From contig JAQUOX010000003.1 of NCBI GenBank assembly GCA_028716905.1, positions 1 through 42,451 on the forward strand: a stretch of 42,451 nt of DNA, in the 5' to 3' direction. Position numbers and translations under genes: made by a program. This document shows, piece by piece, positions 1-42,451 of the stretch. Positions within the stretch are counted from its first letter, which is position 1. Every line of letters starts with the position of its first letter. This DNA comes from Minisyncoccota bacterium. GTDB taxonomy: Bacteria; Patescibacteriota; Minisyncoccia; Minisyncoccales; Minisyncoccaceae. The notes below the pieces were generated by a model. The model was not told the origin of the DNA and did no database searches. It was given only the letters and a program-made list of their open reading frames with translations.

Positions 1-875
1 TCTTTGGCCATTATTTTTTTGACATCTTTGGGGTTGGCTGATTTCAAGGCGCTCCTTATCCCCGCCAAAGGAACACGGGTGCAGGATTCAAAGTATCCCG
101 CAATCAATTCGTCCCTCAGGGACATTATTTTGCCGAACATATCCTTGGGGTCGTCCGAGATGTTGATAACATTGCCCCAGGAAGTCGACATTTTCCTTCC
201 GTCCAAGCCGTAAATCATTTTTAAGGTCATAATGTCCTGGGGCTTCTGGTTGAATAATCTTTGCATCTCCCGGCCTGCCTTTAAATTGAAAAGTTGGTCG
301 AACCCGCCCACTTCCAGGTCGGCTTTTATAACCACCGAATCATAGCCCTGGAAAACCGGGTACAATAGCTCGTGGAGGCCGATTTCTTTGCCCTGCTCCC
401 ACCTTTCTTTGAAGTTCCTTCTCTGAATCATCTGCTGAGCGGTAAAATGCATGCAAATCTCAATCAATTCTTTTATCTTTAATTTATTCAGCCATTCGCT
501 GTTGTAGTATACGTCCGCTTTTTTCAAATCAAGAATCCTCCCGATCTGGGGAAGATAATCTTTCATGTTTTCTCTTATCTCTTGGGAGCTTAAGGGCCTT
601 CTCATGGCCGTCTTGTCGGAAGCATCTCCGACCATGGCCGTAAAGTCGCCGATAATCAAAATGATTTTGTGCCCCAAATCCTGAAAATCCCTCAGCTTCA
701 TCAGCTGGGTGGCTCGGCCCAAATGAATTTTCGGCCCGGTGGGGTCTATTCCGAATTTAATATTAAGCTTTTTGCCGGACAAAAGCTCGTGTTTTAAATG
801 CTTTTTGTCTATTATGTCTTCCGCTCCCCGGCTCAATATTTCTTCTATTTTTTGAGGATTGGTATTGATTTTCAT
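1..875 (-). CDS. tyrS: Tyrosyl-tRNA synthetase, C-terminal part beyond window edge
   Basis: Reverse-strand reading from ATG at 875: MKINTNPQKIEEILSRGAEDII...FGIDPTGPKIHLGRATQL (HIGH-like) ...DGRKMSTSWGN (KMSKS-like). Open at window start. Confidence 0.9.
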   Translation of the reverse strand, partial: MKINTNPQKIEEILSRGAEDIIDKKHLKHELLSGKKLNIKFGIDPTGPKIHLGRATQLMKLRDFQDLGHKIILIIGDFTAMVGDASDKTAMRRPLSSQEIRENMKDYLPQIGRILDLKKADVYYNSEWLNKLKIKELIEICMHFTAQQMIQRRNFKERWEQGKEIGLHELLYPVFQGYDSVVIKADLEVGGFDQLFNLKAGREMQRLFNQKPQDIMTLKMIYGLDGRKMSTSWGNVINISDDPKDMFGKIMSLRDELIAGYFESCTRVPLAGIRSALKSANPKDVKKIMAK

Positions 876-880
876 ATGTT

Positions 881-964
881 CTAAATTAATTTTCCTAAAT
901 ATTTATCTGCTTTTTCGTAATAGTTTCTTGTTTGCTTTTCGGAAAATTTAAAATCTTCAAACAT
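881..964 (-). pseudogene. 27-aa ORF, possible remnant of a HEPN-type partner of the upstream nucleotidyltransferase gene
   Basis: Reverse-strand ATG at 964, stop at 881-883: MFEDFKFSEKQTRNYYEKADKYLGKLI*; begins 3 bp after the regulator's stop codon; resembles the first helix of HEPN proteins. Confidence 0.35.
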
Positions 965-967
965 GAA

Positions 968-1531
968 TTAAATAATCTTAATTACCCCTTCTTTGAAAAT
1001 GTTTTTTAGGAAATCGTCCTTTCCGTCCTTCTTTTTTTTAAATTCCTCTGAAGAAAAATCAATAATGTTAATCTCTCTTTTCAGCCGGTCCTGTAACGGC
1101 AAAATCAGCTTTTTGGCCCTTAGGCCGTTATGGTCTCCTATTAATAATAAATCTATGTCGCTTTCGGCATCAAAAGATTTGCCCTTTTCAAGTCTGCTTT
1201 GGGCATAAGAGCCAAAAACATAAGCCGCCTCCAGCCCTTTCAGCCCAGACAAGGCCTCTTTTATTTTTTCGGGCAACCCGTATTTGCTTTCATAGATAGA
1301 TTTTAATTCTTTCAAAAGGGGGTATCCTTTATTAAGATAAAAGTACTTTTCCCGGCCCATCTTCTCTGAATTTAAAATTCCCTCTTTCTCCAGTTCTTTA
1401 AGTTTACGAAAAAGATTACCGGCGTCCTCATTCAAAATCTGGGCCAGCTCGTTAATATAATGTTTCCTGTCCTCGTTTAAAAAATAATAGCCCAGTATTT
1501 TTATCGCGGTTTTCGACTTAAGGCTTGTCAT
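968..1531 (-). CDS. Winged-HTH regulator fused to a MNT-type nucleotidyltransferase domain
   Basis: N-terminal wHTH (INELAQILNEDAGNLFRKLKELEKEGIL) followed by VFGSYAQSRLEKGKSFDAESDIDLLLIGD (GS...DxD NTase signature). Confidence 0.8.
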   Translation of the reverse strand: MTSLKSKTAIKILGYYFLNEDRKHYINELAQILNEDAGNLFRKLKELEKEGILNSEKMGREKYFYLNKGYPLLKELKSIYESKYGLPEKIKEALSGLKGLEAAYVFGSYAQSRLEKGKSFDAESDIDLLLIGDHNGLRAKKLILPLQDRLKREINIIDFSSEEFKKKKDGKDDFLKNIFKEGVIKII

Positions 1532-1535
1532 AATA

Positions 1536-1589
1536 GCTATTGTAAGTTCTTACAATAGCCATTGTAAATCATTACAATAACCCTGTCAA
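1536..1589 (-). promoter_or_regulatory. Promoter with two tandem inverted-repeat operators for the wHTH-NTase gene
   Basis: Minus strand TTGACA (1584-1589), 17-bp spacer, TACAAT (1561-1566). Inverted repeats GCTATTGTAAG-TT-CTTACAATAGC (1536-1559) and ATTGTAA-ATCA-TTACAAT (1561-1578). Confidence 0.7.
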
Positions 1590-1626
1590 GCATTGCAAAA
1601 ACCGCAAAAAATGGTAGCATTGAAGC

Positions 1627-3516
1627 ATGAAAAAAAGAATAAAAAAACCTCTCTCCTCTCCCTTAAGAATACTTTCCACGATAGTCGTTTTTTCTTTATT
1701 GACCGGCTCGGCTTTGTTTTTGTATTTCATTAAAGATCTGCCCCGGCCGGAAGTTTTTACCGAAAGCGAGATAAGCCAGGTCACGAAAATTTACGACCGG
1801 AAGGGCGAAATCGTCCTATCCAGCGTCTATGGAGAAGAAAAAAGAACCTATGTCCCCTTGTCCGACGTCCCCGACCACCTGCAAAAAGCCGTAATCGCCA
1901 CCGAAGACGCCAATTTTTACAATCATTGGGGAGTAGACTTCGCCGGCGTTTTAAGGTCAATCAGAAACAATTTCGTCTCCAGGGGCCTTTACCAGGGAGG
2001 GTCAACCATCACCCAACAATTAATCCGCTCCACCTTTCTTACTTTGGAAAAATCCATTGAAAGAAAAATAAAAGAGCTTGTTCTTTCAATCGAGCTGGAC
2101 AGGCGATATTCCAAAGACCAAATCCTTGAGTGGTATTTCAATCAAGTTCCTTTCGGCGTTAACATCTACGGCGCCCAGGAGGCCGCTTTGACTTACTTTC
2201 AAAAACCGGTTAAAGAAGTTTCCTTGGCCGAGGCCGCTCTTTTGGCCGCCACTATCCAAGCCCCCAGTTATTACTCTCCTTATGGAAGTCATCTTGAGAA
2301 TTTACTGGCCAGAAAAGATTATGTTTTGGAAAGAATGGAAGAAGAAGGATTTATCTCCCAAGAAGAAAAAGAGGGCGCCCAAAAAGAAGAACTAAAATTC
2401 AACAAGCTTCCCAAAACCCAGGCTGTTCATTTTGTTGAGTTTGTGAAACAGCAATTGGAAGATATCTACGGCTCTGATTTTTTGGAAATAAAAGGGCTTA
2501 AGATATATACCACTCTTGACTGGGAATTGCAGCAATTCGCGGAGACAACCCTTAAAGAACAGGTTGCTTCAAATAGGATTAATTTTAACGCCTACAATTC
2601 CGCCTTGGTGGCCATTGACCCCAAGACAGGAGAAATATTGGCCATGATCGGTTCGGCCGATCCCTGGGACGACTCTTTGCCCGAGGGATGCGACCCGACA
2701 ACGAACTGCAAATTCGTCCCCAGTTATAACGTGGCCGTCCAAGGAGAAAGGATGCCCGGCTCTTCTTTTAAGCCCTTTATTTACGCCGAAGCGTTTAAAA
2801 AAGGATATAACGACTTAACCGTGGTTGTCGATGAATTGACGAACTTCGGCACGCCCGATGATTCTTATATTCCTCATAATTACGACGGCTTTTTCCGCGG
2901 GCCCGTAACTTTAAGAAGCGCCCTGGCCCAATCCTTAAACATTCCCTCGGTAAAAGTTTTAAGGGATTTGGCCGGCCTGGAAGACAGTATCGCTCTGGCT
3001 AAAAGAATGGGCATTACCACCCTGGACAGAGGGCTGAGCTTTTACGGCTTGTCCTTGGTTTTGGGCGGCGGGGACGTAAAACTATTGGATATGGTTTCCG
3101 CCTACAGCGTTTTCGCCAACGGCGGCTACAGGATAGAACCGTCGCCGATATTAAGGATAGAAGACAGCCAGGGGAATATAATTTATGAGAATAAAAAAAC
3201 CCCGAGAAAAGTCCTGGAGAAAAACGTTTGCGACTTGATAACGGACATCCTTTCCGACAATGCCGCCCGGGCGCCCATTTTCGGATGGAATTCCAATTTA
3301 AGGTTCGACAACCCGAAAGTGGCGGCGAAAACAGGAACCACCAACGACAATATCGACGGCTGGACGCTGGGATACACGCCCGATGTCTGCGTCGGGGTTT
3401 GGAGCGGGAACAACGACAATACGTCCATGACCGGAGCGGTCGGCGAATCTTCAGCCGGACCAATCTGGAGAAAGGTTATGGAAAAAGCTATTGAGATATA
3501 TTCGTCGAGCGATTAG
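1627..3516 (+). CDS. mrcA: Class A penicillin-binding protein (glycosyltransferase/transpeptidase)
   Basis: ATEDANFYNHWGVD, GGSTITQQL (GT51), SSFKPF (SxxK) and KTGT transpeptidase motifs. Confidence 0.93.
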   Translation: MKKRIKKPLSSPLRILSTIVVFSLLTGSALFLYFIKDLPRPEVFTESEISQVTKIYDRKGEIVLSSVYGEEKRTYVPLSDVPDHLQKAVIATEDANFYNHWGVDFAGVLRSIRNNFVSRGLYQGGSTITQQLIRSTFLTLEKSIERKIKELVLSIELDRRYSKDQILEWYFNQVPFGVNIYGAQEAALTYFQKPVKEVSLAEAALLAATIQAPSYYSPYGSHLENLLARKDYVLERMEEEGFISQEEKEGAQKEELKFNKLPKTQAVHFVEFVKQQLEDIYGSDFLEIKGLKIYTTLDWELQQFAETTLKEQVASNRINFNAYNSALVAIDPKTGEILAMIGSADPWDDSLPEGCDPTTNCKFVPSYNVAVQGERMPGSSFKPFIYAEAFKKGYNDLTVVVDELTNFGTPDDSYIPHNYDGFFRGPVTLRSALAQSLNIPSVKVLRDLAGLEDSIALAKRMGITTLDRGLSFYGLSLVLGGGDVKLLDMVSAYSVFANGGYRIEPSPILRIEDSQGNIIYENKKTPRKVLEKNVCDLITDILSDNAARAPIFGWNSNLRFDNPKVAAKTGTTNDNIDGWTLGYTPDVCVGVWSGNNDNTSMTGAVGESSAGPIWRKVMEKAIEIYSSSD

Positions 3517-4652
3517 AGCTTGATGGGCATCACCACGTACAAATAACTCGCGTCCCCCACCGGCCTTATCACCGCCGGACCATCATCGCCCTGAAACTCA
3601 AACATGATTTCCGAGCTCTTGATGGTGGTCAGCCCGTCAATCAGGAATTTCCAATTAAAGGAAACCTTCAGCGAGCTTCCTTCTATCTTGGCGGGGATGT
3701 TTAAGTTGGCCTCGCCGACATCCGCGTCCTGACTGAAGATTTCCACCTCTTTTTCTTTGGCTGTTATTTTCAAAACCACCTCGTTGGTTCTGCCGCCGAA
3801 AATGCCGGCTGTTTTTATCTGCTTCAAAAATTCTTCTTTATTCACCGTAATTTTGGTCTTGCCTTCTTTGGGAATGATTTCCTGATAAGAGGGGTATTCT
3901 CCCTCGATTTGCCTGGAAATCAAATTTATTTCCGGATGATTAACCGTCGTTAAAAATGTTTCAAACAAGACCTGGGATTCCGACAAATAAATCCTTAAAA
4001 CTTTTTCCTCGTCGCTGATTATATTAATAAGTTCCTTGGCCGCTCTCTGGGGAAGAATAAAACTAGCCCCCTCTTTAAACATGTTTTTGTATCCCTGCTT
4101 ATTGGAAAAAACCATCACTTTCTCCGACAACCTGAAGCTGTCCGTGGCCACCAGCTTAACCACGTCTTTTTCAAACAAGAAATACACGCCCGATATTTCC
4201 GGTTTTATCTGGGATAAGCTGACCATGTCGGCCACGCCCGCCAGTCCTTCTTTTATCTTTCTTGCGTCAACCTCAATAAAAACATCCTTGGAAAAAGTAG
4301 GAATAATGGGAAATTCGTCGGCAGTAAACCCCTTAATTTGGGTCTTGTAATTTTTCCCCTCCAGCACCAGGGTATTTCCTTTTTCCTTGATATTCACCTT
4401 TTCGTCGGACAAAGACCCGGTTATTTGGCCAAGGAGCTTGGCCGGGACCGCGATTTTTCCCTCTTTCTCCGTTTTACACATTCCCCACCACTGAACGCCC
4501 AATTCCAGGTCGGTGGCCGATATTTTCAAAAAATTGGGCAGGACCTCGATTAAAACGTTGTCCAAAATCGGCAGGGTCAGGTTTTTTCCCGTCACCCTTT
4601 CTGTAACACTTACTCCTTTTTTTAGTTCTTTGGTTAAGATTGTTAAATTCAT
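3513..4652 (-). CDS. dnaN: DNA polymerase III beta sliding clamp
   Basis: 379-aa protein with beta-clamp layout (N-terminal MNLTILTKELKKGVS, C-terminal YLYVVMPIKL); directly downstream of dnaA. Confidence 0.93.
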   Translation of the reverse strand: MNLTILTKELKKGVSVTERVTGKNLTLPILDNVLIEVLPNFLKISATDLELGVQWWGMCKTEKEGKIAVPAKLLGQITGSLSDEKVNIKEKGNTLVLEGKNYKTQIKGFTADEFPIIPTFSKDVFIEVDARKIKEGLAGVADMVSLSQIKPEISGVYFLFEKDVVKLVATDSFRLSEKVMVFSNKQGYKNMFKEGASFILPQRAAKELINIISDEEKVLRIYLSESQVLFETFLTTVNHPEINLISRQIEGEYPSYQEIIPKEGKTKITVNKEEFLKQIKTAGIFGGRTNEVVLKITAKEKEVEIFSQDADVGEANLNIPAKIEGSSLKVSFNWKFLIDGLTTIKSSEIMFEFQGDDGPAVIRPVGDASYLYVVMPIKL

Positions 4653-4877
4653 AATTATTATATTAATTTTATATTCTTATTTAAAACTTATTTATTATTG
4701 ATTTTTGTTTTTTGGTGGATAAATTGTTTTTTCTCAATCTTTAAAACGAATTTTCGTCTGATTTTTTCGGGAAGAGTTGTGGAAAAAAAGGGGTTTTCAT
4801 AAGGAATTTTTCGGTTGTTTTTTTGGGGTGAATTTATTTAATGTTTTTTCCTTCTTCTTTCCCCGGCTTATTAACAG
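4653..4877. other. Candidate oriC (AT-rich dnaA-dnaN intergenic region with degenerate DnaA boxes)
   Basis: AT-rich; TTATCCACC (rc, 4714-4722), TTTTCCACA (rc, 4778-4786) and TTATTAACA (4868-4876) compared with TTATCCACA. Confidence 0.35.
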
Positions 4878-6239
4878 TTAATTACTATACACTCTTTGTA
4901 AAATCAGGTCTATCTCCTGGTGTGTTTTTTCGTCTTCTTCCGCCCTTTTTTCGATTAATTGACAGGCGTGGATAACGGTGGTGTGGTCTTTGCCGCCGAA
5001 CTTTCTCCCTATCTCGGAGTAAGAAAGCTTTAATTCTTTTTTAAGGAGGAACATGGCAACCTGGCGGGGTCGGGAAAACTCTTTTTTTCTGGAAACGAAA
5101 AACATGTTTCCATTGGGGATGTCGTAAAACTCGGTAACGGACTGGATTATCTTTTTGGGGTTGGTTATTCTGGAAGGAGAAACGATGATGGTTTTTAACA
5201 GTTTTTTCGCATCTTCCAGCGTCGGGCTTTTATTGTTCGCCTTCTTGAAGATTATTAATCGGTTCAGGGCGCTTTCCAATTCTCTGATGTTCCTTTGAAT
5301 ATTATTGGCGATAAAATCAATAATATCTTTCGGCAGGTCAACGTTTTTCTCCTCAACTTTTTGTTTTAAAATAGCCACTCTTGTTTCAAAGTCGGGGGAA
5401 GAAATGTCGGCGATCATTCCTCCTTTGAATCGCGACTTCAATCTTTCCGTGATGGCCGGAATGGTGCTGGGATGCCTGTCCGAGGACAGGATGATCTGTT
5501 TGTTCTTCTGGTACAAAGAATTAAAGGTGTGAAAAAATTCTTCCTGGGTTTTGTCCTTGCCGGCGATAAACTGGATGTCGTCTACGATTAAAACGTCCAG
5601 CTCCCTTAAATTCTTTTTTAACTCCTCGACGCTGTGGTTTTTAATGGAATTTATAATAATGGAAATCAGTTTTTCGGCCGGAAGATATTTCACTCTTTTT
5701 TCTGGCGCGTCTTCTTTTATCTTGTTGCCGATGGCCTGGACCAGATGGGTCTTGCCCAATCCTACTCCCCCGTACACGAACAGAGGGTTGTAGTTTTTGC
5801 CCGGCTCTTCCACCACGGCCATAGCCGCGGCGAAAGCCATTTCATTAAATGGGCCGACAATAAAATTTTCGAAAATATAGCGGGGGTTCAAATTGGTTTC
5901 CTTGTTAACCTCCAGCTCTTTAAAGCCCAGCTGCTCGGCCAAAATATCTTCCCGGTCGGCGGATTTCTTGCCTCCGGCCACCTTTTTTGTTTTTCTGGGG
6001 TCAACGACAAAGGAAATGTTTTTGACGTTCTCGTCTACTGAATGAAGAGTTTTTAAAATATCTTTTCCGTATTTTTGTTCCAGCCATTCCTTGGAAAAAG
6101 AGTTGGAAACGGAAATGATGGCCGTATCGTTTTCCAAAGACAAGATTTTGGTGTTGGCAAACCAGGTGGCGAAATTAGCCGGAGAAATGTTTAATTGTAT
6201 TTGAGCCAGTACGGACTGCCAAAGGTTTTCTAAATCCAT
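4878..6239 (-). CDS. dnaA: Chromosomal replication initiator protein DnaA
   Basis: NPLFVYGGVGLGKTHLVQAIG (Walker A), VLIVDDIQFIAGK (Walker B), C-terminal GRKFGGKDHTTVIHACQLIE DNA-binding signature. Confidence 0.97.
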   Translation of the reverse strand: MDLENLWQSVLAQIQLNISPANFATWFANTKILSLENDTAIISVSNSFSKEWLEQKYGKDILKTLHSVDENVKNISFVVDPRKTKKVAGGKKSADREDILAEQLGFKELEVNKETNLNPRYIFENFIVGPFNEMAFAAAMAVVEEPGKNYNPLFVYGGVGLGKTHLVQAIGNKIKEDAPEKRVKYLPAEKLISIIINSIKNHSVEELKKNLRELDVLIVDDIQFIAGKDKTQEEFFHTFNSLYQKNKQIILSSDRHPSTIPAITERLKSRFKGGMIADISSPDFETRVAILKQKVEEKNVDLPKDIIDFIANNIQRNIRELESALNRLIIFKKANNKSPTLEDAKKLLKTIIVSPSRITNPKKIIQSVTEFYDIPNGNMFFVSRKKEFSRPRQVAMFLLKKELKLSYSEIGRKFGGKDHTTVIHACQLIEKRAEEDEKTHQEIDLILQRVYSN

Positions 6240-6377
6240 AATCGTATTTTTATTATACCTGATTTATTATATTAGATAAAGTCAAGAAAGGCAAAAACCG
6301 TTGAAGAATAAGGGCTTTTAAGGGGGGTGTGAAAAACGGGTGGACAAAGTGTTAATAAGGCGGAACCGCTTATTTTA

Positions 6378-6406
6378 TTGACCCCGGGCTTTTTTTCTGT
6401 TATATT
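6378..6406 (+). promoter_or_regulatory. Sigma70-type promoter for rpmH
   Basis: TTGACC-N17-TATATT, 28 bp upstream of the rpmH ATG. Confidence 0.6.
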
Positions 6407-6433
6407 TAAAACATTAAATTAAAGTTTTGAATT

Positions 6434-6571
6434 ATGAGAGTTACAACCTACAGGCCGAAAAAGAAGAAAAGAAAAAGAACCCACGGCTTTATTAAGCGCT
6501 CAAAAACCGCTAGCGGAAGGAAGATTTTAAAAAAGAGAAGAACTAAGAAAAGAGCAAGGCTTTCGGTTTAA
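6434..6571 (+). CDS. rpmH: 50S ribosomal protein L34
   Basis: [45 protein letters not shown] (45 aa); absent from the supplied ORF track because of its length; canonical position before rnpA. Confidence 0.95.
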
Positions 6572-6577
6572 TTTATA

Positions 6578-6916
6578 ATGTTGCCTAAAATAAACAGGCT
6601 GAGAAAAAAAAAGGACCTTGGAAGGGTTTTCAAAAAAGGAAAAAATGTGCGAAGTCCGGTTCTTTATTTCAAGATCCTGAAAACCAAAGAGCCGTCGTCA
6701 AGGATAGGATTTATCGTCAGCAAGAAAATTTCTTTGAAGGCCGTGGAAAGGAACAAGATAAGGAGAAGGTTAAGAGAGTCCGTCAGAGCGGCGTTGAGCA
6801 CGCTGAAAGAGAGCTGGGACATAGTCATTATCGCCTCGCCGCGGATTAAAAAAAGCAGCTTTGAGGAAATCAGAAAAGAAACAGAAGAGACTTTTAAAAA
6901 TATAAACAATGTTTGA
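6578..6916 (+). CDS. rnpA: Ribonuclease P protein component
   Basis: MLPKINRLRKKKDLGRVFKKGK...RIGFIVSKKISLKAVERNKIRRRLRE. Confidence 0.95.
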   Translation: MLPKINRLRKKKDLGRVFKKGKNVRSPVLYFKILKTKEPSSRIGFIVSKKISLKAVERNKIRRRLRESVRAALSTLKESWDIVIIASPRIKKSSFEEIRKETEETFKNINNV

Positions 6917-7610
6917 ATTTTTTTCAACAATTTTCAATACCGTACTTTACCAGCCCATACTGAATCTTTTGGTTTGGCTTTACGGCGTTATCGGCAATTT
7001 CGGCTGGGCCATAATCGCCTTGACCCTGATTGTCAAAATCATTTTGAATCCTTTGAACCAAAGGGCCTTGGAGTCGCAAAAGACGATGATGGAAATGCAA
7101 CCCCGGATAAAAGAACTGCAGAATAAATTCAAAAACAAGGAGCAACAGGGCCGGGAGCTGCTGAAGCTTTATCAGGAAACAAAGTTCAATCCTTTTTCCG
7201 GGATATTCCTCCTTTTCCTCCAATTGCCCGTTCTTTGGGCCCTTTTCAGGGTTTTTCAAAGCGGGTTGGATTTTGAGAAAACAAACGGGCTCCTCTACTC
7301 CTTTATTTCTTTGCCCCAGGCGATAAACCCGTATTTCTTGACGATTAATCTGGCCGAGCCGAGCATTTTTTTGGCCGGGATTACGGCTGTTGTCCAGTAT
7401 CTGCAGACGAAAACGGCGGCCCTTCCCCAGGCGGAAAGCAAGGACCAGGCGGAGAGAGTTTCCCAGATGGTTCAGAAGCAGACGATGCTTTTTATTCCGG
7501 CTTTTACGTTTTTCATTCTTTTTAAGCTGCCGGCGGCCATTGCTCTTTACTGGTCGCTGACCACGGTTTTAAATATTATTCAGCAAAGGAAAATATTTAA
7601 GAAAACATGA
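6909..7610 (+). CDS. yidC: Membrane protein insertase YidC
   Basis: YidC/Oxa1 core: NFGWAIIALTLIVKIILNPLNQRALESQKTMMEMQPRIKELQ; downstream of rnpA. Confidence 0.93.
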   Translation: MFEFFSTIFNTVLYQPILNLLVWLYGVIGNFGWAIIALTLIVKIILNPLNQRALESQKTMMEMQPRIKELQNKFKNKEQQGRELLKLYQETKFNPFSGIFLLFLQLPVLWALFRVFQSGLDFEKTNGLLYSFISLPQAINPYFLTINLAEPSIFLAGITAVVQYLQTKTAALPQAESKDQAERVSQMVQKQTMLFIPAFTFFILFKLPAAIALYWSLTTVLNIIQQRKIFKKT

Positions 7611-8080
7611 ACGAAAAAGAATTATTGGAATCAATAGAGGAAATAGTTAGGGAATTTTTCGGCCGAGCCGGTTCGGAGGCGGAAGTTAAGAAGATATCCC
7701 TGGAAGAATCGGAGGGCCGGGAGGTTTTGATGTTGAATCTGAAAACCAAAGAAGCCAATATTTTTATCGGCAAACAGGGATTGGTTTTGTCGGACATCCA
7801 GCTCCTCTTGAGGAAAATGATCAAGAAAAAGACGGACAAGGATTTTTTCCTGAATCTGGACATAGACGACTACAAGAAATACAAAGAAGATTATTTAAGG
7901 GAAATGGCCCAGAGCGCCGCTGACGAAGCAATCGGCCAAAAAGAAAAAAAAGAGCTGCCCTTGGCCTCTGCTTTTGACAGAAGGATAGTTTATCTGGAGT
8001 TGTCAAAAAGAAACGACATTAAAGTGGAAAGCGTTGGAGAAGGCGAAGAAAGGAAAATAATCCTTACCCCTTTGGATTAA
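7607..8080 (+). CDS. jag: KH-R3H RNA-binding protein Jag/KhpB
   Basis: KH-like core IFIGKQGLVLSDIQLLLRKM and C-terminal R3H (LPLASAFDRRIVYLELSK); ATGA overlap with yidC. Confidence 0.88.
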   Translation: MNEKELLESIEEIVREFFGRAGSEAEVKKISLEESEGREVLMLNLKTKEANIFIGKQGLVLSDIQLLLRKMIKKKTDKDFFLNLDIDDYKKYKEDYLREMAQSAADEAIGQKEKKELPLASAFDRRIVYLELSKRNDIKVESVGEGEERKIILTPLD

Positions 8081-9867
8081 ACGTTTTCCTGGTTGTACTG
8101 CTTGGCCTCCTTTATCTTAATTATCTCCTCCGGAGAAGTAGTGATTATCTGGTCTTCGGTATATGAAGCGACCACGCTGATGGCCACGTGTTTTTGGCCG
8201 GCGAAGAAAATTCCCTCGCCCACCGGGCTTTCCAAAAGAAGATATTTTTCCTGGTCGGTCAGATTGAAGGTTTTTTGGACCAGGTCTATGGCCGCCGGAC
8301 TTTGCTTCAAAAGAAGCTGAAGGGAAGAATTGGTGATGATGGGTTTGCCGTATTCAGAACCGATAAAATCGGAAACATCCTGGGTAATAGTGGTGACTCC
8401 CAGCCAGTACTTTCTCGCTCTTTTGCAGATGCCGTACAAGAAAGACGCTCCGTCCGTTTCTTTCATCATCCACCAGGCCTCGTCGACAACAAGGATTCTT
8501 TTCTTCATGCTGACCCGGATGGCATTCCAGATGTAGCGCATGACGATAAACATGGCAATGGGCCTCAGTTCGTCTTCCATGTCCCTTATTCCGAAAACGG
8601 CCAGGGGCTTGTCCATGGAGATGTTGGATTGGTTGTTGAAGAAAGCTGAAAAAGTTCCCTTGGTGAATTTTCTCAATCTTTCCACCAGAGATTCCGCTCC
8701 CTGCATCGTGTCCAGCACGGATTCCAAGTCGGAAAGAATGGGAATGTTTTCTTTCCATTTTTTGGGGTCGGAATATGGAGTAATGTCTTTGGCGGCATAA
8801 GTTTCCATAATCGCCCGGTCCATAATGGCGTCTTCTTCCGGCGTCAAGCCGCCGAGCATTATTCTGGTCAGCCCGACCAGATTGATGATGTTGCTTCTGA
8901 GTACATCTTCGGGGGTTTCGTCCTCCCTCGGTTCGGGCAGGTCAAAAGGGTTAATGTGGCTGTCGGAGCTCAAAGATATTTTGAAAAAAGAGCCGTCCAC
9001 GGCATCGGCCAGGGGCTTGTACTCGTTTTCCGGGTCAATGATTATGCATTCGGCTCCCAACATCAAAGACCTTAATATTTCCAGTTTTACGGCATAGGAT
9101 TTGCCCGAACCGGACTTGGCGAAGATGACCATGTTGGCGTTTTCCAAGCTGAAGCGGTCGAACAAAATCAGGGAGCTGTTGTGTTTGTTGATGCCGAAGA
9201 GAATGCCCTCATTGGAGCTTAAATCAAAAGAGATGAAAGGAAATAAGCTGGACAAGGGGCCGGTATTCAGGGTGTTGTGAATTTGCAATAAATCCATGCC
9301 GTAAGGGAAACAGGACAACAGCCCTTCTTTCTGCTGAAGGAGGGCCGGTTTTATGTATATCAGCCTTGATTCCAGTATTGACCTTAGGGTCGTTTCCACG
9401 CTTTCCAGCTCTTTTTTGCTGTCGGCGTAAATAGTGATATAGAGGCCGAACTTGAACATTTTTTCTTGGGCGGTTTGGAGTTTGTCCCTTAAATCCTCAA
9501 GGTCCTGATAGGCGGTTTCCAGGGCCGGGTCCCTGATCAGCCCTTTCTCCTGTCTTTCGATTATTTCCGACTGCACTTCGGTCACGCTTTTTCTTAATTG
9601 TTTTAAAATGGTTCCGGTTTCAATAGGATGGAAGAAGAAAGACAGGTCAAAAGGCACATCCATGTTGATAATGGGAGATAGCCAGCCCATTGTTAAATAG
9701 CGGGGATAGGAAAAAACAAAATAGGTCTTGGCGAATTTTTCCTCAATCCTTATGTAGTTTTGGTCAACCTCAATGGCGGGCGAAGCAATAATGTCTTTGG
9801 CGCCCGTGATTTCTTTTTCAAACAGCTTACTGGCCTTTATTTTACTGTTTTTATTGAATAATCCCAT
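8077..9867 (-). CDS. virB4: Type IV secretion ATPase, VirB4/TraC-like (ATPase part)
   Basis: FAKSGSGKSYAVKLEILRSL (Walker A), ILVVDEAWWMM (Walker B), ITQDVSDF. Start re-assigned to internal MGLFNKNSK, because the ORF-track start (9945) overlaps the upstream gene. Confidence 0.88.
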   Translation of the reverse strand: MGLFNKNSKIKASKLFEKEITGAKDIIASPAIEVDQNYIRIEEKFAKTYFVFSYPRYLTMGWLSPIINMDVPFDLSFFFHPIETGTILKQLRKSVTEVQSEIIERQEKGLIRDPALETAYQDLEDLRDKLQTAQEKMFKFGLYITIYADSKKELESVETTLRSILESRLIYIKPALLQQKEGLLSCFPYGMDLLQIHNTLNTGPLSSLFPFISFDLSSNEGILFGINKHNSSLILFDRFSLENANMVIFAKSGSGKSYAVKLEILRSLMLGAECIIIDPENEYKPLADAVDGSFFKISLSSDSHINPFDLPEPREDETPEDVLRSNIINLVGLTRIMLGGLTPEEDAIMDRAIMETYAAKDITPYSDPKKWKENIPILSDLESVLDTMQGAESLVERLRKFTKGTFSAFFNNQSNISMDKPLAVFGIRDMEDELRPIAMFIVMRYIWNAIRVSMKKRILVVDEAWWMMKETDGASFLYGICKRARKYWLGVTTITQDVSDFIGSEYGKPIITNSSLQLLLKQSPAAIDLVQKTFNLTDQEKYLLLESPVGEGIFFAGQKHVAISVVASYTEDQIITTSPEEIIKIKEAKQYNQENV

Positions 9868-9872
9868 GTTGT

Positions 9873-10517
9873 TTATGTTATTATTTCCGGCGGCAGCTCG
9901 GGGTAATATCCCAGTTCGGCCTGTTTCGGATGGTGCAGGCTCCATAAGAGCTCAATCAATTCTTCCGTTCCCAAGGGCACTGATTTTAAGCCGCACCTTC
10001 TCAGTCCCAGGGAAATATATTCCATTCTCTGCCAGAGCTGGTATTTTCCGGTCTGAAAGCCCTGTTCGGTCAGGATGGAGCGGGCGGTTTGTTTTTTCCC
10101 CCCTCCTCCCCCGCCCGGCATGGTCGGCAATTCAACCAGAGGATAGTAGGGAACGACGATATAGAAATTTTTGTTCATGATCGACCCGCCGGCCACCAGT
10201 TCTTCAATGAACCTCCTGTAATCGGCGGTCTGGATTTTCAAGAGCTCGTTTTTCTGTTCGTCTTCCAGTTTTTTTATTTTTTCCACATAGCCGGTGATGT
10301 TTACCTTCCTTGAGCTGGCGATTATCTGACAGGAGAAATCCAAAGAGTTCAAGAAGTTCTGGAAGTTGAAAATAATGGCGCCCTGTTCTTCCTCCGACTT
10401 TAAGGCGAAATTAATGGAAGAGATTAGAAGAATCCCCTTTATTGATTTGTCTTTCATAATCATCACTCCTTCGCGGAGCTGTTCAACCGGTATAAATTGT
10501 TGGGAGGATATGGGCAT
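9873..10517 (-). CDS. T4SS protein resembling the separate N-terminal domain of a VirB4/TraC ATPase
   Basis: QFIPVEQLREGVMIMKDKSIKGILLISSINFALKSEEEQGAIIFNFQNFLNSLDFSCQI; lies between PrgI and VirB4. Confidence 0.65.
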   Translation of the reverse strand: MPISSQQFIPVEQLREGVMIMKDKSIKGILLISSINFALKSEEEQGAIIFNFQNFLNSLDFSCQIIASSRKVNITGYVEKIKKLEDEQKNELLKIQTADYRRFIEELVAGGSIMNKNFYIVVPYYPLVELPTMPGGGGGGKKQTARSILTEQGFQTGKYQLWQRMEYISLGLRRCGLKSVPLGTEELIELLWSLHHPKQAELGYYPELPPEIIT

Positions 10518-10936
10518 TATTTTTCAAAAAATATTTTCTTGCTTAAGGCCTCGATTTTGCCGCTCGGCTTGAGGTTAAGCTTTGTTTTCTCTTCTTTTTT
10601 CTCTTCAACGGATTTTTTGGAGGTCCTGGTGGGGAGAAAAACCGGCGATGCCCTTCTGTCCCATCTATATATCTTGCTGCCGACGGTGAAATTAAAGAAG
10701 TTTTTGGAAACGGTGGCGATCCCCAGTCCCTCGATTTTCAGGAAGGCCAGGGCCAATGATGAGCCGAAAAGGGCGCCGCAGACCAGGATGTATAAAAAGA
10801 AATGCGTTTTCCCCAGAGAAAAATACAGGAAAAAGCAGAGTCCCAGAGCCACGCCGATATATACGCTCTGCTTTAAAGTAAAAGGGCCCAGAATTTTAGG
10901 ATCGTGCTCTATGAATTGGGGAACTTGAAACTGCAT
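10517..10936 (-). CDS. PrgI family T4SS protein
   Basis: MQFQVPQFIEHDPKILGPFTLKQSVYIGVALGLCFFLYF; two TM segments; upstream of VirB4. Confidence 0.78.
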   Translation of the reverse strand: MQFQVPQFIEHDPKILGPFTLKQSVYIGVALGLCFFLYFSLGKTHFFLYILVCGALFGSSLALAFLKIEGLGIATVSKNFFNFTVGSKIYRWDRRASPVFLPTRTSKKSVEEKKEEKTKLNLKPSGKIEALSKKIFFEK

Positions 10937-10938
10937 AA

Positions 10939-11376
10939 TTAAAAGGTTTCCCTGTAAGGATCTTGGGGAGAGCCACTTATCTCCTTCTTTTCCTCCTTTA
11001 TTATATCATCTTTTTTGATTTTTGCACCTTCTTTCAAGATATGTCCTTCTTTTTCTTCATGGAGCTTGTCCATGGAAACCCTTAAATATTTGAAAATGGC
11101 GAGGTTCAGCTCCCGGGCAATCTTGTTGGCGGTCTGTTCGTCAACATTCAATTCCAGCTCCAGAGTAATGGGAAATTCCTTTAAAGGTAGAAGGCCCATC
11201 AAAACCCGGCCCGTGTATTTGGCGGCGATGGATATCTTCTCTTCGTCTAGTCCGATGTCGGCGCATATTTTTTCAACCAGCTTGTTGTTTTTCTCGGAGA
11301 AAACGGCTTCTTTCAAGTCCTCGGGCAGTTTCTCGTAGGTTTTCCAGAAGAATTCCTTGGTATATTCTTGTTCCAT
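10939..11376 (-). CDS. Hypothetical protein
   Basis: MEQEYTKEFFWKTYEKLPEDLKEAVFSEKNNKLVEKICADIGLDEEKI; start shifted to internal Met; 2 bp upstream of PrgI. Confidence 0.6.
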   Translation of the reverse strand: MEQEYTKEFFWKTYEKLPEDLKEAVFSEKNNKLVEKICADIGLDEEKISIAAKYTGRVLMGLLPLKEFPITLELELNVDEQTANKIARELNLAIFKYLRVSMDKLHEEKEGHILKEGAKIKKDDIIKEEKKEISGSPQDPYRETF

Positions 11377-11435
11377 AAAATTATTATATTTTACCACAAA
11401 CAACGGGGAGGTTTCAAGGCGTGGAGAACAAGATG

Positions 11436-11464
11436 TTGACAAAAACTTGCATATTGTTTATTAT
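11436..11464 (+). promoter_or_regulatory. Sigma70-type promoter
   Basis: TTGACA-N17-TATTAT upstream of the lipoprotein gene. Confidence 0.7.
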
Positions 11465-11500
11465 TATACCAGTCCTTTGACAGGACAATGGAGACTAAGA

Positions 11501-11899
11501 ATGACAAAGACGAAAGTCAAATTGGTATGTCTTGCTATTGTCCTAATAGCAGGCATTATCGCCGCCGGGTGCACAATGGGGGCTGGATTCAGTCTTACTA
11601 AAACTACCACCGTTGTCTATTCGGAGAAGGTTGTGGCCCTTAAGGGAGACCTTTATTCGGTGGAATATTACCCCGAATACCAGTTCACTCATCTTCCGGT
11701 CTATGTGGTATGCACCGAATATTCGAGGGTAAAAATCGCCAAGGCCGACTTAGGAAAAAGGGGTATCGCAGTAAGAGACCCGGCTCTCATAAGGAAGCTA
11801 GACGACCTTAAGAACAAAAAAGGTCGTTACTGCGAAATAACGATCGGGAAAGTGAGCGGCACCAACTACTGGGAGGTGACAGACATACAATGTGCATAA
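11501..11899 (+). CDS. Predicted lipoprotein, unknown function
   Basis: MTKTKVKLVCLAIVLIAGIIAAGC: signal peptide with lipobox-like IAAGC. Start re-assigned from the ORF track, downstream of the promoter and a GGAG RBS. Confidence 0.65.
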   Translation: MTKTKVKLVCLAIVLIAGIIAAGCTMGAGFSLTKTTTVVYSEKVVALKGDLYSVEYYPEYQFTHLPVYVVCTEYSRVKIAKADLGKRGIAVRDPALIRKLDDLKNKKGRYCEITIGKVSGTNYWEVTDIQCA

Positions 11900-11920
11900 A
11901 TTTTTATGCACCTTTTTCTT
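11892..11920 (+). terminator. Rho-independent terminator
   Basis: GTGCATAAA-TT-TTTATGCAC followed by CTTTTTCTT; overlaps the lipoprotein stop codon. Confidence 0.7.
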
Positions 11921-11930
11921 TTATAAAACG

Positions 11931-11959
11931 TTGACAAAATAAGATATTTAGTTTATCAT
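11931..11959 (+). promoter_or_regulatory. Sigma70-type promoter
   Basis: TTGACA-N17-TATCAT upstream of the SPFH gene. Confidence 0.7.
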
Positions 11960-12033
11960 TAAGTGTCTTTTAATATCATTAAAAGGCGCTATCTGTAACT
12001 TAAAAATCAAAAAATGAAAGGAGGAAAAACCAC

Positions 12034-13422
12034 ATGAAGACTAATCCCGAGAAAACAGAAAAGACCAAAAAGTCTGGAAAGAAGACCGAACAAGAACAGG
12101 AAGAAAACGAGTTCATCGTTTTCCTTAAAGGGCTTGTTGTTATTTTTGCTCCCCTTTTGACGTTATCTTTAGTATATTTTATTCTCAAGTGGTGGAGCCC
12201 GTGGAATTGGCTTGCTGTCTTTCCGTATGTTCCGATATCCGCTGGCCTTGTTCTTTATTTCTATTGGGCCAAGCATGAAGTTATAGGTTATTTTATTGAA
12301 GAAGGATATTGTATAATTTTTGCTTGGGGTGGAGAGAGTTTAGCCGGAGCGGATTTACGATATACAAAGCATTACTTCAATGAAAACTGGGATGTTGTCA
12401 CAGAGGGGGCCGATGAATCAAAAGAAGAAACCGAGAGTGGAGAAAAGAAGAGAAGAAGCTTTTTGGGAATAGGCTTCTATTTATGGCCCTTTCAAAGAAT
12501 CTTTGAGTACGATATGACTTGGGCCAAAAAGACAGAGAAGGGAGAAAGAATTTCCAAGACCGAAAAGCTTCGCCGTATTCTTTTGAAGCCGTATGTTTAT
12601 TCTTTTGAATATCAAAACATGGAAGATGCGGACAGGATGCCCGTCAACATTGATATGGCGATGGAAATACAAATAAAGAACCCCATTAAAGCCTTGTTTG
12701 GGATAGAAAAATGGTATCGGGCCGTTTTAAACCTAACAGAAGGTGATATGAGAACATACGTCGGAAGAAGTTTTTACAGAGATATGGTTAGGAGCGGAAA
12801 AGATGTGGGTGAACAAATCAAACATATGATGGAAAATACCCTGAAAGGTTTCCGTGACGAATACGGCGTTCAGATAAGGAAAATAAAAGTGGGCCAGATT
12901 GTTCCTTCAAGGAAGGAAGATGTTGAGGCAACCCTTAAAGCAATGCAGGCTGAAAGAGAAAGGGAGCGAGTAATAATCGCGGCCCAGGCCGAAGCATTTA
13001 AAATAGGGCAAGAACTCGAAGGCGCTGTTATGCAGGCGTTGAGCATAGCGACCGGCGTAGAAACCGAAAAGCTTCAAGAGGAGCGTGAAGCTGATCCCGG
13101 TGAATTTGGGGAAAAATACAAGGCAGAGCTTACTGAGGCTTACGACTTCGCGAAGAGAAGAATGGCTTTTGACAGAAAGGGTCGCTTCGAAATCATAACC
13201 TCTAAAGAGGGCGATGGTTGCGACAAAGAAGGAGGCACTGGTCCTGACGGCGGTATAAATACGAGCAAGTTGATAGAGGTTGTGGCGGGGGTTGAAATGG
13301 CAAGGCAAGCTCTCCCTCAGAAGGCTGAAAGGACTCAAGCAGAAAGCACAAAAGATTCTTCCTCCGATAAAAAACAAGCAGCCGTGAAAAAATTAAAAGA
13401 AGATCTCGGATATAAATATTAA
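12034..13422 (+). CDS. SPFH/band 7 (prohibitin-like) membrane protein
   Basis: Two N-terminal TM segments, then a band-7-like region (MPVNIDMAMEIQIKNPIKALFGIEKWYRAVLNLTEGDMRTYVGRSFYRDM...YGVQIRKIKVGQIVPS) and a coiled AQAEA segment. Strong RBS AAAGGAGG. Confidence 0.75.
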   Translation: MKTNPEKTEKTKKSGKKTEQEQEENEFIVFLKGLVVIFAPLLTLSLVYFILKWWSPWNWLAVFPYVPISAGLVLYFYWAKHEVIGYFIEEGYCIIFAWGGESLAGADLRYTKHYFNENWDVVTEGADESKEETESGEKKRRSFLGIGFYLWPFQRIFEYDMTWAKKTEKGERISKTEKLRRILLKPYVYSFEYQNMEDADRMPVNIDMAMEIQIKNPIKALFGIEKWYRAVLNLTEGDMRTYVGRSFYRDMVRSGKDVGEQIKHMMENTLKGFRDEYGVQIRKIKVGQIVPSRKEDVEATLKAMQAERERERVIIAAQAEAFKIGQELEGAVMQALSIATGVETEKLQEEREADPGEFGEKYKAELTEAYDFAKRRMAFDRKGRFEIITSKEGDGCDKEGGTGPDGGINTSKLIEVVAGVEMARQALPQKAERTQAESTKDSSSDKKQAAVKKLKEDLGYKY

Positions 13423-13435
13423 TCCGAGTATTTTT

Positions 13436-13915
13436 TTATAATAATTCTTGATTTATCCCTCTTAGAGCCCCCTCTTTTTGTTCGACGGAAAAGCCTTCTT
13501 CCATCGAATAGTCGCCGGCGACGTCTTTTGCAAGATCTTCTATTATTTTTTCATTATTTTTAATGCTTTGAGACACCTCTTTAATTGTTTTTGAGTCTAT
13601 GTTTAGCTTTTCCATGGCGGCTTTTAAGAACAAATCCAAATCGTTAAAAGTTATTTCTTTATTGATTAATTTTTCTATTATTTTTATAATTGCTATAGAG
13701 GCAGATATTTCTTCGAGGGGTTTTTTAAGAATAAGATATTCTTTAATTTTTTGGCTATACAAAAATTTTACCACCCTTCTCTCTTCGGGATTTTGGGCTG
13801 ACTCCAATTTTTTTTCCAAGAGAGGATCGTTTTCAATGAGATTTTTTTCCAAATCGTATTGGACAACAACGTTTTCTATAAAATTTAACGTTTCCAATGA
13901 AAGCTTTTTTCTCAT
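13436..13915 (-). CDS. Hypothetical protein
   Basis: 159-aa ORF, alpha-helical; immediately downstream of the VirB6-like gene on the same strand. Confidence 0.6.
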   Translation of the reverse strand: MRKKLSLETLNFIENVVVQYDLEKNLIENDPLLEKKLESAQNPEERRVVKFLYSQKIKEYLILKKPLEEISASIAIIKIIEKLINKEITFNDLDLFLKAAMEKLNIDSKTIKEVSQSIKNNEKIIEDLAKDVAGDYSMEEGFSVEQKEGALRGINQELL

Positions 13916-13922
13916 ATCGGCA

Positions 13923-15986
13923 TTATACTAACCCATTAAAAATGGCATCCAATTTTTTAGTTATTTGCCTCCTAGAATTTTCTGCCGCTGCTATTGCTTC
14001 CGTATTGTTCGGTGGCAGCTTGGTTATTAAATCATCAAACTCTTGAATCTTGGCGTTGGCTTGAGCCACCCAGGTCGTATTGTTTTTTATCATCGCTTTT
14101 TGTTCTTCGTTTAAGTCCCTGAAAAGATTTTCAATTTGTCTTTGGTTGAAAGAGAGCACATGTTTTTCAAAGTCAAAACCATCAAAGGTTGAGGTACTTT
14201 CTATGGCGTCTCTTTGTTGTTGCGTTCCTCGTTCATCAAGATATTTTCGGTCTTTTTCCGTTAAGTTTGCCGCAACGAAAATATTTGCCAGAGACGTGGG
14301 CCTTATCTTTTCTTGTTTTTCTTTGGCGCTCATCTTTGACATAACGTCGGCCGTAGTTTGTTTCCCGCCTGTCAGTTTTTCGGCTTCTTCGGGAACGAAC
14401 TTGGCAAATTCTTTTTTACTAAAACCATAATTGTCGGCCAATTGGATGTTTTTCGTCAAATAATCTATTTCATTATCCTTAAGGTCTTTTTTATCCATCA
14501 GTATTTGCATTGCCTGATGCTTCTTTATGTTGTCTTCCCGGGTCACGGGAGTAATAGCGGCAATTTCGCGCACTTTGTCGGTTGATAATTTTTCCATCGG
14601 CTCCTTGAATTGCTTGAATTCTTTTTCTTTCATCCCAGCCGCAGTACCCCGTTTTTCAAGGCCGATATCTTCTTTTCGTCTCGTCACCCATTGTTTTGTT
14701 TCTTCCCGCTCCAAAGGAGACTTTACCATTCCCATCAGGCCAGCCGCGGTTCCCACCTTGGCTTTCTCGTCTATCTTGGCGGTCATGGCTTCTTTTACGC
14801 CGGTTTTTACTCCGCCGTACAGTCCCCCGCCCAGAGTATAGGCGGCTCTTTTGGCCAGACCCGCATCTTTGGTGAGGGCGGATTGGGTTTTAGCCCCGGT
14901 ATAGGCCCCGGTGGCAAATCCTGCTCCAGCCGCGGTCAGTTTTCCGAAAGCCTTCCTTCCGTAGCCAGCCGCCATCTCGGTTATTTGCCCACCCGAAGAA
15001 ATTGTTACGAAAAATCCGACCACAAGGAAGGCCAGGGGGACAATGAAGCTGAATAAAGTGCCAAACTCACTAATATCTCCCCCGGGCCTTGAAACAAGCG
15101 GACTTACAGCCATTTCCGCTATTATTTTATTGGACAAGTAAAGGGAGAAACTGGCCGGGATGCCGATAACGAGCCATTGAAGGAAATTGTCCCACCATTC
15201 ATCCCAATAAGTGATGCTGGGAAACAATTTTTTAATATATCTTCCTTCGGGGAGAACCTTACTGGCAAAAGCGATGGGAGAAACTATGACTAAAATCCAC
15301 AAGACAACATGCCTGGCGATAAAGACGAAAGCATAAAGGAAATAGATGACAGAGGCGAATAGGGCGAAAAGAAGGTAGGCAACGGGCGCGACGGGACTAG
15401 CGTTAAAATCGAATATGTCCGGAGATAATCCTGTCTCGATAGCGTTAGTCATGGCAATATTGGCGCCACTGCTTAAAAACAATCCCATCAACTTGTTGGC
15501 AAAATCAATCATCACGCCGCAGATTACCGGAGTGAAATTAATCAAAAGGGCTATGCCGATGAAATTAATCAAAGCTTTTTTAGCTTTGGTTTCCTGGAAG
15601 CCCAGAATAATGCTGATGGCAATGGCCACCAGGCCGAAAACAAGAGCAACATTGGCCAAATTTCTGACCGTTTCCCAGCCGCTCTGGACCACGGGATTGT
15701 TTTGGATAGTGGTTCCCATAAAATCAGGACTGATGACCCAATTTAATAAACCGGAGCCTATGCTTAATATCCCCTGGGCGATAACGGCGAGGATGCTGGT
15801 AAAAAAGGAGAGAAGGGCCGACCCAAAATTAAAAGTCGTTTGATCTCCACCAGACAATTGTTGAATCCAACTTAATATGTTTATAGCCTCAAAAGCCAAA
15901 CCTAATTGAGCTTTGGCTAAGACCGGAAAAAGAACAAATAACAAAGCAAAGGAAATTATAAAAAAAGTTTTGGTTGAATGTTTCAT
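13923..15986 (-). CDS. VirB6/TrbL-like T4SS inner-membrane protein with long cytoplasmic C-terminus
   Basis: Signal-like N-terminus, multiple TM segments (LANVALVFGLVAIAISIILG; FVFIARHVVLWILVIVSPIAFASKVLP), then an A/K/E-rich tail. Confidence 0.7.
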   Translation of the reverse strand: MKHSTKTFFIISFALLFVLFPVLAKAQLGLAFEAINILSWIQQLSGGDQTTFNFGSALLSFFTSILAVIAQGILSIGSGLLNWVISPDFMGTTIQNNPVVQSGWETVRNLANVALVFGLVAIAISIILGFQETKAKKALINFIGIALLINFTPVICGVMIDFANKLMGLFLSSGANIAMTNAIETGLSPDIFDFNASPVAPVAYLLFALFASVIYFLYAFVFIARHVVLWILVIVSPIAFASKVLPEGRYIKKLFPSITYWDEWWDNFLQWLVIGIPASFSLYLSNKIIAEMAVSPLVSRPGGDISEFGTLFSFIVPLAFLVVGFFVTISSGGQITEMAAGYGRKAFGKLTAAGAGFATGAYTGAKTQSALTKDAGLAKRAAYTLGGGLYGGVKTGVKEAMTAKIDEKAKVGTAAGLMGMVKSPLEREETKQWVTRRKEDIGLEKRGTAAGMKEKEFKQFKEPMEKLSTDKVREIAAITPVTREDNIKKHQAMQILMDKKDLKDNEIDYLTKNIQLADNYGFSKKEFAKFVPEEAEKLTGGKQTTADVMSKMSAKEKQEKIRPTSLANIFVAANLTEKDRKYLDERGTQQQRDAIESTSTFDGFDFEKHVLSFNQRQIENLFRDLNEEQKAMIKNNTTWVAQANAKIQEFDDLITKLPPNNTEAIAAAENSRRQITKKLDAIFNGLV

Positions 15987-15989
15987 AGC

Positions 15990-16049
15990 TTGCCCTTATT
16001 GTTTTTTTTATGGTATAATTATTATACCATTACTTTATTTTACGTTCAA
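15990..16049. promoter_or_regulatory. Divergent overlapping promoters on a perfect 9-3-9 palindrome
   Basis: ATGGTATAA-TTA-TTATACCAT (16010-16030) gives TATAAT on both strands; plus TTGCCC-N18-TATAAT, minus TTGAAC-N17-TATAAT. Confidence 0.55.
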
Positions 16050-16056
16050 TATCCAT

Positions 16057-16365
16057 ATGCTTAATCTTAAATTCAGCCCGGAAACAGTGATTATGCTGAC
16101 TTTTGCTCTGACCATAGACATAATCGGGATAATCCTTGTCTGTTTCGGCCTGGACGACCTTGGAACGCTTGATATAGTGAGCACCGTCATTATCGGAGGA
16201 TGGATGCTTTTCAGAAAAGGGCAGATGGTGAACATCAGGACGCAAAGGAAGCAACTGATACGGTTTTTGACCGGAATGGGAATAGAAATAACGCCCTACC
16301 TCGGCGCTCTGCCGGCCGTGACAGTTGTTACGCTTTTAACTCTAAGTGAAAATCAAAATGGATAA
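16057..16365 (+). CDS. Small membrane protein, unknown function
   Basis: MLNLKFSPETVIMLTFALTIDIIGIILVCFGLDDLGTLDIVSTVIIGGWMLF; about 3 TM segments; first gene of the pilin-like operon, overlapping the next ORF. Confidence 0.55.
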   Translation: MLNLKFSPETVIMLTFALTIDIIGIILVCFGLDDLGTLDIVSTVIIGGWMLFRKGQMVNIRTQRKQLIRFLTGMGIEITPYLGALPAVTVVTLLTLSENQNG

Positions 16366-19300
16366 AAAGAAGTTGTTTTGTATTTTAATCCTTCTCCTCC
16401 TGCCCATTTTTATTATGGCCCAGACCGGCTTGGAAAACGAGTATCCGACCCTGGGCGGAACCCAGCCCACGGACGGCTCCTCCCCGGCCGAGTTTTTCAA
16501 ATACGTTTTTAATTTGGGAATCATTTTCGGAGTCGTGGCCGCTGTTTTCGTTTTGATTTCCCAGGGCGTAACCATGCTCATGGCCAAGGGAGAAATGGCT
16601 CTGGTGATTTTGGCCAAGGAAAAAATCAAAAGGGTCTTTGTCGGTCTTTTGATTCTTTTGGGCGCCTATATGATTCTAACGACCATTAATCCCGATTTGC
16701 AGGTTATAAAATTTAGCCCCCTTGAGGCTTTTGAAAATATAATAAACGGGCCCGGAACAGAGGAAGAAGCATTTCCCGAGTCCGAGTTTGAGGAAATTCC
16801 GCTGGGCTCTATCCTGGAAAGCATCCTGGCTGCCAATTCCTCGGAAAGAATCTACGACGACAAGACCGAGGAGCTCTGCTACGCCTATGACGAGAACGGA
16901 GACACCATTGACCGCAACGATGACAAGAAAATAGACGAGAATGATTTGTTAAAAGGAATGGATATGTATTATTGCTTGTCGGAATTGAACAAAGCCCTAA
17001 TCAAGAAGGTAAAAGACCTGAACGGAGGAAATTCTTTGTGCGACGGCCTTGCCGACGGAGGGCCGATTGAAGAGATGAAAAGCCTGATTGCAAGCGGCTG
17101 CAGTTGCAGTTCCTGCGACGTCTGGAAGCCCAATGTTTACTGCCCGGGAGGAGAATGCTACCAATGCAAAACCTATGCCTGCGGAGAATGCAGCACTTGC
17201 TGCAGGGACCATTGTTCTTGCTGCGGCAAGGCCTATTACTCCCCTGACTTGGGTTGTCAGGCCTTTAATGATGATAAAACTAAAGACCCTTGCGGAAGCG
17301 TCAGGGATGGCATAGATTGTGCCAGAAACGAAATCAAACTGCGGGTTGATGGAACAGGATTCAGTGTTCCTGGAGCAGCGGAAGATCAGTGCGCTTTCAC
17401 TAAATATTTCAAAGAGAACGAGTATAAATTCCTGACTCTTAAAAAAGGCAAGGAAAGGCTGGCCTCATTCAAGAGTTATTTCCAGAACCATCTGGCCGAC
17501 CTAAGAAAAGCAGAATCAATGATGAAATCTCCTTACGGAGAAAGAATATCTTTGGCCGAATTCCAGGCCATTCAAGGCAATGACCAGTATCAAAGGACCG
17601 TAGCTAAGGCCTTTCAAAACATCAATAGCACCTATTCGTATAATTCGATTAAATATTGTCGCGATTTCAATTGCACGGCATACAAAGACGGAAACGAAAA
17701 GAACCTCTGCGTTTCCGGAGAAAGGGCTGATTTGACGCAGGTCTTGATGGAAAAAGAGAAATTAATAGACCCTTTGTCTGATAAATTGCCTATCATTACC
17801 GACAAAAGGATCTGTGCGGTTGACGAGGACAAAGAAAGCTATTCTTACGACGGAGACGGGGCCACTTTCTATTTTCAGGAGGGGTACAAGACAAAAACAA
17901 CGAGCAAGCAGGAAGAATGTTCCATTGATTCTACTGTTGAGAAGGAAATGGTCAAGAGCTTGATTCCTATCGGGGAAACGGTTGACGCCACGGAAAAATT
18001 CGCCGAAGACGTTCTTCTTTTGGTGAGCCGGATTGATTCGGAAATGCAAGAAATAATTGAGAAAGCGGAAGAATTAAGCGTTTTGCCGGAACAGTGCGAT
18101 TGTTCTCAAGGGTGTTGGAATGAGTCTGACTGCGAATGTTTTTCTGGCGAAGAGTGCACTTCTTGTTCTTGTAGTTCTTGTTTGGAATGCGAAGGCAATT
18201 CTCAAGTTTTTTGCGAGTGCTGTGAATGCATGGAAGCAGTGGTGGTAAGCGAAGGAGTTCCCGACCCTGAAGATGATATGCGCATTAATTCCGGTTCTTG
18301 CCCCTCTTGTCCCGCTATTTATCCGACCGGGAACCAGGACGAATACTGGACTTATTGTCCTTGTAGCGGAAGCTTGTTTTTCCCCAACCTGTCGCTTATT
18401 AACGATCCTGATTCCCGTTTTTGTTATTTAGGAGAAGAGCTGGGTCCTTATTGCTCGCAGCACTTTCAAGAAGAGGTCTGCCAAGAGGCCATTAAGAAGC
18501 TTTCGCCAATTTGCAAGACATGGGTCAATGCTCCTAAATTTGTAAATTACGATATTGTCAGTTGCGAAACGGTGAGCCAAGAACCTGTTCCAGCTCCTGC
18601 GCTTTGCTGGGGAGGTAATAATATTTATTATACGCAAAAAAGCGTTTTAAAATTAAAACCCAATAAAACAAGAACAGTTACTGTTTGCGAGGGACAAGAA
18701 CCGGTTGAGCAGGAAGCAGTTAATAGTTTAAATAAACGTTATATGGGCCTTGTCCCGCCAGGCTTTGAAAAAGAAGACGCTCTAATACTTGACGGCAACA
18801 ATTGGTCGAAATTTGACTGGACGGGCGAAACGCTTTTAGGGGATGATTACTCGGGGCTTGAGTGGACAAAGGAAAATCAGTTTATTCTAAGAGATTATTT
18901 CTTCAACTGGGACGGCGGCCAGGTAAACGTTTTTGATTTTCAGGGTCTTTTGGACGATGTTTTTGACATATCGCCACCCGTTATTGGTCTGCCGGAGGGC
19001 CACAGGGTAGTTAGCGTAGAGGTTATTCCTTCTGATAGAGGGGTTGTTTATGTTTATTGGAATAAAGCCCTTTTATGTGTTAGAAGCACAGAGTTGTGGC
19101 TTGGCCAATGCACTATAGATCCTCCGGGAGATGGAGTCTGGTTTCAAGGAGAAAAAGAGTGCGAAGAAATAGAAATAGACGGCGCTAAAAAGATTAGGTG
19201 TACGCAAAGAATAGCAGGATACAGGAAACATGTTTTTGCCAGAAACAAAGGGTATGCCTTAAGATTTACAATTGAAAACACCAAAATCATAAAAGCAGGA

Positions 19301-19885
19301 GAGCCCAGTGTCAGGGATTATTATGTTTGTCCTTACAGCGAAATAAAAGCCAATCAGTGCAGTATATTTAGATATGACAGCGATTTAGATACTGATTATC
19401 CAGAAAACCTTGAAACAAACTATGGTTGTCAGATAAAGGGTTCTACTGGCGTCGGCCATCTTCAAAAAATAGAACTTTTGAACGAGCGCTTGGAAAATCT
19501 TATTCGGGGCGAGAACATGAGAGATGACGATATCAACCGCTGGACGCTTTTGGAAATGCTTTCTTTGTCAAGGAAAAGGATGGAGTCCTGCGTCAGAGGC
19601 TATGGCTGGTCGTATAAGGCGGATTTAACCGAAGAAAGGATATTTTCCTGTCAGGAGGGAATTGACGCCCAGATTTTGCACTCTCTGGTCGTTTTGCCTG
19701 ATTTTCCACACCCCAAGTCCGAAGAATACTGGAATTGTTATCCCCTAAACAGCGATTTACTGACTGAAGACGAGAAGAAGTCGTGTTATGCCAATAAAGA
19801 CGCTGAAGGAACAGAGGAAGACCCCAAGTGCCAAAGATTGATTCAAGGCTTGATGGATAATTATTATTGCTGTCAGGGAGAATAA
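16358..19885 (+). CDS. VirB2/TrbC pilin-like N-terminus fused to a large Cys-rich extracellular region
   Basis: Signal peptide, then YPTLGGTQPTDGSSPAEFFKYVFNLGIIFGVVAAVFVLISQGVTMLMAKG...KIKRVFVGLLILLGAYMILTTINPDL; Cys clusters CSCSSCDVWKPNVYCPGGECYQCKTYACGECSTCCRDHCSCCGK and CDCSQGCWNESDCECFSGEECTSCSCSSCLEC. Confidence 0.7.
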   Translation: MDKKKLFCILILLLLPIFIMAQTGLENEYPTLGGTQPTDGSSPAEFFKYVFNLGIIFGVVAAVFVLISQGVTMLMAKGEMALVILAKEKIKRVFVGLLILLGAYMILTTINPDLQVIKFSPLEAFENIINGPGTEEEAFPESEFEEIPLGSILESILAANSSERIYDDKTEELCYAYDENGDTIDRNDDKKIDENDLLKGMDMYYCLSELNKALIKKVKDLNGGNSLCDGLADGGPIEEMKSLIASGCSCSSCDVWKPNVYCPGGECYQCKTYACGECSTCCRDHCSCCGKAYYSPDLGCQAFNDDKTKDPCGSVRDGIDCARNEIKLRVDGTGFSVPGAAEDQCAFTKYFKENEYKFLTLKKGKERLASFKSYFQNHLADLRKAESMMKSPYGERISLAEFQAIQGNDQYQRTVAKAFQNINSTYSYNSIKYCRDFNCTAYKDGNEKNLCVSGERADLTQVLMEKEKLIDPLSDKLPIITDKRICAVDEDKESYSYDGDGATFYFQEGYKTKTTSKQEECSIDSTVEKEMVKSLIPIGETVDATEKFAEDVLLLVSRIDSEMQEIIEKAEELSVLPEQCDCSQGCWNESDCECFSGEECTSCSCSSCLECEGNSQVFCECCECMEAVVVSEGVPDPEDDMRINSGSCPSCPAIYPTGNQDEYWTYCPCSGSLFFPNLSLINDPDSRFCYLGEELGPYCSQHFQEEVCQEAIKKLSPICKTWVNAPKFVNYDIVSCETVSQEPVPAPALCWGGNNIYYTQKSVLKLKPNKTRTVTVCEGQEPVEQEAVNSLNKRYMGLVPPGFEKEDALILDGNNWSKFDWTGETLLGDDYSGLEWTKENQFILRDYFFNWDGGQVNVFDFQGLLDDVFDISPPVIGLPEGHRVVSVEVIPSDRGVVYVYWNKALLCVRSTELWLGQCTIDPPGDGVWFQGEKECEEIEIDGAKKIRCTQRIAGYRKHVFARNKGYALRFTIENTKIIKAGEPSVRDYYVCPYSEIKANQCSIFRYDSDLDTDYPENLETNYGCQIKGSTGVGHLQKIELLNERLENLIRGENMRDDDINRWTLLEMLSLSRKRMESCVRGYGWSYKADLTEERIFSCQEGIDAQILHSLVVLPDFPHPKSEEYWNCYPLNSDLLTEDEKKSCYANKDAEGTEEDPKCQRLIQGLMDNYYCCQGE

Positions 19886-19904
19886 TAAATTAATTGATTT
19901 AAAC

Positions 19905-21239
19905 ATGAAAAAATTATTATTTTTATTCCTTGTTCTGTCCTTGGTCTTGGTCTCTAATGTTTATGCCCTGGAGACTCAATATCCGGAAATCCTGGGCAAA
20001 ACAATAACCCAAGAAACCACACCGGCCGGCTATGTCGTCTATTTCTTCTATCTGGCTATGGCTTTGGGAAGCGTCTTGGTTTTCATGGTTTTGGTCATGG
20101 CCGGAATTGACTATCTGACGGCCGCAGGAGAACCGCCGAAAATCAGCGAGGCGAAAAAAAAGATACTCAGCGCTTTCGTCGGCCTGATAGTTCTTTTGAG
20201 TTCTTTCCTGATTCTTAACAGCATCAACCCCGCTTTGTTGAATATAGACCTAGAAAAACTGGAATGTCCGGGAGGAATCTGGGTTGTCAAACAGAACGAT
20301 GAAGGGAAAAAAGCGGACGAATGCATAGTTGGAACCATAAGCAATATCGAAGGACAAATTGTGGAAACAAAAGGCTGGAAGTTCTCGGGCTGTTTAATGA
20401 AGGAAGCGTATTTGTGCAGTGAGCCGGATTTCAAGGGAAGTTGCGTCAAGGTTTCCGACCCCAAAAGCCAGAGCTATACCTGCCAGCCCGACTACCAGTT
20501 TACGAACGATACCAGCCTGAGTGGAATCAAGTCAATAAAATTTGTCTGGCGCTCCCCCGGCGTTTACTTGTACGACAACACTAATTTTAACTCCCAAGAC
20601 CTTGGCCGAAGCCCGAAGAGCTTCAATAGTAATATAAAAAACTTGAATGATGTCGGTTTTGACAATTTGGCCCAGTCGGCCCAGTTCATTTTTCCGAAAA
20701 CAGAAACAGCGGAAGAAATGCCGACTACTTACGGCGTGATTTTGTTTGACAGCATCAATTATTCGGGCAAATGCAGCCTGGAACTCGTAAACCAGCCGGA
20801 TTTGGCCGTTCCGGGCATTTTGACTCCCATCGGAAGAAACACGGCCTCTTCGGTCATTGTTTTTACTGAAAAAGAGTCGGATGTTTCCAAGGACCTGGGA
20901 GATATCGTCCTGTATAATAATATAGATTGCGGACAAAGCTCAAGCGCTGAAGTTAAAAAATGCACCCTGAATATCAGAAATTACTCGACGTGGGGAGAAA
21001 TCCAAGACGCTTGCCCCGAGTTCCAGGAGGGTGATTATGTCCTGTCTTTTAGCATTAACGGACCCGGAGGCTTGGTTATAAAAGGAAGCCAAGGCGGATT
21101 TTGCGAATATTTTGATTCCAGAAGCATAATTTCCGGCAGTTGTTATCCGAGTCTAAAGACAAAATCAACGATTTATGTCCAGGGACCGGAAGGAACCAAG
21201 CCCGAGTCCCTCATAATCCTGCCAGTGGGCAACCAATAA
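19905..21239 (+). CDS. VirB2/TrbC pilin-like N-terminus fused to betagamma-crystallin-like extracellular repeats
   Basis: YPEILGKTITQETTPAGYVVYFFYLAMALGSVLVFMVLVMAGIDYLTAAG...AFVGLIVLLSSFLILNSINPAL; C-terminal GVILFDSINYSGKCSLEL...TASSVIVF and VYLYDNTNF. Confidence 0.65.
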   Translation: MKKLLFLFLVLSLVLVSNVYALETQYPEILGKTITQETTPAGYVVYFFYLAMALGSVLVFMVLVMAGIDYLTAAGEPPKISEAKKKILSAFVGLIVLLSSFLILNSINPALLNIDLEKLECPGGIWVVKQNDEGKKADECIVGTISNIEGQIVETKGWKFSGCLMKEAYLCSEPDFKGSCVKVSDPKSQSYTCQPDYQFTNDTSLSGIKSIKFVWRSPGVYLYDNTNFNSQDLGRSPKSFNSNIKNLNDVGFDNLAQSAQFIFPKTETAEEMPTTYGVILFDSINYSGKCSLELVNQPDLAVPGILTPIGRNTASSVIVFTEKESDVSKDLGDIVLYNNIDCGQSSSAEVKKCTLNIRNYSTWGEIQDACPEFQEGDYVLSFSINGPGGLVIKGSQGGFCEYFDSRSIISGSCYPSLKTKSTIYVQGPEGTKPESLIILPVGNQ

Positions 21240-21241
21240 AT

Positions 21242-22465
21242 ATGAAAAAATCGTTCAAAATAATTTTTATTCTTTTTATTCTCTTCCCTCTTGTCGTTCT
21301 GGCTCAGTACCCGGCTATCAGCGGAATGACAATAACCGACAAGTCCAGTTTTTCCGAATACGTCCTCTATTATTTCGCTTTGGCTCTGGTCGTCGGAATC
21401 ACGGTCGCGGCCATTGTTTTGATAACGGCCGGCATTAATTTTTTAATTTCCCGGGGTGATTTGTACAGGAGGAACAATGCCAAAAGAATGATAACCGGCG
21501 CTTTCGTGGGATTGGTAGTTCTTTTCGGTTCTTTCGTCATTTTGAACGCCTTGAATCCCTCATCCACAAGCCAATTTATTGAGCCGGAATCAACCGTTTC
21601 CGACGGCATTTATTTAATCAAGCAGGACGGGGAAAAGCTTTTGGCTTACCAGGATATTGCCAAAACCGAAAAAGATTTTACGGGGATAAAATGGATTTCC
21701 AGCCCGGAAGATTTGCCGGCCATTTATGTTTACGCCGAGGAAAATTTCAAGGGCGTGCCCGTGGAAATCAAGAACGGCAATTCTTCCTCCGTTTCCCGGG
21801 GGTCTTCCATCGCTTTTTTATGGAAAACCGCCGGCGTCTATCTTTATGATGGAACGAATTATCAGCTGAGTAAAAAGAGTTTTCCTTTGCCCGTTAAATT
21901 TGACCAGCCCTCTTTGGGCGGGAATTCTTTTGACAACATAACGCAATCGATTAAAATAACTCAGCCCGAAGGAGCTTCGGTTTTGGGTGCCATTCTTTTT
22001 TCCGAGCCGGACTACCGGGGAACCTGCTCCTGGATTTTGGGAGACACTCCCGATTTAAGCCAAGCTAGAGGCGAAGAGAACAATCCGGCCCTGGGCAACA
22101 ACATCCTCTCTTCCCTGATTCTTTTAAAAACGGTTTCCGGCTCGCCAACGGCCGTTTTTTACAACCGGGCCGACTGCCAGTATATTCAAGAAGACCCGAG
22201 AAGCAAGAAGTGTAATATTTCCCTGGTCAACAAAACAGAAAATTTCATTGATTATTGTCCTGATTTCGAGGGAGGTGTTTTGTCTTTCACTTTAAGCGAA
22301 GGAGCGGGCGTGCTTTTGAAGTCGGAAAACGGCCAATGCCAGTTTTTTGAAAGGCAAAAGCCCCAGGAGTGCGTCAGTCTGATTAAGTACGGCTATGTTT
22401 ACAGCCCCGATGTTGAAAAATCCCTTAAGCCCGATTCCTTCACGATATTTTCTTTGGAGAAATAA
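21242..22465 (+). CDS. VirB2/TrbC pilin-like N-terminus fused to betagamma-crystallin-like extracellular repeats (paralog)
   Basis: YPAISGMTITDKSSFSEYVLYYFALALVVGITVAAIVLITAGINFLISRG...AFVGLVVLFGSFVILNALNPSS; IYVYAEENFKGVPVEI, VYLYDGTNY, GAILFSEPDYRGTCSWIL...SSLILLK. Confidence 0.65.
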   Translation: MKKSFKIIFILFILFPLVVLAQYPAISGMTITDKSSFSEYVLYYFALALVVGITVAAIVLITAGINFLISRGDLYRRNNAKRMITGAFVGLVVLFGSFVILNALNPSSTSQFIEPESTVSDGIYLIKQDGEKLLAYQDIAKTEKDFTGIKWISSPEDLPAIYVYAEENFKGVPVEIKNGNSSSVSRGSSIAFLWKTAGVYLYDGTNYQLSKKSFPLPVKFDQPSLGGNSFDNITQSIKITQPEGASVLGAILFSEPDYRGTCSWILGDTPDLSQARGEENNPALGNNILSSLILLKTVSGSPTAVFYNRADCQYIQEDPRSKKCNISLVNKTENFIDYCPDFEGGVLSFTLSEGAGVLLKSENGQCQFFERQKPQECVSLIKYGYVYSPDVEKSLKPDSFTIFSLEK

Positions 22466-23250
22466 AGAGAAAGATTCAGCCAGTCGTCAACGCTTAATTC
22501 CTGCGCTCTGGCTTTGGAATTAATTCCGTTCTTTTTAAGGATTGCTTCGATGTTTTCTTTTTCCATTTTTAAGCCCTTGGAAAGATTATTGGCTACCTGC
22601 TTCCGGGGATGGGAAAAACCGGCCTTGACCAAGGTAAAAAACAAATCATCTTTCTTTCTTTTAAAGGGAGTGATTATGATAATCGCGCTGTCGGTTTTGG
22701 GCTTGGGCCAAAAACAATTTTTGGAAACAAAAGCCGCTATTTCGGGCTTGGCGTAGAAATTAACCGAAACAGCCAAAAGATTCATTTCCGGCGGTTTGGC
22801 GCAGATTCTTTTGGCCATTTCTTTTTGGATAAAAAAAACGATTTGCTTGGGCTTATTTTCCGACTCCAGTAGCTTTCTTATTAAAAAAGAGATTAAATAA
22901 TAGGGAGCATTGGCCACTGCCTTGTATCCTTTTTTCATTTCCGGCAATTTTTTCAGGACGTCCCCGGTTATAATCTCCACGTTTTTGACGCCTTCTTTTT
23001 TTAAGGCGTCTTTGAGAAGGGAAGACAAGCTCTCGTCTTTTTCAACGGCGACTATTTTTTTGGCATAAAGAGCCATTTCTCTGGTCAGGGCTCCCAGGCC
23101 GGGGCCGATTTCCAGGATAACGTCGTTTTTGCCGATTTTCGCCGCTCTGACGAATTTCCTGACAATGTTTTGGTCAATTAAAAAATTCTGGCCCAGTGAT
23201 TTTTTGGGGATTATTCCTTGTGTTTTAACTGTGGAAAACGAGCTTGACAT
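22399..23250 (-). CDS. rsmA: 16S rRNA (adenine1518/1519-N6)-dimethyltransferase
   Basis: KKSLGQNFLIDQNIVRKFV, ILEIGPGLGALTREM, VANAPYYLISFLI (NAPY). Confidence 0.93.
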   Translation of the reverse strand: MSSSFSTVKTQGIIPKKSLGQNFLIDQNIVRKFVRAAKIGKNDVILEIGPGLGALTREMALYAKKIVAVEKDESLSSLLKDALKKEGVKNVEIITGDVLKKLPEMKKGYKAVANAPYYLISFLIRKLLESENKPKQIVFFIQKEMAKRICAKPPEMNLLAVSVNFYAKPEIAAFVSKNCFWPKPKTDSAIIIITPFKRKKDDLFFTLVKAGFSHPRKQVANNLSKGLKMEKENIEAILKKNGINSKARAQELSVDDWLNLSLYFSKENIVKESGLRDFSTSGL

Positions 23251-23271
23251 ATGCGATAGAAGGTCTAAAAT
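23244..23271 (+). promoter_or_regulatory. Sigma70-type promoter for the M23 peptidase gene
   Basis: TTGACA-N16-TAAAAT. Confidence 0.5.
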
Positions 23272-23440
23272 GTATTTAAACCGTTAAGGTTGTTTTTCAA
23301 TAATTTCAAAGCTTATTCTTAACAGAACCACAATCTTAAATTGTCTGAAAAGCCGGAAAAGGCTTATTTTTTGCTTAATTCTGGTTGCGGCCCTGGCCGT
23401 CTTCTTTTCCGCTGACAAAGGTTCCAACAAAGCGGTTGCC

Positions 23441-24352
23441 GTGAGTCAAGCTAATCTTATCAACATTGAATCAAGTTTGCAACCGGTGACCAGTATTATT
23501 ACGGGGGAGAACAATGTTTTAGCGGCCATTTCCTCCCCTCTTTTTATTTCCTCCCAAGTTCTGGGTTCGATATTTGAAGACGAAAAAGACAACTCCATCA
23601 TTAAGTACGCGGTGGGAAGAGGCGAAACCATCAATCAGATAGCGGACAAGTTTGACATTTCCGTGGAAACCATACTTTTGGCCAACGAATTGAGCTCAAC
23701 CAAGATAAGAGAGGGAGATGAATTGATGATTCTGCCCGTGGATGGGTTGCTTCATTTGGTGGAAGGCGGCGAGACGGTTGAAAAGATAGCCAAAAAGTAC
23801 GGTGCTCAATCAGGGGAAATAATCGATTTTAACAGATTGTCGGACGAGGGAGAGGTTTTTGTGGGGGACATTTTAATTGTTCCCGAAGGGAAAATGCCCA
23901 AGGCGTCTTCCTCGGCCTCGGCCAGCGCTCCCGTGGCCCAAGTCACTTTGCCCGACTCTTATTTCATTTCTCCGACGACGGGCATTATCACCCAGGGGCC
24001 CCATTTTTCACACATTGTCAACGGCTACAGACAGTATAATGCGGCGGATATCGCCAATACTCTGGGAACGCCCATCGTGGCCGTGGCCGGCGGAGAAATT
24101 CAGATTGTGAAGACGGTCTGGCCTTACGGCAATTATATAACAATTCTTCATCCCAACGGCGTGGTTACTTTATACGGCCACTTGAATTCTTTCGCCAAAG
24201 ACATCTATTCCGGGAAAAAAGTTTCCCAGGGAGAGATTATCGGCTATATGGGAAGCACCGGTTATTCCACCGGCTCTCACCTTCACTTCGAAGTCAGAGG
24301 AGCGGCTAATCCGCTTTTGAAGTACGGGGTGGGAACAAGAATCGTCTATTAA
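23441..24352 (+). CDS. LysM-LysM-M23 (LytM) peptidase-like protein; true 5' end probably upstream
   Basis: LysM: YAVGRGETINQIADKFDISVETILLANEL and HLVEGGETVEKIAKKYG; M23 core: YNAADIANTLGTPIVA...YGNYITILHPNGVVTLYGHL...STGSHLHFEVRG. GTG start as given; a signal-peptide-like sequence lies in frame upstream. Confidence 0.85.
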   Translation: MSQANLINIESSLQPVTSIITGENNVLAAISSPLFISSQVLGSIFEDEKDNSIIKYAVGRGETINQIADKFDISVETILLANELSSTKIREGDELMILPVDGLLHLVEGGETVEKIAKKYGAQSGEIIDFNRLSDEGEVFVGDILIVPEGKMPKASSSASASAPVAQVTLPDSYFISPTTGIITQGPHFSHIVNGYRQYNAADIANTLGTPIVAVAGGEIQIVKTVWPYGNYITILHPNGVVTLYGHLNSFAKDIYSGKKVSQGEIIGYMGSTGYSTGSHLHFEVRGAANPLLKYGVGTRIVY

Positions 24353-24382
24353 AAAAACGCCCCTAAGAGGCGGTTTTTTTAT
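24351..24382. terminator. Bidirectional terminator between convergent genes
   Basis: AAAAAACGCC-CCTAAGA-GGCGGTTTTTTT. Confidence 0.55.
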
Positions 24383-24731
24383 TGCACTCGTTGCAGACCC
24401 TGGCTTCGGGAAAGATTTTCAGCCTTTCCGAGGGTATTTCTTTGTCGCAATTTTCACACCGGCCGTAAGTTCCTTTTTCCATTTTTTCCAAAGCCAAATC
24501 GACGTCTTTCAGTTTCGTTTCCAGAGCGCGCTCCACGGGCAGAAGATTTTCGTATTCTTCCACTTCGTCGGCCTCTTCCTCCAGGTTCTCTTCGTCGGGA
24601 GTATTGGGATAGCGGGTTTGCCACTCATTATTGGCGTCCTTCTGGGCGAATCCTTCCAATTCTTTTTCCAGCTCTTTTTTTCTTGATTCCAAATGGTTTT
24701 TTAATTGTTCCAAAGTGTTTTTGTCCATCAT
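24363..24731 (-). CDS. TraR/DksA-family C4 zinc finger protein
   Basis: GTYGRCENCDKEIPSERLKIFPEARVCNEC. Confidence 0.85.
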   Translation of the reverse strand: MMDKNTLEQLKNHLESRKKELEKELEGFAQKDANNEWQTRYPNTPDEENLEEEADEVEEYENLLPVERALETKLKDVDLALEKMEKGTYGRCENCDKEIPSERLKIFPEARVCNECNKKTAS

Positions 24732-24826
24732 AAACTGCGGATAATAATATAGCCGATTATTATTAAAACGGCTAAAATAATTATTCTTATTATTAATTTA
24801 GAGATTAGGCTCGGTCTTTGAATCAT
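24728..24826 (-). CDS. 32-aa single-TM small protein
   Basis: Reverse-strand ATG at 24826: MIQRPSLISKLIIRIIILAVLIIIGYIIIRSL*; overlaps the upstream gene end by 29 bp and its TGA overlaps the DksA ATG (ATGA). Confidence 0.5.
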   Translation of the reverse strand: MIQRPSLISKLIIRIIILAVLIIIGYIIIRSL

Positions 24827-26243
24827 TGTCCGGTATGGGTTTTACTTCTAATTTATCCAAATCGATATTCTTCGACTCTTCTTCCAGTTTGTCGATTTTT
24901 GAATCTATCTCGGAAATTTCGTTTTTGATTTCTTTGGCCCTTGAAGAGACCGTCTGATATTTTTCTCTGAATTCGGCTCTTTGCTTTTCCACTTTTTTCA
25001 AAATATCTTCGGTCTCCCACCTTTCTTCTTCAACCTCTCTTCTTTTGTTTTCCGCCCGCCTTCTTTCTTCTTCTATTTTTCTGATTTCCGCCGGGTTTTC
25101 AACGACAGCGTTTCCTCTTTTTTCCACGACTTTTATTTCCTCCTCAACAGATTTTTCCTTGAGCAGTATGTCGGTGAGTTTTTTCTCCAACTGGTCTTTT
25201 TCTTTGGTGTTTTCTATCATTTTTTCCTTTATTTCAAATCCTTCCTTGCCGATGTTTTCCAGCTTGACGAACAGTTCCTGCCTTTTTTCTTTTAAAAGGA
25301 TTTTTTCCCTGTCTCCTCTCAGCATTTCCAGTTCCAGGTTAAGCTGTTTTTCTTTGGCCAGGACTTTTCCAAAGGTTAAATTGCATTCTTTGAGCTGCGA
25401 CCTCAACGACTTGATTTCGTCTTCTTTTTTGTTTTCTTCCGTCTCAATTACGTTTCTTTCGTCTTCAATCTTCCATCTTTCTTTTTCCATCCGCCTTTTT
25501 TCTTCAGGGTCTTTGGAAGAGGACTCTCTCGCTTCTATGCTTTTTTTGATTTCTTCTATCCTCTTTTTCCTTTCGGTTATGAGCTCGAGTTTTTTCTTGG
25601 ACCTCTCTATTTCTTTTTCAATTTCCTGCCTTCTTTCTTCAAAGGGCATTTTTTCTTCCAGAACTTTTCTTAAGTTTTCCTCTATTTCAAAAGTGAGGTC
25701 CGTGATTTTTCTCAGTTTTTCTTCGGCGTTTTCCTCAACCTCTCTTTCTTCAACGCTTTCCATTGAAATATCCTCCTCTTCTATGGGTTTTTCTTCAATA
25801 GCCGGCTCTTCCATGACGGGCTTTTCTTCAATAGCCGGCTCTTCTTCCATAACCGGGATTTCTTCCGCGGGCGGAGCGGGCAATGGTTCTTCTGCCGGCT
25901 CTTCCATGACGGGCTTTTCTTCAATAGCCGGCTCTTCTTCCATAACCGGGATTTCTTCCGCGGGCGGAGCGGGAACTTCTTCTTTTTCAATAGCCGGCTC
26001 TATTTTTGAATTTTGCAATGCCAATTCTTCCGGAGAAAAATTTTCTTCAATTTTTTTCGGCGGCTCGGGAGGAAGAATTTCTTCCAAAGGTTCTTCTTCG
26101 GCCGTTTCGTAGAGAGGGTCGCCAATGTTCAAAAATTTTTCCTGAGTTTCTTCGATTTCTCCCTGTTCTTCCGCGGCCAAGTCCTTTTTCATCGTTCGTA
26201 TCTTCTCGCGATTCAGCTTGAAAACATTTTTTTCCTCAACCAT
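24798..26243 (-). CDS. Coiled-coil, Glu/Pro-rich repeat protein, unknown function
   Basis: Repeats PAPPAEEIPVMEEEPAIEEKPVMEEP, then long E/K/R-rich coiled coil. Confidence 0.7.
   Translation of the reverse strand: MVEEKNVFKLNREKIRTMKKDLAAEEQGEIEETQEKFLNIGDPLYETAEEEPLEEILPPEPPKKIEENFSPEELALQNSKIEPAIEKEEVPAPPAEEIPVMEEEPAIEEKPVMEEPAEEPLPAPPAEEIPVMEEEPAIEEKPVMEEPAIEEKPIEEEDISMESVEEREVEENAEEKLRKITDLTFEIEENLRKVLEEKMPFEERRQEIEKEIERSKKKLELITERKKRIEEIKKSIEARESSSKDPEEKRRMEKERWKIEDERNVIETEENKKEDEIKSLRSQLKECNLTFGKVLAKEKQLNLELEMLRGDREKILLKEKRQELFVKLENIGKEGFEIKEKMIENTKEKDQLEKKLTDILLKEKSVEEEIKVVEKRGNAVVENPAEIRKIEEERRRAENKRREVEEERWETEDILKKVEKQRAEFREKYQTVSSRAKEIKNEISEIDSKIDKLEEESKNIDLDKLEVKPIPDNDSKTEPNL
25801..25973. 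repeat. 80-bp exact direct repeat, two copies (25801-25880 and 25894-25973), period 93 bp
   Basis: GCCGGCTCTTCCATGACGGGCTTTTCTTCAATAGCCGGCTCTTCTTCCATAACCGGGATTTCTTCCGCGGGCGGAGCGGG in both copies; 93 bp = 31 codons, in frame. Confidence 0.9.
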
Positions 26244-26252
26244 ATTGCGCGT

Positions 26253-28355
26253 TTATCTTTTTACTTCTTTTAATGATAGATTAATTCTGCCCTGTTCGTC
26301 AATAGAGACGACTTTCACGGGAATAATGTCCCCTATTTTCACCACGTCGCTTACCTTGTTTACCCGTCTTTCAGACAGTTGGGAAATGTGAACCAGGCCT
26401 TCCTGTCCCGGAAGTATTTCCACAAAAGCTCCGAAATCAAGAATTCTTTTAACCTTGCCTTGGAAAATTTCTCCCACCACCACTTCCCGCGTGATATTGT
26501 TAATCCATTCCAGGGCTTTTTGGGCCGATTCTTCTTTCTCCGCGGTTACGAATATTTCACCCGTTTCTTCAATGTCAATGGAAACGTTGCAGGCGTCGAT
26601 TATTTCATTGATAATTTTTCCTCCCGGCCCGATAACTTCGCCGATTTTCTCGGGATTGATTTTGATAATGTATATTCTCGGCGCGTAAGGAGACAATTGT
26701 TCCCTCGGTTCGGGCAGAACCGCTCTCATTTTTTCCAAGATTTCCAACCTGGCCTTTTTCGACTGTTCCAGCGCCTCTTTTATTATTTTCCCCGTAATGC
26801 CCCTGACTTTTACGTCCATTTGCAGGGCGTTGATTCCGTCTTTTGTCCCGGCCGCTTTCAAGTCCATGTCTCCGTAATGGTCTTCCTGCCCCTGGACGTC
26901 GGTAAGGATTTTGTATTTTTTTTCTTCGCTGTTTTTGCTTTTGTCCATTTCCATCATCAGGCCCATGGCAATTCCGGAAACGGGCTTTTTAATGGGAACT
27001 CCCCCGTCCATCATGGCCAGGCAGGCGGCGCAGGTGGAAGCCATTGAGCTTGAGCCGTTGGAGCACAAAACTTCGGAAACCAGCCTGATGGTGTAGGGAA
27101 AGGTTTGAGCGTCGGGAATAACCTGTTTTAATGCTTTTTCCGCCAGCATGCCGTGTCCGATTTCTCTTCTTCCCGGCCCCCTGAGGGCGCCGATTTCTCC
27201 GACGCAGGAAGGCGGAAAGTTGTAATGGTGCAGAAATCTTTTCTTCCCCTCAACTTCCATTTCTTCCATTATCTTTTGGTCTCCCGGAGAACCCAGGGTC
27301 AAAAAAGAAAGAACCCTGGTTTGGCCGCGGCAGAACAATCCCGAACCATGGACCCTTTCAAAAAGTCCGGCCCGGCAGTCAATTTCCCTGATTTCGCCGA
27401 GACCGCGGCCGTCAATCCTTAAGTTGCGGTCAATGACCATCTCGTGTATTGTTTTTTCTCCCGCTTTTTCCAAAAGGTAGAGGCCGTGGCTTACTTTCTC
27501 CGCCTCCTCATGCTTGTTTTTCAAGTGTTCTTTCAATTCTTCTCTAAGAGAATCAAAATCTATGAGAGACTTTTCCAGCTTTCCTTCGGCGAATTCCTTT
27601 ATTTCCTTTTCCAGTTCTTCGTCCTTTTCCTTTTCTTTAATCAATATTTTTTCTTTTCCCGCTTTCTTGGCGATTTCTTCCTCAAAGGTCAGCAGTTTTT
27701 CCTGAAGAGGTTTGGTTTTTTCAATGGCCGTGGCGATTTCTTCTTCCCGGGCTTCGTCAAATTCTCCCTCAATCATATTGACCAGAATTTCTTTTTTTGA
27801 TTCGGAATAAAGGGCTGAAAAGAATAAATCAAAATTTTCCTCTTCCCTTTGTTCCTTGGTGGGAAAAGCTATGAGCTCGCCGTTCTTTTTTCCTATTCTT
27901 AGGGGGGCGACTGGTCCGTTCCAGGGTATGTCTGAGACGAGAAGAGCCAGAGAAGAAGCGAAAAGGCCCAAAACCGCCGGGTCGTTTTCCTGATCCCAGG
28001 AAACGCAGGTGGCGATAATTTGGACTTCCCGCTTGAAATTGTCCGGGAAAAGAGGCCTGACCGCTCTGTCAATCAGCCTGGAATTGAGGACGGCTTTTTC
28101 GCTCGGCCTCGACTCCCTTTTCAAGAATCTTGAGCCCAGGATTTTTCCCACCGCGTAATACTTTTCTTCATAAGTCACGGTTAAAGGAAAAAAATCGTTT
28201 CCCTCGATTTCTTTTTTAGCCATTACGGCCGTTGCCATTATCACCGTGTTCCCGAGCTTCACCCAGACCGAACCGTTGGTTCTTTCAGCCAAATTGTTTA
28301 TCTCCACCTCCAGGGTTTTGCCGTCAACGTCTAATTTAAAGATTTCGGATTTCAT
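26253..28355 (-). CDS. pnp: Polyribonucleotide nucleotidyltransferase
   Basis: RNase PH domains, KH (IGEVIGPGGKIINEI), S1 (GEIFQGKVKRILDFGAFVEILPGQEGLVHISQLS). Confidence 0.96.
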   Translation of the reverse strand: MKSEIFKLDVDGKTLEVEINNLAERTNGSVWVKLGNTVIMATAVMAKKEIEGNDFFPLTVTYEEKYYAVGKILGSRFLKRESRPSEKAVLNSRLIDRAVRPLFPDNFKREVQIIATCVSWDQENDPAVLGLFASSLALLVSDIPWNGPVAPLRIGKKNGELIAFPTKEQREEENFDLFFSALYSESKKEILVNMIEGEFDEAREEEIATAIEKTKPLQEKLLTFEEEIAKKAGKEKILIKEKEKDEELEKEIKEFAEGKLEKSLIDFDSLREELKEHLKNKHEEAEKVSHGLYLLEKAGEKTIHEMVIDRNLRIDGRGLGEIREIDCRAGLFERVHGSGLFCRGQTRVLSFLTLGSPGDQKIMEEMEVEGKKRFLHHYNFPPSCVGEIGALRGPGRREIGHGMLAEKALKQVIPDAQTFPYTIRLVSEVLCSNGSSSMASTCAACLAMMDGGVPIKKPVSGIAMGLMMEMDKSKNSEEKKYKILTDVQGQEDHYGDMDLKAAGTKDGINALQMDVKVRGITGKIIKEALEQSKKARLEILEKMRAVLPEPREQLSPYAPRIYIIKINPEKIGEVIGPGGKIINEIIDACNVSIDIEETGEIFVTAEKEESAQKALEWINNITREVVVGEIFQGKVKRILDFGAFVEILPGQEGLVHISQLSERRVNKVSDVVKIGDIIPVKVVSIDEQGRINLSLKEVKR

Positions 28356-28618
28356 GATTTGAGTCCGATTTTTTTAACCAGCTCTTTGTATTTTTTTTCG
28401 TTGGTTTTTTCCAAATACTTTAAAAGTTTTCTTCTTTTGGCCACCATTTTGAGCAGGCCTTTTTTGGAATGGAAGTCCTTTTTGTGCTTTTGCAGATGAT
28501 TAAGAAGCTTTTCTATCTCCTCCGACAAAAGAGCGACCTGGACTTCGGCAGAACCGGTGTCTTTTTCGTGCAATTTGAACTTGTTGATGACTTTTTCCTT
28601 TTCCGTTGTTGAAATCAT
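28352..28618 (-). CDS. rpsO: 30S ribosomal protein S15
   Basis: HEKDTGSAEVQVALLSEEIEKLLNHLQKHKKDFHSKKGLLKMVAKRRKLLKYL. Confidence 0.96.
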   Translation of the reverse strand: MISTTEKEKVINKFKLHEKDTGSAEVQVALLSEEIEKLLNHLQKHKKDFHSKKGLLKMVAKRRKLLKYLEKTNEKKYKELVKKIGLKS

Positions 28619-28643
28619 GTTTTTATTAATTATCTTTTTCTTG

Positions 28644-28716
28644 TGCCCCGTGAAGGACTCGAACCTACAACCTTGAAGTTAAGAGCTTCCTGCTCTACCA
28701 ATTGAGCTAACGGGGC
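28644..28716 (-). tRNA. tRNA-Lys(CTT)
   Basis: GCCCCGT...ACGGGGC acceptor, anticodon loop CTCTTAA, TTCGAGT T-loop; no encoded CCA. Mismatches in anticodon and T stems noted. Confidence 0.85.
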
Positions 28717-28717
28717 T

Positions 28718-29110
28718 TTAAGGATTTTTCTGGAAAAAGTAAAGGGGCCATTCCATTTGTCCTTTGGTTATGAAAGTTACGAATTCATAAACGAGAATCC
28801 AGGCGGAATAAATCAGCAATACGCCGATGACGCCGTAAGTCAATATCTTTTTTCCCTGTTCCACTTTCCCGGGATCGCCGCTGGCCGTCATGATGGTAAT
28901 CCCGCCCCAGGCGAAGAAGAGAACGGCCAAAGGAGGAACCAAGCTGAAAAGGATGAAATTGACGACGTTGTTGATTAAGACAAAAATATCGTTAAAAGTG
29001 CAGGGATTCTGTCCTTCTCCCCCGCAGGGAACAAGCCCCTGCCCCAAAACCGGCGTGGCGAAAAACAAAAAAAGAACGAAGAAAAGCAAATATTGTTTGG
29101 CTTTTGACAT
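28718..29110 (-). CDS. VirB2/TrbC-like pilin (minimal form)
   Basis: Signal peptide, FILFSLVPPLAVLFFAWGGITIMTASGDPGKVEQGKKILTYGVIGVLLIYSAWILV; same topology as the N-termini of the 16358-22465 paralogs. Confidence 0.75.
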   Translation of the reverse strand: MSKAKQYLLFFVLFLFFATPVLGQGLVPCGGEGQNPCTFNDIFVLINNVVNFILFSLVPPLAVLFFAWGGITIMTASGDPGKVEQGKKILTYGVIGVLLIYSAWILVYEFVTFITKGQMEWPLYFFQKNP

Positions 29111-29152
29111 AATCTTTTTTGAGTATAGCGGTTTTAAGCAAAAAAATCAAGG

Positions 29153-29224
29153 TGCCCCCGGCAAGACTCGAACTCGCACCACTGGTTCCGAAGACCAGTA
29201 CTCTATCCATTGAGCTACGGGGGC
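29153..29224 (-). tRNA. tRNA-Arg(TCG)
   Basis: GCCCCCG...CGGGGGC acceptor, CTGGT-CTTCGGA-ACCAG anticodon arm, TTCGAGT T-loop; no encoded CCA. Confidence 0.9.
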
Positions 29225-29226
29225 GT

Positions 29227-29904
29227 CTAATCTTTTTTGAAAAGTTTTTTTAAGGGCTTTATTCTGAAGGGGGGAACAGTATCCTGGTCAAAGATGAGCC
29301 GGTTTTCCATTAATTCGTTTCTGTTGTTTGACTCCAAAACCTCATTAATGGGACTCAGTCTTTTGACGAAAATGGGGATGAGGGAAAGGAGAATGAGATA
29401 GCCGATGGGTTCAAACGTCAAACCGCCCTTAAAGGTGATAAAAATGCCGGTAATCAGAGAAAGAATAGTGCCGACCGAAGCGGTCCAGATAATGGCGAAG
29501 ATAATAGTGGGGATTAATATGACAAGCAGGGTAATGGGAGAAAACACCAGCATGGCTCCCATTAAAGCGCCTAATCCCCTGCCTCCTTTGAACTTAAGGA
29601 AGAGCGACCAGTTGTGGCCGACGACAGACATGACGCCGCAGAGAATCTGGACGGAAACAGGCAGACCGTATTCTTTGGCCAGAAAGACCGCCAGGAAACC
29701 TTTACCAATATCCAGGGCGGCTGTCAAGATACCTTGCCACAAGCCCACGTTTTTGGCCACATTTGAACCCGAGCTTTTCCTCCACCCCATTTCCAGGATG
29801 TTTTTATGGGAGGTCAGCTTGGTGACGATATAGGCAAAGGGAATGGAACCCAAGACGTAGGCCAGAGCCATAAAAGCGATAAAAACAAGATATTGGTCAA
29901 TCAT
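29227..29904 (-). CDS. PlsY-like acylglycerol-3-phosphate synthesis protein, divergent paralog
   Basis: YVLGSIPFAYIVTKL, MGWRKSSGSNVAKNVGLWQG, GHNWSLFLKFKGGRGLGALMG. Confidence 0.8.
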   Translation of the reverse strand: MIDQYLVFIAFMALAYVLGSIPFAYIVTKLTSHKNILEMGWRKSSGSNVAKNVGLWQGILTAALDIGKGFLAVFLAKEYGLPVSVQILCGVMSVVGHNWSLFLKFKGGRGLGALMGAMLVFSPITLLVILIPTIIFAIIWTASVGTILSLITGIFITFKGGLTFEPIGYLILLSLIPIFVKRLSPINEVLESNNRNELMENRLIFDQDTVPPFRIKPLKKLFKKD

Positions 29905-30568
29905 TTAAGTATGTTTTATTTCTTATTTTCTTGATTTGTTCTTCCAGGCGGTCTTTGTGGGCTATCAAGATTAGGGGCGTGGCCGCCAGGGCGGGATAGA
30001 ACAATAATATATTATATGCGTAAAGCCAGAAAAGAGCAAACACTTCTCCGGCCAATCTCCCCGTGATTTGGTCGGAAACGGCGTATTTCAGGAATTTTTT
30101 ATTTACTTTTCTCCCCATCAGTATTTCAAACAAGCTCATAAAGCAGACGACCAGAACGAGCCAGCCGAGGAAGGCTTTCCAGTCAAGATAAAGCAATATG
30201 CCCAGGAAACTGGCCGCTCCCCGGCCTCCTTTGAATTTGAGAAAAACAGAATAATTATGACCCAGAACCGCGAAGAAAGCAGCCAAAGAAACGGCCAGGA
30301 CGCTGTTTCCGGCAGTCAGGGCTTGGGCCAGATACACGGAAAGAATTGCTTTGCCGGCATCCAAAAGAAAAACAAGAAGAAAAGACAAGATTCCCGCTAA
30401 TCCTCCTTTTTCCTTGCCGGCGATTCTTAAGGTATTCAGGGCGCCGATATTCTTTGAGCCCAGTTCCCGCGGGTCTTTTTTAAAGAGAATCTTGTTGACG
30501 ATAAGGCCGAAGGGAATGGAGCCCAGGACGTAGGAAATCAGAGCGATAAGAATATATTTTTCCAACAT
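29897..30568 (-). CDS. PlsY-like glycerol-3-phosphate acyltransferase, divergent paralog
   Basis: YVLGSIPFGLIVNKI, LGSKNIGALNTLRIAG, GHNYSVFLKFKGGRGAASFLG. Confidence 0.8.
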   Translation of the reverse strand: MLEKYILIALISYVLGSIPFGLIVNKILFKKDPRELGSKNIGALNTLRIAGKEKGGLAGILSFLLVFLLDAGKAILSVYLAQALTAGNSVLAVSLAAFFAVLGHNYSVFLKFKGGRGAASFLGILLYLDWKAFLGWLVLVVCFMSLFEILMGRKVNKKFLKYAVSDQITGRLAGEVFALFWLYAYNILLFYPALAATPLILIAHKDRLEEQIKKIRNKTYLND

Positions 30569-30580
30569 ATGTTTTTAAAA

Positions 30581-31459
30581 TTAATCTTGTAATAAGCAAA
30601 CAAGAACGGTGCCCGGACCGACGTGGGCGCCGATGACAAAACTGGTCATATTGACGAACTCTATTTTCATTCCCGGGAACCTGTCTTCTAGCATTTTTTC
30701 CAGTCGCAGCGCTTCATTAAGATTATCGGCATGGCTTATGGCCGCGCGGTATTTTCCGGGCAGTCTTTTAATCAGGTTTTCTGTTTCTTTAAGCAGGGCG
30801 CTGGCCGTGTCTTTGGCCTGCATTTTTAAAGTAACCGGCTTGACCTCGCCGTCCTTGATTCCCAGAACCGGTCTCATGCCCAGGCCCTGCATTTTCTCCA
30901 AAACGCCGGCCACGGTGCCGCTGATTCTTCCTCCGGCTTCCAGCCATCGGGGATTTTCAAGCATGCCGAAAAGATGGACTTTGGAAACAAGGTCTTCCAA
31001 AACCTTAAAGGCGTTTTCCGTACTGTTTCCTTGTTCAATTAATTCCGCGGCTCTGATGGCCAAAAGCGCTTCGCCGATGTCAACATTCAGGGTGTCCAGG
31101 ACAAAGATTTTCTTTTGGGCCTCTTCGTTGAACATTTTCTTCGCCTGCATGGCGGAATTGTAGGTGCCGGATATTTTTGAGCTGACGGTGATGCAGATAA
31201 TTTTCTGATTTTGGGCCAAAAGCTCGTCATAGGCCTTTTTATAAACTCCGATTGCCGGCTGGGACGTCTTGGGGTTGGTTTTCAGTCCCTGCCTCTGGGC
31301 GTTTCGCATTTTTTCGTAGATGTTTTTTCCGGAAATGGCATTTTCTTCGCTCCAGTTAACTATGAAAGGAGCCACTTTCATTTCGTGTTTTTGGATTACT
31401 TCCTGGGGCAGAGCCGCGCTTTCCCCGATGATTATTGTTGTGTTTTTCATTTGTTGCAA
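30581..31459 (-). CDS. DegV family protein (FakB-like fatty-acid-binding subunit)
   Basis: KTSQPAIG, ITVSSKISGTYNSAMQA, IGAHVGPGTVLV. Confidence 0.85.
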   Translation of the reverse strand: MQQMKNTTIIIGESAALPQEVIQKHEMKVAPFIVNWSEENAISGKNIYEKMRNAQRQGLKTNPKTSQPAIGVYKKAYDELLAQNQKIICITVSSKISGTYNSAMQAKKMFNEEAQKKIFVLDTLNVDIGEALLAIRAAELIEQGNSTENAFKVLEDLVSKVHLFGMLENPRWLEAGGRISGTVAGVLEKMQGLGMRPVLGIKDGEVKPVTLKMQAKDTASALLKETENLIKRLPGKYRAAISHADNLNEALRLEKMLEDRFPGMKIEFVNMTSFVIGAHVGPGTVLVCLLQD

Positions 31460-31460
31460 A

Positions 31461-32336
31461 TTATAGATTATTATCGACGTGATAACCGAGAATCAGGGTG
31501 CCGGGGCCAAGATGTCCGCCCAGAGGAATGCAGGTCAGATTTAAAAAAGCTATGTTCACGTTTATATTTGAAAGCAGTTCTTTCAGTTTGCGGGCTTGGC
31601 CTTCGTTGTCGGCGTGAGTGACGCTGGCCGTTATTTTTTTCCCCGACCCTCTGATTTTTCTGGTGTTTTTTTCAAATTCTTGGAATAGGGCGCTGGCCAA
31701 GTCCTCAATGTTTCTTTTTATGCCGACAAGGGCAAGCTTGCCTTCTTTGAATCCGAACAGCGGTTTTAGGCCCATTCTTTCCGCGCCTTTTTGAACAAAG
31801 CGGGGTATCCGTCCGCTGGCTTCAAGCCATTTGCCGTCCTGATAAACACCCAGCAGTTTGAAGTTTTTTAATTCAGCGTTTAATCTGCCGACTATCTCCT
31901 GCGCATTCAGCCCTTGTTTTATGTGCTTTATGGCTTCCAGAGCGACAAGGCCTTCGCCGGCACTGCCGTTAAACGTGTCAATAACATGAATCCGGCCCCT
32001 TAGCTCCGCGCTTAGGAATTTCTGAGCCTGGATGGCTGAATTGTACGTTCCGGAAATCTTGGAAGAGATGGTAAAGCACAATACCTCCTTAAAGTGTTTT
32101 AATTTTTCTTCAAAAACTTTGGCGAAATCGTTTATTGAGGGTTGGGAGGTTTTGACAAAACCGATTACCCCCTGCTTGTCCGATTGCTCCATTTTTTGAT
32201 AAATATTTCCGGAAAATTGCGCCAGTTGCTGCAAGTCAATCTTGAACCTGACGAGCGAAATGTCGTTTTCTTTGATTATTTCTTCGGGCAAGTCAACTGC
32301 TTCGTCAGCGACAATGCCGATTTGTTTTTCTTCCAT
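31461..32336 (-). CDS. DegV family protein (FakB-like fatty-acid-binding subunit)
   Basis: KTSQPSIND, FTISSKISGTYNSAIQA, LGGHLGPGTLILG. Confidence 0.85.
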   Translation of the reverse strand: MEEKQIGIVADEAVDLPEEIIKENDISLVRFKIDLQQLAQFSGNIYQKMEQSDKQGVIGFVKTSQPSINDFAKVFEEKLKHFKEVLCFTISSKISGTYNSAIQAQKFLSAELRGRIHVIDTFNGSAGEGLVALEAIKHIKQGLNAQEIVGRLNAELKNFKLLGVYQDGKWLEASGRIPRFVQKGAERMGLKPLFGFKEGKLALVGIKRNIEDLASALFQEFEKNTRKIRGSGKKITASVTHADNEGQARKLKELLSNINVNIAFLNLTCIPLGGHLGPGTLILGYHVDNNL

Positions 32337-32340
32337 TTTT

Positions 32341-34128
32341 TTATTTCACTATCCAGCCCGCAATCAAGCTTTCTGGGCAAGCGTTGATGCTGGTCACCGG
32401 ATCGGTGATGGTTACAAAAGAGATATCCGCCCTTTTGAATTTTTTAAGGCTTTTTTTGAGCTGTTCGGCCTGCTCCGGGTTGTCGCCGTGAGCGATAACA
32501 GCTCTGATTCTTTTTCCTTTTTTAACTTCTTTGCTGGTGTGGCGGTCTATTTTTTTGAAAAGAATATCGGCGAAATCTTTGGTCCGCACTTTTCCGGCGG
32601 GCGTCATTCTCCCGTCCTTCATCTGGGTTAAAAGAAACTCTTTTTCTTCTTTTCTTTTGAACCAGCGGTCGCCGAAAGAATCTTTTTTCCACCACTGGGA
32701 GTTTTCCAAAACGGCGTAAACGTTGACCTTGGGCACGATGTTTTCCAGGCTTGATTTTATCTCCCGGACGCCCCGGTGCTCTTTTATCAGCTCAATCGCT
32801 TCCAGGATTAACAGGGATTGTCCGGCGCTGATGTTTTTGGAATCAATTACAAAAACTCTTTCCAGTTCTTCCCGGGAGAGCAGGTTTTTTGCCTTAAGGG
32901 CGGAGCGATAATTGTCCGAAAGTTTTGAGCTGGAAACAATACATAAAACGTGCTCAAAGTTTCTTAATTGGTTTTTGTAGGCCTCAAAGAAAAATTCGGG
33001 AGCGATGGATTCGACTTTCGGTTTTTGGGTCAGTCCCTGCTTCTTGGCTTCTTTGATTTTTTCGCAAATCGTGTTGCCGGCCAGGCCTTCCCCTCCGGGC
33101 CAGCTGATTTTAAAGGGAACGACTTCAATATTATAATGATTGATTATCTTTGAAGTCAGGCCGGCTCTTTCGTCAATAACCAGGCCGATGGAAACGCTTT
33201 CAATGGATTTTTCCCCGGCCACCTCTCTGGCCATGTCCTGAATTTTCAGGTTTTCAATGTCGCCCAACTCTTTCACCGCATCTCTTACTTCATACGGGTT
33301 GTCGGTGTGAATGTGTATTTTGGTCCTCTCCCCTATCTGAATAATATCCAGACAGTCGCCCAGATACTTGAGTCTGTCTTTGATGCTTTTCTCCGGCTCT
33401 TCCACGTTTTTAATCAAGGCCACCACTTCATAACGGTTGGAGATTATTTGAATAAATCTTTTGGACGCTGCTTCTTCCTTTTCCAAAGCAAATGCTTTGG
33501 GCGAAGAAAGGTCTCCTTGTTCTTTTAAGATATCCAGATAGGTTTCCAAAATCATCAAAAAGCCGAGGCCGCCCGCATCGACTACCCCGGCTTTTTTCAG
33601 CAATTCCATTTTGTTGGGAGTTTCTTTTAAGGCCTCATCGGCTTTTTCCAGGGCTTTGTAGAAGATTTTTACAATGTCTTTTTCGCTCTTTGATTCTTCT
33701 TCAAAGGTCAGGGCAAAGGCCTCAATAACGTCCAAAATGGTTCCTTCTCTGGGGTTCTGGATGGAATCTTTCGCCCTTTCCGTGCCTTTTCTGAAAGCCA
33801 GAGCCATTTTCTCCGCGTCAACGGATTTTTCTTTACCCAAGGCAGGGAAAAACCCGGCCAAAAAACCGGTATAAATAATGCCGGCATTGCCCTGGGCGCC
33901 GGTCAAAGCGCCCTCCAGAACCGCATCAGACAGCTCTTCAATGGAAGAGAAATCTTTTTCTTCTATCTGCTCTTTGATGCCCTTGAGCGTGGCGCTTAAA
34001 TTATTGCCCGTGTCCTGGTCGGGTACGGGAAAAACATTAATCTTGTTTATCTGTTCCTTGTCTCTCTCTATCCTTTCGCAGGAAAAGAGTATCATTTTTT
34101 TCAGTTCGTTTTGGGTTACTTCTTGCAT
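32341..34128 (-). CDS. Fatty acid kinase FakA-like (DhaL/DAK2) protein fused to a C-terminal degenerate DegV domain
   Basis: INVFPVPDQDTGNNLSATLKG, GALTGAQGNAGIIYTG, VDAGGLGFL; FakA middle/C region (KIHIHTDNPYEVRDAVKELGDIENLKIQDM); then DegV fold from IGLVIDERAGLTSKI to the C-terminus. Confidence 0.85.
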   Translation of the reverse strand: MQEVTQNELKKMILFSCERIERDKEQINKINVFPVPDQDTGNNLSATLKGIKEQIEEKDFSSIEELSDAVLEGALTGAQGNAGIIYTGFLAGFFPALGKEKSVDAEKMALAFRKGTERAKDSIQNPREGTILDVIEAFALTFEEESKSEKDIVKIFYKALEKADEALKETPNKMELLKKAGVVDAGGLGFLMILETYLDILKEQGDLSSPKAFALEKEEAASKRFIQIISNRYEVVALIKNVEEPEKSIKDRLKYLGDCLDIIQIGERTKIHIHTDNPYEVRDAVKELGDIENLKIQDMAREVAGEKSIESVSIGLVIDERAGLTSKIINHYNIEVVPFKISWPGGEGLAGNTICEKIKEAKKQGLTQKPKVESIAPEFFFEAYKNQLRNFEHVLCIVSSSKLSDNYRSALKAKNLLSREELERVFVIDSKNISAGQSLLILEAIELIKEHRGVREIKSSLENIVPKVNVYAVLENSQWWKKDSFGDRWFKRKEEKEFLLTQMKDGRMTPAGKVRTKDFADILFKKIDRHTSKEVKKGKRIRAVIAHGDNPEQAEQLKKSLKKFKRADISFVTITDPVTSINACPESLIAGWIVK

Positions 34129-34168
34129 AAAGAAAAAAGAAATACGGGATATTTCTTTGATAACATGT

Positions 34169-34831
34169 TTATTTTATCTTTTTCTCCAGGCCGTCAAGGA
34201 TTTTTTTGGCAAAATCCTTTCCTCCCAGGCCGAAAGCCAGGCCGAAGACTAGGACGATGAAAGCCACAAAGCCGATGAATATGGTCAAAATCAAATCAGG
34301 CACTATTTTTAACTGGTAAAGAATGGCCAGGCCGGCCAAAATCCAGGCCACTGAAGAAATGATGTCGCCCAAGATGCTTGAGTAGGCTATTTTTTCGTTT
34401 TCCATGCTGGCCAGCAGTATTTTTTTGGAAAAATCGGCCAAAAATACGGTAAAAATGAAAATGATTATGGCAATGAAGATGTTGGGGAAATAATCAATGA
34501 TTTTTTGGATAAAAGCATTGAATTGCTCCAGGCCCAGAATGTCAAAAGAAATGGTCAGGAAAAGAAGAATAAAGAATACGTTGACGAGTTCGCTGAAAAA
34601 GCCGGAAATGTTGATTTGAGTGTTATAGCGAGTAAAAAATTCTTCCCAGCCCAGGGATTTCAGCATTTGGTTCAAGCGGAGTTTTTTTAAAAGTTCGGCC
34701 GCGCCTTCTTTAATTTTGTTGGCGACAAGCACCCCGACCAGGAAAACTAAAAAAGCCCAAATCAAGTTTGGCAGGTTAAGAATCGCGTTTTCCGTAAAAA
34801 TACTTAATATGTCCTGCATAATTTTATGCAT
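34169..34831 (-). CDS. Mechanosensitive-channel-like conserved TM helix protein
   Basis: Multiple TM segments; LPNLIWAFLVFLVGVLVANKIKEGAAELLKKL...FIVLVFGLAFGLGGKDFAKKILDGL typical of MscS-type TM-helix proteins. Confidence 0.65.
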   Translation of the reverse strand: MHKIMQDILSIFTENAILNLPNLIWAFLVFLVGVLVANKIKEGAAELLKKLRLNQMLKSLGWEEFFTRYNTQINISGFFSELVNVFFILLFLTISFDILGLEQFNAFIQKIIDYFPNIFIAIIIFIFTVFLADFSKKILLASMENEKIAYSSILGDIISSVAWILAGLAILYQLKIVPDLILTIFIGFVAFIVLVFGLAFGLGGKDFAKKILDGLEKKIK

Positions 34832-34854
34832 TATTCTTACGGATTTATTCTACC

Positions 34855-35415
34855 CTACCATTTGGCATTGTGCAAGCCCAAATTATACCCAATTCTGTTA
34901 AAAACAAGATGAATGAAAAATGTCAAGGCAAGAAGCCAGAGCCAAAACTTAAGGTCCAGGTGAAGCAGGGGCTGAAGCACCACAAAACTGCCTATTACAT
35001 AGTTTGTCTGGTCAAAAGGAACGAATTTGGCTCCTGGCTTCAGTTTTAGGCGTCTTTTAATAAAAGCAAAGGCCAAATCACCGAAAATAATGCCAATTGA
35101 TAGTAAAAATCCCAATAAAAAGCCATTTATTTGGTTATATGCATAAAAACCGATGGTTTCGTAATGGTTAAGACCAAGAAAGCTATGTATCCAGATGAAT
35201 GCAGGCATTAATAAGGTACAGATAATGATTTCAGAAACAATGCCCCGCCATGTTTTATGGTCGCCCAGGACAGGGATATCGTTTAGTTTCATTCCCCGGT
35301 CAACAGGTTTGGCCAGTCCTTTAAATATGTTTATTTTATACGCCAAGGGCGGTGAAGCATTGGCAAGATATGCTGGTCCGAAGAAATATATGCAGGATAA
35401 TAAATAATAAAGCAT
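34855..35415 (-). CDS. CDP-archaeol synthase (CarS)-like CDP-lipid synthase
   Basis: FFGPAYLANASPPLAYKI, PVDRGMKLNDIPVLGDHKTWRGI, GDLAFAFIKRRLKLKPGAKFVPFDQTNYVIGS. Confidence 0.78.
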   Translation of the reverse strand: MLYYLLSCIYFFGPAYLANASPPLAYKINIFKGLAKPVDRGMKLNDIPVLGDHKTWRGIVSEIIICTLLMPAFIWIHSFLGLNHYETIGFYAYNQINGFLLGFLLSIGIIFGDLAFAFIKRRLKLKPGAKFVPFDQTNYVIGSFVVLQPLLHLDLKFWLWLLALTFFIHLVFNRIGYNLGLHNAKW

Positions 35416-35419
35416 AAAT

Positions 35420-36019
35420 CTATTTTATTATTCTCGGCTCAATGCCCTGGCGCAGTCTTTTAATGTTTTCCCGGTGCGCCCACCATATTAATAATATATA
35501 TATGAAAGCAAGGACAAGATAGGCAACAGACCCTGTTTTGAACCAGAACAATAGGGGCAGAAACAAGACAACAATCAAATTAGTCAGGCTCATTATTTTT
35601 AAAACAAACAAAGTAAGGGCCCAGGAAGCCAAAAATATTAAGGAATATTTAAATCCCAAGATCATGAAAAGCGTTGCCGCAACAGTGGCCACGCCTTTTC
35701 CTCCCTTGAACTTGAGCCAAATCGGGAAAATATGGCCAAGCACGGGAGAGATTGAGACCAGAGCCATTTGCCAGTCCTGGGCCAGGTATCGGCTGGCTAT
35801 ATATATAGGTATAATGGCCTTAAGGATATCAAGGATTCCGACCAGAACCCCGTATTTAAGGCCAAGGGTTCTGCCAACGTTTGTTCCGCCAATATTACCA
35901 CTCCCCTTTTTTCTGATGTCTATTTTTTTAATTTTGGCAATCAAATAGCCGAAAGGTATGGAACCTGATAAATATCCTGCAATAACGAAGAAGATTAATA
36001 AAAGTGTTTGATTTTGCAT
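35420..36019 (-). CDS. plsY: Glycerol-3-phosphate acyltransferase PlsY
   Basis: GYLSGSIPFGYLIAKIKKIDIRKKGSGNIGGTNVGRTLG, GHIFPIWLKFKGGKGVATVAA: canonical PlsY motifs. Confidence 0.92.
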   Translation of the reverse strand: MQNQTLLLIFFVIAGYLSGSIPFGYLIAKIKKIDIRKKGSGNIGGTNVGRTLGLKYGVLVGILDILKAIIPIYIASRYLAQDWQMALVSISPVLGHIFPIWLKFKGGKGVATVAATLFMILGFKYSLIFLASWALTLFVLKIMSLTNLIVVLFLPLLFWFKTGSVAYLVLAFIYILLIWWAHRENIKRLRQGIEPRIIK

Positions 36020-36043
36020 ATGTGTATAATTATTTTAATCCTG

Positions 36044-36114
36044 TGGGCTTGATGAGAGTCGAACTCATATTGCTACTGTGTGAAAGTAGTATTCTGCCGC
36101 TGAAATACAAGCCC
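36044..36114 (-). tRNA. tRNA-Val(CAC)
   Basis: GGGCTTG...CAAGCCCA acceptor, CTACT-TTCACAC-AGTAG, ATGAG-TTCGACT-CTCAT; no encoded CCA. Confidence 0.85.
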
Positions 36115-36118
36115 TATG

Positions 36119-36134
36119 TGTTTCACGTGAAACT
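36119..36134. promoter_or_regulatory. parS: parS-like ParB binding site
   Basis: TGTTTCACGTGAAACT, 15/16 match to the palindrome TGTTTCACGTGAAACA. Confidence 0.75.
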
Positions 36135-36138
36135 TTTG

Positions 36139-36209
36139 TCGGGATGCTGGGAATTGAACCCAGATGACAGACTCCCGAAGCCTGCATAATGCCGTTATAT
36201 CACATCCCG
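36139..36209 (-). tRNA. tRNA-Pro(CGG)
   Basis: CGGGATG...CATCCCGA acceptor (C1-G72), CAGGC-TTCGGGA-GTCTG, CTGGG-TTCAATT-CCCAG. Confidence 0.85.
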
Positions 36210-36219
36210 AAATTGTTTT

Positions 36220-36294
36220 GGCCGGATTCGTGTCCGGATTCTGTCCGCATTGGCCGGATTCTGTCCGCATTCGTGATTCCGGCCAATCCGGACA
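36220..36294. repeat. Cluster of short direct and inverted repeats between tRNA genes
   Basis: CCGGATTCTGTCCGCATT twice (36234-36251, 36254-36271); GGCCGGATTC twice; TGTCCGGATT (36231-36240) inverted as AATCCGGACA (36285-36294). Confidence 0.75.
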
Positions 36295-36298
36295 TTTG

Positions 36299-36369
36299 TG
36301 GACCTGACGAGAATCGAACTCATATCTCTACTATGCGAAAGTAGTGTTCTGCCATTAAACTACAGGCCC
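36299..36369 (-). tRNA. tRNA-Ala(CGC)
   Basis: GGGCCTG...CAGGTCCA acceptor with G3-U70, CTACT-TTCGCAT-AGTAG, ATGAG-TTCGATT-CTCGT. Confidence 0.87.
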
Positions 36370-36372
36370 GGG

Positions 36373-36388
36373 TGTTTCACGTGAAACA
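36373..36388. promoter_or_regulatory. parS: parS ParB binding site
   Basis: TGTTTCACGTGAAACA, perfect 16-bp palindrome (18 bp counting flanking G/C). Confidence 0.85.
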
Positions 36389-37879
36389 CTATGTCACCCA
36401 ATATCTTTCTTTTGTCATTTGGTCTTGCTTTGTCTCAATTTTATCAATCTCTTTTTTGGCTTTTTGCGTTAGCTTAAGCAAATCCTTGTCCTTTAACTTG
36501 CTTAATTCCATCAGCTTGTCAGTTAAGTGCTTTTTTGTGTTGTTTTTCGGGTTTTTTAGCACTTCTTCCAGTAAAATGTCAAGTAATTGGCCGATCTTGG
36601 GCCCGGGCTCTGTTTTTAATATCTGCATGATGTCATTCCCGTTGATTTTAAGCATTTTAACCGAAATCGGGTCTTGGGAAACTTTTTCAATCATGTATTT
36701 CAAGTGCCTCAGTTTGTACGGTTCGGCTTTGGGGCATCCTGACCCGATTCTGTCCGCCATTCTTAATTGCAAAAGGTCTTCCATGTTTTCAATGCCGGCT
36801 TTTCTTACCAATCTTCTGACAGAAGACTCTCCCACTTCGTCTACGTTGTAATAAAAGAGGTGGTATCTTACCAGATTTACTATCTTGTCAATGTCTTTTT
36901 TGGGGAATTTCAGGCGATTGAGCATTTTTTCAGCCATTTTTGCCCCAACCATTTCATGATTGTAAAAGGTGGCGTTTTCGCCCGTTCCTTTCTTGGTTGT
37001 TGGTTTCCCGATGTCGTGAAGCAGGGCAGCCATTCTTACGTGGGAATCAAGGCCTTTTTTGGCCGCATAATTCAGGCATTCCAAATTATGTCTATAGCAG
37101 TCATAAACATGGTGCTTGTTTTGTTTTACGCCAAAACCCTTTTCCAGCTCAGGCATAATGTGACTCAATAGCCCTGTTTTCCTTAATGTTTCAATGCCCT
37201 GGGCTGCATTTTCGCTCATGATTATCTTGATTAATTCGTCCCTGATTCTTTCTTTTGACGATTTTTCCAGCAAATAGCTGTATTTGATTATGGCTTTTTC
37301 GGTATTTTCCTCTATTTTCCAGCCCTTTCCCAGGGTGTTTTCAAACCTGACAGCTCTCATCATTCTCAAGAAGTCCTCTGAAAACCTTTCTTCCGGCTTT
37401 CCCACTGTTCTGATAACTTTATTTTTAATGTCTTTTAAGCCAAAGAACAGGTCGATTATTTCAAATTCTTCCTTGCCCAGAGGGCTGATGGCAATGGCAT
37501 TAATGGTAAAATCCCTTCTTTTCAAATCTTCCTCAATGTGCCTGGACCAGACAACTTTGTCCGGGTGGCGATAGTCGGAATAGGTTGATTCCGAGCGATA
37601 AGTGGTTATTTCCACAACATTGTTTTCGGGAAAAACCACGCCCACCGTACCAAAATCGTTTTCGTAAAAGGTTTTGATGTTTTGGAACTTGAAAACGGCC
37701 TGGGTCTGTTCGGGCCTGGCATTGGTGGCAATGTCCCAGTCAGAGGGCTCTTTGCTCATGAATAAATCTCTGGTGCAGCCGCCGACAATATACGCTTCAA
37801 AGCCCTTTTCCTTCATTTTCTCCAGAGCGAAAAGCGCGTAGTCCGGAATATTGAATTTCAGCTTTTTCGTTTGTTTCAT
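36389..37879 (-). CDS. cca: CCA tRNA nucleotidyltransferase with HD domain
   Basis: AYIVGGCTRDLFMSKEPSDWDIATNARPEQ, RRDFTINAIAI, HD region ALLHDIGKP. Confidence 0.9.
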   Translation of the reverse strand: MKQTKKLKFNIPDYALFALEKMKEKGFEAYIVGGCTRDLFMSKEPSDWDIATNARPEQTQAVFKFQNIKTFYENDFGTVGVVFPENNVVEITTYRSESTYSDYRHPDKVVWSRHIEEDLKRRDFTINAIAISPLGKEEFEIIDLFFGLKDIKNKVIRTVGKPEERFSEDFLRMMRAVRFENTLGKGWKIEENTEKAIIKYSYLLEKSSKERIRDELIKIIMSENAAQGIETLRKTGLLSHIMPELEKGFGVKQNKHHVYDCYRHNLECLNYAAKKGLDSHVRMAALLHDIGKPTTKKGTGENATFYNHEMVGAKMAEKMLNRLKFPKKDIDKIVNLVRYHLFYYNVDEVGESSVRRLVRKAGIENMEDLLQLRMADRIGSGCPKAEPYKLRHLKYMIEKVSQDPISVKMLKINGNDIMQILKTEPGPKIGQLLDILLEEVLKNPKNNTKKHLTDKLMELSKLKDKDLLKLTQKAKKEIDKIETKQDQMTKERYWVT

Positions 37880-37910
37880 TTCCCCTGTATTTTATCTTAA
37901 AATCAATCTC

Positions 37911-37939
37911 TTGACAACTCCTCTTTTTGGGAATAGAAT
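37911..37939 (+). promoter_or_regulatory. Sigma70-type promoter for nusA
   Basis: TTGACA-N17-TAGAAT. Confidence 0.65.
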
Positions 37940-38014
37940 AAAAACACAAAGGTATGATTTCAAAAATGTCGGATTGATTCCGGCTTTTTTATAACAATAA
38001 CGAGCAAACGAATT

Positions 38015-39235
38015 ATGGACATGCAGGGATTTTTATCAGCCATCAGCCAACTGGCGGAAGAAAAAGGCCTTTCGCAAGAAAAGGTTTTTGAAACCGTGGA
38101 GCACGCGCTGGCTTCGGCTTACAAAAAAGAATACGGCAAGAAAGGGCAGATTATTAAGGCGAAAATAAATCCCAAGACCGGAGAAACCGATTTTTGGAGA
38201 GAAAAAATAGTGGTTGACGACGCTACGGTCTACATCCCCGAGAAAACGGAAAACGAAGAAGAGGAAGAGCTGAAAGTCAAGGACAGCTATCGTCCCCTGG
38301 AAGAGGAATTGAACGTTGAAGAGAGCGTTGAAGAAGAGGGGGCGACGAGAAGGATTAAGTACAATCCGGAAAGGCATGTTTTAATTGAAGAAATCAAAAA
38401 AACCAATCCGGAACTGGAGCCGGGACAGGAGTTGATAATTCCTTTGGAGCAGAAAGAGGGGTTTGGCCGGATTGCCGCCCAGACCGCCAAGCAGGTTGTT
38501 TTGCAAAAAATCAGGGAAGCGGAAAAAGAAACGATTTTGGCCGAATATAAGTCAAAAGAAGGGGAAATCGTTTCGGGAATCGTCCAGAGAATCGAGGGCG
38601 TCAACGTTTATTTTGATATTGGCAAGAGCCTGGGAATATTGCCCAAAGAAGAACAAATCAGGGGCGAATTTTACAAAGAAGGACAGAGACTGAAACTTTA
38701 TGTTTTGAAGGTGGATACTACGCCCAAGGGCCCGATTATCATCCTTTCCCGGGCTTATCCCAAATTGATATCCAAACTTTTCGAACTGGAGGTTCCAGAA
38801 ATCGGCTCTGGCCAGATAGAAATCAAATCAATCGCCAGAGAGCCGGGCTCAAGAACCAAAATAGCCGTTGTTTCTCTGGCCGAAGGCGTTGACCCTATCG
38901 GCGCCATGGTGGGACAGAGGGGAGTGAGGGTGGCGGCAGTGATTTCCGAACTGGGCGGGGAGAAAATCGACGTTATTGAGTATTCCGACGACCCGGTAAA
39001 GTATATTACCAATTCATTGTCTCCGGCCAAGGTGATTGATGTTAAAATAATGCCCAAGAATACGGCTCTGGTCATTGTTCCGGCCGACCAGCTGTCTTTG
39101 GCCATCGGCAAAGAGGGTCAAAACGTAAGATTGTCGGCCAAGCTGACCGGGTGGAAGATTGACGTCAAGAGCGACGAGCAATTGAAAGAAGAGGAAGAAG
39201 AGTTGGATATTGACGAAGAAGAGGATAAAGAATAA
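38015..39235 (+). CDS. nusA: Transcription termination/antitermination factor NusA
   Basis: NusA N-terminal domain, S1 (GEIVSGIVQRIEGVNVYFDIG), KH (DPIGAMVGQRGVRVAAVISELGGEKIDVIEYSDDP; LAIGKEGQNVRLSAKLTGWKIDV). Confidence 0.95.
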   Translation: MDMQGFLSAISQLAEEKGLSQEKVFETVEHALASAYKKEYGKKGQIIKAKINPKTGETDFWREKIVVDDATVYIPEKTENEEEEELKVKDSYRPLEEELNVEESVEEEGATRRIKYNPERHVLIEEIKKTNPELEPGQELIIPLEQKEGFGRIAAQTAKQVVLQKIREAEKETILAEYKSKEGEIVSGIVQRIEGVNVYFDIGKSLGILPKEEQIRGEFYKEGQRLKLYVLKVDTTPKGPIIILSRAYPKLISKLFELEVPEIGSGQIEIKSIAREPGSRTKIAVVSLAEGVDPIGAMVGQRGVRVAAVISELGGEKIDVIEYSDDPVKYITNSLSPAKVIDVKIMPKNTALVIVPADQLSLAIGKEGQNVRLSAKLTGWKIDVKSDEQLKEEEEELDIDEEEDKE

Positions 39236-39242
39236 GCGCAAC

Positions 39243-40451
39243 ATGAAAAGCGAAATAAAGGAGATTTCTCCGACCAAAAAAATCATTGAAATAGAGATTC
39301 CGGCCGAAGAATTTGATGCTTTTTGCCAAGAGGCCCTGAAAGAGTTAATAAAAGAGCTGGAATTTCCGGGATTCAGAAAGGGCATGGTTCCGGAATCGAT
39401 AGCCAAAGAAAAAATCAACGAAAATCATATCTTGTCTTATGCCGCTGAAACGGCCATCAACCGGGGCTGGACCGATTTTCTCAAACAAACGGATTTGGAA
39501 ATCGTTTCCCAGCCCATAATAAACATTCTTAAAATGGCCAAAGGCAACCCTTTCGTTTTTTCGGCCGAAGCGGAAGTTTTAAAGGAAATCAAACTGCCTG
39601 ACATCAAGGCCGTTGCCAAAAGCATTAAAAAAGAAGAGGCAAACGTGGAAGCGAAAGACGTGGATGAAGCCATTCATTGGCTTCGGCAATCAAGGGCCAA
39701 ATTGGAAGACAAGGAAGGTGCGGCTGAGAAAGGGGATTTTGCGGAAATAACCCTGGATAACAAGAACAAGGACGGGTTTATTCTGGGCAAAGGGCATCAT
39801 GTTAAAAATTTGGAAGAGAACTTGCTGGGAATGGAGAAAAACCAGGAAAAAGAGTTTGATTCAGAAGGAGGCAAGATAAAAGTAAGGCTGGATTCTTTGA
39901 AAAAAGTCCAGTTGCCGGAAATTAACGACGAGTGGGCAAAGACCCTGGGCGATTTCCAGAACCTTGAGGCTCTGCGAAAAAGCGCCGAAGAGGGGATAAG
40001 GCAGGAAAAAGACATTGCCTTAAGGCAAAAGAAAAGAATGGAGCTTTTGGAGAAGATCGGGGCCAAAACAAAGGTTGAAATACCGGAAACATTGATTAAA
40101 AAAGAGATTGAGGGTATGATGGACAACCTTAAAGCCAGGATAAAGAGGGAATTGGGCATCGGTTTTGAAGATTATCTGGCCCAGGTCAAGAAAACGCAGG
40201 ACCAGGTCAGCAAGGAATTCGAGAAAATGGCCGAAGAAAGGATAAGAAATTTCCTGATTATAAGGCAAATCATAAAAGACGAAAAAATAGAGGCCACGGA
40301 AGAGGAAATAAGCGAAAGAATCAAGGAAATACTCAAAGATTATCCCGATTCCGAGCAGGCCAAGAAGGAAATTGACTTAAATAAGGTTAAACCATATATT
40401 GAAGACGAGGTTAAAACGGAAAAAGCTTTTAATCTCTTCGGCTTTAATTAA
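39243..40451 (+). CDS. tig: Trigger factor
   Basis: Ribosome-binding signature [15 protein letters not shown], PPIase and C-terminal regions; start re-assigned to MKSEIKEIS. Confidence 0.88.
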
Positions 40452-40465
40452 TAATTCAAACAAAC

Positions 40466-41050
40466 ATGAACTTGATACCAACGGTAATTGAAAAATCGCA
40501 GTATGGGGAAAGGGCTTATGACATCTATTCCCGGCTATTGAAAGAAAGGATTATCCTTTTGGCCGGGGTTTTTGACGACAATATAGCCAATTCCATCGTT
40601 GCCCAGCTGTTGTTTCTGGCCTCCAAAGACCCGAAAAAGGACATTCAGCTGTATATCAACAGCCCGGGCGGGTCGGTGACAGCCGGTTTGGCCATTTACG
40701 ACACCATGCAGTACATAAAACCGGACGTTTCCACTGTTTCCATAGGCATGTCGGCCTCAATGGGCGCCCTGATACTGTCTGCCGGAGCCAAGGGCAAGCG
40801 CTATTCTCTGCCCAATTCCGAGATTTTGCTCCATCAAGTGGCCGGAGGAGCAAGGGGCCAGGCCACGGAAATAGAGATTACGGCCAAGCAGATACTGAAA
40901 ATCAAAGAAACTCTTAACAAAATATTGGCCAAGCATACCGGCCAGCCGTTATCCAAGATTTCCAAGGATACGGACAGGGATTTTTATCTCACCGCCCCGG
41001 AAGCGAAGGAATACGGAATCATTGATGAGGTGCTCGGAGGGAAAAAATAG
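40466..41050 (+). CDS. clpP: ATP-dependent Clp protease proteolytic subunit
   Basis: [64 protein letters not shown]. Confidence 0.96.
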
Positions 41051-41069
41051 GGGACAGCCCCTGTTTTTT
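41049..41069 (+). terminator. Rho-independent terminator of clpP
   Basis: AGGGG-ACAG-CCCCT followed by GTTTTTT. Confidence 0.65.
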
Positions 41070-41070
41070 C

Positions 41071-41100
41071 TTGACAAGAATTTAGACCATAGGGTATAAT
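41071..41100 (+). promoter_or_regulatory. Consensus sigma70 promoter
   Basis: TTGACA-N18-TATAAT. Confidence 0.8.
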
Positions 41101-41106
41101 GGATTA

Positions 41107-41238
41107 AAGTTAATCATAAAAGGTGAAGTGTTTATGAAAAAGCTTTGGTATTATGCATTTTTGCATTCGGTTTTTATTGAAAACCGCAACTCGTTTTTAA
41201 ATAAAAAATGTCTGCTTTAGCCGTGGCTAAAGTTTTTT
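41107..41238 (+). ncRNA. Candidate short transcript (sRNA or leader) containing a 28-codon ORF
   Basis: Consensus promoter upstream; ORF 41134-41220 MKKLWYYAFLHSVFIENRNSFLNKKCLL* with AAGGTGAAG RBS; terminator CTTTAGCC-GT-GGCTAAAG-TTTTTT at 41215-41238. TSS position estimated from the -10 box. Confidence 0.5.
41215..41238 (+). terminator. Rho-independent terminator/attenuator upstream of the Kelch gene
   Basis: CTTTAGCC-GT-GGCTAAAG-TTTTTT. Confidence 0.75.
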
Positions 41239-41271
41239 AATTGAAATAATAAATAATTATAAAAATAAAAT

Positions 41272-42451
41272 ATGAGTAAAAATATTTTAAAAGCATTGTT
41301 TTTTCTCTCGATAGTTTCTATGGTTTTTGTGGGAGGGGATGTTTTGGCCGCGACTTGCGGGTCAGCCATTGAACAGGGGTGGCCGACAGCTCCGGCAACT
41401 AATTTGTGTAGCGACGGAACCTTAAGTGGCTCGGTTTATCTTGATCAACAACAAGGAAATTGGTCTTGGGCTTGTTCTGGAGGAGCAGACCCGGCTTTTG
41501 TTTTTTGCTCTGCGCCACTTGTATCAGACAACGGATGGATGCTAAAAGCTAGTTGGGCTTATCCGAGAACAACCAGCACTGTCGCGTCTACGGGCAGTAA
41601 AATTTATGCGGTGGGGGGATATCGTTATCCCTTGGAAAGTCCTTATAATTCTATTGAAGAATATAATCCATGGACCAATAACTGGACAGCCAAGGATGAC
41701 ACTTATAGTTATAAATCGGGTATGGCAGCATATGTAAGCGGTTATGTCTATTTTATAGGGGGTCAGTCATCCGTACTTACTGGTTCAAACAAGCGGTATA
41801 GTCCGTCAAGCGATTCTTGGACAGACAGAGCTGCTATGCCCACTCCCAGGCGCAGTGCTGCCGCAGCCGTAGCTAACGGTAAGATTTATATATTCGGGGG
41901 TTACGTTTCTGCTGGCGCTGGTTGGACAAATATAAACGAAGAATATAATCCAGGGACCAATAACTGGACAACCAAGGCCCCTATGCCCAGTTCCAGAATG
42001 GCAATGGGAGCGGCAACCGTTAATAATAAAATTTATGTAATAGGGGGCATTCTCAGCACAACTGGTTCGGCCACAAACAGAAACGAAGAATACGACCCGG
42101 CCACTAATACCTGGACAACCAAAGCTCCTATGCCTACTGCCAGGTATCATACTTATCCCGTGGTATATGATAACAAAATTTATGTAATAGGCGGATATGG
42201 CAGCTCATGGTTAACCGTGAACGAAGTATATGACCCAGCCACCAACACCTGGGCAACTGCAAACAGCATGCCCCAGGCTGTAAGCGATGCTGTTGTTGCT
42301 ATGGCCAATAACAAAATTTATGTAATGGGAGGATATGATGGTAGAATTACTCTGGAATACGATCCGGCATTCGCTAACGGCTCTTGCGGTACCGCTGATG
42401 GCCATGGCTATTATTCAACTTCAGAAATTGATACGGTTAGCGAAAGGTGCG
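41272..42451 (+). CDS. Secreted Kelch-repeat surface protein, truncated by window end
   Basis: Signal peptide MSKNILKALFFLSIVSMVFVGGDVLAA; Cys/Trp module CGSA...LCSDGTLSG...WSWACSG...CSA; about five Kelch repeats (EEYDPATNTWTTKAPMPTAR...NKIYVIGGY); a second CGTADG module starts at the end. Confidence 0.85.
   Translation, partial: MSKNILKALFFLSIVSMVFVGGDVLAATCGSAIEQGWPTAPATNLCSDGTLSGSVYLDQQQGNWSWACSGGADPAFVFCSAPLVSDNGWMLKASWAYPRTTSTVASTGSKIYAVGGYRYPLESPYNSIEEYNPWTNNWTAKDDTYSYKSGMAAYVSGYVYFIGGQSSVLTGSNKRYSPSSDSWTDRAAMPTPRRSAAAAVANGKIYIFGGYVSAGAGWTNINEEYNPGTNNWTTKAPMPSSRMAMGAATVNNKIYVIGGILSTTGSATNRNEEYDPATNTWTTKAPMPTARYHTYPVVYDNKIYVIGGYGSSWLTVNEVYDPATNTWATANSMPQAVSDAVVAMANNKIYVMGGYDGRITLEYDPAFANGSCGTADGHGYYSTSEIDTVSERC

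Follow-up and report, generated by a model that had tools for sequence, protein, structure and literature searches.

A conserved FakA-, DegV- and PlsY-encoding operon in a patescibacterium is a probable PlsX- and ACP-independent route to membrane phospholipid

How Patescibacteria obtain their membrane lipids is the question addressed by the operon described here. It lies in a stretch of 42,451 nucleotides from a Minisyncoccota bacterium (the window: positions 1 to 42,451 of contig JAQUOX010000003.1, assembly GCA_028716905.1), and encodes a FakA-like kinase, two FakB-like DegV proteins, three PlsY paralogues and a CarS-like enzyme. Judged from its sequence, the operon probably provides an acyl-phosphate route to membrane phospholipid that is independent of both PlsX and ACP. 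It would be a variant of the known FakA/FakB-PlsY pathway.

An eight-gene operon conserved within its family

The first-pass annotation had described five closely packed minus-strand genes, one pair overlapping by 8 bp, which would encode a FakA-like kinase, two DegV proteins and two PlsY proteins. All five open reading frames are indeed present, and profile searches gave Pfam matches for each that bear out these identities. The gaps are 4 bp (FakA-DegV1), 1 bp (DegV1-DegV2) and 12 bp (DegV2-PlsY2), and PlsY2 and PlsY3 share the 8-bp overlap. The unit is larger than those five genes, however, as tightly packed genes for PlsY1, a CarS-like protein and an Msc-like protein lie upstream. In the order of the operon, all on the minus strand, the genes are:

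35420..36019, minus strand: PlsY1, first gene of the operon, predicted canonical glycerol-3-phosphate acyltransferase, 199 aa (PF02660, 2.3e-49; TIGR00023; 5XJ5)
34855..35415, minus strand: CarS-like CDP-lipid synthase, predicted CTP:phosphatidate cytidylyltransferase, 186 aa (Pfam PF01864, 2.4e-27)
34169..34831, minus strand: Msc-like small membrane protein, 220 aa (Pfam PF05552, 3e-12)
32341..34128, minus strand: putative FakA-like fatty acid kinase, DAK2, FakA_M and DegV fold, 595 aa (Pfam; AlphaFold2)
31461..32336, minus strand: DegV1, FakB-like, predicted fatty-acid-binding protein, 291 aa (Pfam DegV, 4e-41; PDB matches)
30581..31459, minus strand: DegV2, FakB-like, predicted fatty-acid-binding protein, 292 aa from TTG (Pfam DegV, 3e-53; structure matches)
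29897..30568, minus strand: PlsY2, divergent PlsY paralogue, 223 aa (Pfam, 1.6e-33; 5XJ5, 5e-12)
29227..29904, minus strand: PlsY3, divergent PlsY paralogue, 225 aa (Pfam, 2.6e-30)

Members of the same GTDB family show an identical order from PlsY1 to PlsY3 wherever their contigs reach far enough, and this order therefore is not due to chance. The Msc-like gene adjoins those of CarS and FakA in most relatives. A scan for promoters and terminators gave signals at chance level.

FakA accompanies PlsY in genomes in which PlsX was not found

Profile searches (eight positive controls) did not find PlsX in the window, in the genome to which it belongs or in any of 60 relatives, a sample of the order consisting of draft MAGs. 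FakA and PlsY occur together in 32 of these genomes and are both missing from 27; one has PlsY without FakA, and none has FakA without PlsY (Fisher, p = 3e-16 over genomes and 2e-9 over families). Four other genomes encode PlsY, DAK2, FakA_M and DegV as single polypeptides of 763–867 aa, and the fatty-acid-binding motifs are intact in three of the four. In distant families of the phylum (G089, G115 and G423), FakA adjoins both a canonical and a divergent PlsY. Because of this co-occurrence, the fusions and the absence of PlsX from all 60 relatives, FakA/FakB probably supplies PlsY with its acyl-phosphate. Purified FakA/B of B. subtilis feeds PlsY without PlsX (PMC13400652).

Fatty acid synthesis genes elsewhere in the genome

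The first-pass annotation had noted correctly that the window contains no fatty acid synthesis gene and no PlsX. A complete FASII pathway was not found either, the genome-wide search having returned no KAS, ACP, FabD or FabH. Specifically, E. coli plsX, fabH, fabD, acpP, fabF, acpS, fadD and cdsA had no match in this genome. Among the 60 relatives a single genome gave a strong KAS match, and ACP gave one weak match among 38. FabG, a FabZ-FabK fusion and PlsC were found in the window's genome, and GpsA is present too. Contig C6 encodes these FabG, FabZ-FabK and PlsC proteins together with a second FabK-like NMO, a biotin carboxylase, a biotin carrier, a carboxyltransferase and BPL, and contig C26 encodes a thiolase. 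Between them, the two contigs hold genes for the thiolase, FabG, the dehydratase, the enoyl reductase and the carboxylase that synthesis of fatty acids independent of ACP would require. Because of these genes, fatty acids may also be made without ACP in this organism, and the earlier statement that the lineage is generally thought to lack fatty acid synthesis is unsafe here: the genome has a FAS-like cluster without ACP and KAS.

The fatty acids for the operon may be scavenged or may come from this cluster. Pure scavenging, the reading of the first-pass annotation, in which every fatty acid would be taken from a host or neighbours and none made, fits the lack of KAS, ACP, FabD and FabH. It also fits the gene content of the family: 14 of its 21 genomes, several of them 94-97% complete, lack both the FabZ-FabK cluster and PlsC and retain FakA, as well as PlsY1 to PlsY3 where contigs allow. 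We nevertheless consider it unlikely as a full account, given the FAS-like genes on C6, with PlsC, and the thiolase on C26, and given that FakA directly adjoins the FAS cluster in members of other families (L159 and L161). That adjacency, together with the presence of both FakA and the FAS cluster in 15 of the 60 genomes, none of which has PlsX, favours the alternative that FakA serves mainly fatty acids of the cell's own making: the ACP-less cluster would yield acyl-CoA, this would be hydrolysed, and FakAB would re-activate the product and so replace PlsX. This reading is about equally doubtful, as 17 genomes have FakA without the cluster and six have the cluster without FakA.

The FakA-like protein and its DegV partners

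DegV1 carries TSQP, SGR and HxGPG motifs, and DegV2 a set of TSQP-type, GGR-type and HxGPG motifs. DegV1 matched DegV and FakB chains of the PDB down to 6e-23, and DegV2 matched FakB1 and DegV structures at 1e-20 to 1e-28; both score under the NCBIfam FakB1 cut-off. DegV2 is called from a TTG start, and an in-frame ATG lies three codons downstream.

The 595-aa FakA-like protein contains Dak2 (4e-34), FakA-like_M (1e-14) and DegV (9e-30) domains in Pfam, and scores under the NCBIfam cut-offs for YloV (264 versus 396 bits) and FakA (159 versus 975 bits). It has the PDxDTG and HxH (Mg-binding) motifs, and His272 and His274 are kept. At the position of Cys240 of S. aureus FakA, the invariant catalytic residue whose C240A replacement causes a >200-fold loss, it has Glu234. 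This Glu is found in 40 of 41 FakAs from Patescibacteria, versus Cys in 35 of 35 from other phyla. The replacement of a catalytic residue could mark a kinase of some other acyl or alcohol substrate, or a regulatory protein, in an operon that only moves lipids, but this is improbable, as PDxDTG and HxH are invariant across the aligned set, the Glu is itself under strict conservation, the pattern of a retooled site, the DegV partners retain their lipid-binding motifs, and fusion to and strict co-occurrence with PlsY fit acyl-phosphate production.

Modelled with AlphaFold2 (pLDDT 91), the C-domain has a TM-score of ~0.8 to FakB1 and of 0.50-0.59 to the S. aureus FakA C-domain (6W6B), and we therefore rejected an ordinary FakA_C. 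The FakA-DegV fusion of the first-pass annotation is thus real in fold, but the lipid-binding motifs are gone from the fused domain, as they are throughout its GTDB family, in contrast to the fused DegV domains of relatives with intact motifs. Because of this loss, it is more likely that the domain serves for docking than that it works as a FakB. FakA_C of S. aureus is itself FakB-like and binds FakB (PMC9136124). A FakA line with a degenerating fused FakB-like domain that keeps stand-alone FakBs may plausibly mirror how the Firmicute FakA_C arose.

Three PlsY paralogues and a CarS-like protein

PlsY1 scored 174 bits, above the TIGR00023 cut-off of 137.2, and PlsY2 and PlsY3 scored ~100 bits each, below it. 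We compared them with A. aeolicus PlsY at the glycerol-3-phosphate clamp (Ser35, Arg45, Lys104 and Asn180), His177 and the acyl-phosphate residues His92 and Thr41. PlsY1 (5XJ5, E 5e-35) keeps all clamp and acyl-phosphate residues. PlsY2 has the changes T41L, K104R and N180R, with the acyl-phosphate site kept, and PlsY3 has S35W, T41S, R45K and K104R and has lost His177 and Asn180. Both retain His92 and the GGRG loop, and their paralogue-specific motifs are conserved across genera. By sequence, the acceptor pockets of PlsY2 and PlsY3 are altered. The PlsY3 type is the form fused to FakA-DegV in relatives. The idea that PlsY3 substitutes for PlsC is weakened, because G026 and G057, in which PlsY3 is the sole PlsY found, also carry the FAS cluster, G057 with PlsC as well.

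The CarS-like protein passes the Pfam CarS-like cut-off, and its 114.6 bits are below the cut-off of 148 for CDP-archaeol synthase (NCBIfam NF003114).

Proposed route

In the route that we propose, free fatty acids would leave the membrane bound to DegV1 and DegV2. FakA, whose degenerate C-terminal DegV domain probably docks these two proteins, would phosphorylate the bound fatty acids to acyl-phosphate. PlsY1 would transfer the acyl group to glycerol-3-phosphate, yielding lysophosphatidic acid. A second acylation, by the PlsC encoded on another contig or by PlsY2 or PlsY3, would give phosphatidic acid, which the CarS-like enzyme is predicted to convert to CDP-lipid.

PlsC, searched for by Pfam PF01553 alone, is missing from several close relatives, including most FakA-only relatives of the family. 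In these and in the unrelated G089, G115 and G423, both acyl chains might come from acyl-phosphate, with PlsY1 acylating glycerol-3-phosphate and a divergent PlsY of rebuilt acceptor pocket (PlsY2 type, possibly PlsY3) lysophosphatidic acid; we put this forward tentatively, as less likely than not. If true, phospholipids would be made without PlsX, PlsC, ACP and acyl-CoA, with kinase, binder and acyltransferase in places forming one chain. As a competing outcome, PlsC-less cells may stop at lysolipids, which are enriched in CPR fractions (Probst et al. 2020, PMC7242380).

Comparison with known systems

We found no prior description of FakA in CPR in the open-licence literature. Nealsonbacteria have PlsY and PlsC and no PlsX, and the source of their acyl-phosphate has been asked (Probst et al. 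2020, PMC7242380). The conserved FakA/FakB/PlsY operon and its fusions name a concrete enzyme for this question, testable in vitro with few genes. ACP-independent synthesis was suggested for Nealsonbacteria in the same study, as a proposal only.

The system resembles FakA/FakB of Firmicutes (S. aureus, S. suis and B. subtilis) in its DAK2 and FakA_M domains, its motif-bearing DegV partners and the acyl-phosphate expected for PlsY. It differs in having no PlsX or ACP downstream, in the Glu for the catalytic Cys, in a C-domain with a full DegV fold instead of the reduced FakA_C, and in being a single operon with three PlsY genes and a CarS-like gene, with PlsY-FakA-FakB fusions in relatives. PlsY1 is canonical at every tested residue, as in the PlsX/PlsY/PlsC pathway, and PlsC is present on another contig; however, PlsX is absent from the order sample, two PlsYs are divergent and PlsC (PF01553) is absent from most FakA-only relatives. 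The CarS-like domain is shared with CDP-archaeol synthase (CarS)/CdsA, but the gene has a fatty-acyl and not an isoprenoid context and its product scores under the archaeal equivalog cut-off. Finally, the thiolase, FabG- and FabZ-like proteins and biotin-dependent carboxylase, without KAS or ACP, recall the ACP-independent fatty acid synthesis proposed for archaea (Lombard et al. 2012, reviewed in PMC3533463), whereas the genome analyzed here belongs to a bacterium, and its cluster also contains PlsC and a FabZ-FabK fusion.

Organization and distribution of the operon

ORF positions and Pfam domains confirmed the five minus-strand genes that the first-pass annotation had placed at 29227-34128, encoding FakA, the stand-alone proteins DegV1 and DegV2, PlsY2 and PlsY3. 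The operon starts further upstream, with three more genes before FakA, and the positions of the neighboring tRNA genes show that it is bordered by tRNAs on both sides:

36043-36369, three tRNA genes, just upstream of PlsY1
35420-36019, minus strand, PlsY1
34855-35415, minus strand, CarS-like CDP-lipid synthase
34169-34831, minus strand, small Msc-like membrane protein
29151-29224, tRNA-Arg, beginning 2 bp past PlsY3
28718-29110, TrbC/VirB2-like T4SS pilin gene (Pfam T4SS_pilin), between two tRNA genes

The window is the complete contig C3 of a 508 kb genome (93% complete), whose close named relatives are Patescibacteria/Paceibacterota MAGs; Nealsonbacteria belong to the same order. Throughout the GTDB family, contigs long enough to show it share the eight-gene order from PlsY1 to PlsY3, and a few members have one more DegV. 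The pilin gene adjoins the operon in many relatives too. In one relative (G017, L191:2675-4981), a 768-aa ORF joins the Msc-like protein to FakA; this may be a genuine fusion or an artifact of assembly.

In the incomplete MAGs on which all our presence and absence counts are based, FakA was detected in 32 of 60 relatives, PlsY in 33 and both in 32 (Fisher p = 3e-16; 2e-9 with one count per family). An even sample of the phylum contained FakA in only 5 of 380 genomes, and the trait is therefore confined to a few lineages.

A putative route to acyl-phosphate without PlsX

The absence of PlsX extends beyond the window to all 60 relatives (0/60), in a search validated by eight positive controls. 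Phmmer searches with E. coli plsX, fabH, fabD, acpP, fabF, acpS, fadD and cdsA gave no counterpart, and those with gpsA, fabG and fabZ did. The best-supported interpretation is that PlsX is replaced by FakA/FakB: these putative kinase components would provide the acyl-phosphate for PlsY, whose product would be converted into CDP-lipid by the CarS-like enzyme.

PlsY3-type sequences are fused to FakA–DegV in single PlsY-DAK2-FakA_M-DegV proteins of 763-867 aa (L216:9209-11812, L217:9203-11785, L221:622-3204 and L247:9191-11482), and the motifs of the fused fatty-acid-binding domain are intact in L216, L217 and L221. Such single-chain fusions are strong evidence that PlsY, FakA and DegV work together.

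The putative kinase and its fused DegV domain

The expected lipid-binding and kinase residues were found in part: the DAK2 and FakA_M motifs of the window's FakA and the motifs of DegV1 and DegV2 are intact, but the fused DegV motifs and the catalytic Cys are lost. Glu234 aligns with catalytic Cys240 of S. aureus, while His272 and His274 are kept; the alignment with Bacteroidota relatives is ungapped (RYCTEALI versus RYEVVALI). Glu occupies this position in 40 of 41 Patescibacteria FakAs, and Cys in 35 of 35 from other phyla. Since C240A lowers the activity of S. aureus FakA more than 200-fold (PMC9136124), a Glu kept so consistently points to a remodeled site or to a different reaction.

The model of the C-terminal domain (pLDDT 91) resembles FakB1 (TM about 0.8) more than S. 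aureus FakA_C (0.50-0.59). Its TSQP, GGR and HxGPG motifs are gone in the window's family, which also has the motif-bearing DegV1 and DegV2, and are largely present in other families of the order and in DAK2-FakA_M-DegV proteins from Bacteroidota and Gammaproteobacteria, which have the same domain layout. In the DegV tree the degenerate domains are nested within intact fused ones (support 100/98), so motif loss came after fusion. The Bacteroidota and Gammaproteobacteria proteins (L222, L224-L259), with Cys present and FakB motifs mostly intact, are apparently self-contained fatty acid kinases.

Possible fatty acid sources and routes of second acylation

Fatty-acid-synthesis genes, absent from the window, are present elsewhere in the genome (loci L139 and L148):

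C6:19935-27703, FAS-like cluster without ACP or KAS: carboxyltransferase, biotin ligase, biotin carrier, biotin carboxylase, PlsC, NMO/FabK-like protein, FabZ–FabK fusion, FabG
C26:186-1313, thiolase, on a separate contig

Neither KAS nor ACP had a match in this genome; KAS gave one strong and one weak match across 60 relatives, and ACP one weak match among 38 genomes. The sole strong KAS match adjoins a FakA-like ORF in a Nealsonbacteria genome (G049, contig C9; L055, L162). The fatty acids may be taken from outside the cell, perhaps from a host, or made by its own FAS-like cluster.

PlsC tracks the FabZ–FabK cluster (20 of 21 cluster-positive genomes; p = 5e-11). Fifteen genomes have both cluster and FakA, and 22 neither. 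The six cluster-only genomes have no PlsY and one or two PlsC each; four (G025, G046, G051, G054) carry two tandem PlsC-like genes, one of which may encode a G3P acyltransferase. In the 17 FakA-only genomes one Pfam model found no PlsC, save a weak match in G049.

For these PlsC-less relatives, the better candidate for adding the second chain is the PlsY2 type. By positions from the A. aeolicus PlsY structure (PMC5700162), PlsY1 has every G3P-clamp residue; PlsY2 keeps Ser35, Arg45, His92 and His177, with T41L, K104R and N180R; PlsY3 keeps His92, with S35W, T41S, R45K and K104R, and lacks His177 and Asn180. Each pattern is conserved within its paralogue. Three distant families, one including the 100% complete G423, have FakA–DegV beside a canonical and a PlsY2-like PlsY, with no PlsC found by the same Pfam model. 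PlsY3 is a weaker candidate, since it also occurs in some genomes that carry PlsC or the FAS cluster. Membranes of lysolipids are a third possibility.

The C6 cluster and C26 thiolase resemble the ACP-independent fatty acid synthesis proposed for archaea (PMC3533463), and such a pathway has been suggested for Nealsonbacteria (PMC7242380). The latter study, by Probst et al., asked where acyl-phosphate comes from in Nealsonbacteria with PlsY and PlsC but no PlsX; the FakA/FakB–PlsY route is a candidate answer.

Follow-up and report, generated by a model that had tools for sequence, protein, structure and literature searches.

The window, that is, the whole stretch of 42,451 nucleotides that was analysed, lies in a Minisyncoccota genome of 508 kb that is 92.75% complete. 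An ORF on the minus strand (32341..34128) encodes a 595-aa protein in which FakA is fused to a DegV domain, here read as a putative pseudo-FakB, and homologs of this fusion occur in 21/21 genomes of the window family. Downstream on the same strand are two free DegV genes and then two PlsY paralogs, all identified by profile search: the first DegV/FakB-like protein (31461..32336) lies 4 bp past the fusion, followed by the second (30581..31459) and by the PlsY-family acyltransferase paralogs 2 (29897..30568) and 3 (29227..29904). The order fusion-DegV-DegV is conserved across most of the window family. PlsY paralog 1 (35420..36019, minus strand) is located upstream of the fusion, with two other genes between, and is the only one of the three to pass the PlsY equivalog cut-off (TIGR00023); the three paralogs are of different subtypes within one small genome. 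A CDP-archaeol-synthase-like gene (CarS, PF01864; 34855-35415) adjoins PlsY in this bacterial genome.

Three domains were recognised in the fusion by profile search, all on the minus strand. The Dak2 kinase domain (residues 34-198; 33535..34029) scored 118.4 bits and the FakA-like_M middle domain (residues 232-303; 33220..33435) 54.3 bits, and the DegV profile PF02645 matched a full-length domain from residue 314 with 104.4 bits against a cut-off of 27 (residues 314-595; 32344..33189). PF13684 (FakA-like_C) gave no match in the fusion at E ≤ 0.01. The protein fell below the full-length cut-offs of YloV (TIGR03599; 263.8 of 396.1 bits) and FakA (NF038248; 159.4 of 975), and these two profiles covered residues 9-307 and 9-300 only. 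Alignment and column counts located PDQDTGNN and DAGGLGF in the kinase domain, including the Asp pair (D38, D40) and DAGG, and both histidines of the middle domain (HIH). The remaining residue of the Cys-His-His site, at the Cys240 position, is Glu (RYEV in the window), as it is in 20/20 readable members of the window family and in 23/25 intact fusions of the order. The middle-domain Cys240 is essential in S. aureus. Because Glu stands at this position in nearly all fusions of the order, intact or degenerate, kinase activity of the fusion is assumed here. The cysteine at this metal/catalytic site is retained in 64/66 other fused or split FakAs and in 3/3 canonical FakAs.

The fatty-acid site was examined with the residue numbering of S. 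aureus FakB1, transferred via alignments to solved FakB1 chains. In FakB1, the fatty-acid carboxylate is held by a hydrogen-bond network of Thr62, Ser95, Ser171 and His270, and catalysis requires Arg173 (PMC8892158). Of Thr62, Ser95 and His270, the fused domain keeps Ser95 alone: Thr62 is replaced by Val372 (TSQP to VESI; 33013..33015) and His270 by Asn, within PVTSINACPESL (residues 577-588; 32365..32400), which stands in place of the HxGPG loop. Ser95 is the first Ser of SSK in SSSKLSDNY (residues 399-407; 32908..32934), from which the Gly-Thr of SGT is gone. Arg173 is absent, and the GGR lid segment that carries it is deleted or replaced (residues 479-490; 32659..32694). A first-pass annotation had named KVESIAPEF for TSQP, SSKLSDNY for SSKISGTY and INACPESL for HxGPG, had called both stand-alone DegV proteins intact and had found PDxDTGNN and DAGGLGF retained in the kinase part; the alignments bear out each of these readings, the fatty-acid residues being present in both free proteins. 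The strongest sign of the site loss, the Arg173 segment, was absent from its list, as was the retention of Ser95. From these residues we infer that the fused domain is a pseudo-FakB that has lost fatty-acid binding.

The same state was found throughout the window family, which comprises 21 genomes, 15 of them forming a main family beside a sister subclade. Residues were counted in 128 DegV domains, most from the order and the others from a few relatives in the phylum. Among the fused domains of the window family, Thr62, Arg173 and His270 were each retained in 0/21 and Ser95 in 20/21, whereas the free DegVs encoded in these genomes have Thr62 in 39/39, Arg173 in 38/39, His270 in 38/39 and Ser95 in 38/39, with Thr in the remaining one. 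The alignment of homologs suggested earlier as a check thus found the degeneration conserved in 21/21 genomes, an agreement that also rules out chance, assembly error or a frameshift as its cause. Thr62 and Arg173 are near-universal among free DegVs; His270 was dropped as a main criterion, since many free DegVs of the order's sister families lack it (retained in just 9/38). The sole free DegV of the window family without Arg173, the first free DegV of G003:C6 (L008:719-1540), is short of the GGR segment, through either sequencing error or real loss. Arg205, a FakB1 contact, was considered as a clue to a docking face and set aside: it is R/K in 20/21 fused domains of the window family but is unconserved in free DegVs and other fused domains.

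Structure prediction, also suggested earlier and carried out here on the fused domain, gave a FakB fold without the lid helix. AlphaFold2 modelled the window's domain with a pLDDT of 91.5 and a fused comparator whose site is intact with 94.6. Against 29 DegV/FakB entries the window model aligned over 244-267 residues with Z 23.8-29.8 and rmsd 2.4-3.9, and the comparator reached Z 28-33 against FakB/DegV structures. Residues 177-187 of the window model (fused-domain model numbering) are predicted to be disordered, and the helix after the Arg173 position (comparator 187-198) is absent from it; the corresponding region of FakB1 is a dynamic lid (PMC8892158). The fused domain is thus predicted to retain the two-subdomain DegV/FakB fold minus the lid helix. 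Compared with the fatty-acid binders FakB1, 1mgp and 2dt8, it shares the fold (Z up to 29.8) and PF02645 but is without Thr62, His270, Arg173 and the lid helix.

The degenerate fused domain is under purifying selection. Its dN/dS was 0.06-0.19, compared with 0.06-0.13 in intact fused domains, several of these values being rough as dS exceeded 1, and 43 of its positions are invariant across the 21 genomes of the window family. These data rule out domain decay.

The fusion also occurs in most other families of the order, where it retains both Thr62 and Arg173, and in 62 distant fused domains (Neomarinimicrobiota, Gemmatimonadota, Bacillota and others) Thr/Ser62 and Arg173 were present in all. 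Because of this retention, the loss of the site is derived, not ancestral. Intact fusions, found in Neomarinimicrobiota, Gemmatimonadota, Listeria, Sporosarcina, Proteiniclasticum and other CPR, have the same layout of Dak2, FakA-like_M and DegV and the same length as the window protein but differ from it in retaining Thr/Ser62 and Arg173, and so could act as a self-contained kinase plus carrier. In a tree of the kinase and middle domains, the window family formed one clade (support 100/100) nested among intact fusions, and the degenerate state required 3 changes, of which at least 2 are forced by well-supported branches. Degeneration therefore arose at least two or three times independently; its bearers are the window family, G030/G092, G131 and G176, the last with a PlsY-FakA-DegV triple fusion.

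All genomes with a degenerate fused domain (25/25) also encode at least one free DegV, and in the 11 genomes that have the fusion and no free DegV the fused domain has Thr/Ser62 and Arg173 in 11/11, where free DegV counts are lower bounds because the genomes are incomplete. This pattern would be expected if a kinase lacking its own carrier had to rely on a free one; with two or three independent losses there are too few pairs for statistics on the tree. A strict rule that a free FakB entails degeneration of the fused one was rejected, because many genomes with intact fused domains carry free DegVs, and the reverse alone holds.

A FakB-related domain that carries no fatty acid is known from canonical FakA. 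The C-terminal domain of S. aureus FakA (FakA_C; PF13684, PDB 6w6b) is related to FakB and is without elements that build the fatty-acid tunnel. It does bind FakB, for which the Km increases some ten-fold when this domain is lost (PMC9136124). The window's domain is alike in being a FakB-related C-terminal domain of FakA without a fatty-acid tunnel; it differs in having no PF13684 match and 104 bits to DegV, and its model reaches only Z 13.6 to FakA_C compared with Z 24-30 to FakBs. As far as tested, it is a later conversion independent of FakA_C, because it was derived inside a clade that mostly retains a FakB-like site. It probably works like FakA_C, by analogy, without belonging to that family.

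We consider it fairly likely that the fused domain was once a FakB, no longer carries fatty acid and has been retained on FakA so that the two free FakBs encoded directly downstream can dock there. Docking is suggested by S. aureus FakA_C, which is likewise FakB-related, carries no fatty acid and binds FakB. A free FakB would take up a scavenged fatty acid and, once loaded, dock on the pseudo-FakB of the fusion; the Dak2 and middle domains would then phosphorylate the fatty acid of the docked FakB, which would depart with the acyl-phosphate and deliver it to PlsY. The first-pass annotation had proposed a pseudo-FakB tethered to an active kinase. Its first half is sustained by the conserved site loss, the purifying selection and the intact free FakBs directly downstream; the kinase looks active by its retained motifs, although its Cys-His-His site has Glu in place of the Cys.

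The loops at the old site lend themselves to another reading, in which the domain has been re-tooled for a different ligand, a metabolite or another lipid, and exerts allosteric control over the kinase, with docking secondary or absent. The replacement of HxGPG reads P(V/I)TSIN(A/V)CP(E/Q)SL in 15/15 main-family genomes, where PVTSINACP(E/Q)SL and IDSKxISxGQS are near-invariant, and in the sister subclade another sequence, PVMSLKMGYKG, is fixed. Such non-random loops at the former carboxylate site, in a domain under purifying selection, could mark a new ligand instead of plain loss. The lid segment, however, is variable and predicted to be disordered, unlike a new enclosed pocket, and the one analog that has been tested, FakA_C of S. 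aureus, is bound by FakB but by no fatty acid (PMC9136124), so that we regard this reading as unlikely. Still less probable is that the fused domain receives the acyl chain of a free FakB for presentation to the kinase domain, as in the transfer model proposed for S. suis FakA_C (summarised in PMC11617999): Ser95 and the overall fold are retained, but neither Arg173 nor the carboxylate ligands, Thr62 and His270, remain, and the lid helix is missing in the model. That the domain is mainly a structural relic which stabilises or dimerises FakA and binds no partner seems equally improbable. In its favour, the dN/dS of the closest pair (G000-G001) is higher in the fused domain (0.19) than in the kinase domain (0.04); against it speak the 43 invariant positions, the presence of the fused domain in all uncut fusions observed in the window family and the assignment of S. 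aureus FakA dimerisation to the middle domain (PMC9136124).

On the reading we favour, as a docking platform, these tiny Parcubacteria probably repeat a design known from Staphylococcus. A literature search on FakA-DegV fusions or Fak in CPR found no relevant paper among those available to it. The earlier remark that no description of the arrangement was known holds for the independent and recent derivation from a FakA-FakB fusion, but not for the principle: an analogous docking domain, related to FakB and binding no fatty acid, is part of canonical FakA. A carrier domain has become a pseudo-carrier, and probably a dock, two or three times, which makes the origin of the C-terminal domain of FakA testable with living intermediates. 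A more speculative idea, which we put forward tentatively and with some doubt, is that FakA and FakB started out as a single fused enzyme that needed no separate partner and that, once free FakBs had assumed carriage, canonical FakA_C stayed behind as an old pseudo-FakB; if so, the Parcubacterial lineages would replay that conversion, with intact, degenerate and unfused stages within one order.

The lipid metabolism of these bacteria gives the fusion a setting. Profile searches found neither PlsX (PF02504) nor ketoacyl synthase (PF00109) in 19 genomes, and PlsY was present in 19/19 and PlsC in 12/19. Since PlsX and ketoacyl synthase were not found and PlsY was in all 19, the only acyl-phosphate route found in them would be the one in which Fak activates scavenged fatty acid for PlsY. 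Five related CPR genomes encode PlsY, Dak2, the FakA middle domain and DegV in a single protein of 774-870 aa (L055:3545-6133, L056:2743-5352, L058:3034-5625, L061:2432-4867 and L062:4183-6504), four of which were recognised by domain scan and that of L058 by length and domain order. Their PlsY is of the subtype of the window's paralog 3 (48-55% identity), which is thus joined to FakA-DegV elsewhere in the order, a single chain apparently serving as fatty-acid carrier, kinase and acyltransferase. In CPR Nealsonbacteria, PlsY and PlsC were found and PlsX was not, and the source of acyl-phosphate was left open (PMC7242380). As neither PlsX nor ketoacyl synthase was found in the 19 genomes with Fak, all have PlsY and some have the PlsY-FakA-FakB fusion, fatty-acid kinase is a strong candidate for the acyl-phosphate source in their lineages. 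This bears on the gap in Nealsonbacteria and suggests how PlsX-less bacteria could activate scavenged lipids.

Other arrangements of FakA were seen in the same phylum. One genome (G926; L118:808-1725) encodes a FakA that has no C-terminal domain, with a DegV gene next after it, and another (G616; L119:562-2406) a canonical FakA with PF13684 and an adjoining free DegV.
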